Assembly: GCF_030163795.1 (NCBI RefSeq)
Contig: NZ_JASJOF010000004.1
Coordinates: forward strand, 1 to 64,000
Reading direction: 5' to 3'
DNA from: Roseicyclus marinus
GTDB lineage: Bacteria; Pseudomonadota; Alphaproteobacteria; Rhodobacterales; Rhodobacteraceae
Length of the DNA: 64,000 nucleotides
The position numbers and the translations under genes are program-made. The notes under the pieces are model-generated. The model had not been told where the DNA came from. It made no database searches and saw only the letters and a program-made list of their open reading frames with translations. Positions 1-64,000 of this stretch are shown here, in pieces; position 1 is the first letter of the stretch, and each line of letters opens with the position of its first letter.

Positions 1-1495
1 AGAGCACGACCTCGGAGCCGTCCACATAGACATCATCGCCCTGCGCCGCCACGCTGTAGCTCGCGCTCGTCGCACCCGCCGCGATCGTCACCGTCTCGCC
101 ATTGGAGAGCGTCACGACCAGATCATCGGCCAGCGCCTGGCTCACGCTCACCGTGAAGCTCGCGGCCTCCGCCTCGCTCACATCGCCATCGGCCGTGATC
201 GACACCGTCACCGTGTCGATCGTGTCGCTCACCACGACGCTGACCGACGCCCCAGAAGTGTCCAGCGCCTCGTAATTCCCGCCGCTCGTCGACGTCACGC
301 TGAAGCTCAGCGTGCCTGCATCGACCAGCCCATCCTCGGTATTGGGATTGGCGAAAGTGACCGAACCGCTCGTCTGACCCGCCGCAATCGTGATTGTCTG
401 ACCATTCGACAGCGTCAGCACCAGATCCGTGCCCGGCGCATTGTCGACATTCGCGGTGATCGTGATCGCCGAACCTTCGGAGACAGGATCGGCCGACAGC
501 GTCACGCTGCTCGTCGTCTCGGTATCGCTCACCGCGACGCTGACCGTCGCGCCAGAGGTGTCGAGCGCCCGATAATTCCCGCCCGTGGTTCCCGTCACGC
601 TGAAGCTCAGCGTACCCGCATCGACCAGTGCATCTTCGGTGTTGGGATTGGCAAAGGTGACGGAACCGCTCGTCTCGCGCGCTTCAATCGTGATCGTCTG
701 ACCATTCGACAGCGTCAGAACCAGATCCGTCAAAGGCGCGGCATCGACCCGCGCCAAAATCGTGATCGTGGAGCCCTCCGCGACCGTGTCCGCCCACAGC
801 GTCACGCTCCCGGTCGGGCGGCCCGGAGTCGCGGGGGGTGCCTCCGGCGGGTTGGGCTGTTGCGAAGACGGATTATCCCGTTGCGGCCCCGCAGCGTTAT
901 CGCGCGGTGTCGAAGGAACCATATCGCCCGAGAACCGAACCACGTCGGCGGGGAATGCCGGCGCTGCGGGCTGAGCGGGTTGAGCCTGAGGTTCTCCCTG
1001 GCTACCCTGCGAACGCGCGCCACCAGGGCCGTTGCCTGGACCAGCCGCATTCGTCCGACCGCCACCTTCGTCGCCGCCACCGGCCGCACCGGGGACGTCG
1101 GGAAGATCGCCATCGCTCCCCCCCAGACCCTCGACAAAGACATTGCCTGGCTGGCCAAGCGACAATGACCCAAGGTTCAGCTCGCCTCCGATACCGCCCC
1201 CGCGTCCGTCGTCTTCGGTTTCGTCGGTATCGGATTCCTCTTCCTCAGCCCGCCTTCTGTTCGCGATCTTGCGCGTGTTCACGTCGGTTTCGCCACCGCG
1301 CCGGAAATCCGCAAGGCTTGGTGTATTGGGAGCCTCGGGCGAAATGGCATCCTCGCCGGACGAGCCCGCTTCACCCTCGAATTCGGGGAGGTCCTGATCG
1401 CCGACATCCTGTAGCGACGTGAGCTGATCGAAGATATTGCCTTCGGACTGATTTTCTTCGCCCGGGCTGGTATCTTTCTTATCGTCGTCGGCCAT
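1..1495 (-). CDS. Giant repetitive surface protein (adhesin-like), N-terminal 498 residues, cut by the window edge
   Basis: An uninterrupted minus-strand frame runs from ATG at 1495 to the left edge. No signal peptide is visible. Residues 1-110 are acidic and rich in Asp, Glu and Ser. Residues about 110-230 are low-complexity Gly/Pro/Gln. From about residue 232 there are beta-sandwich-like repeats of 100 residues, each with the core TDLVLTLSNGQTITI and ending in VSVxVSDT. This layout is typical of large type I-secreted adhesins and RTX proteins with Ig-like or VCBS-like repeats. Such proteins carry a C-terminal secretion signal, which would lie outside the window. Neither a calcium-binding RTX nonapeptide nor a transporter gene is visible here. 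The family call rests on repeat architecture, so exact domain naming is uncertain. An adhesion role is inferred. Confidence 0.75.
   Translation of the reverse strand, partial: MADDDKKDTSPGEENQSEGNIFDQLTSLQDVGDQDLPEFEGEAGSSGEDAISPEAPNTPSLADFRRGGETDVNTRKIANRRRAEEEESDTDETEDDGRGGGIGGELNLGSLSLGQPGNVFVEGLGGSDGDLPDVPGAAGGGDEGGGRTNAAGPGNGPGGARSQGSQGEPQAQPAQPAAPAFPADVVRFSGDMVPSTPRDNAAGPQRDNPSSQQPNPPEAPPATPGRPTGSVTLWADTVAEGSTITILARVDAAPLTDLVLTLSNGQTITIEARETSGSVTFANPNTEDALVDAGTLSFSVTGTTGGNYRALDTSGATVSVAVSDTETTSSVTLSADPVSEGSAITITANVDNAPGTDLVLTLSNGQTITIAAGQTSGSVTFANPNTEDGLVDAGTLSFSVTSTSGGNYEALDTSGASVSVVVSDTIDTVTVSITADGDVSEAEAASFTVSVSQALADDLVVTLSNGETVTIAAGATSASYSVAAQGDDVYVDGSEVVL
202..801 (-). repeat. Two tandem 300-bp units inside the adhesin gene
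   Basis: The stretches 502-801 and 202-501 align without gaps at a period of exactly 300 bp (100 residues). The start motif GTCACGCT occurs at 801 and 501 in plus-strand reading. Most differences are single substitutions. A third, more divergent unit follows towards the left edge. Near-identity of neighbouring units suggests recent duplication or conversion. Short-read assemblies often collapse such arrays. Confidence 0.8.
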
Positions 1496-2316
1496 AAAGA
1501 TTTCCTAAAAAAACCCGAGTGAAAGTCCATAATAATTAACATGCACAAGGGCATTTCGAAAGATCACTCTATTTGGCTCTTGTGCGATGGGAACTTATCC
1601 AAGGCGCATATAAAAAAACTAAAGTTGATTTATTGGACGGCCGTATGCGATCTCATTCGGCCGCGATTTTCGACACCAAGCAGCCCGAAAATCCCGCCCG
1701 AACATCACCGATCGACGCGCGGATGGAGGCCCGACTCGTCCTAAGGTTTCGTCGCCCCGGCGCCCCGCATCCCATCCCCACCCATCGGGCGCCCGACCGC
1801 GATCGATGCTCGCACGCGCATGCCCACCATTGCGGTCCACCTGCCGGCCCTGGCCCGCCCCGCGGGGGCCAAAACCCTAGGGGTTGTTGCCGTTTGCCCA
1901 CGACTCGAGCAAATATTGATGTTTTTTCGCTTGAAATCACACGTCATCGTTTCCTAGAAAGAGCCCGTTCGCTATCGATAGTGCAGCTTCCGTAATTCGG
2001 GTCGTGACGATGTGATGAGTGTTCTGGGTCTCCAAGTCGTGACGACCACGTGCGATGCCCCCGCGCGACCGGTTGTTTCGTCGCGTGCTGTGCGCGAACG
2101 GGCGGACATCGCGCCTCCGCATCGGGCTGTCGCGCGCCAGTTTTTTCCACAAGATCGCTCGGCAACGCAGCCCCCTGCAGGATGGCGTCATTGGGCACGG
2201 CGGCGCGCTCGATCGGCCGAACCGGATCCCGATTTGCAGCCGGCTGCCCGATCCCGGGCAGGTGTATCAATTCTGGCCAGCGAGCGCGCCCGGCCCCAAC
2301 AAGAAACAAGAGTTCC
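1496..2316. other. 820-bp gap between the divergent adhesin and lipoprotein genes
   Basis: No convincing gene is seen. Short open frames here have no signal, domain or start context. The first 150 bp next to the adhesin start are AT-rich (several A/T runs near 1500-1640), unlike the surrounding GC-rich DNA, which fits a promoter region for the minus-strand gene. A small GC-rich inverted block lies at about 1845-1885. From 2000 to 2316 the DNA is GC-rich and could be a long leader of the lipoprotein operon. Confidence 0.5.
1931..1960 (+). promoter_or_regulatory. Possible sigma-70-type promoter for the lipoprotein operon
   Basis: TTGAAA at 1931-1936 and TAGAAA at 1955-1960 are separated by 18 bp in an AT-rich pocket. 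It would give a leader of roughly 350 nt before the ATG at 2317, which is long, so another promoter may be nearer. Sequence match only. Confidence 0.3.
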
Positions 2317-2994
2317 ATGAAACGAGCCGCTTGCCTGATCGTCGCCACCTTGGTCCTCGCCTCTGCCTGCACACCCACCTCCGGGGCGCTCACATCCGAG
2401 GCGGCGGAACCCGCGGTCGGCGTGGCGCAAGCCGATGCAACGGCGCTGCTGGCAGAACGGCGCGCCGAATACGACGAGGTATTTGAACAGGCGCGCGCGC
2501 AAGGTTTTTTCGCGGGTGCGCTGCGAGGGATCGTTCTGGGCGCGTTAATCGACGGAGAGCGCGGGGCCGTGATCGGCGCGGCGCTGGGGGCGGCCTTCGG
2601 CACGGCTTATTCCGTGACCGCCGCCGAACAATTGCTGCAAGAGCGGGAGGAATTCCTGAACCGACAGCAGATCATCGAAAACATTCTGGAGGCATCGCGC
2701 GACGCCACAGCGCGCACCGCCGAAGATGCGGAACTGGTCAGCCGTGCGGTGACGCAATACGCAACGCCCGCCGCCCCCCTCGATGCCGAAACCCGCGGTG
2801 ACGTGACCCGCTCCATCGCCACCGTGCGCCAAGCCGTCGAGATGCGCGCCATGCTGATCACCGAATTGCTCGAGGAAACCGCGCTGTCGCCCGAGGAGCA
2901 GGCCGAGGTGCGGGCCGAGATCGAGCGCCAGCGCGACGCGCTGCGCGTGATCCGGGCCCAACAAGAAGTGTGGAGCGCGCAAAGCAATGGTTGA
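2317..2994 (+). CDS. Lipoprotein with a glycine-zipper segment
   Basis: A 225-residue protein. The start at 2317 is chosen because it opens a textbook lipoprotein signal: basic MKR, a hydrophobic stretch and lipobox LASAC with Cys18. The frame is open further upstream but has no signal there. Residues about 64-96 hold a Gly/Ala-rich GxxxG-type hairpin, as in glycine-zipper outer-membrane lipoproteins. The rest is charged and probably helical (two Glu/Arg/Gln-rich stretches). It overlaps the next lipoprotein gene, and three lipoproteins in a row point to one envelope complex. Specific function unknown. Confidence 0.75.
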   Translation: MKRAACLIVATLVLASACTPTSGALTSEAAEPAVGVAQADATALLAERRAEYDEVFEQARAQGFFAGALRGIVLGALIDGERGAVIGAALGAAFGTAYSVTAAEQLLQEREEFLNRQQIIENILEASRDATARTAEDAELVSRAVTQYATPAAPLDAETRGDVTRSIATVRQAVEMRAMLITELLEETALSPEEQAEVRAEIERQRDALRVIRAQQEVWSAQSNG

Positions 2995-3238
2995 TTTCGC
3001 GACCCGGGGCACTGCCCCCCGCATGACACTTCGCAAGGCGAACCGACTGGCCGCACTCACGCTCGTTGCGGCGGGGCTGGGCGGTTGCGCGGCCTTCATG
3101 CCGGTCGAGGACGCCTGCGAGATGGCGAACCGAGAGGCGAGCTTTCCGGTGCTGATGCAGAACAGCATGCTGAATGTCTACAACATGTGCCTAGAACACA
3201 TGAGGCAAGAAATCGTGACCGAATGGGGCGAGCAATGA
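2987..3238 (+). CDS. Small lipoprotein, function unknown
   Basis: An 83-residue frame that overlaps the end of the preceding lipoprotein gene by 8 bp. Lipobox LGGC is preceded by a hydrophobic stretch. An internal ATG at 3023 would give a more usual 21-residue signal and a 71-residue precursor, so the true start is uncertain. The mature part is about 50 residues, contains two further Cys (in VEDACEM and NMCLEHM) and is helical in appearance. The two Cys could form a disulfide in the periplasm. No family recognised. Confidence 0.65.
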   Translation: MVDFATRGTAPRMTLRKANRLAALTLVAAGLGGCAAFMPVEDACEMANREASFPVLMQNSMLNVYNMCLEHMRQEIVTEWGEQ

Positions 3239-3486
3239 AAACAAGAAAAATGATGGTGCTTGTGCTGTTGGGGTTTCTCGCGTCCTGCGGAAATTTCGAC
3301 ATCCTTGCACCGCACAATACAGGCCAGGATTTAACCGCAATCTCCCATGTCGATACACCGCCCTCGCTTGAGGGGCAGGCAGGTGACGTGGAATTCCTTC
3401 TCGATGAAGATGTTTTCACGGTCGAACGCAGCCGGAACATCCTGCTCATCGCGATCGCCCTGTATCTTCCGTTTTTGTTGCTCTGA
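3235..3486 (+). CDS. Small lipoprotein with a C-terminal membrane segment
   Basis: An 83-residue protein whose ATG overlaps the stop of the previous gene (ATGA), so translation is probably coupled. It begins MKTRKMM, followed by a hydrophobic core and lipobox LASC (Cys18). The middle is acidic, and the last 15 residues (NILLIAIALYLPFLLL) form a hydrophobic helix. A lipid anchor at one end and a membrane helix at the other is unusual. The protein could be fixed at both ends to the same or to different membranes. No family recognised. Confidence 0.6.
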   Translation: MKTRKMMVLVLLGFLASCGNFDILAPHNTGQDLTAISHVDTPPSLEGQAGDVEFLLDEDVFTVERSRNILLIAIALYLPFLLL

Positions 3487-3579
3487 TCCAGCCTCTCGGG
3501 GCCATGGGTTCGGGACGATGAACCGAGGTGAGATAAAACAGGACGCGGCGGAATTCCGTCGCGCCGAAAGGGCGTTGCG

Positions 3580-5997
3580 ATGCAGATTCAGGGAAGACTT
3601 CACTTCAGCCGGGACGATGTGACCTGCGTTCCGGTCGATCCGGCCCTGTCGGCTTACACCGACCGGCTGGCTTTCGACGAGGAAGCGCTGGCGTTCAGGA
3701 TCCGCCTTTTCGGCGCGCGGGTCAGCAAAGGTGGGCCTGCCGCCTGTGTGGCCCTGGTCCTGCCCCGCGACCTTGTGCTGTGCAGCGCCGACACGCCGGG
3801 TGGCGTGCCGGAAAGCCAGACCGAGGATTTCGACGGCGCAGGCGCCTTCGACCTTCACGTCGTCACCACCGGCCCGGTGGATCGTCCCTATCGCATCGCG
3901 GTCGAACGCTTGGTGATCGACGAGGTGATCGCCTTCGCCCGCTCCTTCGGCCTCTATCCGGTCGAGGTGGTGATCCCCACACCGGATTCAGAGGACACCG
4001 TCACCCTGCCGATCGAGAATGACCAGCCCCTTCCCGACGGCGTGGCTGCGGTCCGCGCGCCGGGCCATAGGGATGGTGTGATCGCCGAAATGCCCGAAGC
4101 GCTGCGCCGTGAGCTGCTCAAGCGGCAAATGCAGCAGGACCGCCAATCGCCCCGCGCACGGCGATCATGGTCCATATCGACGCTGATCCCGGGCCGCGCC
4201 GTGCTGGGTCAGGCAATGGCTCCTGCTGCGGCGACACGCCTTGTGTCCGCGGTCTCCGAAATCCTCGTGCCCTTGGTCGACACCCGTAGCGCGCCGGCGC
4301 CGGAAACGGAGGCTGTCGGCGCGGCACCGGCTCGGGCGATCATGCCCGAGGGCAATGACGATGCGCCGCTTGCCTCGCGGAACCCGCAGCCGTCGGAACC
4401 AGCACCTGTTACCGTGCAAATGGACACGGCGGTCGCAAAAGCACCGCCTGCCCCCACAGCAGAGCAGATCGCGGACCGGACCTCCGTTGAGATATCCCCC
4501 ACCCCCACCACTGTCCCAATCGTCGTCCCGACACCCATCGCCACCCCTATCGCCCCAGCCGCCGTGACCGGCACACCCGCCGGGCTCGCGTTGCGCGCAA
4601 CCATCCATCGCGCCCGGATACGGGTCGTGGCCCTGTCCGGTCGCCTTTCGGCCCGGATGCGGGCGACTGGTCGGCGTGTGACGGCCGTCCCGGCCGAAAT
4701 GGGGCGCAGTCTGCGCCGGTTCGCGCGGCCCATGCTCGCCCGCTTCTCCCACCTCGATTGGCACCGCTTCGCGCGGCCCGCGCCCTTGGCCGTCGCGGGC
4801 ATTTTCGGCATTCTCGCCGTTGTGGGTCATGTGCTGACGGACCGTCTTGGCCCGCAAAGCGCCGCGCCAGTGATCCTGACGTCCAATTCCCCGGACGTCC
4901 CAAGCATTGCCCCGATCCCGCAGCTTGCGCCACTCGCCGTCGCAACGGAAACCCTCAACGCCTCGGCGCGCCCCGCCGCGATATCGCCCGGGCGGGTCAC
5001 GGCCAGCGATCCTGCGGACAGTCCGGTCGCGCCTACGGCCTCTCCCGCGGAAACACCTATCCTTGTAACCCAATCGGCCTCCGCGGCGCATGGGCGGCGA
5101 AGCGTAACACCCGAACCGCTCAGCATCACACCACGGCACCCTGTCCGGCCTGACGCCACGCTCGCCGCCGCGCCCACGGCTTGGATGGACCCCGCCCCGA
5201 TGCGGTCCGCCGCGGCCTTTCCCGCGATGCCGGAGACGGAGATGCTGACAGGGATGGCGCTTACCGCTGCGGCACCGCCACCTGCACCCACACCGCGCGC
5301 CCTTCCGCAGGCGGCAGAAACAGCCCTGCCCGCAGCAGAGCCTTCTCTGTCAGAACCCCCGCCCGCGCCCATTCTCCTCACAGAGCCCGCATCAGGGCCC
5401 GTGCTGCCAGACCCCGAACCCGCCCCGGTTCAGACAGCAAACACTGCCACATCGCTCGTCTTGACCGCTTCAGCCGCGCCCGCTCCGGCCATCACCCTCG
5501 CGCCTCGCATCGCGGACCGGGTGGCGCCCCGCCCACGGCCGGTCACTCCCCCCCTCGCCGCGCGCGCGGAAAACCCTGCACCGCCGCCACAGGACTTGGC
5601 CACGCCCGCCCCAGTCGTTTCTGCGGCCCCGCCAGATGTGGTAGCCGCAGCCCAACCGACGCAGCGTCCCGTAGCCCGTCCCGCGACTTTGCAAGCGGGC
5701 AACACGATCCCCAGCCCTGTCCCGGCCGTGACCCTCGCCTCCGCCCCGGCACCCGCGGCAGAGCCGCCCACCGCGCGGCTCGAGGTCATCGCGCCCAACG
5801 GTCCCTCCAGTCTCGAGGTTCTGGCGATCGTGGGCACGGGCACGGCACGTCAGGCGCTGGTCCGCACCGGGCCAAGCCAGACAGCAGTGCTGGTCCCGGG
5901 GGCACGCCTGGCATCCTGGCAGGTGGTCGAGGTGCGCCGCAACGGCGTCGTGTTGACCCGCGCCGGGAACGAGGGCTTCTTGCCCTTCGACCGCTGA
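3580..5997 (+). CDS. Large Pro/Ala-rich membrane protein with GspL-like N-terminus and GspC/PilP-like C-terminus
   Basis: An 805-residue protein. Residues 1-135 resemble the truncated actin-like cytoplasmic part of GspL/PilM proteins (LVLPRDLVLC, later RIAVERLVIDEVIAFARSFGLYP, where GspL-like proteins have an alpha helix before a Gly-Leu-x-Pro turn). One membrane helix lies at about 401-420 (VAGIFGILAVVGHVL), preceded by an Arg-rich amphipathic stretch. Residues 425-730 are low-complexity Pro/Ala/Thr. Residues 731-805 contain a small beta domain (VLAIVGTGTARQALVR, then GARLASWQVVEVRRNGVVL), which is the pattern of the GspC/PilP homology region. The fold assignments are my reading, not a search. 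It follows three lipoprotein genes after 93 bp. A role as an inner-membrane-to-periplasm scaffold of a secretion or pilus-like apparatus is inferred. Confidence 0.6.
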   Translation: MQIQGRLHFSRDDVTCVPVDPALSAYTDRLAFDEEALAFRIRLFGARVSKGGPAACVALVLPRDLVLCSADTPGGVPESQTEDFDGAGAFDLHVVTTGPVDRPYRIAVERLVIDEVIAFARSFGLYPVEVVIPTPDSEDTVTLPIENDQPLPDGVAAVRAPGHRDGVIAEMPEALRRELLKRQMQQDRQSPRARRSWSISTLIPGRAVLGQAMAPAAATRLVSAVSEILVPLVDTRSAPAPETEAVGAAPARAIMPEGNDDAPLASRNPQPSEPAPVTVQMDTAVAKAPPAPTAEQIADRTSVEISPTPTTVPIVVPTPIATPIAPAAVTGTPAGLALRATIHRARIRVVALSGRLSARMRATGRRVTAVPAEMGRSLRRFARPMLARFSHLDWHRFARPAPLAVAGIFGILAVVGHVLTDRLGPQSAAPVILTSNSPDVPSIAPIPQLAPLAVATETLNASARPAAISPGRVTASDPADSPVAPTASPAETPILVTQSASAAHGRRSVTPEPLSITPRHPVRPDATLAAAPTAWMDPAPMRSAAAFPAMPETEMLTGMALTAAAPPPAPTPRALPQAAETALPAAEPSLSEPPPAPILLTEPASGPVLPDPEPAPVQTANTATSLVLTASAAPAPAITLAPRIADRVAPRPRPVTPPLAARAENPAPPPQDLATPAPVVSAAPPDVVAAAQPTQRPVARPATLQAGNTIPSPVPAVTLASAPAPAAEPPTARLEVIAPNGPSSLEVLAIVGTGTARQALVRTGPSQTAVLVPGARLASWQVVEVRRNGVVLTRAGNEGFLPFDR

Positions 5998-6001
5998 AAC
6001 C

Positions 6002-6028
6002 GGGCGCGCGGTCACACCGCGCGCGCCC
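6002..6028. terminator. GC-only hairpin between convergent genes
   Basis: GGGCGCGCGG (6002-6011) faces CCGCGCGCGCCC (6017-6028) across a TCACA loop, filling the 31-bp gap between two convergent genes. There is no T run, so termination would be weak or Rho-assisted. Confidence 0.4.
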
Positions 6029-7552
6029 TCACCCGGCCTTTTGCTGGAACACCCCGGCAAAGCGCTGGCGCAATTCGGCCTTCTGCACCTTGCCCATCGT
6101 GTTGCGCGGCAGCGCCTCCATCACCACGACATGGCGCGGACGTTTGAAGCCCGCCAGATCCGCGCGCACGGCCGCATCGATCGCGGCAAGGTCGATGGTC
6201 TCGCCCGCCTCGGCCACAAGAACGGCCACGACGCTTTCCCCGAAATCGGGATGCGGCGCACCGATGACCGCGCTTTCAAGGACACCGGGCTGATCGTCCA
6301 GAAACAGCTCGATCTCCTTGGGATAGATGTTGTAGCCGCCCGAAATGATCAGGTCCTTGCCGCGCCCGACGATGGTGACATAGCCGTCCGCGTCGATCCG
6401 GGCGAGATCGCCGGTGATGAACCAGCCATCCTCCTGTAATTCCTCGCGCGTTTTCTCGGGCATCTGCCAGTAGCCCTTGAACACGTTGCGGCCGCGCACA
6501 TGCAACATGCCGATTTCGCCCTTGGGCACTTCGGCACGGGTTTCGGGGTCGCAGACCCGCAGCTCCACCCCCGGCAAGGGCAAGCCCACGGTCCCCGCCC
6601 GCCTGTCGCCCTCGTAGGGGTTCGAGGTGTTCATCGAGGTCTCCGTCATCCCGTAGCGCTCCAGGATCCGGTGGCCGGTCCGCGCCTCGAAAGCCTTGTG
6701 CGTTTCGGCCAGCAGCGGCGCGGAGCCTGACACGAACAACCGCATATGCGCCGTCAGATCGCGGTCAAACCGGGGATCGTCCAGAAGACGGGTGTAGAAG
6801 GTCGGCACACCCATCATGGTCGTGGCCTTCGGCAACAGGCGCAGGACAGATTCCAGCTCGAATTTCGGCAAGAAAATCAACGCGCCACCTGCCAGCAGCG
6901 TCACGTTGGTGGCCACGAACAACCCATGCGCGTGGAAAATCGGCAAGGCATGGAGCAGCACATCGTCTTCGCTGAACCGCCAGCACTCGACCAGCGCCTG
7001 CGCATTCGACAACAGGTTGCCCTGCGTCAGCATCGCGCCCTTGGACCGGCCCGTGGTGCCGGAGGTGTACAGCAGCGCCGCAAGATCATCGAGCGCGCGG
7101 GGTACGGCCGCAAACCCGTCGGGCTGTCCGGCGGCCAGATCGCTCAGGCTGCCCGTACCATCGGCCCCCAGCGTCTTGAGCACCGCGCCGACAGCGGCGG
7201 CGATCGGCGCCATCTCGTCCGCCTCGCCCGGGTCACAGACGAACAGCGACGCGCCACTGTCGCCCACGAAATAGTCCAGCTCCTTGGCCGTGTAGGCAGT
7301 GTTGAGCGGCAAGAACACGACACCGGCCTTGATGCAGGCAGCATAAAGCGCAAGCGCCTGCGGCGATTTCTCGACATGGACCGCCACCCGGTCACCGGGG
7401 CCTACCCCGAGGCTTGCCAGCGCATTCGCCGTGCGGTCCGCCATGGACAGAAACTGCGCATAGCTCACGCCCGCCCCATCGGGCAGGTGCAAGAACACCT
7501 TGTCCGAGCCCTCGTGCGGGGCGAACAGCGCGTCATGCAACGGATTTGTCAT
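6029..7552 (-). CDS. matB: Malonyl-CoA synthetase-like acyl-CoA ligase
   Basis: A 507-residue member of the adenylate-forming family. It shows the phosphate-binding motif TSGTTGRSKG (163-172), YGMTE for adenylation, GWFITGDL, and the C-terminal PRNTMGKVQK containing the catalytic Lys. The N-terminus MTNPLHDALFA matches malonate-CoA ligases (MatB), as does the overall length. I start at 7552 rather than the upstream ATG at 7588 for that reason. MatB makes malonyl-CoA from malonate, ATP and CoA, but other short dicarboxylates (methylmalonate) are possible. It sits 37 bp downstream of a GntR regulator gene in the same direction, as matB often does behind matR. No malonyl-CoA decarboxylase gene (matA) is present nearby. 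Confidence 0.8.
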   Translation of the reverse strand: MTNPLHDALFAPHEGSDKVFLHLPDGAGVSYAQFLSMADRTANALASLGVGPGDRVAVHVEKSPQALALYAACIKAGVVFLPLNTAYTAKELDYFVGDSGASLFVCDPGEADEMAPIAAAVGAVLKTLGADGTGSLSDLAAGQPDGFAAVPRALDDLAALLYTSGTTGRSKGAMLTQGNLLSNAQALVECWRFSEDDVLLHALPIFHAHGLFVATNVTLLAGGALIFLPKFELESVLRLLPKATTMMGVPTFYTRLLDDPRFDRDLTAHMRLFVSGSAPLLAETHKAFEARTGHRILERYGMTETSMNTSNPYEGDRRAGTVGLPLPGVELRVCDPETRAEVPKGEIGMLHVRGRNVFKGYWQMPEKTREELQEDGWFITGDLARIDADGYVTIVGRGKDLIISGGYNIYPKEIELFLDDQPGVLESAVIGAPHPDFGESVVAVLVAEAGETIDLAAIDAAVRADLAGFKRPRHVVVMEALPRNTMGKVQKAELRQRFAGVFQQKAG

Positions 7553-7589
7553 CTTTCTGGTCCCTCGTTCAGGTCCGGCCCGCGCCACC

Positions 7590-8288
7590 TCAGACGGCGG
7601 TGGCGGGCGCTACGTCGATCATCGTGGTGTAGCGGGCGAAACCGCCGGTGATATGGTCGAGGGCGGCCAGCCGCGCGGCTTCGGCATCGGCGTTGGCAAC
7701 GGCGCGCACGATCCGGTCATGTTCCTCGATGGACTTGGCGATATTGGTCGCCACCGACAGGCCCTTGCGCCGGAACAGGTGCATTTCCTTGACCAGGTTG
7801 TCATAGATGACCTTGGCCTTGGGATTGCCCGCACCCTGCAACAGTAGGTCGTGAAACTCGATGTTGAGCGCGTAGTAGCGCGCCGTATCCATCTTGGCGT
7901 GAACCGCGCGCATCTGGTCGAGGTTGCGGTCGAGCGCCGCGACAAGCTTTGCCTCCATCCCCGCCCCCACCCGGCGCGCGGCCGCGGCACAGGCCATGCC
8001 GAAGATCGCGCCGCGCAATTCGTAGAGGTTGCGCACCTCGTCCAGCGTGGTCTCGTGAACGAAGGCCCCCCGGTTGGCGATCAGGTCGATCAGCCCGCTG
8101 TCGGCCAACGACCGGATCGCCTCACGCACCGTGCCGCGGCTCACGCCCATGGCATTGGACAGCGCCAGCTCGTTCAGCTTCTCGCCCGCGGCCAGTTCGC
8201 CGTCGACGATCATCCGCTCGATCTCGCCCCGCACCTCGACCGCCAGCGTCGCCCGCCTCGGCCCGATGGATTTCGCTCCGTTCATCAT
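7590..8288 (-). CDS. GntR family transcriptional regulator, FCD domain
   Basis: A 232-residue protein with an N-terminal winged helix (about residues 12-78, core LNELALSNAMGVSRGTVREAIRSL) and an all-helical FCD ligand domain (about 85-210). The family binds organic acids and usually represses adjacent catabolic genes. It lies between the ligase gene it precedes and the divergent CoA-transferase operon, so it probably controls both. A TTGTCAACAA operator candidate lies 29 bp upstream of the start. Two ATG codons stand side by side at the start. Confidence 0.85.
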   Translation of the reverse strand: MMNGAKSIGPRRATLAVEVRGEIERMIVDGELAAGEKLNELALSNAMGVSRGTVREAIRSLADSGLIDLIANRGAFVHETTLDEVRNLYELRGAIFGMACAAAARRVGAGMEAKLVAALDRNLDQMRAVHAKMDTARYYALNIEFHDLLLQGAGNPKAKVIYDNLVKEMHLFRRKGLSVATNIAKSIEEHDRIVRAVANADAEAARLAALDHITGGFARYTTMIDVAPATAV

Positions 8289-8316
8289 GCGCGCACCTGA
8301 CCTTTCGCGTCATATT

Positions 8317-8326
8317 TTGTCAACAA
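8317..8326. promoter_or_regulatory. Candidate FCD-GntR operator TTGTCAACAA
   Basis: A palindrome TTGT-CA-ACAA in the divergent region between the regulator and the CoA-transferase operon. The identical decamer recurs at 17102-17111 upstream of a second FCD-GntR gene. FCD regulators typically bind short TnGTnnnACnA-type sites. A second inverted repeat, TGTCAT-N10-ATGACA (8340-8361), lies closer to the CoA-transferase. Confidence 0.55.
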
Positions 8327-8399
8327 TTAACATTTTTATTGTCATGGATCAGCAGATGACATACATCACTTTATAGAACGACACCAAGGGGGAGAGCGC

Positions 8400-9629
8400 A
8401 TGACACCGCCGTCCGGACAGACCGCAGCACGCGAGGCAGACGAGGCCGGAACCGCCCCCGCCAGCACCGCCCTTCAGGGCTTGCGCGTACTGGATCTGAC
8501 GCGGGTACGCTCGGGCCCGACCTGTGTGCGCCAACTCGCCGACTGGGGCGCCGATGTCATCAAGATCGAAGCCCCGGTGGACGAGGCGCAGTTTGGCGGC
8601 CCCCGCCATGGTCCCGATTTCCAGAACCTGCACCGCAACAAGCGCTCGCTCACGCTCGACCTCAAATCCCCCGCCGGTCTCGAGGCGTTCAAGCGGCTTG
8701 CGGATACCGCCGACATCATCGTGGAAAACTTCCGCCCCGGCGTGAAGTCGCGGCTCGGCATCGATTACGACAGCCTGAGCAAGACCAACCCCAGCCTTAT
8801 CTACGCCTCGATTTCCGGCTTCGGGCAGGATGGCCCGCTGGCCGACCGCCCGGGCTTCGACCAGATCGCGCAAGGTATGGGTGGCCTCATGTCGATCACG
8901 GGCGAACCGGGCAGCGGCCCGATGCGTGTGGGCATTCCGATCGCCGATCTTTGCGCGGGGCTCTTCGCGGCCCAAGGCATCCTGATCGCGCTGTTCGAGC
9001 GTCAGCAATCGGGCCGTGGCCAATGGGTGCAGACCTCGCTGTTGCAGGCTCAGGTCTTCATGCTCGATTTTCAGGCCGCGCGCTGGCTGATGGATGGCGT
9101 CGTGCCAAAGCAAGCCGGCAACAACCACCCCACCACGATCCCCACCGGCGTCTTCAAGACCAGCGATGGGCACATGAACATCGCCGTGACCGGCAATGTG
9201 ATCTGGGGCAAGTTCTGCGACGTGATGGGCCGCCCCGACTGGAAAGACGACGCGCGCTACGCCAGCGCCAGCGCCCGGTCAGAACACCGCCATGCCCTGA
9301 ACGCCGAGATCGAGGCGATCACCGCGACCCGGTCCACCGCCGACTGGATCGATGCCTTCAACGATGCGGGCGTCCCGGCGGGCGAGATCAACGATATCAG
9401 CCAAGTCTTCGCCAATCCGCAGGTCCGCCACCTCGACCTTGCCCAGCCCGTCGTCAGCCAGGAACGGGGCGAGACCGAACTGGTGGGCCAACCCATCATC
9501 ATGAGCCGCACACCCAGCCATATCGCCAAGCCCCCGCCGCTGGCCGGACAGCATACCGCCGAGATCCTGACCGAGGTGGGCTATTCCGAGGCCGAGATCG
9601 CCGAAATGAAGGCCGCAGGGGCCATCTGA
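8400..9629 (+). CDS. CaiB/BaiF-type (family III) CoA-transferase
   Basis: A 409-residue protein with the family landmarks LRVLDLTRVRSGP near residue 28, ADVIKIEAP, NKRSLTLDLKS and GFDQIAQGMGGLMSITGEP. Asp183 in the GIPIADLCAG segment matches the aspartate that carries the acyl-CoA intermediate in formyl-CoA transferase. It is first in a four-gene operon with a crotonase, a thioesterase and a class V PLP enzyme. It probably activates the organic acid degraded by this operon by moving CoA between carboxylates. The substrate cannot be read from sequence. Confidence 0.88.
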   Translation: MTPPSGQTAAREADEAGTAPASTALQGLRVLDLTRVRSGPTCVRQLADWGADVIKIEAPVDEAQFGGPRHGPDFQNLHRNKRSLTLDLKSPAGLEAFKRLADTADIIVENFRPGVKSRLGIDYDSLSKTNPSLIYASISGFGQDGPLADRPGFDQIAQGMGGLMSITGEPGSGPMRVGIPIADLCAGLFAAQGILIALFERQQSGRGQWVQTSLLQAQVFMLDFQAARWLMDGVVPKQAGNNHPTTIPTGVFKTSDGHMNIAVTGNVIWGKFCDVMGRPDWKDDARYASASARSEHRHALNAEIEAITATRSTADWIDAFNDAGVPAGEINDISQVFANPQVRHLDLAQPVVSQERGETELVGQPIIMSRTPSHIAKPPPLAGQHTAEILTEVGYSEAEIAEMKAAGAI

Positions 9630-9652
9630 AAGACCAAAGGGACAGACAGACC

Positions 9653-10438
9653 ATGACCGACAAGATCCTGACCGAGCAGAGCGGCGACATCGCCCGGATC
9701 ATCTTCAACCAGCCCGAAAAGCGCAACGCCGTCTCGCTCGAGATGTGGGAAGCGGTCGAGGCTGCCATGATCCGGTTTCAGGCCGACCCTTCGGTGCGTA
9801 TCCTGATCCTGTCGGGCGCGGGTGGCAAAGCCTTCGTCTCGGGCGCCGATATCTCGAAATTCGAAAGCGAACGCGCCAGCGAAGAGGGCGTGGCCCGTTA
9901 CAACGCTACGACCAAGCGCGTCTATGACATGGTCGAAGCCTTCCCCAAACCCACCATCGCCCAGATCGACGGCTTCTGCGTCGGCGGCGGCGTGGCTTTG
10001 GCGCTGTGCTGTGATCTGCGCATCTGCGGCGAGGGTTCGCAATTCGCCGTCCCGGCGGCAAAGCTTGGGCTTGGCTACGGCTTCCCCGGCATCAGGCGGT
10101 TGGTCGACGTGGTCGGCCCCTCCTTTGCCAAGGAAATCTTCTTCACCGCCCGCCGTTTCACCGCCGAGGAAGCGCGGGTGATGGGCCTCGTGAACCGCGT
10201 GGTGCCCGATGACAAGGTGGGCGAAACCGCGCTCGAAACCGCGCAGATGATCGCGGAAAACGCGCCGATGACAGTCGCCTCGGTCAAATACATCGTAAGC
10301 CAGACCGTCACCCCCGAAAGCCAGCGCGATCTGGCTGAATGCGATGCGCGCGTGAAGGCCTGCTTCGACAGTCAGGATTATATCGAGGGCCGCCGCGCCT
10401 TCATGGAAAAGCGCAAGCCGAACTTCATCGGCGCCTGA
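9653..10438 (+). CDS. Enoyl-CoA hydratase/isomerase family (crotonase) protein
   Basis: A 261-residue single-domain crotonase. The two oxyanion-hole segments are AFVSGADIS (about 60-68) and FCVGGGVALAL (about 108-118). At the first catalytic Glu position of typical hydratases (usually PEVKLG) this protein reads PAAKLG, an Ala. The second Glu position (AKEIFF) is kept. That may mean a reaction other than simple hydration, such as isomerisation, C-C cleavage or lyase chemistry. It begins 23 bp after the CoA-transferase and acts on its acyl-CoA product by inference. Confidence 0.85.
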   Translation: MTDKILTEQSGDIARIIFNQPEKRNAVSLEMWEAVEAAMIRFQADPSVRILILSGAGGKAFVSGADISKFESERASEEGVARYNATTKRVYDMVEAFPKPTIAQIDGFCVGGGVALALCCDLRICGEGSQFAVPAAKLGLGYGFPGIRRLVDVVGPSFAKEIFFTARRFTAEEARVMGLVNRVVPDDKVGETALETAQMIAENAPMTVASVKYIVSQTVTPESQRDLAECDARVKACFDSQDYIEGRRAFMEKRKPNFIGA

Positions 10439-10439
10439 G

Positions 10440-10895
10440 ATGGCCGGCAAGATCGATCAAGCCAGCGCCTCCGCGCGCCTCAAGGATGCACTCGACACCC
10501 ATGAACAGGTGTTCGAACGCTTCTTTCTGGCGCGCTTTCTCGACCTGTCCTTTGCCTACCTGCCCGAGGCGGCGGACGATCCTGACAAGGAGATCTGCCG
10601 CCTGACCTTTCCGATGACCGATCTCCTGCGCAACCCGCAGGGCGCGCTGCACGGGGGCATCATGGCCAGCGCCATGGATATTTCCATGGGCCATCTGGTG
10701 GCCAAGGTCGCGGGCCCCGGCGCGACCATCGAGATGAAGGTGCAATTCCTGCGCCCCGTTATGGGTGGCACCGTGACCGTGGAGGGCAGCTTTACCCGGC
10801 GCGGCCGTAGCCTGTCCTTCATGGAAAGCAAGCTGTTCGCCGAGGATGGCAAACTGGCGGCGCACGCCACCGCGACATGGAAAATGCCCGGCTGA
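10440..10895 (+). CDS. PaaI-type hotdog-fold thioesterase
   Basis: A 151-residue hotdog protein with the family motif GALHGGIMASAMDISMG, in which HGG and the following Asp position the thioester. Length and layout match PaaI/acyl-CoA thioesterase family proteins. It starts 1 bp after the crotonase stop, so the two are co-translated. It probably releases CoA from a pathway intermediate or rescues dead-end acyl-CoAs. Confidence 0.82.
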   Translation: MAGKIDQASASARLKDALDTHEQVFERFFLARFLDLSFAYLPEAADDPDKEICRLTFPMTDLLRNPQGALHGGIMASAMDISMGHLVAKVAGPGATIEMKVQFLRPVMGGTVTVEGSFTRRGRSLSFMESKLFAEDGKLAAHATATWKMPG

Positions 10896-10915
10896 GAGTT
10901 GAAGGAGACCCCGAA

Positions 10916-12178
10916 ATGCTGACCGAAAAACCCGGCCTGATCGAGGCCGTACGCGAGCGTTTCGCCCATGTCGACACCTGCCCGTTCGAAGGACCGCGGG
11001 TGTTTTTCGAAAACGCGGGCGGCGCGCTGACGCTGAAATCGGTCGTGGACACCTCGGCCAAATTCGCGGCCATTCCCGACAATCAGGGCCGCGACAACCC
11101 GGCCGCCCATGCTCTCGTCGCCCTTATCGACAAGGCCAAGGCGGATATGCGCGTCTTCTTCAACGCGCCGCAGGGCCAGTTCTTCGTCGGCGAAAGCGGC
11201 ACGGAACTCCTGTTCCGTCTGATCCGCACCGCCATCGTGGGGACCGCTCCGGGCCGGGTCCTCGGCTCCACTCTCGAACATCCCGCCACTCGCAGCGCCG
11301 CGCATCATTGGGCCGAAGTAGCGGGCAAGCCGCATGTGCTGGTGGCCCATGACGACGCCACGGGCTGCGTGACCGCCGACGCCTATCTCCCTGAAATTAC
11401 ACCCGATACACGGGTTGCCACGATCCTGCACACCTCGCCCGTGACCGGCATGGGCACCGATGTGGCCAGCATCGCCCGCGCCATCCGCAAGGTCGCGCCA
11501 GACTGCATCATCATCGTCGACGGCATCCAGCACGCGGCCCATGGGCGGCTCGACATCGACAGCTACGACATCGACGGCTATGTGGTCTCCCCCTACAAGG
11601 TGTTCTCCCGCCACGGCTACGGTGTGGCGTGGGTCAGCGACAGGCTCCACGCAATCCGCCACGAACACCTGATCGACGCGCCCGGCAACCCGTGGGAATT
11701 CGGCACCCGCGACACCGGCGCCTACGTGACCTTTTCCGACGTGGTCGATTACTTCGACTGGCTGGGGGGCGAGGTCTCCGACGAAACCGACCGCCGCGCG
11801 CGCATCGTGGCGGCGGGTGAAGCGATCCACGCCCACGAGGCGCATCTGGTCCAGGCCATGCTGCATGGCACCGGCAACCTGAAAGGGCTGGCCGAATTGC
11901 CCGGCGTCACCATCATCGGCGGTCTCGACAATCCAAGGCGCGAGGGGCTCGTGTCCCTGACCGTTGACGGTATCGACGCGCCCGATGTGGTCACGGCGCT
12001 GCGCCATCGCGGCATCCGCACCCACACCCGCAAGGCCGATCATTATTCGGGCAACATCCTGACGCCGCTCGGGATGGGCAGTGCGGTGCGCGTGTCCATG
12101 TGCCACTACAATTCCGAGGCCGAGGTGGCGCAATTCCTTCAGGCGATGCGCGAGATCACCGAGGGTGCTGCCGCCTGA
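10916..12178 (+). CDS. Class V aminotransferase/SufS-like PLP enzyme
   Basis: A 420-residue PLP protein of the aminotransferase V fold. The start at 10916 is set by a good Shine-Dalgarno (GAAGGAGA, 10901-10908); the frame is open 13 codons upstream. VDGIQHAAHGRLDI holds the Asp and His that contact the cofactor, and SPYKVFSRHGYG holds the Schiff-base Lys. It lacks the Cys-containing loop of real cysteine desulfurases as far as I can see, and sits in a CoA-thioester operon, so an amino-acid transaminase, lyase or epimerase role is more likely than Fe-S assembly. Last gene of the operon, convergent with the Ldh-type gene. Confidence 0.8.
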   Translation: MLTEKPGLIEAVRERFAHVDTCPFEGPRVFFENAGGALTLKSVVDTSAKFAAIPDNQGRDNPAAHALVALIDKAKADMRVFFNAPQGQFFVGESGTELLFRLIRTAIVGTAPGRVLGSTLEHPATRSAAHHWAEVAGKPHVLVAHDDATGCVTADAYLPEITPDTRVATILHTSPVTGMGTDVASIARAIRKVAPDCIIIVDGIQHAAHGRLDIDSYDIDGYVVSPYKVFSRHGYGVAWVSDRLHAIRHEHLIDAPGNPWEFGTRDTGAYVTFSDVVDYFDWLGGEVSDETDRRARIVAAGEAIHAHEAHLVQAMLHGTGNLKGLAELPGVTIIGGLDNPRREGLVSLTVDGIDAPDVVTALRHRGIRTHTRKADHYSGNILTPLGMGSAVRVSMCHYNSEAEVAQFLQAMREITEGAAA

Positions 12179-12186
12179 CGGGCTCC

Positions 12187-12206
12187 GGCGGGCGTTTCAA
12201 CCCGCC
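12187..12206. terminator. Weak hairpin between convergent genes
   Basis: GGCGGG (12187-12192) and CCCGCC (12201-12206) with an 8-base loop, straddling the stop of the Ldh-type gene and 9 bp after the PLP gene. No T run follows, so this is a weak call. Confidence 0.3.
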
Positions 12207-13216
12207 GCCAGTTCCAATTCGTTCAACAGGCCCGCCGACAGGTCGATCCCCATGACCCGCGCCCGCCTGAGCGACGCGATGGCCCGCGCGCCGGGCAGGC
12301 GCGGGGCGGCGCCCCCCGGCACGGGCGGCACTGCCCCCACGATCCCTGCCGCATGGTCGAGCCTTCGGGCGAAATCCTCGGGCGGCATCAGCCGCGTGGC
12401 ATCGATGACGAGGATCATCTGCCCCACATCGGGCCGCCGCGACGGATCGGCATGGTTGTCGCCCACATCGCTCAGCATCGCCGCACCAGCCAGCCCGGCC
12501 GCCATAAGGTCCAGCGTCACGGCCAGTGCCGCGCCCTTGCGCCCGCCGATGGCCTGCAACACGCCCTTGAGCGCCGCGCGCGGATCCGTTGTGGGCCGCC
12601 CCTCGGCATCCAGCGCCCAAGCTTCGGGAATGGTCTCCCCCCGCTCCGCCGCGCCACGCAGCTTCGACCGCGCCGCCACCGACAGCGCCATGTCTAGGAT
12701 CACATGCCGCCCCCCGGCATGGGGCAGGCCGATCCCCGTCGGCGCATTGCCCACCGCGACGCCGCGCCCGCCCGGTGGGGCCAGCATCGGCGCACTATTG
12801 GCCGTGATGAAACTGGCGAAACCCTGTTCGGCGGCGATGAAGCCCAGGGGCGCGATGGCTCCGAAATGCGTGGCGTTGCGCAGGAAACAGGCCGCTACCC
12901 CGGTCTCGCGCGCCGCCTCCATCGTGCGGGCCAGCGCCATTTGCACCACGCCCGCGCCCAAGCCTGCGCCCGCATCGCCCTGAAGCAGCGCAGGTGCCAA
13001 GGCCGTGATCGTGGGCACGGCCTCCGCATCGATCCCCCCCGCCGCGATCCGCCCGAGGTAGGAGGTGACGCGCGACAGGCCATGGGTCGTGATCCCCATC
13101 ATCTCGGTCAAGGTCAGATGCAGCGCCGCCGCCTCGGCCACCTCGGCGCACACCCCCCCACGCGCAAAGGCGCGGGCGACCAACGCCCGCGCCTCCTGTT
13201 CCGTCAGAACCGGCAT
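12197..13216 (-). CDS. Ldh family (malate/L-lactate-dehydrogenase-like) NAD(P)-dependent oxidoreductase
   Basis: A 339-residue protein with the features of the LDH2/MDH2 fold: MMGITTHGLSRV near residue 42-53 (catalytic His), ATHFGAIAPLG and ANSAPMLAPPGG. The family reduces 2-oxo acids or oxidises 2-hydroxy acids and includes ureidoglycolate, sulfolactate and piperideine-carboxylate enzymes. It is the last gene of gntR-tctC-tctB-tctA-ldh, starting 4 bp after tctA. It probably oxidises the imported hydroxy acid or reduces the product of the convergent PLP-enzyme operon. Confidence 0.82.
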   Translation of the reverse strand: MPVLTEQEARALVARAFARGGVCAEVAEAAALHLTLTEMMGITTHGLSRVTSYLGRIAAGGIDAEAVPTITALAPALLQGDAGAGLGAGVVQMALARTMEAARETGVAACFLRNATHFGAIAPLGFIAAEQGFASFITANSAPMLAPPGGRGVAVGNAPTGIGLPHAGGRHVILDMALSVAARSKLRGAAERGETIPEAWALDAEGRPTTDPRAALKGVLQAIGGRKGAALAVTLDLMAAGLAGAAMLSDVGDNHADPSRRPDVGQMILVIDATRLMPPEDFARRLDHAAGIVGAVPPVPGGAAPRLPGARAIASLRRARVMGIDLSAGLLNELELAAG

Positions 13217-13220
13217 GGCG

Positions 13221-14744
13221 TCAGCCGCCCGCCTTCTCGGCCTTGCCGGCCCCCGATCCGATCCGCCCCAAAAGCGGCAACAACACCAAAAGCGCAGCCG
13301 TGACGCAGATGATCCAGACCGATGCCGGCCGGTCGAGGAAGATCCCGAAAGACCCGCGCGAGATCGTCATCGTCTGGCGCAACGCCTCCTCGGCAAGCGG
13401 TCCAAGAACCAGCGCGAGAACGAGGGCTGCGGGCGAGAAGCCGTAAAGGCGCATGAAAAAGCCCACGATCCCTGCCGCGAACATCAGGTACAGCTCGATG
13501 AAACTTGCGTGGACGGTAAAGGTCCCCAGCGCACAGATCACCACGATGCAGGGGCCAAGGATGCGATAGGGCACCTTGATGATCTGCACGAAGAGCGGGA
13601 TGGCAAAGATCGAAATCGCCAGAAGGACCATGTTGCCCAGATACATCGACGCGATCAGACCCCAAGCCATTTCCGGGTTCTGCTCCATGAACAGCGGGCC
13701 GGGCCGCAGCCCCCACAGCAGGAAGGCCGCAAGCAAGACGGCGGTCGAGGCAGAGCCCGGAATACCCAGCGTCAACAGCGGGATCATCGCGCCCGAAGAG
13801 GCGGCGTTGTTCGCCGTCTCGGGCGCGACCAGACCCGCCATCTCGCCCTTGCCGAAGCGTTCGGGATGCTTGGACAGCGAGCGTTCGGTGGAATAGGCCA
13901 TCAGCGAGGCGATGGTCGCCCCCGCGCCGGGGATCACCCCCACGACAAAGCCCAGAACCGACCCGCGCAGCATCGTCCAGCGCGTCGAGATGTAATCCTC
14001 CGCCGTGGGCCAGAACCTCTGTTCCTTGCTATATTGCACAAGACCACCCGACCCGTGCCGGTGCATCCCCGAATAGAAGGCATAGAAGAGCTCGCCCAAG
14101 CCAAACAGACCGATGGCGATGGGAATGAAATAGATGCCGCCGATCAACTCGGCCGAGCCGAAGGTATAGCGCCCTTGCCCCGTCTCGAGATCGACGCCGA
14201 CAGTCCCCAGCGCAAAGCCGATCAGCGCCGAGATCACGCCCAGTTTCCAGTTCGAGCCGATCATGACGAGGAGCGTCAGCATCCCCATCATGGCGAGCAG
14301 GAAATATTCCGGCGGCCCGAAGCTGCGCGAGACCTGCGAAAACATCGGCGCAAGGATAGTGATCAGGATCACGCCCACCGTGCCGCCCACGAAAGACGCC
14401 ACGGCCTGCATCACCAGCGCGGGCCCCGCGCGCCCGTTCTTGGCCAGCGGATAGCCGTCGAAGGTCGAGGCGACCGTCGCACTTTCGCCCGGCGTGTTGA
14501 GCAGGATCGAGGTGATCGTGCCGCCATACATCGACCCATAATAGATCGCGGCCAGCATCATGATCGCGCCCACCGGATCCATGCCGAAGGTGATCGGCAA
14601 CAAGATCGCAAGGCCGGCGGATGGGCCAAAGCCGGGGATCACGCCCACGATCATCCCCACCATCGCGCCGATCAGCAGGTAGAGCAGGTTGATCGGGGTG
14701 ATGGCGATGGACAGGCCCATCACGAGATCGGAAAAGATGTCCAT
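13221..14744 (-). CDS. tctA: Tripartite tricarboxylate transporter large permease (TctA family)
   Basis: A 507-residue protein with about 11-12 hydrophobic segments. Family-defining stretches are seen: GVIPGFGPSAGLAILLPITFGMDP near residue 35, GGTITSILLNTPGESATVASTFDGYP near 75, and the second GVIPGAGATIASLMAYSTE in the middle. It forms the channel of a sodium- or proton-driven importer for carboxylates together with TctB and the periplasmic TctC. Cargo cannot be read from the permease. It is 28 bp downstream of tctB. Confidence 0.92.
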   Translation of the reverse strand: MDIFSDLVMGLSIAITPINLLYLLIGAMVGMIVGVIPGFGPSAGLAILLPITFGMDPVGAIMMLAAIYYGSMYGGTITSILLNTPGESATVASTFDGYPLAKNGRAGPALVMQAVASFVGGTVGVILITILAPMFSQVSRSFGPPEYFLLAMMGMLTLLVMIGSNWKLGVISALIGFALGTVGVDLETGQGRYTFGSAELIGGIYFIPIAIGLFGLGELFYAFYSGMHRHGSGGLVQYSKEQRFWPTAEDYISTRWTMLRGSVLGFVVGVIPGAGATIASLMAYSTERSLSKHPERFGKGEMAGLVAPETANNAASSGAMIPLLTLGIPGSASTAVLLAAFLLWGLRPGPLFMEQNPEMAWGLIASMYLGNMVLLAISIFAIPLFVQIIKVPYRILGPCIVVICALGTFTVHASFIELYLMFAAGIVGFFMRLYGFSPAALVLALVLGPLAEEALRQTMTISRGSFGIFLDRPASVWIICVTAALLVLLPLLGRIGSGAGKAEKAGG

Positions 14745-14772
14745 TTCTGGCTCCCTGGGACGGTCGAAACCG

Positions 14773-15246
14773 TCAGAACGGCAGATCGATGAGGGCGGGC
14801 GGCATGTTGGCGTTCAGCACCCGGTCGAACAACAGGTAGACGCAAGCGGGAAAGATGATCGCCACAAGCGCGTTTTGCAGATGCCTGCCGGGGTTCAGCA
14901 GCGCCAGCGCAAGCCCGAGGTACAGGACCGTGGACACGAGGCCCCCGAACAGCCGGATCAGCACGGCATAGCCAAGCGCCATGGCCACCAGCAGCACGAA
15001 ATCGCGCCACCGCCCGTCGGGCGCGTCATCGGCCCCCGGCGCGCCCCCGGCGTTCACCCGCGCCCTGTCGCGCAGGGCGTCGAGGATGGCCAACAGCGTC
15101 ATGGCCACCATGGTCAGCCCGACGATGCGCGGAAAGAACCCCGGACCCAACCGACCCGTCCGCGTCATGAAGTTCAGATCGGCAAAGGCGATGTAGCTGT
15201 AAAAGATCGCCGCGCCCAGAACCGCGACCAGAAAGACGATGCGCAT
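14773..15246 (-). CDS. tctB: Tripartite tricarboxylate transporter small permease (TctB family)
   Basis: A 157-residue protein with four hydrophobic helices and the N-terminal segment RTGRLGPGFFPRIVG, which is characteristic of TctB. An in-frame GTG two codons upstream (15252) is an alternative start. It assists the large permease. Gene order tctC-tctB-tctA is the standard one. Confidence 0.88.
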   Translation of the reverse strand: MRIVFLVAVLGAAIFYSYIAFADLNFMTRTGRLGPGFFPRIVGLTMVAMTLLAILDALRDRARVNAGGAPGADDAPDGRWRDFVLLVAMALGYAVLIRLFGGLVSTVLYLGLALALLNPGRHLQNALVAIIFPACVYLLFDRVLNANMPPALIDLPF

Positions 15247-15319
15247 ATCCACCCCGATGCATCAGAAGAAACGGGGGCCGAGCGCGCGATCCGCGCCCGG
15301 CCCTTCAGGATCGCAACCC

Positions 15320-16300
15320 TTACTGGATCGCGCCGACCGAGCGCAGCACCTCGGCAAAGCCGTTTTGCGTGTTGCTCAGGAAGGTGCGGAACTCCTCACC
15401 GTACAGAACGGTGGGGGTCAGGGTGTTGTTCTCGATGTAGGCGGCCCATTCCGGCGTCTCGACCACGCGCTGCATGGTTTCGATCCAGAACTGCTGTGCT
15501 TCCGCCGGGGCATCGGGCGGCAGGATCAGGCCGCGCGGCATCGACACGCCGATGTCGTGGCCCACGTCGCCCATCGTCGGCACCCCTTCGAGAGCCGCCG
15601 GGGTGGACGCGCCCGAATAGACCAGCGCGCGCAGATCGCCGCTGTCGATCAGGCCCAGGATCTCGCCCGGGTTGCCGACCATGGCATCCACCGATTCCGA
15701 CAAAAGGGCGGTGGTCTGATCCGCCATCGAGTTGAACGAAACATATTCGAATTCGAACCCTGCCGCCTGTGCAAACAGCGTCGGCACGATGAAGTCGACG
15801 TTCACCGTGCCGGTGCCCGCGATCGTGATCGGGTTGGCCTGCGCATAGGCGATGAATTCGTCGATGTTCTGGATCTCGGACGACCCGTTGACCACCAGCA
15901 CGAGATCATCGGTCGCCAAGAGCGCCACGGGCGTGAAATCTGCGGGTTCCCATGGCGTGTCGGCCTGCAGCGGCGTCGTGACGAAACTGCCCGAGGTGGT
16001 CGAGATGCCATAGCCCGATCCCGACTGGCCGAACAGGTAACCCCAGCCCACGGCCCCCGAACCGCCCGCGCGGTTCTCGACCGCGATATCGCCGGGGTAG
16101 AGGTCATAGGTGTTCAGAATGTCGACGATGGTCCGCGCCATGATATCGTTGCCGCCACCGGGGCCAAACGCGATGGTCCAATCCAGCGTCTGGCCCGGGT
16201 CGGGGTATTCCTGCGCGATGGCAGGCGTGGCCACCGCAAGCGGTGCGGCCAGCGCAAGCGTCATCGCACCAAGGCGCAGTGTCGTGTCGAAGTTGGTCAT
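15320..16300 (-). CDS. tctC: Tripartite tricarboxylate transporter substrate-binding protein (TctC/Bug family)
   Basis: A 326-residue periplasmic binding protein with a cleavable signal ending near ATPAIAQE. The start at 16300 is set by the Shine-Dalgarno GGAGGATCAC just upstream, and it overlaps the stop of the upstream gntR by 4 bp. Bug-family landmarks are seen: TIAFGPGGGNDIMART, then the VENRAGGSGAVGW loop that clamps the carboxylate. It captures the organic acid for the TctBA permease. Its own specificity is unknown. Confidence 0.9.
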   Translation of the reverse strand: MTNFDTTLRLGAMTLALAAPLAVATPAIAQEYPDPGQTLDWTIAFGPGGGNDIMARTIVDILNTYDLYPGDIAVENRAGGSGAVGWGYLFGQSGSGYGISTTSGSFVTTPLQADTPWEPADFTPVALLATDDLVLVVNGSSEIQNIDEFIAYAQANPITIAGTGTVNVDFIVPTLFAQAAGFEFEYVSFNSMADQTTALLSESVDAMVGNPGEILGLIDSGDLRALVYSGASTPAALEGVPTMGDVGHDIGVSMPRGLILPPDAPAEAQQFWIETMQRVVETPEWAAYIENNTLTPTVLYGEEFRTFLSNTQNGFAEVLRSVGAIQ

Positions 16301-17073
16301 GTGATCCTCCCTAGATCGGTTTTCGGTTCCACGGCCCGCCCCTCTCCCGGGGCTGGATCCGCATGACCGGCCTGAGCGTGGCACGCGCCCCTCTCCTGCC
16401 GGAGCCTGTCGAGCAGCCTTTGCTTGCCGCTCGCGTGATGCGCGGCACCTGCCACCCGCGCACCCTCCCCATCGCCCGCGACGATCGCCTCCACGATCCG
16501 GGCGTGTTCCCTGTAGGATTGCCGCAAGGCTTCCGGGCCGGTCAGCACCTTCAGCCGCATCAACCGCACTTCCTTGCCGAGCGAGACATAGAGCGCGCGG
16601 GCGCGGGGCAATGCCGCTGCCTCCGCGATCCGGTCGTGAAAGGAAAGGTTGAGGTCGAAATAGGTCGCCTCGTCACCCGCCTCCATCGCGCGTCCCATCG
16701 CGGCGTGGAAGTCCTCCAACTCCGCCGCGACCGCTGCATCCCCCCGCTCCGCCACGGCGGCGCACAGGTAGCCCGCGATCATCGCCCGCAGGTCGTAAAG
16801 CTCCAGCCCATCTTGCGGCGACAGGCGGCGCACATACACGCCCTCGTTCGCGACGGCCTCCACCAGCCCCTCGCGCTCCAGCGACCGCGCGGCCTCCCGC
16901 ACGGGGCCACGGCTGACCCCCAACTGCTCGGCCAGCGCCGCCTCGTTCAGCCGCTCTCCCGCCGCGATCTCGCCCACCAGGATCATCTCTTCCAGCGCAT
17001 CGCGCACCTCGAGCACAAGCGGACGCTGCCGCCGCCGCGCAAGGGATTCCCGGATGTCATGCTTCAGATCCAT
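16297..17073 (-). CDS. GntR family transcriptional regulator, FCD domain
   Basis: A 258-residue protein with a winged helix (about 20-85, core LNEAALAEQLGVSRGPVREAARSL) and an FCD domain (about 95-225). The last 30 residues are hydrophilic and unlike the family, which usually ends just after the helical domain. This could be a tail, or a frame change close to the end. It is the first gene of the transporter operon and diverges from the SDR operon. A TTGTCAACAA operator candidate lies 29 bp upstream of its ATG, the same distance as for the regulator at 7590-8288. Confidence 0.83.
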   Translation of the reverse strand: MDLKHDIRESLARRRQRPLVLEVRDALEEMILVGEIAAGERLNEAALAEQLGVSRGPVREAARSLEREGLVEAVANEGVYVRRLSPQDGLELYDLRAMIAGYLCAAVAERGDAAVAAELEDFHAAMGRAMEAGDEATYFDLNLSFHDRIAEAAALPRARALYVSLGKEVRLMRLKVLTGPEALRQSYREHARIVEAIVAGDGEGARVAGAAHHASGKQRLLDRLRQERGACHAQAGHADPAPGEGRAVEPKTDLGRIT

Positions 17074-17101
17074 GGCCGTAGATCAGGCCACGAATTGTAG
17101 A

Positions 17102-17111
17102 TTGTCAACAA
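17102..17111. promoter_or_regulatory. Candidate FCD-GntR operator TTGTCAACAA
   Basis: Identical in sequence and in distance from the gene start to the site at 8317-8326. It lies in an AT-rich pocket (17090-17125) of the divergent region between gntR-tct and the SDR operon. A half-site-like TGTTGAA follows at about 17117. Confidence 0.55.
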
Positions 17112-17244
17112 TATTCTGTTGAATACCCCGCCGCGCAGGAGTACCGAAAGACCGCGCCACCCTTGGCCACAAGGTCCGGCGCAGCGGGGGCAAGCCACCG
17201 CCAAGACATTGATTTCATGACTGCTTCACGGGGGAGACGACGCG

Positions 17245-17985
17245 ATGAGCGACAAGGTTCTGACAGGCAAGACCGCCTTCGTTTCGGGATCGGGCCAGAA
17301 TATCGGGCGCGCCGTCGCCCTGCGTCTGGCCGAACTGGGCTGCAATGTCGTGGTCAACGGCTCAAGCAACGTCACCGCCTGCGAGGAAACCGCAAGCCTC
17401 ATCCGCGCGACCGGGGCAGAGGCGCTCGTGGCCATGGGCGACATGGCCCGCGCCGAAGATGTGGCCCATATCAGCGCCGCCGCCCTCGACCGCTTCGGGA
17501 CCATCGACATCCTCGTCAACAACGCCGCCCGGCGCCCCCACAAACCCTTCCTCGAAATGACCGAGGACGATTGGCACGGCGTCGTCGACGTGGCGCTGAC
17601 CGGGGCCTACCGGACGGCGCGGGCCTTTCTGCCCGGCATGGTCGACCGCAAATGGGGCCGCATCATCAATTTCGCCGGGATGAAAGCCATCCGTGGCTAT
17701 TTCGAGGGCGCGCCGATCTCGGCGGCCAAACATGGCGTCTGGGGCCTGACCAAGGCGCTCTCGACCGAATTCGCGCCCCATGGCATCACCGCCAACGTGA
17801 TCTCGCCCGGCCAGATCCGCGCCGATACCGCAACGGCCGACGACCCCAAGCGCACCGCCACGATCCCCGCGGGCTTCATGGGCCAGCCGGGTGACATCGC
17901 CTCCGTCGCAGGTTTCCTCGCCACGCCCGAGGCGCGCTTCGTCACCGGCCAGATGATCGCCGTGAACGGCGGAGAACAGACCTGA
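17245..17985 (+). CDS. Short-chain dehydrogenase/reductase-like protein with non-canonical active site
   Basis: A 246-residue classical-size SDR. The cofactor loop is SGSGQNIGRA (residues about 13-22), followed by ILVNNAA and ANVISPGQIRADTAT. The usual Ser-Tyr-Lys triad is incomplete. Where YxxxK is expected the sequence is PISAAKHG, so the Tyr is Ile, and the upstream Ser position lies in NFAGMKAI with no Ser. The Lys is kept. Either another residue acts as acid/base or the protein is not a standard dehydrogenase. It opens a plus-strand operon with the AbrB-type membrane protein and diverges from gntR-tct. Confidence 0.82.
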   Translation: MSDKVLTGKTAFVSGSGQNIGRAVALRLAELGCNVVVNGSSNVTACEETASLIRATGAEALVAMGDMARAEDVAHISAAALDRFGTIDILVNNAARRPHKPFLEMTEDDWHGVVDVALTGAYRTARAFLPGMVDRKWGRIINFAGMKAIRGYFEGAPISAAKHGVWGLTKALSTEFAPHGITANVISPGQIRADTATADDPKRTATIPAGFMGQPGDIASVAGFLATPEARFVTGQMIAVNGGEQT

Positions 17986-17998
17986 GGGAACGCGCACG

Positions 17999-19060
17999 AT
18001 GCGCCGCTTGTCGCTTGGCCCCAAGGCCCCACGCCTTGTCCTGACCATCGCCATCGGCCTCGTCGGCACCGGCCTCTTCCACGCGCTCACCCTGCCCCTG
18101 CCCTTCCTCCTCGGGCCGCTCTTCGCCTGCCTTGTCGCTGCGCTTGCGGGTGTGCCGGTCCGCGACGCGGGCGTGACAGGCAAGGTGATGCGCACCATTC
18201 TCGGCGTCGCCATCGGGGCCTCCATCACCCCAGACCTCGTCGCCCGCCTGCCGCAGATGGCGATCACTCTGGCCATGGTGCCGCTCTATGTCGTGACCAT
18301 CGCGGCCATCGGCGTGCCGTTCTTCCGCCGGTTCTACGGCTACGATCTTCCCACCGCATGGTATGCCGCCATGCCCGGGGGGCTCGCCGACATGACCCTC
18401 TTCGGGCAGGAGGCCGGGGCGAATGTCCGCAGTCTGACGCTTGTCCACGCCACCCGCGTGATCGTCATCGTCATGGCCACGCCCTTCCTGCTCGTCCATC
18501 TCTTCGATGCAGCCCTCGACAATCCCATCGGCGCGCCCGCCAGTTCCCTGCCGCCGCATGAACTGGCCATCATGGTCGTCGCGGCCCTTCTGGGCTGGAA
18601 AGGGGCAGAGCGTATCGGGCTTTTCGGCGCCCCGATCATCGGCCCCATGGTTCTGACCGCTGCCCTGTCGCTTGCCGACATCATCCATGTCCGCCCGCCC
18701 GCCGAGGCGATCCTTGCCGCGCAATTCTTCATCGGCCTCGGCCTCGGCGCGGGCTATGTCGGCATCACCATGGCCGAGGTGCGCCGCGATGTGGTGGCGG
18801 GCCTCCTCTTCGTGGTGATCGTGGCAGGCATGGCCGCACTCTTCACCGAGGCGATCATCCTCTTCGGCCTCGCCCCGCCGCTTGACGGCTTTCTCGCCTT
18901 CGTGCCCGCAGGACAGGCGGAAATGGCGATCCTCGCCATCGTCGTGGGCGCGGATCTGGGCTATGTCGTCCTGCACCATGTCGCCCGCGTCTTCCTCATC
19001 ATCCTCGGTGCTCCGGTCGCGGCCCGCCTTCTGGGCATCCGCAAGCGGCGCACGCCCTGA
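17999..19060 (+). CDS. AbrB-family membrane protein (putative transporter)
   Basis: A 353-residue protein with about ten hydrophobic helices arranged as two similar halves. Each half carries a segment like PFLLGPLFACLVAALAG and a glycine-rich hairpin such as AAMPGGLADMTLFGQEAG. This is the AbrB/YP_ duplication family, in which E. coli AbrB is the prototype and transport function is unproven. It lies 13 bp after the SDR gene. Context next to an organic-acid importer suggests export or import of a related small acid. That is inference. Confidence 0.75.
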   Translation: MRRLSLGPKAPRLVLTIAIGLVGTGLFHALTLPLPFLLGPLFACLVAALAGVPVRDAGVTGKVMRTILGVAIGASITPDLVARLPQMAITLAMVPLYVVTIAAIGVPFFRRFYGYDLPTAWYAAMPGGLADMTLFGQEAGANVRSLTLVHATRVIVIVMATPFLLVHLFDAALDNPIGAPASSLPPHELAIMVVAALLGWKGAERIGLFGAPIIGPMVLTAALSLADIIHVRPPAEAILAAQFFIGLGLGAGYVGITMAEVRRDVVAGLLFVVIVAGMAALFTEAIILFGLAPPLDGFLAFVPAGQAEMAILAIVVGADLGYVVLHHVARVFLIILGAPVAARLLGIRKRRTP

Positions 19061-19155
19061 AAAGCGCTGCCACGGCAACAAACCGTCGCCCCGCCCCATG
19101 TTGCCAGCCCCGCGCCCCGGCCCTATCAAGAGCGCGCCTGCCAGAAAGGACCATC

Positions 19156-20541
19156 ATGCTCGACGCTACCGCCCGCGACGCCGCCGTCACCCTTGCCCGC
19201 AGCCTCGCCGCGGATGATGCCTTTCGCGGGGCCTTGGCCGACCTGATCGCCTTTCCCACCGATTCCAAATCCCCCGACGCGCCGCTGCACGCCTATCTCG
19301 CCCATGTCGCGCAGGGATTCACCGCCATGGGCTTCCAAACCCAGGGCTTCACCTCCGAAGGTCGCCCCTTCCTCCTCGCCAGCCGCATCGAAGGCACCGA
19401 CCGCCCCACCATCCTCGGCTACGCCCATGGCGACACGGTCCCCGCCATGACCGGCCAATGGGCCGAAAACCGCGACCCCTGGACCCTGACCGAAGACGCC
19501 GCCACGGGCCGCTGGTACGGACGCGGCATCGCCGACAACAAGGGGCAGATGCTCGTCAACATGACTGCGATGCAGGCGGTTCTCGCCGCGCGCGGGGCCT
19601 TGGGCTTCAACACCCATGTCATCATCGAGATGGGCGAGGAAATCGGCTCTCCCGGCCTCGCCAAGCTCTGTGGAACGCTCAAGGCCCGGATCACGCCCGA
19701 TCTGCTCGTCGCCTCCGACGGACCGCGCCTTGCCGCAGACCAACCCACGATCTTTCTGGGCGCGCGCGGCGGCGCCACCTTCCGCCTGCGCCTGAAACGG
19801 CGCGAGGGCGGGCGGCATTCGGGCAATTTCGGCGGCGCCTTGCGCAATCCCGCCCTCGAGCTTGCCCATGCGCTCTCCACCATCGCCACGCGCCACGGCG
19901 CGCTCCAGGTGCCGGGCTGGGTTCCCGCGGGCGTGCCCCAAGCGGCGCGCGATGCCCTTGCCGGTCTTACCCCGGCAGGGGGCGAGGTCGACGCCGATTG
20001 GGGCGCCGAGGGGCTTACCCCCGCCGAACGCATCCATGCCTGGAATTCGGCCGAAATCCTCGCCTTTTCCGCCGGCAACATCGCCCAGCCCGTCAACGCC
20101 ATCCCCGATCAGGCCGAGGCGGTGGTGCAATTGCGCTATGTGCCCGGCATCGATGACACCAAGCTGGAAGAGGCGCTGCGCGCCCATCTCGACGCTATGG
20201 GCCATCCCGATGTCACCATCACCCGCGAAGGATCACAATTCCGCGCCTCCGCCACGCCGGTCGACCACCCGGCTGCGCGCTTCGCGGCCGCTTCGCTTGC
20301 GCGCACCCACGGGTCCGCGCCCGTGGTTCTGCCCTCGCTTGGCGGCTCGCTCCCCAATGACATCTTCACGGAAATCCTCGGCATTCCCACCGTCTGGGTG
20401 CCCCATTCCTACCCGGGATGCTCGCAGCATGCCCCGAACGAACACCTGCCCCACGCGATCTTCCCCGAGGCGGTGGGCCTGATGGCGGGCCTTTACTGGG
20501 ACATGGGCGAGGTCTCGCGCGCCGAATTGCTCGCGGGCTGA
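19156..20541 (+). CDS. M20 family zinc metallopeptidase/deacylase
   Basis: A 461-residue protein with M20 metal-site motifs: GYAHGDTVPAM (about residue 88-98, His and Asp), GRGIADNKGQM (bridging Asp), IEMGEEIGSPG (catalytic Glu-Glu) and HAPNEHLP near the C-terminus (metal His). M20 enzymes cleave dipeptides or N-acyl/N-carbamoyl amino acids. It may supply the amino acid substrate for the PLP enzyme of this island, but that link is inferred from position only. Its 3' end overlaps the convergent holin gene by 49 bp. Confidence 0.85.
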   Translation: MLDATARDAAVTLARSLAADDAFRGALADLIAFPTDSKSPDAPLHAYLAHVAQGFTAMGFQTQGFTSEGRPFLLASRIEGTDRPTILGYAHGDTVPAMTGQWAENRDPWTLTEDAATGRWYGRGIADNKGQMLVNMTAMQAVLAARGALGFNTHVIIEMGEEIGSPGLAKLCGTLKARITPDLLVASDGPRLAADQPTIFLGARGGATFRLRLKRREGGRHSGNFGGALRNPALELAHALSTIATRHGALQVPGWVPAGVPQAARDALAGLTPAGGEVDADWGAEGLTPAERIHAWNSAEILAFSAGNIAQPVNAIPDQAEAVVQLRYVPGIDDTKLEEALRAHLDAMGHPDVTITREGSQFRASATPVDHPAARFAAASLARTHGSAPVVLPSLGGSLPNDIFTEILGIPTVWVPHSYPGCSQHAPNEHLPHAIFPEAVGLMAGLYWDMGEVSRAELLAG

Positions 20542-21053
20542 TCCGCCCCGTTCCTCCACGCCGACAGCGCAGGATTGAGCGCCACGGGATCTTCGGCAGG
20601 CGCCTGCCGCAGACCGCCGCGCCGCAACAGCCCGCTGGCCCGAGCGGCCAGATGCGGCGCGCCGCGCGTGTAATGCAATTCCCGCGCGCCGAAATAGAAA
20701 CTGACGATGGCCCCAAGCAGCCACCAAAGCGGCTCCGGCACCGCCTCCAGTCCGACCATGCGCCGGGCAAATCCCGCAGGGTCCACCATCGCATAGACAA
20801 ACAGCCCAAGGGTTCCCAAGGCCAGCATCGGGCGCGGCAAACGGTTCACCCCGTTGATCGCCCGGTCGAACAGGCCCGGCCCGGCATGCTGGAATTCCGC
20901 CGCCGCCGTCTCCATCGTGGCGCGGTGGATCTCCGCATCCAGTTCCATCGCCCGCGTCGCATTGGCGACGAACACCTCCGACAATCCCTGCGCCGCCTCC
21001 CCGATGGCGCCTGCCGCCTGCCCCACGCCCATGGCCCGCCCGATCAACCCCAT
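20493..21053 (-). CDS. GTA-type 3TM holin
   Basis: A 186-residue protein. Start at 21053 is chosen because MGLIGRAMGVGQAAGAIGEA opens the family and overlaps the endolysin gene end by 10 bp. Hydrophobic helices lie at about 74-90 and 108-122, with a weaker amphipathic one near the N-terminus. This matches the family described as holin of three TMs for gene-transfer release. With the upstream endolysin it reproduces the lysis pair of Rhodobacter capsulatus GTA, which is unlinked to the capsid genes there. It would permeabilise the inner membrane so that the endolysin reaches peptidoglycan. Confidence 0.8.
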   Translation of the reverse strand: MGLIGRAMGVGQAAGAIGEAAQGLSEVFVANATRAMELDAEIHRATMETAAAEFQHAGPGLFDRAINGVNRLPRPMLALGTLGLFVYAMVDPAGFARRMVGLEAVPEPLWWLLGAIVSFYFGARELHYTRGAPHLAARASGLLRRGGLRQAPAEDPVALNPALSAWRNGADQPASNSARETSPMSQ

Positions 21054-21655
21054 GCCGCCACCCTTGCCCGATGCTCCGCCTCGCTCAGATGATAGCGCGG
21101 CGCGATGAAGCTTTCGGCCCGCGTGATCCAACCGCCCTTTCCGCCATCGCGCCGCCTTGCGTATTTCCGGCTCGCAGGCCGCCGGTCGGCCAACGCATAG
21201 TAGAAATTCCGCCGCGCAATCCCATAGGCATCGACCAGATGCCCCGGCGCCATCTCCATCGCCACCTCCGCGGCCCGCGCCGTCTGCGGCCCGATCACCC
21301 CGTCGACGGCGATCTCAAGCCCCATGTCGCGCAGCAGCCGTTGCAAGATCTTCACCGCCTGCGCCCCGGCATTGACCTGCATGTCAAAGACCGAAGCCTG
21401 CAAGGCCTCGGGCAGCAGCCCGATCCCGGGCCGCTCGAAATAGTCCCGCATGAAAATCTCGACAGCCTGCTCCCGGCTGATCCGCCGAACATCGGCGGCA
21501 TCCACATCCCCGTCCCGGTCCAGATCCAGCCCCAGATGCCGCGCGGTATGGATCGTCACCCCGAACTTCGTCGGACCCCCGGGATCGTCCGGGTCATTCA
21601 CATAGCCCCCTTCGCGCGCCACGATGTCTTCCGCGATGGATCGAACCGACAGCAT
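21044..21655 (-). CDS. GTA-type endolysin, glycoside hydrolase family 108
   Basis: A 203-residue lysozyme-like protein. The active-site motif EGGYVNDPDDPGGPTKFGVT begins at Glu15, the catalytic acid of GH108. The C-terminal half has a peptidoglycan-binding-like domain with DGVIGPQTARAAE (about 118-130). Between them lies an Asp-rich, EF-hand-like loop (DLDRDGDVDAAD, about 44-55) that may bind calcium. It has no signal peptide, so it needs the holin encoded next to it. The pair is the expected GTA lysis module. No phage structural genes are nearby, which argues against an ordinary prophage. Confidence 0.85.
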   Translation of the reverse strand: MLSVRSIAEDIVAREGGYVNDPDDPGGPTKFGVTIHTARHLGLDLDRDGDVDAADVRRISREQAVEIFMRDYFERPGIGLLPEALQASVFDMQVNAGAQAVKILQRLLRDMGLEIAVDGVIGPQTARAAEVAMEMAPGHLVDAYGIARRNFYYALADRRPASRKYARRRDGGKGGWITRAESFIAPRYHLSEAEHRARVAAWG

Positions 21656-21728
21656 GGGTTCGCCCCTCCCTGCTCCGGTTTCGATGCGCCCAGACTAGGC
21701 TCTCACCCCTAACAACCCGTTAAGAGCC

Positions 21729-21790
21729 TTCTCTGTTTCAAAAATATCCCGGGGGAGTCGCCAAAGGCGATGGGGGCAGAGCCCCCTATT
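21729..21790 (-). repeat. Dispersed 3'-end repeat, copy 1
   Basis: It consists of CTTCTCTGTTTCAAAAATAT, then CCCGGGGGAG, a small hairpin TCGCC-AAA-GGCGA (21758-21770) and a strong hairpin GGGGGC-AGA-GCCCCC (21772-21786). It ends at the stop codon of the minus-strand oxidoreductase gene. Read on that strand it is stop codon, GC hairpins, then an AT-rich stretch with T5, like a terminator. Related copies are at 29914-30004 and 41214-41279. Confidence 0.75.
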
Positions 21791-24700
21791 CCGCCGCCGC
21801 CGCCAGTTCAGGCCCCGCCCGCAACCGCGTCAGGATCTCCTCCCGCCGCACGGCGGCTTTCGCGGCATTGGCCTCCTTCACCGGGCCAAAGCCCCGGATC
21901 TGCAGCGGCAGTTCGGCCAGCGCCACCAGCGCATCGGGATCGACCGCACCGGCTTTCGGCAGCCATTCGGCCATGTCGGCCTCATATTGCGCGATCAAGG
22001 CCCTCTCCATCCGCCGCTCCGCGGTATGCCCGAAGGGGTTTACCAATGTCCCGCGCAGCACCTTCATCTTCGCCAGAACCGGGTAAAGCCGCATGATCCA
22101 AGCGCCGAATTCCCGCTTCTTCGGCCGGCCCGCGCCATCCCGCCCCGGCAAGAGCGGCGGGGCCAGGTGGAATTTCATCCTGAAATCCCCCTCGAAACTG
22201 TCGCGCGCCTTGGCCTCGGTCGCCAGATGCAGCCGCGCCACCTCGAATTCATCCTTGTAGGCCAGAACCTTGTGATAGCCTTTCGCGACCGCTTCTTGCA
22301 GGCGCCGATCGGCGATGCTCTCCACCATGCGCAGATAGCGCCGCGCCAACCGCGGGCCTTGGTAGGCCGTCAGGTGATCGGCGCGGAACGCGATCTTTTC
22401 CTCAAGCGACTTGGGCTTTTCCACGACCTCCGCCGACACCATGCGCCGCGCCGCCTCCGGGTTCAGCGCCGCCCAGCGTCCCATATCGAAGGCCTGCGCA
22501 TTGCGCTCCACCGCCGCGCCATTCAGCACGATGGCCTGCGAAATCGCCTCGTGGCTGAGCGGGATCAACCCCATCTGCCAGGCCGCGCCAAAGACCATCA
22601 TGTTGGAATAGATCGAATCCCCCAACAGGATGCGCGACAATTCGGTGGCGTCGAACACCGCCAGCCGATCTTGCAATCTTGCGGCAAGCGCGATCTGCAA
22701 CTCCTTGCCCGGAATGCGGAATTCCGTGTCCCTTGTGAAATCGCCGGTGATGATCTCGTGGCTGTTGACCGCAGCCCCGGTCTGGCCCGTCCACATCAGG
22801 CCCAGCGTCTTGGCCCCTCCCGTCACCACCAGATCGCCGCCGATGACGGCATGGGCCTCGCCCAATCCAACGCGGATGGCCGAAATATCCTCGGGCCGCT
22901 CGGCCAGACGCAGATGGATCCAGACGGCACCACCCTTTTGCGCCAATCCCGCCATCTCGATCATGCCGACGCCCTTGCCGTCGATCTGCGCTGCCTGCGC
23001 CATCACCGCCCCGATCGTCACCACACCCGTGCCGCCCACGCCCGTGACCAGCACGTTATGGGTGCCAGCGATGGCGGGCAAAACTGGCGCGGGCAGATCC
23101 GACAGATCCACCGCCGCCGTCGCCTGCTTGCGGATCTTCGCCCCCTCCAGCGTCACAAAACTGGGGCAGAAGCCCTTGAGGCAGCTGAAATCCTTGTTGC
23201 ACGACGATTGGTCGATGGCGCGTTTGCGGCCCAGCTCCGTCTCCACCGGCACGATGGACACGCAATTCGACTGCACGCCGCAATCGCCGCAGCCCTCGCA
23301 GACATCGGTGTTGATGAAGACGCGCCGATCCGGATCGGGGAACTTGCCGCGCTTCCTTCGCCGCCGCTTCTCCGCCGCACAGGTCTGGACATAGATGATC
23401 GCCGAAACGCCCTCGATCTCCTGAAACCGCTCCTGCACCGCCATCAGGTCGTCGCGCGGGTGCTTTTCCAGCCCCGCAGGATAGGCCGACCAATCGATCT
23501 CTTCCTTGGGATCATGGATCAGCGCGATATGCCTGACACCCATCGCCTGCACCTCGCGCGCGATCCGCGCCGGGTCCAGATCGCCCTCGTTGTGCTGGCC
23601 GCCCGTCATGGCGACGGCATCGTTGAACAGGATCTTGTAGGTGATGTTCGCCTTGGCCGCGACAGCGGCCCGGATGGCCAGAATGCCGGAATGGTTGTAG
23701 GTCCCCTCGCCGAGGTTCTGGAACACATGCTTGCGCGTCGAAAACGGCGCCTCCCCGATCCAGTTCGCGCCCTCGCCGCCCATATGGGTAAAGGCCTCGG
23801 TGTTGCGGTCCATCCATTTCACCATGAAATGGCAGCCGATCCCGGCCCCGCCCCGCGCGCCGTCAGGCAGGCGGGTGCTGGTATTGTGCGGACAGCCCGA
23901 ACAGAACCACGGGGTGCGCGCGGCCAGATCGGGCGCATTGCCCGCCCGTGCGGCTTCCTCGACCCGCGCCAAGCCTGCCCAGATCCGGTCGGTATCGCGC
24001 CCCTCTTCGATCAGGATGCGCCCCAGCTTCATGGCGATATCGGCAGGGTCGAGCGCGAAATGCGCCGGAAACAGGCTTTCCGCCCCCTTGCGCTGGCCAT
24101 AGACACGCCGCCCCCGGCGGTCGTCGAAAATCGCTTCCTTGACCTGCACTTCGATCAGCTTGCGCTTTTCCTCGACGACGACGATCAGGTCCAGACCCTC
24201 GGCCCATCGGGAAAAGCCCGTCATGTCCAACGGCCAGACCTGCCCGACCTTGTAGGTCGTCACCCCCAACCGCTCGGCCTCCGCCCCGTCGATGCCCAAG
24301 GTCGCCATGGCAGACATCAGGTCCAGCCAGTTCTTGCCTGCGGCGACAAACCCGATCTTGGCCCCGGCCTTGCCATGCACCCGCCGGTCGATGCCGTTGG
24401 CATGGGCAAAGGCTTCGGCGGCGTAGCGCTTGTGCTCGACCAGCCGTTCCTCCTGCGGGATCCAGTGATCGCCCAGGCGGATGTTCAACCCGCCCTCGGG
24501 CATGGGGAAATCGGGCAGAACGAATTGCATCCGGTCCGCGCTGCCATCGACCACCGCCGTCGCCTCGACCGTGTCCTTCATGGTCTTCAGACCGACCCAG
24601 ACACCCGCAAACCGGCTGAGCGCATAGCCATAAAGTCCGTAATCGAGAATTTCCTGCACGCCCGCCGGGCTGATCACCGGCATATGCGCATCGACCAACG

Positions 24701-25184
24701 CCCAATCCGATTGGTGGCACACGGTCGAGCTTTCGCCGGTGTGGTCGTCGCCCATTGCCATCAGCACGCCACCATGGCGCGATGTGCCCGCCATGTTCAC
24801 ATGGCGCATCACGTCGCCCGACCGGTCCACGCCCGGACCCTTGCCGTACCACAGGCCGAAAACCCCGTCGAACCGCCCCTCGCCGCGCAATTCGGCCTGC
24901 TGGCTACCCCACAGCGCGGTGGCCGCCAGATCCTCGTTCAATCCCGGCTGGAACAGGATATCGGCGGCTTCCAGATGCTTTTTCGCTCGCGCCATCTGCA
25001 TGTCGACCGCCCCAAGCGGCGATCCGCGATAGCCCGTGACCAACCCCGCCGTGTTCAGCCCCGCCGCCCGGTCGCGCGCCTTTTGCACCAGCATCAACCG
25101 CACCAGCGCCTGCGTCCCGTTCAACAGAACCGGCGATTTCGTCAGATCGAACCGGTCCTCCAGCGATACTTGCTGCACCCCCAT
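21786..25184 (-). CDS. Fused indolepyruvate:ferredoxin oxidoreductase
   Basis: A 1132-residue single-chain 2-oxoacid oxidoreductase. In order: a pyrimidine-binding TPP domain (GDDHTGESS near residue 142); a pyrophosphate-binding TPP domain (FCSGCPHNTSTR near 435, GGEGANWIGE near 475); a Cys-rich segment for iron-sulfur clusters (CEGCGDCG and CNKDFSCLKGFC, about 640-680); and a gamma domain (TGVGGTGVVTIG near 715). Family members decarboxylate aryl-pyruvates (indolepyruvate, phenylpyruvate) to acyl-CoA with ferredoxin as acceptor. In aerobic proteobacteria this fused form is linked to phenylalanine and related catabolism. It diverges from the LysR gene at 25375. Confidence 0.9.
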   Translation of the reverse strand: MGVQQVSLEDRFDLTKSPVLLNGTQALVRLMLVQKARDRAAGLNTAGLVTGYRGSPLGAVDMQMARAKKHLEAADILFQPGLNEDLAATALWGSQQAELRGEGRFDGVFGLWYGKGPGVDRSGDVMRHVNMAGTSRHGGVLMAMGDDHTGESSTVCHQSDWALVDAHMPVISPAGVQEILDYGLYGYALSRFAGVWVGLKTMKDTVEATAVVDGSADRMQFVLPDFPMPEGGLNIRLGDHWIPQEERLVEHKRYAAEAFAHANGIDRRVHGKAGAKIGFVAAGKNWLDLMSAMATLGIDGAEAERLGVTTYKVGQVWPLDMTGFSRWAEGLDLIVVVEEKRKLIEVQVKEAIFDDRRGRRVYGQRKGAESLFPAHFALDPADIAMKLGRILIEEGRDTDRIWAGLARVEEAARAGNAPDLAARTPWFCSGCPHNTSTRLPDGARGGAGIGCHFMVKWMDRNTEAFTHMGGEGANWIGEAPFSTRKHVFQNLGEGTYNHSGILAIRAAVAAKANITYKILFNDAVAMTGGQHNEGDLDPARIAREVQAMGVRHIALIHDPKEEIDWSAYPAGLEKHPRDDLMAVQERFQEIEGVSAIIYVQTCAAEKRRRRKRGKFPDPDRRVFINTDVCEGCGDCGVQSNCVSIVPVETELGRKRAIDQSSCNKDFSCLKGFCPSFVTLEGAKIRKQATAAVDLSDLPAPVLPAIAGTHNVLVTGVGGTGVVTIGAVMAQAAQIDGKGVGMIEMAGLAQKGGAVWIHLRLAERPEDISAIRVGLGEAHAVIGGDLVVTGGAKTLGLMWTGQTGAAVNSHEIITGDFTRDTEFRIPGKELQIALAARLQDRLAVFDATELSRILLGDSIYSNMMVFGAAWQMGLIPLSHEAISQAIVLNGAAVERNAQAFDMGRWAALNPEAARRMVSAEVVEKPKSLEEKIAFRADHLTAYQGPRLARRYLRMVESIADRRLQEAVAKGYHKVLAYKDEFEVARLHLATEAKARDSFEGDFRMKFHLAPPLLPGRDGAGRPKKREFGAWIMRLYPVLAKMKVLRGTLVNPFGHTAERRMERALIAQYEADMAEWLPKAGAVDPDALVALAELPLQIRGFGPVKEANAAKAAVRREEILTRLRAGPELAAAAE

Positions 25185-25374
25185 GGCGTGCCCTCCCGTG
25201 CTGGCCGTGGTCGTTGTATATGCGACGAAGTATAGGTCATTAATGTTGACCTGTCGACGCTTTTTCGGGCAGTGGGTGCCCTTGGGTCATGAAACCATTG
25301 GAACTCCGTGATAAAGGTCTTTGCAAGCGCTTTGGGGGATTGCATAGATACGCAGCGGCGATTGGAGGTTGGCG

Positions 25375-26289
25375 ATGGATTGGGACAAACTGCGGATTTT
25401 TCACGCGGTCGCCGATGCGGGCAGCCTGACCCATGCGGGCGACACGCTGCACCTGTCGCAATCCGCCGTCAGCCGCCAGATTCGCGCGCTCGAAGAAGGG
25501 TTGAACACCACCCTCTTCCACCGCCATGCGCGCGGCCTGATCCTGACCGAGCAGGGCGAACTGCTCTTTGACGCCACGCGCCACATGTCCAAACGCCTCG
25601 AGGCCGCCGCCGCGCGCATCCGCGACAGCGAAGAGGAAGTCTTCGGCGAATTGCGCGTCACCACGACGATCGGGTTCGGCTCGCTCTGGCTCGCGCCCCG
25701 CCTGCCCGCGCTTTACGAGAAATACCCCGACCTCAAGATCGACCTGATGCTCGAGGAACGCTTGCTCGATCTGCCCATGCGTGAGGCCGACGTTGCGATC
25801 CGCATGAAGGAACCCAGCCAGGCCGACCTGATCCGCCGCCGCCTGATGACGATCAACATGCGCCTTTACGCGACCCCCCGCTACCTCGAGGCCAACGGCA
25901 CCCCCCAGACACTGGAGGATTTCGCGACCCACCGCCTCATCAGCCAGAACGCCACCTCGGCCCAGGTCAGCGCCGGCGCGATCCTCGTGCGCGAGTTGAT
26001 GGCCCATACCATCGGCTCCCGCCTCACGGTGAACAACTACTTCGGCGTGCTTCAGGCCGTGATCCACGATCTGGGCATCGGCGTCTTGCCCGATTACCTG
26101 ACGCAGGATTTCCCCGACCTCGTGCGCGTCCTTCCTGATGTGCAATCCGCCGAGGTGCCCGTCTTCCTCGCCTATCCCGAGGAACTGCGCCAATCCAAAC
26201 GGGTCGAGGTGTTCCGCGATTTCGTCGCCGAGGAGGTCATCGCCTACCGCCGCCGCCAAAAGGAAAGCGATGCCGTTCCGCTGACCTGA
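25375..26289 (+). CDS. LysR family transcriptional regulator
   Basis: A 304-residue LysR protein with an N-terminal winged helix (DKLRIFHAVADAGSLTHAG, then LSQSAVSRQIRALE, about residues 3-52) and a two-lobed substrate-binding domain from about 90. The start at 25375 has GGAGG 6 bp upstream (25364-25368). It faces away from the oxidoreductase gene across a 190-bp gap, the classic arrangement for a LysR regulator and its target. The effector is likely an aromatic or amino-acid-derived acid (inference). Confidence 0.87.
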   Translation: MDWDKLRIFHAVADAGSLTHAGDTLHLSQSAVSRQIRALEEGLNTTLFHRHARGLILTEQGELLFDATRHMSKRLEAAAARIRDSEEEVFGELRVTTTIGFGSLWLAPRLPALYEKYPDLKIDLMLEERLLDLPMREADVAIRMKEPSQADLIRRRLMTINMRLYATPRYLEANGTPQTLEDFATHRLISQNATSAQVSAGAILVRELMAHTIGSRLTVNNYFGVLQAVIHDLGIGVLPDYLTQDFPDLVRVLPDVQSAEVPVFLAYPEELRQSKRVEVFRDFVAEEVIAYRRRQKESDAVPLT

Positions 26290-26378
26290 TCCCCCCGAAA
26301 GCCCGCAACCCACCTGCCCGTGTCTGTGTGTTATGCGCCACAGGCATATCTGCTTTGCGGCGCTGCGGCAGGTTTTGC

Positions 26379-26408
26379 CTTGAACGACTCTAAACTGCCG
26401 CATATTTC
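26379..26408 (+). promoter_or_regulatory. Candidate promoter of the 26.4-kb small RNA (RpoH-like)
   Basis: CTTGAA at 26379-26384 is the exact heat-shock sigma -35 core. CATATTT at 26401-26407 fits its CCATnT-type -10. Read as a housekeeping promoter it gives TTGAAC, 17 bp, TATTTC. Transcription would start at about 26412, just before the first RNA hairpin. Confidence 0.5.
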
Positions 26409-26409
26409 G

Positions 26410-26492
26410 GCATCAATGGAACACGGGTGAGAGATCACCGTTCCATTACCTCCCTGTTGGACTTCGGCCGAGATTCGTCTCGGCCTTTTTTT
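26410..26492 (+). ncRNA. Candidate small regulatory RNA with anti-Shine-Dalgarno motif
   Basis: A free-standing RNA unit between the LysR and GNAT genes. Stem 1 is TGGAAC (26417-26422) plus GGTGA (26426-26430) paired with TCACC and GTTCCA (26435-26445), closed by the GNRA tetraloop GAGA. Next is an unpaired stretch TTACCTCCCTGTTGG. Then comes an intrinsic terminator with stem GGCCGAGA/TCTCGGCC, a TTCG loop and seven T. CCTCCC is complementary to ribosome binding sites and recalls the CCUCCUCCC sRNAs (CcsR/alpha-r14 type) of alphaproteobacteria. It could instead be a leader of the GNAT gene, but the terminator lies 22 bp before that ATG, which favours an independent RNA. Confidence 0.65.
26466..26492 (+). 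terminator. Strong intrinsic terminator
   Basis: GGCCGAGA (26466-26473), TTCG loop, TCTCGGCC (26478-26485), then T7 (26486-26492). This is the best canonical terminator in the window. It ends the candidate small RNA. Confidence 0.85.
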
Positions 26493-26514
26493 GGCAGATC
26501 GACAGGGTGGCGCG

Positions 26515-26991
26515 ATGACTGTTTCCAACGTCGAAACAAATCCGGGCGATTTCAACGATTTCACGGCGCTCCACGCCTTATTGTCCACGGCTTTCGCCTA
26601 TATGGCCGACCGGATCGACCCGCCTTCCTCCATGACGCGCCTCTCGCTCGCCGATCTCCGCGCCAAATCCACGACCGAGGATCTGTTCCTGATCCGCGAA
26701 AACGGCACCCCCATCGCCTGCCTGTTCGGCGCGGCCGCGCCCGATCACTACTATATCGGCAAGCTGGCCGTCGCCGCAGCGCAGCGCGGACAGGGCCACG
26801 CCCGCGCGCTGGTCGAGGCCGCGGCCCGTCATGCCCGCGCCCTGTCGCTGCCCGCCCTCGTGCTGCAAAGCCGGGTAGAACTGGTGGAAAACCACGCAGC
26901 CTTCGCCGCCATGGGCTTCGTCGTGACCGCGAAAACCGCCCATCCCGGCTACGACCGCCCCACCTCGCTCACCTTCCGGCGCGCGCTCTGA
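26515..26991 (+). CDS. GNAT family N-acetyltransferase
   Basis: A 158-residue protein with the GNAT acetyl-CoA loop in IGKLAVAAAQRGQGHARALV (about residues 82-100, pattern Q/RxxGxG/A) and the following LVLQSRVELVENHAAFAAMGF segment typical of motif B. The ATG at 26515 is used; the frame is open back to a TTG. Substrate unknown. It lies 79 bp before purL and directly after the small-RNA terminator, so it must have its own promoter between 26492 and 26515 or be read through. Confidence 0.8.
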   Translation: MTVSNVETNPGDFNDFTALHALLSTAFAYMADRIDPPSSMTRLSLADLRAKSTTEDLFLIRENGTPIACLFGAAAPDHYYIGKLAVAAAQRGQGHARALVEAAARHARALSLPALVLQSRVELVENHAAFAAMGFVVTAKTAHPGYDRPTSLTFRRAL

Positions 26992-27070
26992 TCGGGCCTG
27001 CGCGGCGGCGCTGCCCCTTCCCCCTGCTGCCCTCCTGCCGTAAAGAGCGGCCAAACGGGGGACACATGCC

Positions 27071-29230
27071 ATGACCGAGCCAGCCATCACGCCCGATCTG
27101 ATCGCCGCCCACGGGCTCAAACCCGATGAATACGAGCGCATCCTCGAGATCATCGGGCGCGAACCGACCTTCACGGAACTCGGCATCTTCTCGGCCATGT
27201 GGAACGAACATTGTTCCTACAAATCCTCCAAGAAATGGCTGCGCACCCTGCCGACCAAGGGCCCGCAGGTGATCTGCGGCCCGGGCGAAAACGCGGGCGT
27301 CGTCGATATCGGCGACGGTCAGGCGGTCGTCTTCAAGATGGAAAGCCACAACCACCCCTCCTACATCGAACCCTACCAGGGTGCGGCGACCGGCGTGGGC
27401 GGCATCTTGCGCGATGTCTTCACCATGGGCGCACGCCCCATCGCGGCGATGAACGCGCTGTCCTTTGGCGAAAAGGACCATCCCAAAACCCGCCAGCTCG
27501 TCCATGGCGTGGTCGAGGGCGTGGGCGGCTACGGCAATTGCTTCGGCGTTCCCAACGTGGGCGGCGAAGTGCGCTTTCACCGCGCCTATAACGGAAATTG
27601 CCTCGTGAACGCCTTCGCCGCCGGTCTCGCCGAGGCCGACAGCATCTTCTACTCGGCGGCCTCGGGCGTCGGAATGCCCGTGGTCTATCTGGGCGCGAAA
27701 ACCGGCCGCGACGGCGTTGGTGGGGCCACCATGGCCAGCGCCGAATTCGACGACACGATCGAGGAAAAGCGCCCCACCGTGCAGGTCGGCGACCCCTTCA
27801 CCGAAAAGCGCCTGTTGGAGGCCTGCCTCGAACTCATGGCCTCGGGTGCCGTCATCTCGATCCAGGACATGGGGGCCGCGGGCCTGACCTGTTCGGCCGT
27901 CGAAATGGGCGACAAGGGCAATCTCGGCATCAAGCTCACGCTCGACCATGTGCCGCAGCGCGAAACGAACATGACCGCCTACGAGATGATGCTGTCGGAA
28001 AGCCAGGAGCGGATGCTCATGGTCCTCAAGCCGTCGATGGAGGCCGAGGCCCGCGCCATTTTCCAGAAATGGGACCTCGATTTCGCCATCGTCGGCGAAA
28101 CCATCCCCGAGGATCGCTTCCTCATCCTGCACGGCAACGAGGTGATGGCCGACCTGCCGCTGTCCAAACTCTCCTCCGAGGCCCCCGAATACGACCGCCC
28201 CTGGGTGCCGACAGAACCCGCCGCCGACATGGACCCCGTCCCCGAGGTCGATGCCATCGACGCGCTCAAGGCGCTGATTTCCTCGCCCAATTACTGCTCG
28301 CGCGCCTGGGTCTACGAACAATACGACCACATGGTCATGGCCGATACGATCCGCGCGCCGGGCCTTGGCGCGGGCGTTGTGCGCGTCCATGGCACGGAAA
28401 AGGCGCTGGCCTTCACCTCCGACGTGACGCCGCGCTACGTCAAGGCGAACCCCGTCGAGGGCGGCAAACAGGCCGTGGCCGAAGCCTATCGCAACCTCAT
28501 TGCCGTCGGTGCGCGCCCGCTTGCCACCACCGACAACCTCAATTTCGGCAATCCCGAAAAGCCCGAGATCATGGGCCAGTTCGTGGGCGCCATCCAAGGT
28601 ATCGGGCAGGCCTGCGCGGCGCTCGACATGCCCATCGTCTCGGGCAATGTCAGCCTTTACAACGAAACCGACGGTCAGGCGATCCTGCCCACCCCCACGA
28701 TCGGGGCCGTCGGCCTCTTGTCCTCGCCCGAGGAGCTGATCGCGGGCGTGCCGCGCGATGGCCATGTGCTGATGGTTCTGGGCGAAACCCGGGGTCATCT
28801 GGGTCAATCCGCGCTTCTGGCCGAGGTCTTCAACCGCGAAGAGGGCGATGCGCCCCCGGTCGACCTCGCGGCCGAACGTACCGCGGGCGAATTCATCCTC
28901 GCCAACCGCCAGTGGATCACCGCCTGCACCGACCTCAGCGACGGCGGGCTGGCGCTGGCCGCCTTCGAAATGGCCGTTGCGGGCGATGTGGGCCTCACGC
29001 TCGAGCCCAGCGACAACGCCATGCTCTATGGCGAGGATCAGGGCCGCTACCTCATCGCCACGAATTTCGACAAGGCCGAGGCGCTGATGGTCGCGGCGGG
29101 TCAGGCGGGCGTGACGCTCTCCACCGTCGGCAAGGTCGGCGGCGACAAGATCCGCATCGGCGGGTCCGAGGCGTCCCTTGCCGATCTGTCGACCCTCTGG
29201 CGCACGGCCTTCGCCGCGCATTTCGCCTGA
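27071..29230 (+). CDS. purL: Phosphoribosylformylglycinamidine synthase subunit PurL (small form)
   Basis: A 719-residue FGAM synthase subunit, the size of the small PurL that works with separate PurS and PurQ. Recognisable motifs are [12 protein letters not shown] (about 43-54), [23 protein letters not shown] (95-117), GAAGLTCS and [12 protein letters not shown]. It catalyses the ATP-dependent amidation of FGAR in purine synthesis. PurS and PurQ are not in the window. It is followed by bolA and grxD. Confidence 0.95.
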
Positions 29231-29253
29231 GCGCGCCGCTTGCGGCCCGCCCG

Positions 29254-29277
29254 CTTGAGGCATAGATTCCCCTCAAG
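29254..29277 (+). promoter_or_regulatory. Inverted repeat in the bolA leader
   Basis: CTTGAGG (29254-29260) and CCTCAAG (29271-29277) are a perfect 7-bp inverted repeat with a 10-bp spacer, ending 19 bp before the bolA ATG. It could be an operator for an iron or Fe-S responsive regulator or a leader hairpin. Which one cannot be told from sequence. Confidence 0.4.
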
Positions 29278-29296
29278 GAACAGCCGAGGATAGAGA

Positions 29297-29533
29297 ATGC
29301 CGATCACCGCCCGCGAAATCGAGGACATGCTCCGCGAAAGCTTTCCCAAGGCGCAGATCACCGTCGAAGGCGATGATGGCGCGCATTTCGCGGCGCAGGT
29401 CATCGACGAAAGCTTTCGCGGCCAGAACCGCGTCCAGCAACAGCGCGCGGTCTATGCCGCGCTGAAAGGCAAGATGGACGGCAGCCATGGTGAGCTGCAT
29501 GCCCTTGCCCTGACCACCAAAGCCCCCGATTGA
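29297..29533 (+). CDS. bolA: BolA family protein
   Basis: A 78-residue BolA-fold protein with the class II helix-strand pattern and the signature [16 protein letters not shown] (about residues 46-61). BolA proteins bind monothiol glutaredoxins with a shared [2Fe-2S] cluster. The Grx4-type gene follows after 14 bp, so the two products are very likely partners in Fe-S trafficking and iron sensing. Confidence 0.9.
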
Positions 29534-29547
29534 AAGGGAATTCCCCG

Positions 29548-29907
29548 ATGAGCGCCGAAGACACCATCCGCAAGACCGTGACCGAGAACGACGTGGTCCT
29601 GTTCATGAAGGGCACGAAATCCATGCCCCAATGCGGCTTTTCCAGCCGCGTCGCGGGCGTTTTGAACTACATGGGCGTCAATTTCGCCGATGTGAACGTG
29701 CTGGCCGATGAAACCATCCGGCAGGGCATCAAGGAATATTCCGACTGGCCGACGATCCCCCAGCTCTACGTGAAGGGCGAATTCGTCGGTGGCTGCGATA
29801 TCGTGACCGAGATGACGCTGTCGGGCGAGTTGGATACGCTCTTTGCGGAAAACGGCATCGCCTTCGACAAGGATGCCGCCGACAAGATCCGCGAAGCCAA
29901 CGCCTGA
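29548..29907 (+). CDS. grxD: Monothiol glutaredoxin, Grx4 type
   Basis: A 119-residue protein with the CGFS active site at residues 29-32 (MPQCGFSS), [20 protein letters not shown] for glutathione binding, and the family's usual length. ATG 29548 is preceded by GGGAA; the frame extends six codons upstream. CGFS glutaredoxins carry a [2Fe-2S] cluster with glutathione and hand it to BolA or to target proteins. Confidence 0.93.
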
Positions 29908-29913
29908 ATGATC

Positions 29914-30004
29914 TCGAGGGGGTTTCGCCCGCTTCGCGGTCGACCCATGCGAGGGGGCTTTGCCCCCTCGCGCTCCCCCAGGATATTTGAAAAACAGAGA
30001 AAGG
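29914..30004 (+). repeat. Dispersed 3'-end repeat, copy 2
   Basis: After the grxD stop come the hairpin GAGGGGGC-TTT-GCCCCCTC (29951-29969), CTCCCCCAGGATATTTGAAAA and CAGAGAAAG. Read on the minus strand this is the same order of blocks as copies 1 and 3. It sits in the gap between convergent grxD and der, with the hairpin nearer grxD. Confidence 0.72.
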
Positions 30005-30017
30005 GTTGAGCCTGAGC

Positions 30018-31490
30018 TCAGCCCTTCTTTTTCGTCGCCCCGCTGCGGACATGTTTCGACAGCCGCGAGGGGATGGATTTCTTGCGATCCTTGAACGGGT
30101 TCTGATCGGCCTGTGACCGCATCCAAAGCCGGATCGGCGTGCCGGGCATGTCGAAATCGTCCCGCAACCCGTTGACCAGATAGCGCGAATAGCTTTCGGG
30201 CAGCTTCTCGGGCAGCGAACACATCACCACGAAACCGGGCGGCCGTGTCTTGGCTTGCGTCATGTAGCGCAGGCGGATGCGCCGTCCCGAGGGGGCCGGC
30301 GGCGGATGCGCCTCGATCATGGCGCCGAGCCAACGGTTGAGCTGCGCGGTCGTCACACGGCGGTTCCAGACCTCGTGCGCCTTCAAGATCGCGGCCTGCA
30401 ACCGGTCCAATCCCCGGCCCGTCTTGGCCGAAACCGTCACCAACGGCGCGCCGCGCAGCTGCGGCAGGTGCAGTTCGAACATTTCCTTGAGCGCGCGCAG
30501 CTTGTCCTGCTTCTCGTCCTCAAGGTCCCATTTGTTGACCGCGACGACCACGGCGCGGCCCTCGCGCTCGGCCAGATCGGCGATGCGCAGATCCTGCGTC
30601 TCGAACGGGATGGCCGCATCGAGCAGCACCACCACCACCTCGGCGAACTTGATCGCGCGCAAGCCATCGGCGACCGACAGCTTTTCCAGCTTTTCCGAGA
30701 TCTTGGCCTTCTTGCGCATCCCCGCCGTGTCGAAGATCCGCATCGGCGTTCCGTCCCAGGTGAAGGGCACGGCGATGGCATCGCGGGTGATCCCGGCCTC
30801 GGGGCCGGTCAACAGCCTGTCTTGCCCGATGATGCGGTTGATCAGCGTGGACTTGCCCGCGTTGGGCCGCCCCACGATGGCAATCTGCAAGGGACGTGAG
30901 GGGGTTATGCGGCGTTCTTCATCCACCCCGTCCCCATCGGCATCGATGTCCACATCGGTTTCGGCCTCCTCGATCTCGGCCAGTTTTTCCTCGGCCGCCT
31001 CGATCATCGGTGCCAGCGCCACAGCCAGTTCGCCCATCCCCTCGCCATGTTCGGCCGAGAGCGCGATGGGCTCGCCCAGACCCAAGGCAAAAGCTTCCAG
31101 AACCCCCGCCTCGCCCTGCCGCCCCTCGGCCTTGTTCACGCCAAGGATCACGGGCCGCCCGGACCGGCGCAGGATTTCGGCAAAGAGCTGGTCATTGGGC
31201 GTGATGCCCGCGCGCGCGTCGATCAGGAACAGGCTTGCATCCGCCATCTCGACCGCGCGTTCGGTCAGCCGTCGCATCCGTCCCTGCAAACTGTCGTCGG
31301 TCGCATCCTCAAGCCCCGCCGTGTCCAGCACGGTAAAGCGCAGATCGCCCAACCGCGCCGCCCCCTCGCGCAGGTCGCGGGTGACGCCCGGCTGGTCGTC
31401 GACCAGCGCAAGCTTCTTGCCCACCAGCCGGTTGAACAGCGTGGATTTGCCGACATTGGGGCGGCCGACGATGGCGAGGGTAAAGCTCAT
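30018..31490 (-). CDS. der: Ribosome assembly GTPase Der (EngA)
   Basis: A 490-residue protein with two tandem GTPase domains: G1 GRPNVGKST at about 9-17 and again GRPNAGKST at about 208-216, each with its DTAG and NKxD motifs (GVNKAEG, AVNKWDL). A basic KH-like C-terminus ends in SGATKKKG. An acidic linker (about 170-195) joins the G domains and is somewhat longer than in E. coli. Der is needed for 50S subunit maturation. Confidence 0.95.
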
Positions 31491-31544
31491 GGGATCAATT
31501 CCGGGATGGCGAAGGCGCGCAGATACCGCATGGACCCGGTTCCA

Positions 31545-31991
31545 TCAAGCCCCGAGCGTGCGCAGCGCCCGGTCGAGCGCCTGAAGAAAGGCGCTGCGGT
31601 CGGTCTTGGAAAAGGGGCGCGGCCCGCCAAGGGTCTGTCCCTCCAGCCCGCCACGCAGATCGGCCAAGAGATCGCGGGTCGCCAACTTGCCGCCGATATT
31701 GGCCGAAGTCAGCGCTTCGCCCCGATGCGTCATCACCTGCGCGCCCGCCTTGATCGCGCGATCGGCCAGCGGCAGGTCGGCGGTGATGACGAGCATTCCC
31801 GGCCCTGCCGCCTCCGCGATCAGGTCGTCGGCGGCGTCAAAGGCATCGCCCGCCATGGTCATGGAAATCAGCGGATGATCGGGATGGCGCAGGTATTGGC
31901 CCGCGAAGAGCCGCACAGGAACCTTGTGGCGAAAGGCGACGGTATAGATCTCCTCCTTCACCGGACAGGCATCGGCATCGACGAGAATCAT
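31545..31991 (-). CDS. YaiI/YqxD (DUF188) family protein
   Basis: A 148-residue protein with the family landmarks LVDADACPVKEEIY at the N-terminus, VITADLPLADRAIKAGA and the basic GGPRPFSKTDRSAF near the end. The fold is PIN-domain-like with conserved acidic residues, but no activity has been established for the family. It follows der by 54 bp in the same direction. Confidence 0.88.
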   Translation of the reverse strand: MILVDADACPVKEEIYTVAFRHKVPVRLFAGQYLRHPDHPLISMTMAGDAFDAADDLIAEAAGPGMLVITADLPLADRAIKAGAQVMTHRGEALTSANIGGKLATRDLLADLRGGLEGQTLGGPRPFSKTDRSAFLQALDRALRTLGA

Positions 31992-32013
31992 ATCTGCCCC
32001 TCCAGTCCGAGGA

Positions 32014-33051
32014 TCATGGAAAGAATCCCCCGTCGAAAGCCACCGACATGCGCGCCCCGCCCGCTTCGGTCAGGGTCAGCGCATCGCCTGCCACCGCGAC
32101 CTGCGCCACCTCCACCCAGTCCTTGGGGCGGGGCAACGCGACCATGGCGTGGCGGATCACCTGCACGCCTCCAAGGGGCAGCGCCGTGGTCACACCCATC
32201 GCGGCAAAGGGATTGTCCGACAAGGAGGCTGCGAACCCCAGCCCCCCCGCCGCACAGCCATCTTCGATCCCCAGAACACCCCTGTGCCGGTCGTTCCACG
32301 GCGAAAACTCCCGCCCGCCGTTCGACACCCAAAGCATCGTCACCGGCATCACCCGTGCATCCTTCACCACGACCAGCATGTCGTCCTCGGCCTCGCGCAT
32401 CAGGACGGTCCAACCGATCCGCGCGCCCTCCGCCTCCACCAGCGTGCAGAAATCCTCGACCATCTCATGCTCGGGATAGTGCCGCAGGTCCCACTCGCCG
32501 CCGCCCACCCGCGCCAGCGTAAGCCCCGGCACGCTCTGCCCCAGCGCCCAGAGGTTCCGCCCCTCCCGCTGCGCCACCGGGTCGGTCAGGACCGCGCGCT
32601 TGGGCGAAAAGGACAGCCGCCCCCCCGCCGCCATCCGCGCCATCGGGTGATGGGCGAAATTGACCGCGCCCTGCCCGCCCGTCACAACATGGCGTTGGTA
32701 GAGCACTGGTCCATCGATCCGCAGATGCTTGTCCACCACCGCGCCCTGCACCGGCACAGACAGCCGCAGATGGGCATGGGCCGCACCCGTCTCAACCACC
32801 TCCCATGGCGCATTTGCGGTCGCCCCGTGGATCGGTCCGCCCGTCACATCGTCGCGCCCGAATGGCATGCAAAGGAAATCGCCCGCCAGCCGCTTGTTCA
32901 CCAGCGGGATGGCCGGATCGCCCTGCACCTCTGCCTCCTCCCGCCACGGCGCAGCGTGGAGGATCTCGCGCCCCTCCACCCGCCAGAACGGGATATTCCC
33001 GACGATGTCGTCAATCCCAAGGCTCGCCCCGTCACCCTCCAGCGTGATCAC
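32014..33051 (-). CDS. Aldose-1-epimerase (mutarotase)-like protein, function uncertain
   Basis: A 345-residue protein. The start is a GTG at 33051 whose bases overlap the TGA of the upstream aldolase gene (GTGA); the longer open frame upstream reads through that gene out of frame and is ignored. The sequence has the flavour of galactose-mutarotase-fold proteins: FWRVEGREILHAAPWRE early, FLCMPFG, FAHHPMARM in the middle and a late WSPWNDR-like segment. A sugar or sugar-acid ligand is likely. Its pairing with an HpaI-type aldolase suggests a shared sugar-acid pathway. Assignment by pattern only. Confidence 0.55.
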   Translation of the reverse strand: MITLEGDGASLGIDDIVGNIPFWRVEGREILHAAPWREEAEVQGDPAIPLVNKRLAGDFLCMPFGRDDVTGGPIHGATANAPWEVVETGAAHAHLRLSVPVQGAVVDKHLRIDGPVLYQRHVVTGGQGAVNFAHHPMARMAAGGRLSFSPKRAVLTDPVAQREGRNLWALGQSVPGLTLARVGGGEWDLRHYPEHEMVEDFCTLVEAEGARIGWTVLMREAEDDMLVVVKDARVMPVTMLWVSNGGREFSPWNDRHRGVLGIEDGCAAGGLGFAASLSDNPFAAMGVTTALPLGGVQVIRHAMVALPRPKDWVEVAQVAVAGDALTLTEAGGARMSVAFDGGFFP

Positions 33052-33809
33052 GTCTCGCTCCGCGCAAGGGCCCCCAAGGTCGCCGTCATCAACGCCGCAT
33101 CCGCCCCGAGGCTGAGGAAGGTGACACCCGCCGCCACCATCTCGGCATTGCGGGTCGCGGGCGCAAAGATCCCCGCAGCCTTGCCTGCCGCACGGATCAC
33201 GCCGATCCCGCGCTTGATCTCCTCCCAGAATTCGGGCGCGGTCGGGTTGTCGCGATAGCCCAGATCGGCGGCCAGATCGGCGGGGCCGAAAAGCACGCAA
33301 TCAACGCCCTCAACGGCGGCGATCTCGGCCAGATTGTCCAAGGCCTCCCGCGTTTCCGCCTGCACGATCACGCAGATCTCGGCATTGGCGCTCGAGGCAT
33401 AGCCGGCCACCGCGCCATAGCCGCTCGCCCGCATCGTGTAGCCGCCATCGCCCCGGATGCCCTCAGGCGGATAAAGACAGGCGCGCACGGCGGCCCGCGC
33501 CTCCTCGGCGGTGTTGACCATGGGCACCATCACCGTCTGCGCGCCCACATCCAGCACCTGTTTCAGAATCCACTCTTCGTTGCCCGGGACCCGCACCACG
33601 GCAGGCGTCCCGGTGTTTTCCAGCGTGATGATCTGTCGCCGGATCATCGCCGGGTCAAAGGGCGCGTGTTCCCCGTCGACAAGGCACCAGTCGAACCCGG
33701 CCCGCCCCGCGATCTCGGTCACGGGTTCGGACCCCAGCGCCAGCCACAGCCCGCGCAACAGCCGTCCCTCGGCCATCGCCTGTTTCAACACGTTCTTCGG
33801 TGCCGGCAT
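33048..33809 (-). CDS. HpcH/HpaI family class II aldolase
   Basis: A 253-residue TIM-barrel pyruvate aldolase. Motifs are WCLVDGEHAPFD (about 41-52, His base), a metal-binding Glu in IVQAETREALDN and FGPADLAADLGY (metal Asp). The loop usually reading RGVGxxxARAS here is RGDGGYTMRASGYG. The family splits 4-hydroxy-2-oxo acids into pyruvate plus an aldehyde. Substrates include 4-hydroxy-2-oxoheptanedioate and 2-keto-3-deoxy sugar acids. It is translationally coupled to the mutarotase-like gene. Confidence 0.85.
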   Translation of the reverse strand: MPAPKNVLKQAMAEGRLLRGLWLALGSEPVTEIAGRAGFDWCLVDGEHAPFDPAMIRRQIITLENTGTPAVVRVPGNEEWILKQVLDVGAQTVMVPMVNTAEEARAAVRACLYPPEGIRGDGGYTMRASGYGAVAGYASSANAEICVIVQAETREALDNLAEIAAVEGVDCVLFGPADLAADLGYRDNPTAPEFWEEIKRGIGVIRAAGKAAGIFAPATRNAEMVAAGVTFLSLGADAALMTATLGALARSET

Positions 33810-33836
33810 CGTGTCCTCCCCTGCCCGATTTGTTCC

Positions 33837-33937
33837 AAAGCGCGTCGCGTCGCTGCGCAGTCACGCGCCGCGCTTTGATCTTCTGATTCCGCATGTTCTG
33901 GATGCGCAAAACCGGTTCCCACTTTTGCGCAACATGC
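33837..33937. repeat. Composite palindromic intergenic element
   Basis: An outer pair AAAGCGCG (33837-33844) / CGCGCTTT (33869-33876) is followed by a nested hairpin. GCATGTT (33891-33897) and TGCGCAAAA (33903-33911) face TTTTGCGCA (33923-33931) and AACATGC (33931-33937) around CCGGTTCCCAC. The AACCGGTTCCCACTTTTGCG core is a very common dispersed palindrome in alphaproteobacterial genomes, best known from Rhizobiales. It fills the gap between puuD and the aldolase gene. Confidence 0.75.
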
Positions 33938-33938
33938 C

Positions 33939-35165
33939 CTAAAGCGCCCCGCCCACGGCCTCACGGTACCAACGGCGGATCAACGCCCGGTCCTCCTCGG
34001 TCAGAAAGGCGAAATTGCCGGGCGGCATCGCATGGCTTGCGCCCGCCTGCAGGTAGATCGCCTGCGCCTGCCGCGCGATCAGATCGTCACGGTCCAGCAC
34101 GACACCGCCCGGTGCCGCAGCCAGCCCCGCCATCATCACCTCGGAGGCATGGCACGACGCGCAATTGCCATAGACCAGATCCGCCACCGCCGGGAATTCC
34201 GCATGGGCCGCGAACCGCTCCAGCCCCGGTGACAGACGCGCCTCGGCCTGCGCGTCATCCCCCGACAACGGCAGAGCCGACAGCCAGACGATCACCGCGA
34301 AAATCAGCGCCGTCGCCCCCCATGTCCACCAGAGCATCCCCTTGCGCGCATGCATCGTGTTGAAGAAATGCCGGATCGTCACCCCCATCAGGAACACCAG
34401 CGCCGCGATCAGCCAGTTCCATTCGCTCGCAAAGGCCAGCGGGTAATGGTTCGACAGCATCAGGAAGATGACCGGCAGCGTCAGGTAATTGTTGTGGGTC
34501 GAGCGCAGCTTGGCGATCTTGCCATACTTGGGATCGGGCGTGCGCCCCGCCTTCAGGTCCGCCACCACGATCTTCTGGTTGGGAATGATGATCATCGCCA
34601 CATTGGCCGTCATGATCGTCGCGGTCAGCGCGCCCAGATGCAGCAGCGCCGCCCGCCCCGAAAAGACCTGCGTATAGCCCCAGGCCAGCACCACGAGGAT
34701 GGCGAACAACAGCACCATCAACAGCGTCGGATTCTCGCCCAGCTTGGACTTGCAGAGCAGATCATAGGCGACCCAGCCCACCACCAGCGACGCGGCCGAT
34801 ATCGCCACCGCCTGCCAGACCGACAGCTCCATCACACGCCAGTCGATCAGGTACATCTCTGCCCCGACCCAATAGAGCAGCGCGAGCAGCGCCACCCCCG
34901 ACAGCCACGTGGCGTAGCTTTCCCATTTGAACCACGTCAGATGCTCGGGTATCGCGGCAGGTGCCACCATGTATTTCTGGATATGGTAGAATCCCCCGCC
35001 ATGGACCTGCCATTCCTCGCCATCGGCAGGGCCTTGGATGTTGCGGTTCAACCCCAGATCCAGCGCGATGAAATAGAAACTCGACCCGATCCACGCGATG
35101 GCGGTGATCACATGCAGCCAGCGCACGGCAAACTCGGCCCAATGCAACAGGATCGTGGCGTCCAT
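33939..35165 (-). CDS. puuD: Membrane urate hydroxylase/oxidase PuuD with cytochrome c domain
   Basis: A 408-residue protein. The N-terminal 290 residues have about eight membrane helices with WLHVITAIAWIGSSFYFIALD at residues 15-35 and conserved His residues (HGGGFYHIQKY, RSTHNNYLTLP). The C-terminus is a periplasmic-type cytochrome c domain with CASCH at 335-339 and the axial Met in AMPPGN (380). This matches PuuD, which oxidises urate to 5-hydroxyisourate and passes electrons to the respiratory chain instead of making peroxide. No other urate-pathway genes are in the window. It diverges from a Liv-type transporter. Confidence 0.9.
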   Translation of the reverse strand: MDATILLHWAEFAVRWLHVITAIAWIGSSFYFIALDLGLNRNIQGPADGEEWQVHGGGFYHIQKYMVAPAAIPEHLTWFKWESYATWLSGVALLALLYWVGAEMYLIDWRVMELSVWQAVAISAASLVVGWVAYDLLCKSKLGENPTLLMVLLFAILVVLAWGYTQVFSGRAALLHLGALTATIMTANVAMIIIPNQKIVVADLKAGRTPDPKYGKIAKLRSTHNNYLTLPVIFLMLSNHYPLAFASEWNWLIAALVFLMGVTIRHFFNTMHARKGMLWWTWGATALIFAVIVWLSALPLSGDDAQAEARLSPGLERFAAHAEFPAVADLVYGNCASCHASEVMMAGLAAAPGGVVLDRDDLIARQAQAIYLQAGASHAMPPGNFAFLTEEDRALIRRWYREAVGGAL

Positions 35166-35476
35166 CTGTCCCCTCGCGGTCCCACCTCGTGACGCGCCCG
35201 CGATCCCCGCGCGGCGCAGGCGTGACCATCCGATGAAACCCCGCCCGAAGGCAAGGCCGCACCCGCAGCGCCGTCAGCCCCCGATCAGGCCAAAACCCGT
35301 GCAGGACATTCGCCCGAAACGGCGCGTCTCGCAGGCCATCGTCCCGCCAGACCCCGGGCTCAGCAGGACAAGCCGCGATTGAGGCCGTGCCACGCGGATT
35401 GCTCTTTTCTTCGGCTTTGCCTGCCGCTACCGTGCCACGCCATAAGACAGAAACTGTCCAACCTGGGAGACCATCA
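35166..35476. other. 311-bp divergent regulatory gap between puuD and the ABC transporter operon
   Basis: No gene is supported. The puuD-proximal 200 bp are very GC-rich. The transporter-proximal part is less so and holds a promoter candidate. Confidence 0.5.
35417..35446 (+). promoter_or_regulatory. Possible promoter of the Liv-type transporter operon
   Basis: TTGCCT (35417-35422), 18 bp, CATAAG (35441-35446), about 30 bp before the start codon of the binding protein. A moderate match to sigma-70 boxes. Confidence 0.3.
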
Positions 35477-36664
35477 ATGAAAAAAATCCTTCTGGCCTCT
35501 GCGGCCTCTCTGGCGCTGACCGGCGCGGCGCAGGCGCAGGAAAGCATCTCGCTCGGCGTGATCCTCGGCTTCACCGGCCCGCTCGAATCGCTGGCACCGG
35601 GCATGGCCATGGGCGCCGAGATGGCGATGGCCGAAGTTTCGGCTTCGGGCATGCTGCTGGGCGGCACGACCGTGACCCCGGTCCGCGGCGACTCGACCTG
35701 CATCGACGCTTCCGCCGCAACCGCCGCTGCCGAACGCCTCATCACCTCTGATGGTGTCGCGGGCATCGTCGGGGCGGATTGCTCGGGCGTGACCACCGCC
35801 ATCATGACCAACGTGGCCGTTCCGAACGGCATGGTCATGATCTCGCCCTCCGCCACCTCGCCCGCGCTCTCGACCGCCGAGGACAATGGCCTGTTCTTCC
35901 GCACCGCACCCTCCGACGCGCGTCAGGGCGTGGTGATGGCCGAAATCATCCTCGGGCGCGGCATCGACACCGTCGCCGTGACCTACACCAACAACGACTA
36001 CGGCCTCGGCCTCGCCGACAGCTTCCAGGCGGCCTTCACCGAACTGGGCGGCACCGTGACCCTCGTTGCCGCGCATGAAGACGGCCGCGCCGATTACTCG
36101 GCCGAAGTGGGCGCACTGGCCTCCGCCGGTGGCGATGCGCTCGTCGTTGCGGGCTATGTCGACCAGGGCGGCTCGGGCATCATCCAGGCGGCGCTCGACT
36201 CGGGCGCCTTCGAAACCTTCGTTTTCCCCGACGGCATGGTCAGCCAGACGCTCGTGGACAACTTCGGCTCCGACATCGACGGCTCGTTTGGCCAGAACCC
36301 CGGCACCGACAGCGAAGGCGCGGCCCTCTACCAGGCCATGGCATCGGCTGCAGGCTATGACGGCACCTCGCCCTTCTCCGCCGAAGCCTATGACGCCGCG
36401 GCCCTGATCCTGCTCGCCATGCAGGCGTCGGGCTCCACCGTGCCCTCCGAATACGCGGGCAGCGTGATGGATGTGGCCAACGCCCCGGGCGAGCCGATCC
36501 TGCCCGGCGAACTGGCACGCGGTCTGGAACTCCTCGCCGCAGGTCAGGACATCGACTATGTCGGCGCCTCGGCTGTGGAACTCATCGGTGGCGGCGAAAG
36601 CGCCGGCAACTACCGCGAGATCGAGATCCAGGGCGGCGCCCTGACCGTGGTCGGCTTCCGCTGA
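35477..36664 (+). CDS. ABC transporter substrate-binding protein, branched-chain amino acid (Liv) type
   Basis: A 395-residue periplasmic binding protein. The start at 35477 opens a signal peptide MKKILLASAASLALTGAAQA. Mature landmarks of the type I Leu/Ile/Val fold are seen: SLGVILGFTGPLESL, GIVGADCSGVTTAI (ligand backbone contacts) and AVTYTNNDYGLGLADSF. The family also binds urea, amides and other small polar molecules, so cargo is open. It opens an operon with two ATPases and two permeases. The neighbouring puuD hints at a nitrogen compound, but that is inference. Confidence 0.88.
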   Translation: MKKILLASAASLALTGAAQAQESISLGVILGFTGPLESLAPGMAMGAEMAMAEVSASGMLLGGTTVTPVRGDSTCIDASAATAAAERLITSDGVAGIVGADCSGVTTAIMTNVAVPNGMVMISPSATSPALSTAEDNGLFFRTAPSDARQGVVMAEIILGRGIDTVAVTYTNNDYGLGLADSFQAAFTELGGTVTLVAAHEDGRADYSAEVGALASAGGDALVVAGYVDQGGSGIIQAALDSGAFETFVFPDGMVSQTLVDNFGSDIDGSFGQNPGTDSEGAALYQAMASAAGYDGTSPFSAEAYDAAALILLAMQASGSTVPSEYAGSVMDVANAPGEPILPGELARGLELLAAGQDIDYVGASAVELIGGGESAGNYREIEIQGGALTVVGFR

Positions 36665-36691
36665 TCGCCGAGCACCATCACTGACAGGCAG

Positions 36692-36719
36692 ACAGCCCGG
36701 TCCCGAACCGGGCTGTTTC
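36692..36719 (+). terminator. Hairpin after the binding-protein gene (partial terminator)
   Basis: ACAGCCCGGT (36692-36701) pairs perfectly with ACCGGGCTGT (36707-36716) around CCCGA, followed by TTTC. In transporter operons such a hairpin between the binding protein and the membrane genes usually lowers downstream expression and protects the upstream mRNA. Confidence 0.65.
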
Positions 36720-36741
36720 GCACCCAAGGGGGCCATGCCGC

Positions 36742-37533
36742 ATGATCACCGTTCACGACCTGCACAAGCATTTCGGCGGTTTCCACGCCGTCGACGGCGC
36801 AAGCCTCACGATCGAGACGGGTTCGATCACCGCGCTGATCGGCCCCAATGGCGCGGGCAAGACCACGCTCTTCAACGTCATCGCGGGCGTTCTGCCCCCC
36901 ACCTCGGGCCGCGTGGTGATGGATGGCGAAGACATCACCGGCCTGCCGCCCCATGTCCTTTTCTCCAAGGGCCTCCTGCGCACCTTCCAGATCGCGCATG
37001 AATTCCATTCCATGACCTGCCGCGAGAACCTGATGATGGTTCCCGCCGGTCAATCGGGCGAAACGCTCTGGAACACCTGGTTCGGCCGCAAACGCATCGC
37101 GGACGAGGAACGCGCCCTGCGCGCCAAGGCCGACGAGGTTCTCGAATTCCTGACCATCGAACATCTCGCCGACCACCCTGCGGGCATGGTCTCGGGCGGT
37201 CAGAAAAAACTGCTCGAGCTTGGCCGCACCATGATGGTCGACGCCAAGATCGTCTTTCTGGACGAGGTCGGCGCGGGCGTGAACCGCACGCTCCTGAACA
37301 CGATCGGCGACGCGATCATCCGCCTCAACAAGGAACGCGGCTACACGTTTTGCGTCATCGAACATGACATGGATTTCATCGGCCGCCTCTGCGACCCCGT
37401 CATCGTCATGGCCGAGGGCAAGGTCCTCGCCCAGGGCACCATCGACGAGATCAAGGCCGACGAAGCCGTGATCGAGGCCTATCTGGGTACCGGCCTCAAG
37501 AACAAGGACCAGCTGGAAGAGGCCGGCGCATGA
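36742..37533 (+). CDS. Liv-type ABC transporter ATP-binding protein (LivG-like)
   Basis: A 263-residue ATPase. Walker A GPNGAGKTT is at residues 34-42, signature VSGGQKK near 153, and the H-loop is in FCVIEHDMDF. Walker B reads IVFLDEVGAGVN, with Val after the catalytic Glu where LivG proteins nearly always have Pro. The catalytic Glu itself is present. The gene overlaps the next ATPase gene by 4 bp. Confidence 0.88.
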   Translation: MITVHDLHKHFGGFHAVDGASLTIETGSITALIGPNGAGKTTLFNVIAGVLPPTSGRVVMDGEDITGLPPHVLFSKGLLRTFQIAHEFHSMTCRENLMMVPAGQSGETLWNTWFGRKRIADEERALRAKADEVLEFLTIEHLADHPAGMVSGGQKKLLELGRTMMVDAKIVFLDEVGAGVNRTLLNTIGDAIIRLNKERGYTFCVIEHDMDFIGRLCDPVIVMAEGKVLAQGTIDEIKADEAVIEAYLGTGLKNKDQLEEAGA

Positions 37534-38357
37534 GCGACACTTCCAACCCCTACCAGAACGATCGCGGCAACAAGGATTGGTCGATCGCCAAGCAAGGCGG
37601 CGGCACCCTGACCGCGACCCCCGGCACCAAGCACGCGATGAACACGAGCCAGGCCTTCCTGATCGGCGACACGATGACCGGCGGCTACGGCACCGGCCCC
37701 GACATCCTGCACGCCTGCACCATCGCCGTGAACCCCGGCGAAATCGCCGTGATCGTCGGCCCCAACGGCGCGGGCAAATCCACCGCGATGAAGGCCGTCT
37801 TCGGCATGCTCAACGTCCGCGAAGGCTCCGTTCGCCTCGACGGCGAGGATATCACCGACCTCTCGCCCCAGGCCCGCGTCGCCAAGGGGATGGGCTTCGT
37901 GCCCCAGACCAACAACATCTTCGCCTCCATGACGGTCGAAGAAAACCTTGAGATGGGCGCCTTCATCCGCCGTGACGACATCCGCACGACGATGGAACAG
38001 GTCTACGAGCTTTTCCCAATCCTCAAGGACAAGCGCTACCAACCGGCAGGCGAGCTTTCGGGCGGCCAGCGCCAACAGGTCGCCGTGGGCCGCGCGCTGA
38101 TGACCCAGCCCAAGGTGCTGATGCTCGATGAACCCACCGCCGGCGTCTCCCCGATCGTGATGGACGAATTGTTCGACCGCATCATCGAGGTCAGCCGCAC
38201 CGGCATCCCGATCCTCATGGTCGAACAAAACGCGCGCCAAGCGCTCGAGATCGCCGATCGCGGCTATGTGCTGGTGCAGGGCCGCAATGCCCATACCGGC
38301 ACCGGCAAGGAACTGCTGGCCGACGAACAGGTCCGCCGCAGCTTCCTGGGCGGCTGA
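37530..38357 (+). CDS. Liv-type ABC transporter ATP-binding protein (LivF-like)
   Basis: A 275-residue ATPase. Walker A GPNGAGKST is at 77-85, signature LSGGQRQQ, Walker B VLMLDEPTAGVSP, H-loop LMVEQNA. It has about 45 extra N-terminal residues compared with ordinary LivF proteins. They are polar, so either they are a true extension or translation starts at the in-frame ATG at 37638. Partner of the LivG-like ATPase. Confidence 0.87.
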   Translation: MSDTSNPYQNDRGNKDWSIAKQGGGTLTATPGTKHAMNTSQAFLIGDTMTGGYGTGPDILHACTIAVNPGEIAVIVGPNGAGKSTAMKAVFGMLNVREGSVRLDGEDITDLSPQARVAKGMGFVPQTNNIFASMTVEENLEMGAFIRRDDIRTTMEQVYELFPILKDKRYQPAGELSGGQRQQVAVGRALMTQPKVLMLDEPTAGVSPIVMDELFDRIIEVSRTGIPILMVEQNARQALEIADRGYVLVQGRNAHTGTGKELLADEQVRRSFLGG

Positions 38358-38362
38358 CGCGC

Positions 38363-38725
38363 ATGCGCTGCCTTGCCGCCCTCCTCTGCCTCGCCGCGAC
38401 GCCCGCCCTCGCCGAACCCTGGGCCTGCAGCTTCACCGTCGAATGCGACGTGGCCCAAGGCTGCGAAACAGCGGGCTTTCAGGCACAGGTGATCGCCGCC
38501 GATCATGCGGGCGACCTGTTCTTGCGCACGGCCATGGGCGCGACCCCCGTCGCCCGCCTGACCCCCGCGGCCGCCCTGCCCGCCACCTATGCGGGCACGG
38601 GGCACCCCGGCACCGCCGAGCTTCTGACGATCGAGGTGGACCGCACCGCGATCCTGACCTTGCACATGTTCGACGGCTCCGCCGCCGCCATCACCTATTT
38701 CGGAACCTGCGAGGAGATGACCTGA
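38363..38725 (+). CDS. Small secreted Cys-containing protein embedded in the transporter operon
   Basis: A 120-residue protein with a cleavable signal (MRCLAALLCLAATPALAE) and four Cys in the mature part (in WACSFTVECD, GCETA and FGTCEEM), probably forming disulfides in the periplasm. It sits 5 bp after the LivF gene and directly abuts the LivH gene, so it is co-expressed. Liv operons do not normally contain such a gene. I recognise no family. It may assist substrate binding or be a lysozyme-inhibitor-like small beta protein. Confidence 0.7.
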   Translation: MRCLAALLCLAATPALAEPWACSFTVECDVAQGCETAGFQAQVIAADHAGDLFLRTAMGATPVARLTPAAALPATYAGTGHPGTAELLTIEVDRTAILTLHMFDGSAAAITYFGTCEEMT

Positions 38726-39739
38726 ATGGACATCCTCAACGCCATCGTGACGTTGCTCAACTTCGTCATCATCCCGGCCACGGCCTATGGCGCACAACTC
38801 GCGCTCGGCGCGCTGGGTGTGACGCTGATCTACGGCATCTTGCGCTTTTCCAACTTCGCCCATGGCGACACCATGGCCTTCGGCACGATGGTGGTGATCC
38901 TCTGCACCTGGGGCCTTCAAGGCATGGGGATGGACGGGATCGGCCCGCTGCCCACCGCGCTTCTCGCGCTGCCCGTCGGCATCGCTGTGACGGGCCTCCT
39001 CGTCGTCGGCACCGACCGCGCCGTTTACCGCTTCTACCGCGCGAAAAAGGCCAAGCCGGTGATCTATGTCATCGCCTCGCTGGGCGTCATGTTCATCATG
39101 AACGGCATCGTGCGCTTCATCATCGGCGTCGATGACCAGCGGTTCGCGGATGGCGAACGCTTCATCATCTCGGCCCGCACCTTCCGCGACATGACCGGGC
39201 TCGAGGAAGGTCTGGCCTTCCGCACCTCGCAGGGCATCACCATCGTCGTCGCCGTTATCGCCGTGGCGCTTCTGTTCTGGTTCCTGAACCGCACCCGCAC
39301 CGGCAAATCCATGCGCGCCTTTTCCGACAACGAGGATCTGGCGCTCCTGTCCGGCATCAACCCCGAGCGTGTGGTGATGATCACCTGGCTGATCGTGGCG
39401 GCACTGGCCACCACAGCGGGCACGCTCTACGGCCTCGACAAATCGTTCAAAGCCTTCACCTATTTCCAGCTTCTCCTGCCGATCTTCGCCGCCGCCATCG
39501 TGGGGGGCTTGGGCAACCCGGTCGGCGCGATCTTGGGCGGCTTTCTCATCGCCTTTTCCGAGGTCGGCGTGACCTATGCTTTCCGCAAGGTCGTGGAATA
39601 TCTCGCACCCGGCGACTGGCAGCCCGAAGGCCTGCTGCAGCTTCTGTCGACCGATTACAAATTCGCGGTCAGCTTCGCGATCCTGCTCATCGTCCTCCTG
39701 TTCCGGCCCACCGGCATCATGAAGGGGAAATCGGTATGA
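38726..39739 (+). CDS. Liv-type ABC transporter permease (LivH-like)
   Basis: A 337-residue protein with about eight to nine membrane helices. LivH landmarks are seen: GAQLALGALGVTLIYGILRFSNFAHG at residues 22-47 (the Asn-Phe-Ala-His-Gly stretch is diagnostic) and AAAIVGGLGNPVGAILGGF near 252-270, the contact loop for the ATPase. It overlaps the LivM-like gene by 4 bp. Confidence 0.9.
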   Translation: MDILNAIVTLLNFVIIPATAYGAQLALGALGVTLIYGILRFSNFAHGDTMAFGTMVVILCTWGLQGMGMDGIGPLPTALLALPVGIAVTGLLVVGTDRAVYRFYRAKKAKPVIYVIASLGVMFIMNGIVRFIIGVDDQRFADGERFIISARTFRDMTGLEEGLAFRTSQGITIVVAVIAVALLFWFLNRTRTGKSMRAFSDNEDLALLSGINPERVVMITWLIVAALATTAGTLYGLDKSFKAFTYFQLLLPIFAAAIVGGLGNPVGAILGGFLIAFSEVGVTYAFRKVVEYLAPGDWQPEGLLQLLSTDYKFAVSFAILLIVLLFRPTGIMKGKSV

Positions 39740-41046
39740 CCCGCAGCCTCGACACCCGCGCCATCCTGCTCTTCGTCCTCGTCGGCCTCCTCTTCGTCGG
39801 CACGGGCTTCTTGCAATCGTGGAACACCACGCTCTCGATCTTCAACATGGCGCTCGTCAGCGCGATCATGGCCTTGGGCGTGAACATGCAATGGGGCTAT
39901 GCGGGCCTGTTCAACGTGGGCGTGATGGGCTTCGTGGCCTTGGGCGGCCTCGCCGCCGTCCTCGTCTCCATGGACCCGGTGGACGAGGCATGGGCGGCGG
40001 GCGGCATCCAGATCCTGCTCGGCCTCGTTCTCGGCGCCGCGACCATCGTTCTGGCGATCCTCGCCTATTCCCGCATGGCCGCGGGGCTGATGCGCACGCT
40101 CGCGATGCTGGTCATCCTGATCGGCGGCTTCTTCCTCTTCCGCGCCGTTTTCGATCCCGCCGTGGCACGGGTCGAGGCGGTCAACCCCGCCGCCACCGGC
40201 TATCTCGGTGGCCTCGGCCTGCCCGTGATCCTCGCTTGGCCCATGGGCGGCGTGCTCGCCGCAGGGGCCGCTTGGCTCATCGGCAAGACCGCCCTTGGCC
40301 TGCGCTCGGATTACCTCGCCATCGCGACGCTCGGCATCGCGGAAATCATCATCGCCGTGATGAAGAACGAGGATTGGCTCGCGCGCGGCGTCAAGAACGT
40401 GACCACCATTCCCCGACCCGTCCCCTACGAGGTGAACCTCCAGCAAACGCCGTGGTTCATCGAGCTTGCCGACCGGATCGGGGCCGATGTCATCACCTTC
40501 TCCTCGATCTTCGTCAAACTCTGCTACGCCTCGCTCTTCATCGTGGTGCTGCTCGCGCTGATCTGGCTTTCCGAAAAGGCGTGGAATTCGCCTTGGGGCC
40601 GGATGATGCGCGCGATCCGCGACAACGAGGTTTCGGCCTCGGCCATGGGCAAGGATGTGAAAGCGCGCCACCTTCAGGTCTTCGTGCTGGGATCTGCCGT
40701 CATCGGCATGGCGGGCGCGATGATGACCACGCTCGACAGCCAGCTCGTTCCCGGCACCTACCAACCCCTGCGCTTCACCTTCCTTGTCTGGGTGATGGTG
40801 ATCGTCGGCGGTTCGGGCAACAACTGGGGCGCGGTTCTGGGCGGCTTCCTGATCTGGTGGCTCTGGATCCAGGTCGAACCGCTCGGCGCGCTCCTGATGC
40901 AGGGCATCACGGCGGGGATGGATGCCGACAGCTGGCTCCGCGGTCACCTCATGGAGTCGGTCGCCCATATGCGGCTTCTGACGATGGGCATCATCTTGCT
41001 CCTCGTCCTGCGCTTCAGCCCGCGCGGCCTCATCCCCGAGCGCTGA
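39736..41046 (+). CDS. Liv-type ABC transporter permease (LivM-like)
   Basis: A 436-residue permease with about ten membrane helices. GYAGLFNVGVMGFVALGG lies near residue 55, RSDYLAIATLGIAEII near 192 and VWVMVIVGGSGNNWGAVLGGF near 350 (ATPase contact loop). It is about 100 residues longer than many LivM proteins because of an extra helix pair and a loop at 115-180. Last gene of the operon; a terminator hairpin follows 15 bp downstream. Confidence 0.88.
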   Translation: MTRSLDTRAILLFVLVGLLFVGTGFLQSWNTTLSIFNMALVSAIMALGVNMQWGYAGLFNVGVMGFVALGGLAAVLVSMDPVDEAWAAGGIQILLGLVLGAATIVLAILAYSRMAAGLMRTLAMLVILIGGFFLFRAVFDPAVARVEAVNPAATGYLGGLGLPVILAWPMGGVLAAGAAWLIGKTALGLRSDYLAIATLGIAEIIIAVMKNEDWLARGVKNVTTIPRPVPYEVNLQQTPWFIELADRIGADVITFSSIFVKLCYASLFIVVLLALIWLSEKAWNSPWGRMMRAIRDNEVSASAMGKDVKARHLQVFVLGSAVIGMAGAMMTTLDSQLVPGTYQPLRFTFLVWVMVIVGGSGNNWGAVLGGFLIWWLWIQVEPLGALLMQGITAGMDADSWLRGHLMESVAHMRLLTMGIILLLVLRFSPRGLIPER

Positions 41047-41061
41047 ACCACATGAAAAAAA

Positions 41062-41088
41062 GGTAAAGGCCCCAACCCGGCCTTTACC
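41062..41088 (+). terminator. Terminator of the Liv-type operon
   Basis: GGTAAAGGCC (41062-41071) pairs perfectly with GGCCTTTACC (41079-41088); an A7 run precedes and CTTCC follows. The A run would give a U tract on the opposite strand, so it may work in both directions. Confidence 0.65.
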
Positions 41089-41182
41089 CTTCCTCAACCC
41101 TCCAAGGCCGCGCCTGCGCAATTAACCCTTCGACAAGCTTCGCCGCGCGATCTTAACCTCCCGGCAAGAAACGCCCCGCGCC

Positions 41183-41205
41183 GTTAACCCCGCATCAAGG
41201 TTAAC
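41183..41205. repeat. Inverted repeat GTTAACC-N9-GGTTAAC
   Basis: Two perfect 7-bp arms (41183-41189 and 41199-41205) in a 260-bp gap that also holds two further TTAAC motifs (near 41119 and 41153). Function unknown; part of the 3' region shared by the transporter operon and the crotonase gene. Confidence 0.4.
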
Positions 41206-41213
41206 GCCCTGCC

Positions 41214-41279
41214 CTTCTCTGTTTCAAAAATATCCCGGGGGAGGCGCGCAAAGCGCGCCGGGGGCAGAGCCCCCTATTC
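41214..41279 (-). repeat. Dispersed 3'-end repeat, copy 3
   Basis: The first 33 bases (CTTCTCTGTTTCAAAAATAT, then CCCGGGGGAG) are almost identical to copy 1. They are followed by the hairpins GCGCGC-AAA-GCGCGC and GGGGGC-AGA-GCCCCC and the same CTATTC ending. It lies just beyond the stop of the minus-strand crotonase gene, in the same orientation relative to it as copy 1 to its gene. Confidence 0.75.
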
Positions 41280-41306
41280 AAAAATCGCCAGAGCCCCGAA
41301 CCGGCC

Positions 41307-42083
41307 CTACCGCCCCTCGAACCGCGCCGGCCGCTTCTCGATGAAGGCCAGAACGCCTTCCTTGAAATCCCGCGTGCGCCCGCAGTCGCCCTGCAATTGC
41401 CCTTCCAGAAGCAATTGTTCTTCAAGGGAATTCCCGGCGCTCGCCTGCATCACCTTCTTGATCTTGCGATAGGCTTCGGTCGGCCCCGTGGCCAGATGCT
41501 CGGCCCGCGCCAACCAGGTCGCGTCGAACTCCGCCTCGGGAACCGCCTCCCAGATCATGCCCCATTGTGCTGCTTGCGCCGCGCTGATCCGCTCCGCGAA
41601 CAACGCAGCGCCCATCGCCCGCTGCAGCCCGATCATGCGCGGCAAAACCCATGTTCCGCCTGCATCCGGGATCAGCCCGATCCGCGTAAAAGCTTGAATG
41701 AAATAGGCATTTTCCGCGGCAATCACGATATCGCAGACCAGCGCAAGGTTCGCCCCCGCCCCCGCCGCCGTGCCATTGACGGCCGCGATCACCGGCACCG
41801 GACAGTCCACGATCGCCATCAGCATCGGGATGTATTCATCCCGCAACGTCCGCTCGAGGTTCATGTCGGAAACAGCCGCCTTGTCGCCCAGATCCTGTCC
41901 CGAACAAAACGCGCGCCCCGTCCCGGTCAGCACCACGACCCGCGCGGTTTTCCCTGCATCTTCAAGGGCATGGGTGATTTCGGCGCGCATCTGCGCATTC
42001 AGCGCATTCATTACCTCGGGCCGGTTGAGCGTGATCACCGCCATCCCGTCGCGGTCCACCCGCGTGATCGTCTGGTACTCCAT
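41307..42083 (-). CDS. paaG: PaaG-type enoyl-CoA isomerase (1,2-epoxyphenylacetyl-CoA isomerase family)
   Basis: A 258-residue crotonase. The oxyanion loops are RAFCSGQDLGD (about 58-68) and GTAAGAGANLAL (about 104-115). IGLIPDAGGTWVLPR carries the Asp that PaaG uses in place of the hydratase Glu, which is why I prefer PaaG over a generic hydratase. PaaG converts the ring epoxide of phenylacetyl-CoA to the oxepin. No other paa genes lie beside it; a PaaK-like ligase is encoded 19 kb away. It follows ccmH. Confidence 0.75.
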   Translation of the reverse strand: MEYQTITRVDRDGMAVITLNRPEVMNALNAQMRAEITHALEDAGKTARVVVLTGTGRAFCSGQDLGDKAAVSDMNLERTLRDEYIPMLMAIVDCPVPVIAAVNGTAAGAGANLALVCDIVIAAENAYFIQAFTRIGLIPDAGGTWVLPRMIGLQRAMGAALFAERISAAQAAQWGMIWEAVPEAEFDATWLARAEHLATGPTEAYRKIKKVMQASAGNSLEEQLLLEGQLQGDCGRTRDFKEGVLAFIEKRPARFEGR

Positions 42084-42156
42084 CCGCCGCTCCCTGCTTG
42101 CGTCGCAGCAGACTAGACGCGCGACCCTCTCCGGAAAAGCGCAAACGCGGCGTCAC

Positions 42157-42612
42157 TTACTCGCGCAAGAGGTCTTTCAACCGCGCTTCTTCCTCGACGC
42201 TCAACGCCGCTTCGGTCGGTGCAGCGCTTTGCGCGCGGCGCCGGACATAGACGAGCGACAGCCCCCCGCCCAACAGCAACAGCACCGCAGGCGCCAGCCA
42301 CAGGACAATGTTCGAGCCCGTAAGCGTCGGACGCAAAAGGACATATTCGCCATAGCGGTCGACGATGAACGACACCACCTCCGCGTCACTGTCCCCCGCC
42401 ACCAGCCGTTCGCGCACCAAAAGCCGCAGGTCGCGGGCCAGCGTGGCGTTGGATTCGTCGATCGATTCATTCCGGCAGACAAGGCAGCGCAGCCCGGCCG
42501 AGATATCGCGCGCCCGTTCCTCCATCACCGGATCGGGCAGCACTTCGTCGGGCTGCACGGCCAGCGCCGGACTGGCCAGCGCCAGCATCACGCCAAGCAA
42601 AAGCGCCCTCAT
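42157..42612 (-). CDS. ccmH: Cytochrome c maturation protein CcmH (CycL)
   Basis: A 151-residue protein with a signal peptide (MRALLLGVMLALASPALA), the thiol motif LRCLVCRNESIDES (about 42-55) that reduces apocytochrome heme-binding Cys residues, and one membrane helix at about 103-125. The start at 42612 overlaps ccmF by 4 bp. It lacks the long tetratricopeptide extension of E. coli CcmH (CcmI is usually separate in alphaproteobacteria). It acts with CcmF in attaching heme in the periplasm. Confidence 0.92.
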   Translation of the reverse strand: MRALLLGVMLALASPALAVQPDEVLPDPVMEERARDISAGLRCLVCRNESIDESNATLARDLRLLVRERLVAGDSDAEVVSFIVDRYGEYVLLRPTLTGSNIVLWLAPAVLLLLGGGLSLVYVRRRAQSAAPTEAALSVEEEARLKDLLRE

Positions 42613-44594
42613 TCCGCGGGCACCCCGTCCATCGCCGCCCGTGCCTTGGTGGCACCCGCAGCAAACCGGTAGCGACGGTCGCTCAGGCTCAGGAAGCCAC
42701 CAAGCGCCATGATGATGGTGCCGCCCCAGATCCAATTGGCAAAGGGCTTCAGCCAGACCCGCACGGCCCAACCGCCACTGGCCTGCGGCTCGCCCAAGGT
42801 CACGTAGACATCGCGCGTGAACCCGTTGTCGATGCCGGCTTCCGTCGTCGGCATACCAGCCACCGGGTAGATCCGCCGCTCTGGATGCAAAAGCGCGATC
42901 TGGGTGCCATCGGCCTCACGCACCGCGACATGACCCATGGTCGAGATGTAGTTCGGTCCCTGGACGTTCTGTTCGACCGACAAAAGCTCGATCTGGTAGG
43001 GCCCGACCTGATAGGGCGTTCCGGGTTGGGCGACGCGGATATCCTCGGTCTGGTAACCGGTCAGGGCGACGACGCCGAACATGGTGATGCCCACGCCCGC
43101 ATGGGCAACGGATTTGCCCCAATCGGCCCTCGGCAGGCGCCACAGGCGCCCAAACCGCCCGGCAAGATCGCCGCGCCCGGTGCGCGACCACAGGTCGACG
43201 ACCGCGCCCGCCATCAGCCAGACCGCCAGCGCGATCCCGATGGGCGAAAGTGCCGAACTCCCGGTGAAGACCGCGTAGGCCAAAAGCCCGATGGCCACCG
43301 CAAGCACCATCGCGGGCACCAGCGCAGTCACGACGCGCCCAAGTCCCGCGCGTTTCCACGGCAACATCGCACCGATGGGAAGGGCGACGGCAAGGCCGAA
43401 CATGAAGGGCGTGAAGGCCGCGTTGAAGAAGGGCGGGCCGACCGACAGGGTCCGATCCCAGATCATTTCCGCGATGAGCGGCCAGATCGTGCCGATGAAA
43501 ACCACGAAGGTGGAGACCGCCAGCAGCAGGTTGTTCACCACCAGCCCGCTTTCGCGGCTGACGGTGGAAAAGACCCCCTTTGCTTCCATCGTACCGGCAC
43601 GGAAGGCGAACAACAGAAGCGCGCCACCCATGAAGAACGCGAGGATCATCAAGATGAAAACGCCCCGTTCCGGGTCATTGGCGAAGGCGTGCACGCTTGT
43701 GAGCACACCCGAGCGCACGATGAAGGTCCCGATGAGCGAGAAGCCAAAGGCGAGGATGGCCAGAAGGATCGTCCAGCTTTTCAACGCTTCGCGCTTTTCG
43801 ACCACGATGGCCGAGTGCAGAAGAGCCGCCGCGATCAACCACGGCATGAGCGAGGCGTTCTCGACCGGATCCCAGAACCAGAACCCGCCCCAACCAAGCT
43901 CGTAATAGGCCCACCACGAGCCGAGCCCGATGCCGATGGTCAGAAAAACCCAAGCCGCCAGCGTCCACGGCCGAACCCAGCGGCCCCATGCGGCATCGAC
44001 CCGCCCCTCGATCAGGGCGGCGACGGCAAAAGAGAAGGCCATCGAAAGCCCGACATAGCCGAGGTAGAGGAAGGGCGGGTGGAAGGCGAGGCCCGGGTCT
44101 TGCAGCAGCGGGTTCAGATCCTGCCCGTCGAAGGGTGGAATTTCCAACCGGATGAACGGGTTGGAGGTAAAAAGGATAAAGGCGAAAAAGGCCGCCGCGA
44201 CCGAGGATTGGACCGCCAGAACCCGCGCCTTCAGCGTCGGTGGCAGGTTGGCCCCGAACCATGATGCGCAGGCCCCGAACAGCGTCAGGATCAACACCCA
44301 AAGCAGCAGCGACCCTTCGTGGTTCCCCCAGACGCCCGAAATCTTGTAGAGCATCGGCTTGTCGGTATGCGAATTCGCGGTCACGAGATTGAGCGAGAAA
44401 TCCGAGGTGACGAACGCATAGGTAAGCGCGGCAAAGCTGAAGGCCGTCAGCAGGAATTGAGTGGTCGCGGCGGGGTCCGCCACGGCCATCCACGCGGCAT
44501 TGCCACGCTGCGCGCCGACCAGCGGCACGATCATCTGGAAGATCGACACCATGAAGGCGAGGATCAGGGCGAAATGTCCGAGTTCTACGATCAT
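42609..44594 (-). CDS. ccmF: Heme lyase CcmF (CycK)
   Basis: A 661-residue membrane protein of about fifteen helices. The heme-handling Trp-rich motif GWGGFWFWDPVENASLMPW is at about 232-250, with conserved His residues in periplasmic loops (GNHEGSLLLW near 88). It ligates heme from CcmE to apocytochromes. In related genomes ccmE usually lies directly upstream, but here the next gene upstream is an aldo/keto reductase gene and ccmE is not in the window. Confidence 0.95.
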   Translation of the reverse strand: MIVELGHFALILAFMVSIFQMIVPLVGAQRGNAAWMAVADPAATTQFLLTAFSFAALTYAFVTSDFSLNLVTANSHTDKPMLYKISGVWGNHEGSLLLWVLILTLFGACASWFGANLPPTLKARVLAVQSSVAAAFFAFILFTSNPFIRLEIPPFDGQDLNPLLQDPGLAFHPPFLYLGYVGLSMAFSFAVAALIEGRVDAAWGRWVRPWTLAAWVFLTIGIGLGSWWAYYELGWGGFWFWDPVENASLMPWLIAAALLHSAIVVEKREALKSWTILLAILAFGFSLIGTFIVRSGVLTSVHAFANDPERGVFILMILAFFMGGALLLFAFRAGTMEAKGVFSTVSRESGLVVNNLLLAVSTFVVFIGTIWPLIAEMIWDRTLSVGPPFFNAAFTPFMFGLAVALPIGAMLPWKRAGLGRVVTALVPAMVLAVAIGLLAYAVFTGSSALSPIGIALAVWLMAGAVVDLWSRTGRGDLAGRFGRLWRLPRADWGKSVAHAGVGITMFGVVALTGYQTEDIRVAQPGTPYQVGPYQIELLSVEQNVQGPNYISTMGHVAVREADGTQIALLHPERRIYPVAGMPTTEAGIDNGFTRDVYVTLGEPQASGGWAVRVWLKPFANWIWGGTIIMALGGFLSLSDRRYRFAAGATKARAAMDGVPAE

Positions 44595-44759
44595 GCCGGA
44601 AGCTTAGGCCTATCACACCGCCCCGCCAATAGCATGCGACACCGCTTCACATCAGATTGACCGTGTCAAAGGCGCGCGCCCCATGCCCGACCGCGCCGGG
44701 TGTCGGCCGGGGAATTCTGTATTTGAGGGAAGATGAAGCAGGGAGCCGCCAAGGGAGGC

Positions 44760-45662
44760 CTACGCGACCTCACGCCCCAAGGCGGCGGTGTAAATCTCGA
44801 ACCATGTCTGGCGGTCGAGCGTGACCCGCGCGGCATCGCCCAGCGTCGCGATGCGCGCAAGGCTGTTGGTGCCCATCACAGGAAGGATGCGAGCCGGATG
44901 CCGCAACAGCCAGGCCACCGCCACGGCATCGGCGGCCACGCCCTGGTCCTGCCCGATGCGGTCGAGCACGGCCTTAACGGCGCTGCCCTCCGCCCCGAAC
45001 AGCCGCCCGCCCGCGAGCGGCGACCAAGCCATGATCGGCACGGATTTCTCCTGCATCCACGCCACCTCACCATCGGTGAACGGTGTGTGGTGCAGCACGC
45101 TCAATTCGATCTGGTTGGTGGCAAGCGGCGTTTCCATCGCCGATTGCAGCAGGCTCCAGTCATGGCGTTTGAAATTCGAAACGCCCACCGCCCGCACCTT
45201 GCCCGCCGCGACAAGCGTGTCGAGGGCGCGGCCCGTTTCCTCTTGATCCATCAGCGGATCGGGCCGGTGGATCAGCAGAAGGTCGATCGTGTCGATCCCC
45301 ATGGCGGTCAAGGAATGTTCGACCGAAGCCGTGATATGGCGCGCGGAGGTGTCGTAGTATTTCACCCGCGCCTCGGCATAGCGGCCGACAGGCGCGATGA
45401 TGTCGCATTTGGTCACGATCTCGATGCGGTCGCGCAGGCCCGGTGCCGCGCGCAAGGCATCGCCCAGGATCGCCTCGGCGGTGTAGCCGCCATAGATATC
45501 GGCCTGGTCCATCGTGGTGATGCCCTGCGCCAGACAGGCCTCGATCTTGGCCTCGACATGGGCGGGCGAGGTGTCGGCGTCATCGCCAAGGCGCCACATG
45601 CCATAGACGATGCGCGACAGGTCCAGCGGGCCGACCTTGATCCGTTCCACGTGAGAGGTCAT
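44760..45662 (-). CDS. Aldo/keto reductase
   Basis: A 300-residue TIM-barrel reductase of the YdhF/AKR type. The start at 45662 overlaps the stop of the upstream monooxygenase gene. Catalytic Asp and Tyr are in TTMDQADIYGGY (about 48-59). Later come LLLIHRPDPLMD (His) and the C-terminal MGTNSLARI for NADPH. It is co-transcribed with the flavin monooxygenase, so it may reduce the aldehyde or ketone that enzyme releases. Confidence 0.85.
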   Translation of the reverse strand: MTSHVERIKVGPLDLSRIVYGMWRLGDDADTSPAHVEAKIEACLAQGITTMDQADIYGGYTAEAILGDALRAAPGLRDRIEIVTKCDIIAPVGRYAEARVKYYDTSARHITASVEHSLTAMGIDTIDLLLIHRPDPLMDQEETGRALDTLVAAGKVRAVGVSNFKRHDWSLLQSAMETPLATNQIELSVLHHTPFTDGEVAWMQEKSVPIMAWSPLAGGRLFGAEGSAVKAVLDRIGQDQGVAADAVAVAWLLRHPARILPVMGTNSLARIATLGDAARVTLDRQTWFEIYTAALGREVA

Positions 45663-46816
45663 CAGCGTCTTTCTCCTGTTCCCAAGGGCGTCGCGGGCGC
45701 ATGGGCCGGAACCCGGCCATAGGCATGGGGCAGAGAGCAGGTCTTCAGCTCCGGCATCACCAGCCGCCCGAAATGGTCGCATTCGTCCATATGCGGATAG
45801 CCCGAGAAGATGAAGGCCCGGATGCCCATCTTGCGGTAGGCCTCGATTTCCGAGAGCACCTGGTCGGCGGACCCCACCAGCGCCGCGCCGCAGCCCGAGC
45901 GCGCGCGCCCGATCCCGGTCCACAGATGCCGTTCGACATAGCCGAATTTATCCGCAAGCTCCCGCGCCTTGGCTTGGTGGCTCACGCCCAGCGATCCACT
46001 GTCCAACGCCCTGTCGCGGATCAGCTTACCCAGCTCGTCATCGAGCTTCGAGACGAGATGTTCGGCATAGTCCCGCGCCTCGGTCTCGGTGTCGCGCACG
46101 ATCATGTGGACGCGCAGACCGTAATCGAGCGTGCGCCCATAGCGTTCGGCCACAGCGTTCACGGCGCGCATGCGGTCGGCGATCTGGTCCTTGGGTTCGG
46201 GCCACATCAGGTATACGTCGCAATGCTGCCCGCAGAGTTCCAGCGCATCGGGTGAATAGCCCCCGAAATAGAGGAGCGGGCCGCCGATCTGGTAGGGGCG
46301 CGCGGGATCGGTCGTCAAACCTTTGAACTGGTAGACCTGCCCCTCGTAATCGATCGTGTCGCGCGTCCAGGCCTGTTTGAGGATTTCCACCACTTCGCGC
46401 GAGCGCTGGTAGCGGTAGGCGCTGTCGGCCACCTCGCCCGGGAAATCGGAAGAGATGATATTCACCGTCAGCCGCCCGTCCAGCATGTGATCGAGCGTGG
46501 CAATGGTGCGCGCCAGCATGATCGGCTGCATCTCGCCGCAGCGCACGGCGGCAAGGAAATTGATCCTGTCGGTGATCGGCGCGCAGCCCGCGACGAAGCT
46601 CAGCGTATCTTGCCCCACTTGGTAGGAGGACGGGCAGAGGATGTTGCGAAAGCCGTTCGCCTCGGCGCGTTTCACGATCCCCGAACAATGCGCCCAGCTT
46701 GACCGCAGTTTGCCGTCGGGTACGCCGAGATATGCGTAATCATCCGAACAGAGTGCGGCGAACCAGCTGACCTCGGCGGCATCGAGATCGGCAGATGTGA
46801 CGGGGACGATACTCAT
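45662..46816 (-). CDS. LLM-class flavin-dependent monooxygenase (SsuD/alkanesulfonate-monooxygenase-like)
   Basis: A 384-residue bacterial-luciferase-fold enzyme. SsuD-type stretches are CPSSYQVGQDTLSFVAGCAP (about 62-81), ARTIATLDHMLDGRLTVNIISSDFPGE (103-129) and YFGGYSPDALELCGQHCDVYLMWPEP (185-210). Length and motifs match FMNH2-dependent alkanesulfonate monooxygenases, but the family oxidises many substrates. No flavin reductase or sulfonate transporter gene is adjacent. It diverges from a GntR/UTRA regulator next to amino-sugar genes. Ordinary sulfonate use is therefore not the only option. Confidence 0.82.
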   Translation of the reverse strand: MSIVPVTSADLDAAEVSWFAALCSDDYAYLGVPDGKLRSSWAHCSGIVKRAEANGFRNILCPSSYQVGQDTLSFVAGCAPITDRINFLAAVRCGEMQPIMLARTIATLDHMLDGRLTVNIISSDFPGEVADSAYRYQRSREVVEILKQAWTRDTIDYEGQVYQFKGLTTDPARPYQIGGPLLYFGGYSPDALELCGQHCDVYLMWPEPKDQIADRMRAVNAVAERYGRTLDYGLRVHMIVRDTETEARDYAEHLVSKLDDELGKLIRDRALDSGSLGVSHQAKARELADKFGYVERHLWTGIGRARSGCGAALVGSADQVLSEIEAYRKMGIRAFIFSGYPHMDECDHFGRLVMPELKTCSLPHAYGRVPAHAPATPLGTGERR

Positions 46817-46839
46817 GAACAAGGCCCTCCCAAGCCTTT

Positions 46840-46851
46840 GGTCTGAACACC
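46840..46851. promoter_or_regulatory. Candidate HutC/NagR-type operator
   Basis: GGTCTGAACACC is palindromic as GGTnTnnAnACC, close to the TGGTCTAGACCA-type sites bound by NagR/DasR regulators. A related TTGATCTGGACAA lies at 46853-46865. The position between the divergent monooxygenase and GntR/UTRA genes allows control of both. Confidence 0.5.
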
Positions 46852-46921
46852 TTTGATCTGGACAAGGGTTAGCGCTCGCGGCATCGTATATCAATGGTAG
46901 ATCAATATAGGTCGTGACCGG

Positions 46922-47620
46922 ATGCGCGGCGCGCTGCCCACCTATCTGCGGATCGCCGAGCGGCTGACCCGCGACATCGTGGCGGGCCGTCTGCGGCCCG
47001 GCGACCGGCTGCCGCCCGAACGCAGCATGGCGGCCCATCTGGGCGTGACGGTCACGACGCTGCGCAAGGCGCTGGCGATCCTGACCGAGCGCGGACTGCT
47101 GGGCCGCCGCCAAGGATCGGGCAACACGATCCTCGCAGGGGATACCAGCCGGGGGGTCTATGCGCTGTTCCGGCTGGAACGGCCCGAGGGCGGAGGGCTG
47201 CCCACGGCCGAACTGCTGTCGCTGGTGCGTCGCGACAAACCGGCCGATCTTCCCTATCTGGGCAGTGCCGTGCCGCAGGCCTGGAACATCCGCCGCCTGC
47301 GCTTTCTCGACAATGTGCCGGTCGCGATCGAGGATATTTGGCTCGATGGACGCTTCTCGGGAAAGCTGACGCCCGACACGATCTCGGAATCGCTTTACCG
47401 CAGTTACAGCGAGCTTCTGGGCCTGACCATCGCGCGAGCCGAAGATCGGCTGGGCGCGGGGCCGCTGCCCGATTGGGCGGGCGACAGGCTGGGCGCGCCG
47501 CCGGGCAGCGTGATGGCCCTTGCCCGCCGCCGCGCTTTCGACGCAGATGGGCGACCAGCCGAGGTCTCCAGCACATGGTTCGACCCCGACCGCGCGGCCT
47601 ATGTCGCCCGGCTTCCGTGA
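46922..47620 (+). CDS. GntR family regulator, HutC type with UTRA domain
   Basis: A 232-residue protein with an N-terminal winged helix (LPTYLRIAERLTRDIVAGRLRPGD, then VTVTTLRKALAIL, about 4-65) and a UTRA effector domain (about 85-228, with IRRLRFLDNVPVAIEDIWLDGRFSG). UTRA regulators of amino-sugar genes usually sense GlcNAc-6-P or GlcN-6-P. It is the first gene of the operon containing the dehydrogenase, kinase and nagA. Codon usage and GC match its neighbours. Confidence 0.86.
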   Translation: MRGALPTYLRIAERLTRDIVAGRLRPGDRLPPERSMAAHLGVTVTTLRKALAILTERGLLGRRQGSGNTILAGDTSRGVYALFRLERPEGGGLPTAELLSLVRRDKPADLPYLGSAVPQAWNIRRLRFLDNVPVAIEDIWLDGRFSGKLTPDTISESLYRSYSELLGLTIARAEDRLGAGPLPDWAGDRLGAPPGSVMALARRRAFDADGRPAEVSSTWFDPDRAAYVARLP

Positions 47621-47642
47621 TGCGACGAAAAGAGAGACACGC

Positions 47643-48728
47643 ATGACACGCTACGGCATCATCGGTTCCGGCATGATGGGGCAGGAGCATATCCGCAACA
47701 TCGCGCTTTTGCCCGGCGCCACGGTCACGGGCTTTGTCGAACCCGATGACAAGATGGCGGCTGCGACATTGGCGCTGATGCCGCAAGCGGTGCGCTGCCC
47801 CGATATCGCGGCGCTGCTCGCACGCGACGATCTGGATGCGCTGGTCATAGCCTCGCCCAACCACATGCATGTCTGCCAATTGCAGGACATCGCGCGCCAC
47901 CGCCCCCTGCCCGTGCTGGTGGAAAAACCGCTCTACACCGATGAGGCGCAATTGCCGGCGTTGGACCGGATCGCCCGCGACTACCCCGCGCCGATCTGGG
48001 TCGCGATGGAATACCGCTACATGCCGCCCGTGCAGGTCCTGCGCGACATGGCCGAAGGGGCGACGGGCGGGATCAAGATGCTGACCATCCGCGAGCACCG
48101 CTTTCCCTTTCTCGAAAAGGTCGGGGACTGGAACCGGTTCAACCGCAACACCGGCGGCACCCTGGTCGAGAAATGCTGCCATTTCTTCGACTTGATGCGC
48201 CTGATCCTTGCCGATGACCCGATCCGCGTCATGGCCAGCGCAGGACAGGCGGTGAACCATCTGGACGAACGCTATGGCGGCGAAACGCCCGATATCTGGG
48301 ATCATGGCTATGTCATCGTGGAGTTCGCCCGCGGCGCCCGCGCCATGCTGGAATTGTGCATGTTCGCCGAAGGCTCCCGCTATCAGGAAGAGATTTCGGC
48401 CACAGGTCCCAAGGGCAAGATCGAGGCGCTGGTGCCCGGCCCGACCCGGTTCTGGAACGCCGATCTTGGCCCCGCGCCCGTGCCGCGCGTCATCGTCAGC
48501 CCGCGCAACCCTACGGGCCCGGTGGACCATGCCGTGCCGGTCGATCCGCGGCTTCTGGCGGCGGGGGATCACAACGGCTCCACCTTCTACCAGCATGAAC
48601 GCTTCCGCGAAGTCATCCATGGCCGCGCCCGCCCCGAGGTGACGCTGGCCGATGGTGCGGCCGCCGTCCGCATGGGCCGCGCGGCGCAGGAAAGCGCGCG
48701 AAGCGGCAAGGCGGTTTCCCTGGCCTGA
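47643..48728 (+). CDS. Gfo/Idh/MocA family oxidoreductase
   Basis: A 361-residue protein with an N-terminal Rossmann domain (YGIIGSGMMGQEHIRN, residues 3-18), the EKPLY motif holding the catalytic-site Lys (about 96-100), and a C-terminal alpha/beta domain that binds the sugar. ATG 47643 follows AGAGA. Family members oxidise or reduce sugars, inositols and amino sugars with NAD(P). Placed between the regulator and the kinase, it probably feeds a modified hexosamine into the pathway. Confidence 0.85.
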   Translation: MTRYGIIGSGMMGQEHIRNIALLPGATVTGFVEPDDKMAAATLALMPQAVRCPDIAALLARDDLDALVIASPNHMHVCQLQDIARHRPLPVLVEKPLYTDEAQLPALDRIARDYPAPIWVAMEYRYMPPVQVLRDMAEGATGGIKMLTIREHRFPFLEKVGDWNRFNRNTGGTLVEKCCHFFDLMRLILADDPIRVMASAGQAVNHLDERYGGETPDIWDHGYVIVEFARGARAMLELCMFAEGSRYQEEISATGPKGKIEALVPGPTRFWNADLGPAPVPRVIVSPRNPTGPVDHAVPVDPRLLAAGDHNGSTFYQHERFREVIHGRARPEVTLADGAAAVRMGRAAQESARSGKAVSLA

Positions 48729-48749
48729 CGGGCACCATAGGCTGGCACC

Positions 48750-49592
48750 ATGGCAGATCGTATCGACATCGGGATCGACGGGGGCGGCACGGGATGCCGG
48801 GTGGCGCTGTCCGTGGCAGGTGGCCCGATCGTCGAGACGCGCGGCGGCCCGGCCAATATCGTGACCGACCCGGCGGCGGCCGAGGCCGCGATCCGCCTCG
48901 CCCTGACCGAGGCGCTGGCCGCGCGTGACCTCGGGTTCGAGGCGCTGCCGCAAGCGCGCATCTGCGCGGGCCTTGCGGGCGGGCGTCTGCCCGGTGCAGC
49001 CGATGCCTTTGCCACCCGCCTGCCCTATCTGGCCTATGTGGTCGATGACAGCGTCACGGCACTCGAAGGCGCACTCGAAGGTGCGGACGGAACGCTGGCA
49101 AGCCTTGGCACCGGGAGTTTCTTCATCCGCAAAGCGGGCGGCGTGACCCGGCACATCGGCGGCTGGGGCTTCAGGCTGGGTGACGAAGGGTCCGCCGCAT
49201 GGGCCGGGCGCAAGGCTTTGTCTTTGGCATTGCGAGTCGCCGATGGCCGCCTGCCCCCCGATCCGCTGGCCGAGGCGCTGATCGACGCCTGCCCGCCGCA
49301 TCCGGTGCTTTGGGCGGCGACCGCCTCACCGGGCGATTTCGCGCAACTCGTGCGGATCGTGATGGCCCATCCCGAAAGCGCCATGGCAGCCCGCATTCAC
49401 GCGGCTATCCTTAAAGAGCTGACCGAAGGCTTGACCGATCTGGGTCACCAACCGAACGCGCCCTTGGTCCTGACCGGAGGCTTGGGTGAGATGCTGGCCC
49501 CACACCTGCCCGAGGCTCTGACATCCGGGTTGAGGCCTGCACTTGGCCGCCCGCTCGACGGTGCGTTGCGGCTGGCGCGAGGACTGCCGTGA
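48750..49592 (+). CDS. BadF/BadG-family ATPase, probable N-acetylglucosamine kinase
   Basis: A 280-residue actin-fold kinase. The phosphate-1 loop is GIDGGGTGCRVALSV (about residues 6-20), phosphate-2 in SLGTGSFF (about 117-124), and GGWGFRLGDEGSAAW (about 134-148) is typical of GlcNAc kinases of the BadF group. It phosphorylates the sugar at O6 before NagA removes acetate. Its stop overlaps the nagA start by 4 bp, which supports the pairing. Confidence 0.85.
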   Translation: MADRIDIGIDGGGTGCRVALSVAGGPIVETRGGPANIVTDPAAAEAAIRLALTEALAARDLGFEALPQARICAGLAGGRLPGAADAFATRLPYLAYVVDDSVTALEGALEGADGTLASLGTGSFFIRKAGGVTRHIGGWGFRLGDEGSAAWAGRKALSLALRVADGRLPPDPLAEALIDACPPHPVLWAATASPGDFAQLVRIVMAHPESAMAARIHAAILKELTEGLTDLGHQPNAPLVLTGGLGEMLAPHLPEALTSGLRPALGRPLDGALRLARGLP

Positions 49593-50722
49593 CACTGTGG
49601 ACCGGGCTAGACATTCTCGACGGTGAGGGCCTTCGCCACGACATGGCGCTGGGCATGGCGGAGGGTCGCGTCACCGAACTGCGCCCGCGCGCGGGGGGCG
49701 AGACAGGCACGGATCTCTCGCAAGACGGGGAACGGGCGCTGGTTTGTCCCGGTCTCATCGACCTTCAGGTCAATGGCGGCGCGGGGTTGATGCTGGGCGA
49801 CTGCCGGACCGCTGCCGATGTATCGCGCCTCGCGGCGGCCCATCGCGCGGGTGGCGCGCTTGCCATCCTGCCCACGCTGATCTCGGACAGCGCGGCCGAA
49901 ACCGCCCGTATCCTCGACCTCCTGACAGAGGCTGCGGCGCAAGATCCCGCCATCCTCGGCCTCCATCTCGAAGGGCCGCATCTCGCGATCGCGGGCGCGC
50001 ATGATCCGCGCCACCTGCGCCCGCTGACCAAGACCGATCTGTCGCTCTACACCCAAGCGGCAGGCCGCTTGCCGCATCTCCTGATCACGCTGGCCCCGGA
50101 GCAAGCGACGCCCAGCCAGATCGCCGCGCTGGCCGAAGCGGGCGTGATCGTATCGCTCGGCCATTCCGGCGCGGGCTACGCCATGGCAGAGGCGGCCTAC
50201 AAAGCAGGCGCGCGGATGGCGACGCATCTTTTCAACGCGATGTCGGGATTGCACCACCGCGAACCCGGCATGGTCGGCGCGGCCTTTGATCACGCGCCGT
50301 GGATCGGACTGATCGCGGATGGCGTCCATGTGCATGACGCAGGCTTGCGGCTGGCCCATCGCGCTGCGGGCACACGCCTGATCCTTGTCTCCGACGCCAT
50401 GGCCGTTGCGGGAACCGGGGACGCGGGTTTCACCCTGTCCGGGCGGCAGATCACGCGAGCGGGCGGGCGGCTCACTCTGGCCGACGGGACGCTGGCCGGG
50501 GCGGATATCACCCTGATCGGCGCCGCGCGGCATATGGCACAGGCCACCGGCGTGGCGCTGACCGATATCCTGCCGCTTGCCTTCGACACGCCGCACCGCC
50601 TGCTGACGGGACGGTCCAACCGGATCGCCCCCGGCACCGAGGCCCATCTCTTGTGCCTGCGGGGCGAGGCGCTTTCGGTGGCGGGGCCCGATGGCTGGAC
50701 CCAGCTGTCGTTGCCGGGCTGA
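49589..50722 (+). CDS. nagA: N-acetylglucosamine-6-phosphate deacetylase
   Basis: A 377-residue amidohydrolase. Motifs in order are PGLIDLQVNGGAG (about 54-66), HLEGPHLAIAGAHDP (about 128-142, metal Glu), SLGHSGAGYAMA (His), THLFNAMSGLHHREPG (His and substrate contacts) and LVSDAMAVAG with the catalytic Asp (about 267-276). It makes GlcN-6-P and acetate. The next enzyme, NagB, and a sugar importer are not in the window. GTG start. Confidence 0.92.
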   Translation: MTLWTGLDILDGEGLRHDMALGMAEGRVTELRPRAGGETGTDLSQDGERALVCPGLIDLQVNGGAGLMLGDCRTAADVSRLAAAHRAGGALAILPTLISDSAAETARILDLLTEAAAQDPAILGLHLEGPHLAIAGAHDPRHLRPLTKTDLSLYTQAAGRLPHLLITLAPEQATPSQIAALAEAGVIVSLGHSGAGYAMAEAAYKAGARMATHLFNAMSGLHHREPGMVGAAFDHAPWIGLIADGVHVHDAGLRLAHRAAGTRLILVSDAMAVAGTGDAGFTLSGRQITRAGGRLTLADGTLAGADITLIGAARHMAQATGVALTDILPLAFDTPHRLLTGRSNRIAPGTEAHLLCLRGEALSVAGPDGWTQLSLPG

Positions 50723-50725
50723 GCG

Positions 50726-51817
50726 CTACAGGCAGCCTGCCAGAGCCTCGGCCATGGCGCGCATCATGGCGGGGTAAAGCTCCGCCCCGGGCGCAAGCGC
50801 GCTGCCCAGCGGGTCGATGACCGCCGTTTGGGCCGCCGTGCCCTCCATCACCACGGCGACGATACCGGGGTTGAATTGCGGCTCCGACAGGACGCAGGCG
50901 ATGCCCTCTTCGGCGACCCGCGCCTGGATCTCGGCGATCCGCGCGGGGCTTGGGTCGCTCGCATCCGAAAGCGAAATCGCCCCCGAGGCCGGAAAGCCGA
51001 ATTCCGCCTCGAAATACTGGTAGGCATCGTGGAAGACCACAAAGCGCCCGCCGCGCACGGGGTCGAGGATCGCCGCGATCTCGGTCACGAGGGCGTCGAT
51101 CTCGGCCTTCCCGGCGGCGGCATTTGCGAAATAGGCCCCCGCATTTGCCGGATCGGCGGACGACAGCCGCGCCGCGATCAGGTCGAGCCAGAGCGCGGCA
51201 TTGGCAGGCGATAGCCAGACATGGGGATCACTGGCCCCATGGACATGGTCATGCCCATGATCATCGTGGCCATGAGCATCGTGCGCGTGCTCGTCGTGGC
51301 CGTGGTCGTCGTGCGCGTGCTCGTCATGCCCGTGGTCGTCATGCGCGTGGCCGTCATGCCCGTGGTCGTCATGAGCGTGGTCGTCGTGACCATGGTCCTC
51401 ATGCCCGTGCTCTTCCCCACCATGGTCATGCGCTTCGAACAGGGCACCCTCGCGGAACGGCAACAAAGCAGTCCCCTCCGCCTCCATCAGCGTCAGGACG
51501 GCGGCATCACCCGACAGCGTGGCGACCGCATCCTCCATCCACGGCGTCAGATCGGGCCCGACCCAGACCACGATATCCGCCTCCTGCAGCAAGGCCGCCT
51601 CTGACGGGCGAAGGTTGTATTCATGGGGCGACCCGCCGGGCTGGATGATCAGTCCGGGTTCCCCGACACCCGCCATCACCCGCGCGACGAGCGAATGAAC
51701 CGGCGCGACATCGACGGCGACGCGGGGCACCTCGGCCATGGCGGTCCCTGCCATCAGGCCGAACAACAACGGGAACGGAAAGAGCTTTAACGGGAACGGA
51801 AAGAGCTTTCTGGACAT
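50726..51817 (-). CDS. znuA: Zinc ABC transporter substrate-binding protein ZnuA
   Basis: A 363-residue cluster A-I metal-binding protein. The signal peptide contains a duplicated KLFPFPL. Zinc ligands are expected at His41 (APVHSLV), His65 (GSPHEYN) and His199 (SDPHVWL) plus an Asp near the C-terminus. Residues 130-194 are a very long His/Asp-rich loop made of about five 10-residue units (DHGHDxHAHD). Such loops in ZnuA collect zinc, but this one is unusually long and regular. It is divergent from zur-znuC-znuB with a Zur-box-like palindrome between. Confidence 0.95.
   Translation of the reverse strand: MSRKLFPFPLKLFPFPLLFGLMAGTAMAEVPRVAVDVAPVHSLVARVMAGVGEPGLIIQPGGSPHEYNLRPSEAALLQEADIVVWVGPDLTPWMEDAVATLSGDAAVLTLMEAEGTALLPFREGALFEAHDHGGEEHGHEDHGHDDHAHDDHGHDGHAHDDHGHDEHAHDDHGHDEHAHDAHGHDDHGHDHVHGASDPHVWLSPANAALWLDLIAARLSSADPANAGAYFANAAAGKAEIDALVTEIAAILDPVRGGRFVVFHDAYQYFEAEFGFPASGAISLSDASDPSPARIAEIQARVAEEGIACVLSEPQFNPGIVAVVMEGTAAQTAVIDPLGSALAPGAELYPAMMRAMAEALAGCL
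51768..51809 (-). repeat. Perfect tandem 21-bp duplication in the znuA signal peptide
   Basis: The 21-bp unit at 51768-51788 is repeated without change at 51789-51809. It duplicates seven residues (KLFPFPL) of the signal peptide in frame, so the protein remains intact. An identical copy suggests a recent slippage event or an active contingency-type repeat. Confidence 0.9.
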
Positions 51818-51829
51818 CGGCGAAGCCTC

Positions 51830-51847
51830 GTGATTTTATAACGTCAC
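51830..51847. promoter_or_regulatory. Zur-box-like palindrome in the znuA-zur divergent region
   Basis: GTGATTTTATAACGTCAC is palindromic at 14 of 18 positions (GTGAnnTTATAAnnTCAC). It lies 13 bp from the znuA start and 27 bp from the zur start, where a zinc-loaded Zur dimer would block both promoters. A second AT-rich candidate, TGAAATGAAATAACATGACA, overlaps the zur start. Confidence 0.65.
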
Positions 51848-51873
51848 ATTGCCACTACTTGAAATGAAATAAC

Positions 51874-52395
51874 ATGACAAGAGGCCGCGCCTCCGACATC
51901 GCCCCTCTGGCCGAACCCTTGGGCTTCGACGCGCATGACCACGGGCATTGCGTAGCCTCGGCCCTTGCGGCTGCTGACACGCATTGCGCGGAAAACAGCT
52001 TGCGTTTCACACCCGTGCGGCGCGCGGCGCTTGAAATCCTGCTTGGCGAACACCGCGCCATGGGGGCCTATGAATTGCTCGACCGGCTCCATGCGGCAGG
52101 CTTCGGCGCGCAGCCGCCCGTCGCCTATCGCGCGCTGGATTTTCTTGTCGCCAACGGCTTCGCCCACAAGATCGAACGGATGAACGCCTTCATCGCCTGT
52201 GCCCATCCCGGCGCGACCCATGCGCCCGCCTTTTTGATCTGCCGCAATTGCGACGCCGTGGCCGAGGCGCAGACCGGCCCATCCTCGGGCGGCACCTTGG
52301 GCGATGCCGCCGATGCCACCGGTTTCCAGATCGAGCGCACCGTGATCGAGGCGGTGGGGCTTTGCCCCGTCTGCGCTGAAAAGGCCGACACATGA
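51874..52395 (+). CDS. zur: Fur family zinc-uptake regulator Zur
   Basis: A 173-residue Fur-fold repressor. A winged helix lies at about 35-105 (LRFTPVRRAALEIL, then GAQPPVAYRALDFLV), and structural-zinc Cys pairs are in ICRNCDA (about 124-127) and LCPVCAEK (about 164-167). The N-terminus carries an additional His/Cys cluster, HDHGHC at 21-26, not common in Fur proteins. It overlaps znuC by 4 bp. It probably represses the znu genes when zinc is sufficient. Confidence 0.92.
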   Translation: MTRGRASDIAPLAEPLGFDAHDHGHCVASALAAADTHCAENSLRFTPVRRAALEILLGEHRAMGAYELLDRLHAAGFGAQPPVAYRALDFLVANGFAHKIERMNAFIACAHPGATHAPAFLICRNCDAVAEAQTGPSSGGTLGDAADATGFQIERTVIEAVGLCPVCAEKADT

Positions 52396-53180
52396 GCCTT
52401 CTGTCCGTCGATCATCTGGGCGTCCGCTTCGGTGCGACCGAGGTGTTGCGCGATGTCAGCCTTGCCATCGAGCCGGGCGAAATCGTCACCATCGTCGGCC
52501 CCAACGGGTCGGGCAAGACCACGCTTCTGCGCGCCATCCTTGGGGCCGTGCCGCTTGCCGGTGGCACTGTCCGGCGCAAGACCGGCCTGCGTCTAGGCTA
52601 TGTGCCGCAGCGCCTGCATGTGGACCCGACCTTGCCGATCACGGTCGAACGGTTCTTGCGCCTGCCCGGCGGTGCCGCGCCCGCGCAAATTGCCGAGGCA
52701 CTCGACCGCGCGGGGGTGCCGGGCATCGACCGCCGGCAGATGGCCGATCTGTCGGGCGGACAGATGCAGCGCGTGCTCTTGGCCCGCGCCCTCGTCGCGC
52801 GCCCAGATCTGTTGATGCTGGACGAGCCGACCGCGGGGCTGGACCAGCCGGGATCGGCCGCCTTCTACCGCACCATCGACGAGGTGCGGCGCGACACCGG
52901 CTGCGCGATCTTGATGATCAGCCACGAATTGCACGTCGTCATGGCAGCCTCCGACCGGGTGATCTGCCTCAACGGGCATGTCTGCTGTCACGGCACGCCG
53001 GAACATGTGTCCTCCGCCCCGGAATACCGGGCACTTTTTGGCACGGGCACAGGCGGCGCGCTGGCGCTTTACCGGCATGAACATGACCACAGCCACGGGC
53101 CAGACGACCCGCACGGCCACCACCACCACCACGACCATGATCACGCCCACAGCCACGAGAAAACCGAGGCGGCCGAGTGA
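52392..53180 (+). CDS. znuC: Zinc ABC transporter ATP-binding protein ZnuC with His-rich tail
   Basis: A 262-residue ATPase. Walker A GPNGSGKTT is at 36-44, signature DLSGGQMQR near 118, Walker B LLMLDEPTAGLD, H-loop MISHELH. The last 36 residues contain about 15 His with Asp and Gly (HEHDHSHGPDD, then HGHHHHHDHDHAHSH), so the cytoplasmic side of the transporter also has a potential zinc sink or sensor. It overlaps znuB by 4 bp. Confidence 0.95.
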   Translation: MSLLSVDHLGVRFGATEVLRDVSLAIEPGEIVTIVGPNGSGKTTLLRAILGAVPLAGGTVRRKTGLRLGYVPQRLHVDPTLPITVERFLRLPGGAAPAQIAEALDRAGVPGIDRRQMADLSGGQMQRVLLARALVARPDLLMLDEPTAGLDQPGSAAFYRTIDEVRRDTGCAILMISHELHVVMAASDRVICLNGHVCCHGTPEHVSSAPEYRALFGTGTGGALALYRHEHDHSHGPDDPHGHHHHHDHDHAHSHEKTEAAE

Positions 53181-53980
53181 TGCTCGATGATTTCATGACC
53201 CGCGCGACACTGGCAGGGATCGGCGTCGCCCTCGCCGCCGCCCCTTTGGGCAGTTTCGTCGTCTGGCGGCGCATGGCCTATTTCGGCGATGCGACGGCCC
53301 ATGCCGCGATCCTCGGCGTCGCGCTGTCGCTGGCGCTCGAGATCTCGATCTTTCCCGGCGCGGTCGCCATCGCGCTCCTGATGGCGCTGACCGTCTCCAC
53401 CCTCAGCGGGCGGGGCTATGCGATGGATACGCTTCTGGGCGTTCTGGCCCATTCGGCGCTCGCCTTCGGGCTTGTTGCCGTGTCCTTCCTGTCGGGGATC
53501 CGGATCGACCTGATGGCCTATCTCTTCGGGGATATCCTGTCGGTCTCGCGCGGCGATCTGGCGGTGATCTGGGGCGGGGCAATCTTGGTGGCGGGGCTGA
53601 TCGCATGGCGCTGGTCAGCCCTCTTGACCGCCACGCTGAACGAGGAGCTGGCCTATGCCAGCGGCATCGACCCGAAGCGGGAACAATTGGCCCTGACCCT
53701 TGCGCTGGCCGTAACGGTCGCTGTGGCGATCAAGGTCGTGGGCGTGCTTTTGATCGCAGCGATGCTGATCATTCCCGCTGCCGCCGCAAGGCCCCTTGCC
53801 CGCACGCCCGAGGCGATGGCGCTGATCGCAGCGGGGATCGGCGCCGCCGCCACCGTCATCGGCCTGCGCGCGGCCTTTGTCCTCGACACGCCGGCCGGCC
53901 CCTCCATCGTCTGCGTCGCCGCGCTGATCTTTGCGATGAGCAGCGTGGTGCGCGCACTACGCGGTGGCCTCGCCCGGTAA
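53177..53980 (+). CDS. znuB: Zinc ABC transporter permease ZnuB
   Basis: A 267-residue ABC-3 family permease with eight hydrophobic segments. Family landmarks are PLGSFVVWRRMAYFGDATAHAAILG (about 24-48) and the ATPase-coupling region around VKVVGVLLIAAMLIIPAAAARPLA (about 193-216). Last gene of zur-znuC-znuB. Confidence 0.94.
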   Translation: MMLDDFMTRATLAGIGVALAAAPLGSFVVWRRMAYFGDATAHAAILGVALSLALEISIFPGAVAIALLMALTVSTLSGRGYAMDTLLGVLAHSALAFGLVAVSFLSGIRIDLMAYLFGDILSVSRGDLAVIWGGAILVAGLIAWRWSALLTATLNEELAYASGIDPKREQLALTLALAVTVAVAIKVVGVLLIAAMLIIPAAAARPLARTPEAMALIAAGIGAAATVIGLRAAFVLDTPAGPSIVCVAALIFAMSSVVRALRGGLAR

Positions 53981-54007
53981 AGGCGGCAAACCCGGCGACG
54001 TAGGGAT

Positions 54008-54646
54008 CTAGGGCTGCACCGCCCCAAGCGCCATGGCGCAGGCCGCCTGCACCGGGTCGATCACCGCGATCCCCAAGGCGCGCTCCAATGCAGCCCGGCG
54101 CGGCGCGAAGCCGGCGCACCCCGGCACCAGCGCCCCCGCCCCCATGTCGCGCAACCGCTCGCCGATCTCGAGCGTCCGGGCAAAGACCGCGTCCGAGCGG
54201 CCCGCCTCCTCCGCACCGACCCCGCCAAGGTCCAACTCCCCCGCCAGCCGCCCCAGAACCCCCATGGCCCGCATCTTGCGCATGTGCCGGGGGATGGATT
54301 TCGGCCCAAGCGCGATGATCCCGAAACGGTCCGCGCGCGCCAGCGCAGTCAGGATCCCCGCCTCCTGTATCCCGATCACGGGCTTGGCCGTCAGGCTGCG
54401 CGCAAGGTCTAGACCGGGATCCGAGAAACAGGCGATCACATAGGCATCCGCCCCCGGATCGGCCTTGATCCGCTCGGCCACATGCAGGCCCGCGCGGCTC
54501 ACATCCTCCTCCGTCATGATCGTGGCGGGCCCCTCCGGGATGTCGATGCAGTCAAAGGTCGCGCCGGAAAACCCCGCCAAAGCGTCGCGCAAACCCTCCG
54601 TCACCCCTGCCGAGGAATTGGGATTGATGACGAGGATCCGCGTCAT
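54008..54646 (-). CDS. Hydantoin racemase (Asp/Glu racemase superfamily)
   Basis: A 212-residue protein with MTRILVINPNSSAGVTEGL at the N-terminus and the two catalytic Cys of two-base racemases, in VIACFSDPGL (Cys about 72) and LVPGCAGFAP (about 180). Start 54646 overlaps the hydantoinase stop by 4 bp. It interconverts L- and D-5-substituted hydantoins so that a stereospecific hydantoinase can use both. No N-carbamoyl amino acid hydrolase gene is adjacent. Confidence 0.87.
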   Translation of the reverse strand: MTRILVINPNSSAGVTEGLRDALAGFSGATFDCIDIPEGPATIMTEEDVSRAGLHVAERIKADPGADAYVIACFSDPGLDLARSLTAKPVIGIQEAGILTALARADRFGIIALGPKSIPRHMRKMRAMGVLGRLAGELDLGGVGAEEAGRSDAVFARTLEIGERLRDMGAGALVPGCAGFAPRRAALERALGIAVIDPVQAACAMALGAVQP

Positions 54647-56100
54647 GGCCGGATCGCCGCGCCGAAATTCGTCGCAGGGTCCATTTCCGGGACGACTGGG
54701 GCCGTCGGTGGCACGGCATAGGGCGCGCGGGCGACAAACCGGCCCCTGCCCCGCTCCGCCTTGAGGGTGCGCCCCTCGATCACCGTGTCGCCCCGGCTCA
54801 TCACATGCACCGGCCAACCGGTCAGGCGCATCCCCTCGAAGGGTGTGTAATCCATCGCGTCATGCTGATCTGCGGCGGTGACGACCCGCGTCTCCTCGGC
54901 ATCCCAGATCGCGATATCGGCATCGTATCCCGGCAGGATCGCGCCCTTGCGGTCCATCCCGAACACCCGCGCCGCATTCGTCGAGGACAGCGCCACGAAA
55001 TGCTGAAGCGTGATCCGGCCCGCAACGACCCCTTCGGAAAACAGGTAAGGCAACCGCGCAGCGATCCCCGGCATCCCGTTGGCGATGGCGGGATAGGGCG
55101 GCGCCTCTCCCTTGGCGAACTTGCCGCTCGCGTCGAACCGGTAGGGCGCATGGTCGGACGACACGCTGTCGAAGGTTCCGATCCGCGCATGCCGCCAGAG
55201 CACGTCTTGCGTGGCGTGATCCCGCAAGGGCGGCGAACAGATGTATTTCGCCCCCTCCATGCCCGGCCGGTCCAGATCGTCCCGGGTAAAGGCCAGATAT
55301 TGCGGGCAGGTCTCGGAATGGATCGGCAGGCCGGCGGCCCGTGCGCGCGCCACCAGTTCCGCGCCCTCGGGTGTCGAGACATGCACGATGAACAGCCCCG
55401 CACCGACCAGCGTAGCCAGCGAAATCGCGCGGTTGATGGCTTCGGCTTCCGCGATGCCGGGGCGGGAAACGGCATGGTATCTGGGCGCGGTCAGCCCGGC
55501 CTCGGCAAGGCGCGCGTTCATCCATTTGACCATGTCGTTGTTTTCCGCATGAACCATGGTCAGCGCGCCATGCTTGCGCGCGACCGTCAGGATATCGAGC
55601 ATCCCGCGGTCGCCAAGGTTCATCAGGTCATAGGTCATGAAGACCTTGAAGGAGGTGATCCCGCGCGCAAAGGCGCGTGGCAATTCCTCCTCCAGCACGG
55701 ATGGCGTAGGGTCCGAGATGATCAGGTGATAGGAATAATCCAGCACCGAATGGGGTGCCGCTCGCCCGTCATAGGTGGCGATCACCTCATCCACCGATTG
55801 CCCGCGATGCTGCGCGGCAAAGGGAATGAAACTGGTGTTGCCGCCGAAAGCCGCCGAGACGGAGCCGGTGTAATAATCATCCGCCGTCATCAACCCGGTG
55901 GAGCTTTCTTGCGCGATATGGGCATGCGCCTCGATCCCGCCGGGCAGGACCAGCCGACCGCCCGCATCCACCCGCCGCCCGCCGCCGGTGATCTTGTCGG
56001 CCAGCGCCGCGATCTTGCCCCCGGTGATGCCGATATCGCCCACCCATGTCTCGCGCGGGGTGACGATGGTGCCGCCGTGAATGACCGTATCGAATTCCAT
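54643..56100 (-). CDS. hydA: Dihydropyrimidinase/hydantoinase
   Basis: A 485-residue cyclic amidohydrolase. Metal ligands are in EAHAHIA (His59, His61), Lys152 in TSFKVFM is the likely carboxylated Lys, and more are in LTMVHAEN and FIVHVSTPEG, with the final Asp in VSSDHAPY. It opens the ring of dihydropyrimidines or hydantoins to N-carbamoyl amino acids. Pairing with a hydantoin racemase favours hydantoins. An upstream frame extension to 56148 lacks a ribosome site. Confidence 0.9.
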   Translation of the reverse strand: MEFDTVIHGGTIVTPRETWVGDIGITGGKIAALADKITGGGRRVDAGGRLVLPGGIEAHAHIAQESSTGLMTADDYYTGSVSAAFGGNTSFIPFAAQHRGQSVDEVIATYDGRAAPHSVLDYSYHLIISDPTPSVLEEELPRAFARGITSFKVFMTYDLMNLGDRGMLDILTVARKHGALTMVHAENNDMVKWMNARLAEAGLTAPRYHAVSRPGIAEAEAINRAISLATLVGAGLFIVHVSTPEGAELVARARAAGLPIHSETCPQYLAFTRDDLDRPGMEGAKYICSPPLRDHATQDVLWRHARIGTFDSVSSDHAPYRFDASGKFAKGEAPPYPAIANGMPGIAARLPYLFSEGVVAGRITLQHFVALSSTNAARVFGMDRKGAILPGYDADIAIWDAEETRVVTAADQHDAMDYTPFEGMRLTGWPVHVMSRGDTVIEGRTLKAERGRGRFVARAPYAVPPTAPVVPEMDPATNFGAAIRP

Positions 56101-56194
56101 GCGCTGCCGCCCCTGTCTGTCGCCGCTCCATCGCTGCTCCGCGATCATGCGTCAGACGCGCGCGGGTGCAAAGCGGCTTTCGGCCCCCGGCTCC

Positions 56195-58708
56195 TCAGGC
56201 CGCGGCGGCTAGATCGGGCAGAACCTCGGCAGGGTCCATCCCGCGTTTCTGGGCGCTGGCGCGCACCGCGTCGCGCAAGGCGGCGCTGCGCGCCAAAAGC
56301 CGCCGGAACCGCGTCTCGTCCAGCACCAGAAGCGTCGAGGGCGCGATGGCCCGCACCTCGGCCCGCCGCGATTTCTTGAGCAAGATGGCCATCTGTCCGA
56401 ACATCTCCCCCCGGCCCAAACGCCATTCCTGCCCCGCCACCTCCAGTTCGACCGCCCCCGAGGCGATGAAGAACACGCTTTTGGCCGGGCTGTCCTTTTG
56501 CAGCAGCACATCGCCCGCGTTCACATAGCGCGTGCGGAACGCCCGGCAGAGCCGCTCCAGCGTGGCCTCGTCCAGATCCGAGAACAAAGCGAACTGGCGC
56601 ACCAGCTCCTCCCGGCGCAGCGTGATGTCGAGCTTGGGCCGCGCCTCGGCGACGGCACGGCGCGCGGCCAGATCGGCCATCAGCGTCGTGTACACCTCCG
56701 CCCCGATCAGCCCGTCCTCGCGCATGGCCGCGTATTCGCGTTCCTCCAGCCGCAGGGCGCTGCGCCGGATGAACCGCCGCTCCAGCTTCTCGGCATAGCC
56801 CGGATATTGCAGGCGCAATCCTTCCAGCGCGGTTTCCACCGCCTCGACCCGCCGCGACAACAGCTCTTGCAGCAATTCCGCCACCCGGCGCCCGTGGATG
56901 CGGCGGATGCGGCCGTCGATGAACCCGTCCAGATCGCGCAAAATCAACCGTTGCGCCAGCAAACGCTCGAACCGATCCGCCGTCAGCCGGGCCAGCGGCC
57001 CGGACAGGCCCACCCGGCTGTGCAACAGAACGGCGGCACGAAAGCCCGGCCCATAGGCGACGCTCCTGCGCGCGGCGCGCTGGTAGTCTAGCCGCCCGCC
57101 GGTCCGCGTCGCCTCGATCAACCGGTCGGCATCCGACAACACCTGTTCGGCCATGCGGGAGGAAATCGTGCGGTCGCGGACCCGCGCAAGGATCATGTCC
57201 CGTTCCCGGCCCGCCAGCGCGATCAACCCCAGCGTAATCCGGTCGCGGTCGAGGATGTCGGCGCTTTCCTCGGCGGCGCTCACGGCCTCGTCCAGCCGCT
57301 CACCAAACCGTTTCGCCTCGGACCGCACGACCTCCCGGGGTAGATCGTAGTTTTCCGTCGTGCGCGCCACATCCTCGCGCACGGTCTGAAGCGCCACGGC
57401 GACGACCTGCCGCGACAGCGCCTCGTCGATCGGTGTCAGCTTGTCGAGACCCAGCCGCCGGATCACCCAGCGCAGCGTCGTGCCCTGCACCATCAGCGTA
57501 TAGAGGGTGAACCCGGTGGCAAGGATACCCACCACCCGCTTCACCTCGACCGGCACCCGCAAGCTTTCCGTCACCGCCAGCGCCAGCGCCAGCGTGACCG
57601 CCCCGCGCAATCCCCCCCACAAGATCGCCACCCGGTAGGGCCGTTCCACCGGCGGCGACAACCGCAAGAGCGTGAGCAAGGGTAAAAGTCCGAACAAGAT
57701 GACAAGCCGCGCCGCCAGCGCCGCCACGATCACCACGAGGATCAGCGCGAAATCGCCCGGCCGGACGCCTTCCAAAAGGCGCGGGATCAACAGCGCGGCG
57801 AGAATGAAGATGAGCGCGCTCGCCCAATAGGCCAGAAGGTCCCAGACCTCGCGCAGATTGGCCCAGGCCTGCGGCGGCAACCGCCCCGGCCCCGTCAGGT
57901 TCAGCGTCAGGCCCGCCGCCACCACCGCGATCACGCCCGAAGCGCCCACCGCCTGCTCCGCCCCGATATAGGCGAGATAGGGCAAGGCGACCGAGATGGA
58001 GATCTGCGCCCGCTCGTGCCGCGCGAATTGCGCCATCACCCAGACCGCCAGCCGCGCAGCCAGCCATCCGGTCAACGCACCGCCCGCGATCAAGATCGGA
58101 AAGCGCCCCAGCGCCTCGCCCAGATCGGGGTCCGGAACGCCCAGCATGACAAAACCCATGAACAACCCGAAGAGCGCGATGGCCGCCGCATCGTTCAGAA
58201 GGCTTTCGCCCTCGATGATCCGCGCCAACCTGCGCGGCGCGGAAATCGAGCGGAAAATCGACACCACCGCCGAGGGGTCCGTGGTCGACACGATGGCACC
58301 GACCAAGAGACAGGCGGCAAGCGGCAGCGCACTGACCCAGGACAGCGCATAGCCTATCCCCAGCGTCGCCACCACGACCGCGACCACCGCCAGCACAAGG
58401 ATCGGCACCCAATCATCGATCATCCGCCGCAGGTTCATCCCCAACGTGGCCTGAAACAGCAGCGTGGGCAGAAAGACATAGAGAAACACGTTCGACCGGA
58501 TCGGCAGGCCCAGGATCGCCTCCGCCGCCGGGTTCAGCGCATCGGTCAGTTCGGTCCGCAGGAAAAACGCCGCCCCCGCCCCGATCAGGATGCCCAGAAT
58601 GGCAAGGATCACGCTTTGCGGAAAGCCCAGCCGCGCGGCCAAAGGCTCCGACGCGCCGATCACGAGGAACAGCGAGGCAATGACCGTGGTGACAAGAACG
58701 ATATCCAT
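56195..58708 (-). CDS. Na+/H+ antiporter with C-terminal cyclic-nucleotide-binding-like domain
   Basis: An 837-residue protein. Residues 1-410 form a CPA1-type exchanger of about twelve helices, with the ion-site motif SLLNDAAAIALFGL near 160-175 and TTDPSAVVSIFRS. A long helical cytoplasmic region follows. Residues about 690-810 form a cNMP-binding fold (FSDLDEATLERLCRAF, GDVLLQKDSPAKSVFFIASG, RGEMFGQMAILLKKSRRAEVRA). In the phosphate-binding cassette the Glu of FGE is Gln here, while the Arg-Ala pair remains, so nucleotide binding may be altered or lost. The layout recalls sperm-type NHE proteins. It has no voltage sensor that I can see. Confidence 0.88.
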   Translation of the reverse strand: MDIVLVTTVIASLFLVIGASEPLAARLGFPQSVILAILGILIGAGAAFFLRTELTDALNPAAEAILGLPIRSNVFLYVFLPTLLFQATLGMNLRRMIDDWVPILVLAVVAVVVATLGIGYALSWVSALPLAACLLVGAIVSTTDPSAVVSIFRSISAPRRLARIIEGESLLNDAAAIALFGLFMGFVMLGVPDPDLGEALGRFPILIAGGALTGWLAARLAVWVMAQFARHERAQISISVALPYLAYIGAEQAVGASGVIAVVAAGLTLNLTGPGRLPPQAWANLREVWDLLAYWASALIFILAALLIPRLLEGVRPGDFALILVVIVAALAARLVILFGLLPLLTLLRLSPPVERPYRVAILWGGLRGAVTLALALAVTESLRVPVEVKRVVGILATGFTLYTLMVQGTTLRWVIRRLGLDKLTPIDEALSRQVVAVALQTVREDVARTTENYDLPREVVRSEAKRFGERLDEAVSAAEESADILDRDRITLGLIALAGRERDMILARVRDRTISSRMAEQVLSDADRLIEATRTGGRLDYQRAARRSVAYGPGFRAAVLLHSRVGLSGPLARLTADRFERLLAQRLILRDLDGFIDGRIRRIHGRRVAELLQELLSRRVEAVETALEGLRLQYPGYAEKLERRFIRRSALRLEEREYAAMREDGLIGAEVYTTLMADLAARRAVAEARPKLDITLRREELVRQFALFSDLDEATLERLCRAFRTRYVNAGDVLLQKDSPAKSVFFIASGAVELEVAGQEWRLGRGEMFGQMAILLKKSRRAEVRAIAPSTLLVLDETRFRRLLARSAALRDAVRASAQKRGMDPAEVLPDLAAAA

Positions 58709-58926
58709 GTCCCTGACATAGCACAGGATTTGCAGGCTGCACCGCAGAAACCGGCGCTTTTGCCCTGCCCCGGCCCCGGAAGAATGGCCTCGCGGCAATG
58801 ACCGCGCCTCACTGCCGCATTTCCCCTCCCGCGTGGGCCGTGGACGGCTCGACACGGCCTGCCGCATCGTGTTTGCCTTGTCACGACTCCGGCGCCACGC
58901 CGCCCAGCCACAGGATTTGCGCCGCC

Positions 58927-59979
58927 ATGACCATCCCCTTCTTCGACGGCCACAACGATCTGCTCCTGCGCCTGTCCCGCCGCCCCGAAGCGCGCCACGC
59001 GCTCTGGCTCGAAGACAGCGGCGAGGGGCATCTCGACCTGGCCCGGATGCGCGCAGCTGGCTTTGCCGGCGGGTTCTTTGCGATCTTCGTCCCCACACCC
59101 GCACCGGGCGCGCCACAAGCCTTCGCGATGCCCGACCCGCCCTATGACAAACCATTGCCGCCCCTGATGGATCATGTCGCGGCCCAGCCGCCCGCGCTGG
59201 CCATGGCGGGCCTTCTGCATTGGATGGAACGCAGCGCACCCGAGGATTTTCGCCTCTGCCGCAGCGCATCCGACCTGCGTGCGACCATGGCCGCGGGCAA
59301 GATCGCCGCCCTGATGCATCTGGAAGGCGCCGAGGCGATCGGCCCCGATCTTGACGCGCTCTACCTCTGGCACGAGATGGGCCTGCGCTCTCTCGGACCG
59401 GTCTGGAGCAGGCCCACGATTTTTGGCCACGGCGTGCCCATGGCTTGGCCCGGTTCGCCCGACACCGGGCCCGGCCTGACCGAAAAAGGCCGCGATCTCG
59501 TCCGCCTCTGCGACGAAATGGGCATCGTGATCGACCTGTCGCACCTCAACGAGAAAGGCTTCGACGACGTGGCCCGGATCAGCACGGCACCGCTTGTCGC
59601 GACCCACTCCAACGCCCATGCCATCTGTCCCTCGACCCGCAACCTGACCGACCGGCAATTGCACGTGATCCGCGAAAGGGGCGGCATGGTCGGGCTGAAT
59701 TTCGCGACCTTCTTCCTCAATCCCGACGGACGGCCCGCCCGCGACACGGGCTTTGACCCGATGCTGCGCCACCTCGATCACCTCCTCACCCATCTGGGCG
59801 AAGATCACGTCGGCCTCGGCTCCGATTTCGACGGCTGCACCACACCCGCGGTGATCGGCGATGTGACCGGTGTGCCGCGCCTCTTCGACGCGATGGCCGC
59901 CCATGGCTACGATGCCCCGCTCATCGCCAAACTCGCGCGCGACAACTGGCTTGCCTGCCTCGACCGGTGTCTTGGCTGA
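58927..59979 (+). CDS. M19 family membrane-type dipeptidase
   Basis: A 350-residue zinc peptidase of the renal dipeptidase family. It shows DGHNDLL (residues 6-12, His-x-Asp), LMHLEGAEAIG (bridging Glu), DLSHLNEKGF and ATHSNAHAICPSTRNLTD (metal His), and GLGSDFDG. It lacks a signal peptide, so it acts in the cytoplasm. Substrates are dipeptides including D-amino acid ones. ATG 58927 is chosen because the upstream codons are not conserved-looking. Confidence 0.88.
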   Translation: MTIPFFDGHNDLLLRLSRRPEARHALWLEDSGEGHLDLARMRAAGFAGGFFAIFVPTPAPGAPQAFAMPDPPYDKPLPPLMDHVAAQPPALAMAGLLHWMERSAPEDFRLCRSASDLRATMAAGKIAALMHLEGAEAIGPDLDALYLWHEMGLRSLGPVWSRPTIFGHGVPMAWPGSPDTGPGLTEKGRDLVRLCDEMGIVIDLSHLNEKGFDDVARISTAPLVATHSNAHAICPSTRNLTDRQLHVIRERGGMVGLNFATFFLNPDGRPARDTGFDPMLRHLDHLLTHLGEDHVGLGSDFDGCTTPAVIGDVTGVPRLFDAMAAHGYDAPLIAKLARDNWLACLDRCLG

Positions 59980-59997
59980 TCGCACTTGACTAACGAC

Positions 59998-60021
59998 GAA
60001 TATGACACTGATGTCATATTC
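59998..60021. promoter_or_regulatory. Perfect operator-like palindrome directly before the TetR gene
   Basis: GAATATGACA and TGTCATATTC, 10-bp perfect arms around CTGA, ending at the base before ATG 60022. This is the typical size of a TetR operator and indicates autoregulation. TTGACT at 59986-59991 could be the -35 of a promoter overlapped by the site. Confidence 0.75.
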
Positions 60022-60672
60022 ATGTCTTCAGGCCACGCCCCAACCCATCTTGCCTTTTCAGACTGGCTTGCGCAGGGACGCGACACCCTGCCCAAGGGTG
60101 AGCGCACCCGCCGCGACCTGATGATCGCAGGGGCCGAGCTGTTGGCCAGCCAACCGCTCGTCGCCCTGACGGTCGCCGCCACTTGCGCGCGCACCGGCGT
60201 CGCGCATGGCACCTTCTACATCCATTTTTCCAACCGCAACGCGCTGGCGGGCGCCGTGCTTCAGGCCTTCGTCGATTACCTTCAGGATGTGATGCGCGCC
60301 GCGGCAAAGGGCGCGCCCGAACCGGTGCGCGCGACGACCGCCGCCTACATGCGGCTTTTCGCGGACAACGCAGGCCTGATGCGCTGCCTTCTGACCGGGG
60401 GCGATGCCCTGCCCGCTGCACAATCCGCCTTTCAGCGCCTCAACCACGACTGGGCCACGACCGTCGCCAATGCCGCCCGCCGCCGCCATGGCGCCGCCGC
60501 TCGGGCCGAGCCCGACCTGATGCGCCGCGCCCTCGCGCTGGGGGGCATGGTCGACCAATACCTGACCGCCCTGCATGTGACCCAAGACCCGGCGCTCGTC
60601 GCCCTCTCGCAAGATCCCGAAACCCTGCTCGACCTCTTCACCGACCTCTGGACCAAAGGCATGGCCCCATGA
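60022..60672 (+). CDS. TetR family transcriptional regulator
   Basis: A 216-residue protein. The helix-turn-helix is at about residues 26-68 (RTRRDLMIAGAELL, then TVAATCARTGVAHGTFYIHFSNRNAL), followed by an all-helical ligand domain. A TTG at 59986 would add 12 residues but lies inside the operator region. With ATG 60022 no Shine-Dalgarno is possible except within the palindrome, so translation may be leaderless. It overlaps the ligase gene by 4 bp and so represses its own operon by inference. Confidence 0.85.
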   Translation: MSSGHAPTHLAFSDWLAQGRDTLPKGERTRRDLMIAGAELLASQPLVALTVAATCARTGVAHGTFYIHFSNRNALAGAVLQAFVDYLQDVMRAAAKGAPEPVRATTAAYMRLFADNAGLMRCLLTGGDALPAAQSAFQRLNHDWATTVANAARRRHGAAARAEPDLMRRALALGGMVDQYLTALHVTQDPALVALSQDPETLLDLFTDLWTKGMAP

Positions 60673-61970
60673 GCCTGATCCAAGACGCCCACAAGATCCC
60701 CCTGCCCGAGCTTGCCGCCCACCGCCAAACGGCGTGGGAGGTTCAACGCGCCCATGTCCTGGCCTCACCCTTTTACCGCGCGCTCTGGGATGGGCAGGAG
60801 CCGCCCGAACGGCTCGAGGATCTGCCGCGCCTTCCCCTGTCGGACAAGGCGGGGCTGCGCCTGTCCCAGGCGACAAACCCGCCCTTTGGCGACTACCTGA
60901 CCACACCTACAGACCGCGTTTCCCGTGTCCACCGCACCTCCGGCACCACGGGCCAAGCGATGACGCTCGCCCTCTCGGCCCGCGATTGCGAGATCACCGA
61001 AATCGTCGGCGCGCGCGCCCAATCCCTCGCCGGTCTCGGCCCGGGCAGGATCGTGGTGCATTGCCTGAACTACCAGATGTGGATGGGCGGCCTGACCGAT
61101 CACATGACGCTGGAACGCACCGGGGCCACTGTCGTGCCCTTCGGCGTCGGCTCCACAGCGCTGCTCGTGCGCACAATCCGCGAGCTTGGCGTCACCGCCA
61201 TCTCCTGCACCCCCTCCTACCCCGCCGTCCTCGAACGCGTTCTGGCCGAACACTTCCCCGGCCTCGCCCCGTCTGATCTGGGGCTGCAACTTGGCCTGTT
61301 CGGGGGTGAGCCGGGCCTCGACGATCCCGCGCTCCGCGCGCGGCTCAAGGCGACGTGGGGGATGGAGCCGCGCAACGCCAATTACGGCGTCTCGGATGTG
61401 TTTTGCAATTTCGCCGCCCAATGCGACCACGACTCCGACCTGCATTTCGTCGCCCATGACGTGCTGCACGCCGAACTGATCGATCCCGACACGGCCGAGC
61501 CCGTGACGCTCGCGGCCGGTGCGACCGGTGAACTGGTCCTCACCCATCTCGCCCGTGACTGCCAACCGCTGGTGCGCTTTCGCACCGGCGATATCGTGAC
61601 GATCACCGGCACCGATCCCTGCGCCTGCGGCTGTACCGGGTTCCGCTTCCGCGTCGTGGGGCGCAGCGACGACATGGTTGTCGTGCGCGGCCTCAACATG
61701 TTCCCCACCATGGTCGCCGCCGTCCTGACCGGTTTTCCGGAACTCTCGGGCGATTACCGCATCATCCTTGACACGCCACCGCCCTATGACAGCCTGCCGG
61801 TTCATGCCGAACTGGCCCGCGGCGCACGCGACGACGGCACCCTTGCCCCCCGCATCGCCTCCGCCCTCAAGGCGCAGCTGGGCGCCACCGCCACCGTTAC
61901 CCTCCTGCCTCCGGGCAGCTTTCCCGTCACCGAGGGCAAGACCGCCCGCGTCATCAGGGGCAAACCATGA
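60669..61970 (+). CDS. PaaK-like phenylacetate-CoA ligase family protein
   Basis: A 433-residue adenylate-forming enzyme of the PaaK/CapK group. It has RVHRTSGTTGQAMTL (about 89-103, ATP phosphates), LGLFGGEPGLDDP (about 215-227), PLVRFRTGDIVTI (about 300-312), a CACGCTG Cys cluster often seen in this group and VVGRSDDMVVVRGLNMFP. It probably forms an aryl- or alkyl-acyl-CoA for the crotonase encoded next. Substrate not resolved; an aromatic acid is plausible. Confidence 0.85.
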   Translation: MSLIQDAHKIPLPELAAHRQTAWEVQRAHVLASPFYRALWDGQEPPERLEDLPRLPLSDKAGLRLSQATNPPFGDYLTTPTDRVSRVHRTSGTTGQAMTLALSARDCEITEIVGARAQSLAGLGPGRIVVHCLNYQMWMGGLTDHMTLERTGATVVPFGVGSTALLVRTIRELGVTAISCTPSYPAVLERVLAEHFPGLAPSDLGLQLGLFGGEPGLDDPALRARLKATWGMEPRNANYGVSDVFCNFAAQCDHDSDLHFVAHDVLHAELIDPDTAEPVTLAAGATGELVLTHLARDCQPLVRFRTGDIVTITGTDPCACGCTGFRFRVVGRSDDMVVVRGLNMFPTMVAAVLTGFPELSGDYRIILDTPPPYDSLPVHAELARGARDDGTLAPRIASALKAQLGATATVTLLPPGSFPVTEGKTARVIRGKP

Positions 61971-62728
61971 CAGATTTTACCTATTCAACCGTCCTCTCCA
62001 CCCTCACGGGCGACGGCGTCCGCACCATCTCGCTCAACCGCCCGGGATCGCTCAACGCGATGAACCGCGCGCTGATCGACGATCTGGCCCGCGCCATAGA
62101 TGACGCCAACGCCTGCCCCGACTCGGGTGCCATCGTGCTCACTGGCGAAGGCCGCGCTTTTTGCGCGGGCGACGACCGGCGCGAACATGTCCACCCTGAG
62201 ACCGAAGGACAGGCCCGCGACCATGTCGAGGCGATCCAAGCCGTCACCCGCGCCCTCGTTCTGGGCGCGAAACCCGTGGTCGGCGCCATCAACGGCTGGG
62301 CCGTCGGCGGCGGCTTCGAATGGGCGCTGAACTGCGATTTCCCGATCTGGGCCGAAAGCGCGCGGGCGTTCTTCCCCGAGGTGTCGCTCAATGTCTTTGT
62401 CACCGGCGCCGTGACCACGATCCTGCCCGCCATCGTGGGCCCCGTGAAAGCGCGGGAAATGCTTTATCTGGGCGAACGCTACACCGCCGCCGATCTTCTG
62501 GCCTGCGGCGTCGCGTGGAAAGTCGTCCCCGATGCCCAGCTGATGACCGAAGCACAGGCCACCGCCGCCCGCCTCGCCGCCCTGCCGCCCCTGTCGCTGC
62601 GCGCGATGAAGCGCGTCCTGACGCAGGCAGGCGGTGACGCGATCGACCGCGCGCTGACGCTGGAGACGGAGGCGACCATCGCCTGTTTCCTCGACCCCGA
62701 AACGACGCGGCGCATCACGGCCTTCTGA
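61967..62728 (+). CDS. Enoyl-CoA hydratase/isomerase family protein
   Basis: A 253-residue crotonase with oxyanion loops GRAFCAGDDRREH (about 63-75) and GWAVGGGFEWAL (about 107-118). The hydratase Glu position is kept in FFPEVSLNVFVTGA, although the usual GLxPGxGG loop is replaced by NVFVTGAVT. It overlaps the ligase gene by 4 bp. Together TetR, ligase and crotonase form a short acyl-CoA degradation operon. Confidence 0.85.
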   Translation: MTDFTYSTVLSTLTGDGVRTISLNRPGSLNAMNRALIDDLARAIDDANACPDSGAIVLTGEGRAFCAGDDRREHVHPETEGQARDHVEAIQAVTRALVLGAKPVVGAINGWAVGGGFEWALNCDFPIWAESARAFFPEVSLNVFVTGAVTTILPAIVGPVKAREMLYLGERYTAADLLACGVAWKVVPDAQLMTEAQATAARLAALPPLSLRAMKRVLTQAGGDAIDRALTLETEATIACFLDPETTRRITAF

Positions 62729-62853
62729 GCAAGGGTTTTTGCAATTCCCGTGCGTCTCGGGCCGTCCTGTGATACAAGATGATGTCCGCAGCCGATCCAT
62801 CGCCTGCGGGGTCATCCGGGCGACCCGCCCGGCAGTCCTTGGAAGGACAGCCC

Positions 62854-63036
62854 ATGACATCCCTGAAACGAACAAAGATCCGGGCCGCACCCGCGGGCCG
62901 GATGAACGCGTTGACCGAATCCTGGAAAAAGGCCTTCGACGCCCGCATAAGAACGGCCGCCCTCACCCGCCGCCTGCCACCCGGGCGCCACCCGGTAAAG
63001 CTTCAGACGCCTCTCCCAAAGGGTGCCCGGAAATAA
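62854..63036 (+). CDS. Possible small basic protein, 60 residues
   Basis: An ATG at 62854 with a good ribosome site (GGAAGGA, 9 bp upstream) opens a 60-residue Arg/Lys-rich frame (MTSLKRTKIRAAPAGRMNAL at its start). No family or membrane segment is recognised. It fills part of the gap between the crotonase and cold-shock genes. Composition is also compatible with a chance frame in GC-rich DNA. Confidence 0.35.
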   Translation: MTSLKRTKIRAAPAGRMNALTESWKKAFDARIRTAALTRRLPPGRHPVKLQTPLPKGARK

Positions 63037-63216
63037 AAGCGCAACCACGGCACTGAGCCCCTTGTGCCGGGACGACAAAGCGCCCATGTGTTTGGGGCTA
63101 ACGTTATTCTTTTCGAACCGCTGCTTCCCGTTCATCCGGCTCTCAGTTGATCGATCCAGACTGATATTGCCGAGTTGCCGCATCCTGCGGGCATCATAGA
63201 ACAGGAGTCCACGGAT
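63037..63216 (+). promoter_or_regulatory. Upstream region of the cold-shock gene
   Basis: 180 bp with lower GC than its surroundings near 63100-63120 and a run of small self-complementary segments. It ends in the ribosome site AGGAG (63203-63207). Cold-shock mRNAs commonly have long structured leaders and this could be one. No box is clear enough to name. Confidence 0.3.
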
Positions 63217-63423
63217 ATGGCCAATGGCACCGTGAAATGGTTCAACAATACCAAAGGTTTCGGCTTCATCGAGCCCGCGAATGGCGGACGTGATGTCTTC
63301 GTTCACATCTCTGCCGTCGAACGCGCGGGCCTCACCGGCCTTGCCGACGCGCAGAAGGTGACCTTCGACATGGAACAGGGCCGCGACGGCCGCGAAAGCG
63401 CGATCAACCTCGCTCTCGCCTGA
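63217..63423 (+). CDS. cspA: Cold-shock protein, CspA family
   Basis: A 68-residue single cold-shock domain. RNP1 is KGFGFIEP (13-20) and RNP2 is DVFVHIS (26-32), preceded by GTVKWFN. It binds single-stranded RNA and DNA as an RNA chaperone. AGGAG lies 9 bp upstream of the ATG. The family has several members per genome, so the symbol marks the family, not a proven orthologue. Confidence 0.93.
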   Translation: MANGTVKWFNNTKGFGFIEPANGGRDVFVHISAVERAGLTGLADAQKVTFDMEQGRDGRESAINLALA

Positions 63424-63433
63424 TCCGATACGG

Positions 63434-63459
63434 GGCGGGCTCCCTCACCGGGGCCCGCC
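63434..63459 (+). terminator. Hairpin after the cold-shock gene
   Basis: GGCGGGC (63434-63440) and GCCCGCC (63453-63459), 10 bp after the stop codon. No T run follows. Confidence 0.4.
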
Positions 63460-63497
63460 ACCGACACGACGCCCTTGGCGTCCCCCCGGTGCCCGGC

Positions 63498-64000
63498 CTA
63501 GCGCGGACCTGCAAAGGCCTCCAGCCGCAGCCCAGCCCCTTCCAACGCTTTGCGCAGATCGCGGGCCAGCTTTACCGCTTCCGCCCCGTCCCCATGCAGG
63601 CAGATCGTGTCGATCCGCGTGGGCAGCCGCTTGCCGCTTTCGGCGATGATCGCGCCCGCCTCCAGCATCTTCAGGATACGCTCGGCGGCCAATGCCCCGT
63701 CATGGATCACCGAACCGGGCTTGCGCCGGTCGACCAGCCGCCCGTCCTCCTCATAGGCGCGGTCGGCAAAGATCTCGCAGGCGATCCGCGCGCCCAGATC
63801 CCGCGCCGCAACCTCCTGCGCCGTGCCCGCCAGAACCATCACGATGATGTCCGGATCGACAGCCAGCGCCGCCTCGTAACAGGCCCGCGCCAGCCCCTCA
63901 TCCTCGGAGGCCATGTTGGCCAGCGCCCCGTGCAGCTTCAGATGCCGCACGGCACCCCCCGCCGCCCGCGCCATGGCCTGCGCCGCCCCCAGCTGATAGG
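63498..64000 (-). CDS. pxpA: 5-oxoprolinase subunit A (PxpA, LamB/YcsF family), C-terminal part, cut by the window edge
   Basis: About 167 C-terminal residues of a roughly 255-residue family. The frame continues past ATG 63974 to the edge (YQLGAAQAMARAAG), so that ATG is not the start. Family motifs are HLKLHGALANMA, IACEIFADRAYEEDGRLVDR, RKPGSVIHD and ICLHGDGAEAV. PxpA works with PxpB and PxpC in ATP-dependent opening of 5-oxoproline. The partners must lie outside the window. Confidence 0.9.
   Translation of the reverse strand, partial: YQLGAAQAMARAAGGAVRHLKLHGALANMASEDEGLARACYEAALAVDPDIIVMVLAGTAQEVAARDLGARIACEIFADRAYEEDGRLVDRRKPGSVIHDGALAAERILKMLEAGAIIAESGKRLPTRIDTICLHGDGAEAVKLARDLRKALEGAGLRLEAFAGPR

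Follow-up and report, generated by a model that had tools for sequence, protein, structure and literature searches.

Positions 26,414–26,492 of the window, the whole 64-kb stretch of Roseicyclus marinus DNA analyzed here, are best explained as the sorY gene, and very probably encode a small RNA (sRNA) that would mask the ribosome sites of transport mRNAs under oxidative or heat stress. The gene lies between a LysR-type regulator gene and a GNAT acetyltransferase gene, and its features, all on the forward strand, are as follows.

25,369–26,289, + strand: LysR-type regulator, LsrB/VtlR orthologue (Pfam HTH_1 and LysR_substrate; match to PDB 9HH1)
26,344–26,356, + strand: VtlR/LsrB-type box GCAT-N3-TG-N3-T (GCATATCTGCTTT), an exact fit to the published VtlR box
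26,379–26,384, + strand: −35 element CTTGAA, RpoH-like (66/75 SorY loci have such promoter spacing)
26,401–26,407, + strand: −10 element CATATTT (from a logo anchored on CTTG; family consensus CCTAAAT)
26,414–26,492, + strand: SorY-orthologous sRNA, about 79 nt (5′ end from homology, ±2)
26,415–26,447, + strand: 5′ hairpin, 8 bp + 5 bp, GAGA loop at 26,431–26,434 (from fold and covariation)
26,448–26,464, + strand: anti-Shine-Dalgarno seed ACCUCCCUGUUGGACUU, single-stranded (from the alignment and a LysR-centered survey)
26,466–26,492, + strand: intrinsic terminator, 8-bp stem, TTCG loop, T7
26,515–26,991, + strand: GNAT acetyltransferase (Pfam PF00583), limited to this genus and its near relatives
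27,071–29,230, + strand: purL, conserved downstream neighbor (Pfam AIRS/AIRS_C/FGAR-AT_linker)

Structure and covariation of the RNA

The predicted RNA agrees in length with the roughly 80 nt proposed in an earlier note on this DNA, which had also described an 11-bp stem with a GAGA tetraloop, a single-stranded CCTCCC, and an 8-bp TTCG-capped terminator stem with T7. The GAGA loop is as described, but the predicted stem comprises 13 pairs rather than 11, divided between an outer part (26,415–26,422 with 26,440–26,447; 8 bp) and an inner part (26,426–26,430 with 26,435–26,439; 5 bp), with a 3-nt bulge in the hairpin. CCTCCC, at 26,449–26,454, is indeed unpaired in the centroid structure, and the terminator was found as GGCCGAGA-TTCG-TCTCGGCC at 26,466–26,485, followed by T7 at 26,486–26,492. 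The minimum free energy of the element (−32.1) lies well below the shuffled mean (−19.8; z = −3.9), and none of 200 shuffles was equally stable.

Eleven of 12 sibling genomes carry the element at this locus. In an alignment of 15 sequences, the outer and inner parts of the 5′ hairpin both covary, with 10 of 21 pairs changing on both sides (6 of the 8 outer and 4 of the 5 inner pairs of this hairpin). Paired states fill 94% of alignment cells, compared with only 32–46% in slid registers, and 0 of 500 shuffles reached any of the five covariation measures. The earlier note had called for compensatory changes in both stems; these are present in the 5′ hairpin, whereas the terminator stem is almost invariant and carries no covariation information either way. 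Three sibling genomes (L010, L011 and L012) have a shorter 5′ hairpin, with CUUG apparently replacing the GNRA-type loop as its cap.

Identity of the gene and its paralogues

At the gathering threshold, Rfam yielded no match within the 64-kb window, but a low-threshold covariance-model scan (cmscan) of the element named SorY and SorX. The SorY match (RF02651) scored 46.5 bits (E = 1e-8) and did not reach the cut-off of 111 bits; the SorX match (RF02784) scored 42.1 bits (E = 3e-9), just below its cut-off of 46.6; and both rest on the same 3′ module. Rfam misses the R. marinus gene because the SorY cut-off is passed in only 1 of 199 Rhodobacteraceae genera, each represented by one genome. In that single genome (G068; 115 bits, C4:1632645–1632727), SorY is flanked by LysR and PurL genes whose products share 78% and 88% amino acid identity, respectively, with those of R. 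marinus. The model match begins 3 nt after the start of SorY published for Rhodobacter sphaeroides 2.4.1 (position 1,632,642), where TIER-seq assigned the RNA its own promoter (PMC6238624), and this agreement identifies the genome as that of R. sphaeroides 2.4.1 or one with identical coordinates. Matches in Luteovulum azotoformans, Cereibacter johrii and Gemmobacter aquatilis retain neighbors of the same locus within the fetched DNA, and purL adjoins SorY in R. sphaeroides, C. johrii and G. aquatilis.

Together, the same-locus match and the published start site make the R. marinus element a syntenic sorY orthologue. It is thus not the undescribed sRNA that it had been taken for, as its synteny, the geometry of its promoter and the 3′ module held in common all indicate. 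R. sphaeroides SorY (RSs1543) has the same locus order (LsrB-like LysR, SorY, purL) and promoter geometry, a 5′ hairpin, an identical UACCUCCCUGUUGGACUU and the GGCCGAG terminator that follows it in both RNAs; it differs in the sequence of the 5′ hairpin and in the GNAT gene that R. marinus has inserted before purL, and the R. marinus RNA scores far under Rfam's narrow SorY cut-off. The proposed kinship with stress-induced sRNAs of Rhodobacterales holds, although the relative is SorY/SorX, with CCUCCCUGUUGGAC, and not the CcsR type with its CCUCCUCCC loops, which no match supports. StsR, our first guess at an identity, was dropped when the published SorY start site was found to fit the locus. 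The mmgR/suhB family (RF00519) shares the CCUCCCU...GACUU segment ahead of the terminator but lies at another locus, and the R. marinus RNA reaches only 24.8 bits against its cut-off of 41.

Because the SorX score is close to its cut-off and the SorX/SorY family is multi-copy, with at least one match in 189 of 199 genera, we considered whether the element, instead of being SorY itself, might be a copy of SorX type or a novel paralogue in the family. SorX (RSs2461), whose target in R. sphaeroides is a transporter (polyamine transport), shares the seed ACCUCCCUGUUGGAC and the type of terminator, but it arises by processing of an mRNA, from the 3′ UTR of an OmpR-type regulator gene, whereas the R. 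marinus element has its own predicted promoter and the neighbors of SorY. A model built from SorY loci found three family members in the R. marinus genome, and the element scored best by far (74.8 bits versus 38.8 and 29.6). A separate SorX orthologue lies at C21:221259–221335 (L126), between an OmpR-type response regulator gene and an exonuclease III-like gene; SorX in R. sphaeroides (L038) has these two neighbors as well. We therefore regard a paralogue as very unlikely. The third family member, at C11:459522–459594 (L127), is located upstream of a prolyl-tRNA synthetase-like (proS-like) gene; neighbor names at the C21 and C11 loci are readings of translations, not Pfam calls.

The orthologue assignment extends well beyond this genome. 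ACCUCCCUGUUGGACUU is almost invariant in 75 aligned SorY loci, although these loci were selected by the motif CCTCCCTGTTGGAC, so that its conservation there is not independent proof. In a survey centered on the LysR protein, 40 of 50 genera, R. marinus included, carried the motif no more than 600 nt 3′ of the LysR gene; the sample was not random, as it joined the top 30 LysR matches to 20 others picked mostly from lower in the list. The RF02651 cut-off is thus too narrow, a curator's threshold and not a biological feature, as the locus retains the gene in most genera.

The element also adjoins the GNAT gene on its upstream side and ends in a terminator, as a leader or attenuator of the GNAT–purL genes might. 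Such a leader is scarcely credible, since the GNAT gene is missing from most other SorY loci and absent in most genera that retain the RNA, in many loci the fetched flank contained no PurL match, and no alternative antiterminator pairing was seen in the fold.

Promoter, upstream box and candidate targets

The CTTGAA and CATATTT elements are separated by 16 nt, as in R. sphaeroides SorY. This geometry bears out, at the level of sequence, the RpoH-type promoter that had been proposed, together with its CTTGAA, and replaces the 17-bp spacing given for the pair with 16 nt by homology. A CTTGNN element followed after 15–17 nt by a CTANNT-like −10 occurs in 66 of 75 SorY loci, compared with a mean of 0.8 and a maximum of 4 in shuffles. 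A sigma-70 promoter scan of the sRNA region found none, as expected for an RpoH-type promoter. The −10 sits within an imperfect palindrome (TGCCGCATATTTCGGCA, 26,397–26,412) that is partly retained in siblings and is a possible operator.

This promoter bears on whether the element is merely the terminator and 3′ UTR of the LysR mRNA, without an independent RNA. Its position directly 3′ of the LysR gene on the same strand, and the strength of its terminator, would suit a 3′ UTR. Such a reading would leave the conserved, fixed-spacing promoter in the intergenic region, the covarying hairpin and the almost invariant seed outside the terminator without explanation, and R. sphaeroides SorY has a promoter of its own; we consider it slightly less probable even than a SorX-type paralogue.

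Upstream of the promoter, the sequence at 26,344–26,356 matches the VtlR box published as GCAT-N3-TG-N3-T (PMC7486931). A box with at most one mismatch is present in 64 of 69 SorY loci (shuffles: mean 7.3, maximum 14), mostly 35–36 nt upstream of CTTG, and in the majority it reads GCAT-N4-G-N3-T, without the T of the published box. We infer from this arrangement that the LysR protein (LsrB) would control SorY through the putative box, though the box could serve a different unit. A further conserved element resembling TGCGGCAT is located at 26,364–26,370; the logo places it 8–15 nt 5′ of the −35 across many SorY loci, and it could serve as a subsite for an activator.

Published accounts of R. 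sphaeroides SorY describe an Hfq-dependent RNA under RpoHI/RpoHII control that influences takP mRNA stability and limits malate import. By analogy, SorY would be transcribed from its RpoH-type promoter under oxidative or heat stress and bound by Hfq at the U-tail, and its seed would pair with ribosome-binding sites of the GGGAGG type in transport-gene mRNAs. Pairing would block translation and lower mRNA stability, and the outcome would be less nutrient import during stress of either kind. PDB 2HZK served to identify takP in R. sphaeroides, and the ribosome site of that gene, CCACAAGGGAGGAATGCCATG, is the complement of the SorY segment CCUCCCUGUUGG at 10 of 12 bases. The predicted duplex of the SorY seed with takP reaches −24.4 kcal/mol; the 45 gene starts scored in the window have a median of −14.0, but the best of them reaches −24.3, so that the energy by itself is not specific. 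The complementarity nevertheless supports ribosome-site masking and, together with homology, fits the anti-Shine-Dalgarno role that the earlier note had assigned to CCUCCC.

The closest TakP homologue in R. marinus is only 37% identical, and takP may therefore not be a target in this species; its start site also pairs more weakly (−20.8). Scanning five sibling genomes for the seed complement (ACAGGGAGG-N4-9-ATG) gave 3–6 sites per genome and 0–2 in the reversed control, an excess that may be explained by ordinary ribosome-site bias, and few sites recurred in orthologous genes. Among those that did, ACAGGGAGG forms an exact 9-nt complement at the start of a Peripla_BP_4 sugar-binding protein gene (G000:C23:226255; common to three sibling species) and recurs at the start of a membrane-protein gene directly after the DctP gene of a TRAP operon (G000:C21:91140; common to two siblings). 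We treat both as candidate SorY targets and as leads only. For R. marinus, we infer the expression of SorY, its sigma dependence, its binding by Hfq, its targets and the binding of the LysR protein.

The LsrB orthologue and a probable relation to AbcR

The earlier note had overlooked that the upstream LysR gene encodes an LsrB/VtlR orthologue, as well as the VtlR-like box before the promoter. The best PDB match of the R. marinus protein is 9HH1, Agrobacterium tumefaciens LsrB (PMC11975290), at 253 bits versus 111 for the next PDB entry, and LsrB is a reciprocal best match both in R. marinus (252 bits versus 120 for the next LysR) and in R. sphaeroides (251 versus 126). Strong matches to this LsrB-like LysR occur in 119 of 120 Rhodobacteraceae genera (loci including L137–L189) and in 111 of 192 alphaproteobacterial genomes sampled (loci including L263–L289). 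Cysteine is entirely absent from the R. marinus orthologue. The protein thus lacks C144 and C273, the redox residues of A. tumefaciens LsrB, and could hardly sense redox by the disulfide of that protein. A cysteine count of 0 or 1 is usual among the Rhodobacteraceae orthologues.

In A. tumefaciens and S. meliloti, AbcR sRNAs adjoin lsrB/vtlR (PMC7486931, PMC8844928). AbcR1 requires VtlR in A. tumefaciens, while in S. meliloti one study found that LsrB drives AbcR1 and RpoH1 drives AbcR2, and an earlier study saw no effect of LsrB (PMC7486931, PMC8844928). AbcR1/AbcR2 (alpha-r15; S. meliloti, A. tumefaciens and Brucella) resemble SorY in the adjoining LsrB/VtlR LysR gene (in A. tumefaciens and S. 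meliloti) and in a VtlR box before the sRNA promoter, which in R. marinus is exact. Anti-Shine-Dalgarno CUCCC motifs, mostly transport mRNA targets, and LsrB and RpoH1 inputs are further likenesses (PMC7486931, PMC8844928). AbcR RNAs differ in being 114–121 nt long in S. meliloti, in tandem, and with one anti-Shine-Dalgarno motif (aSD1) in the 5′ hairpin loop, whereas SorY is about 79 nt, single-copy at its locus and capped by a GAGA loop, with its seed only between hairpin and terminator.

We ran a covariance model built from SorY loci alone (R1) on 192 alphaproteobacterial genomes. Outside Rhodobacteraceae it matched in 52 genomes, 40 of which have an LsrB orthologue, and in 17 genomes a match lies 138–493 nt downstream of that orthologue on the same strand; the chance expectation, from match number and genome sizes, is far below one. 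A trxB-like sequence lies upstream in 25 of 27 LsrB loci outside the family, as in the published vtlR gene order (PMC7486931), and CCTCCCTGT followed by a T-run occurs downstream in 18 of the 27. Two loci (L265 and L268) have two such RNAs each, every one preceded by a box-like GCAT site, an arrangement that recalls abcR1/abcR2. At the gathering score, Rfam found nothing in 20 LysR loci outside Rhodobacteraceae, so kinship with AbcR rests on locus, box and model matches and not on an Rfam family. The shared sequence there is short, and the case for common descent is accordingly drawn from place, seed, terminator and box together. On this evidence, SorY and the rhizobial AbcR RNAs are probably divergent descendants of one LsrB/VtlR-linked alphaproteobacterial locus, and LsrB would still drive SorY through GCAT-N4-G-N3-T besides RpoH. 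The link is absent from the literature searched; primary SorY/SorX papers lay outside that search and may mention it.

Collectively, these results widen the range of SorY beyond R. sphaeroides to the majority of the Rhodobacteraceae genera sampled, where the Rfam cut-off hides the gene. If the shared-locus reading is true, LsrB is not confined to Rhizobiales, to which a 2025 paper called it unique (PMC11975290), and two separately studied systems, SorY in photo-oxidative stress and the AbcR/LsrB circuit of host interaction, would be tied together. The locus comparison predicts a regulator for SorY and a job that both systems would share, that of cutting transporter synthesis under stress.
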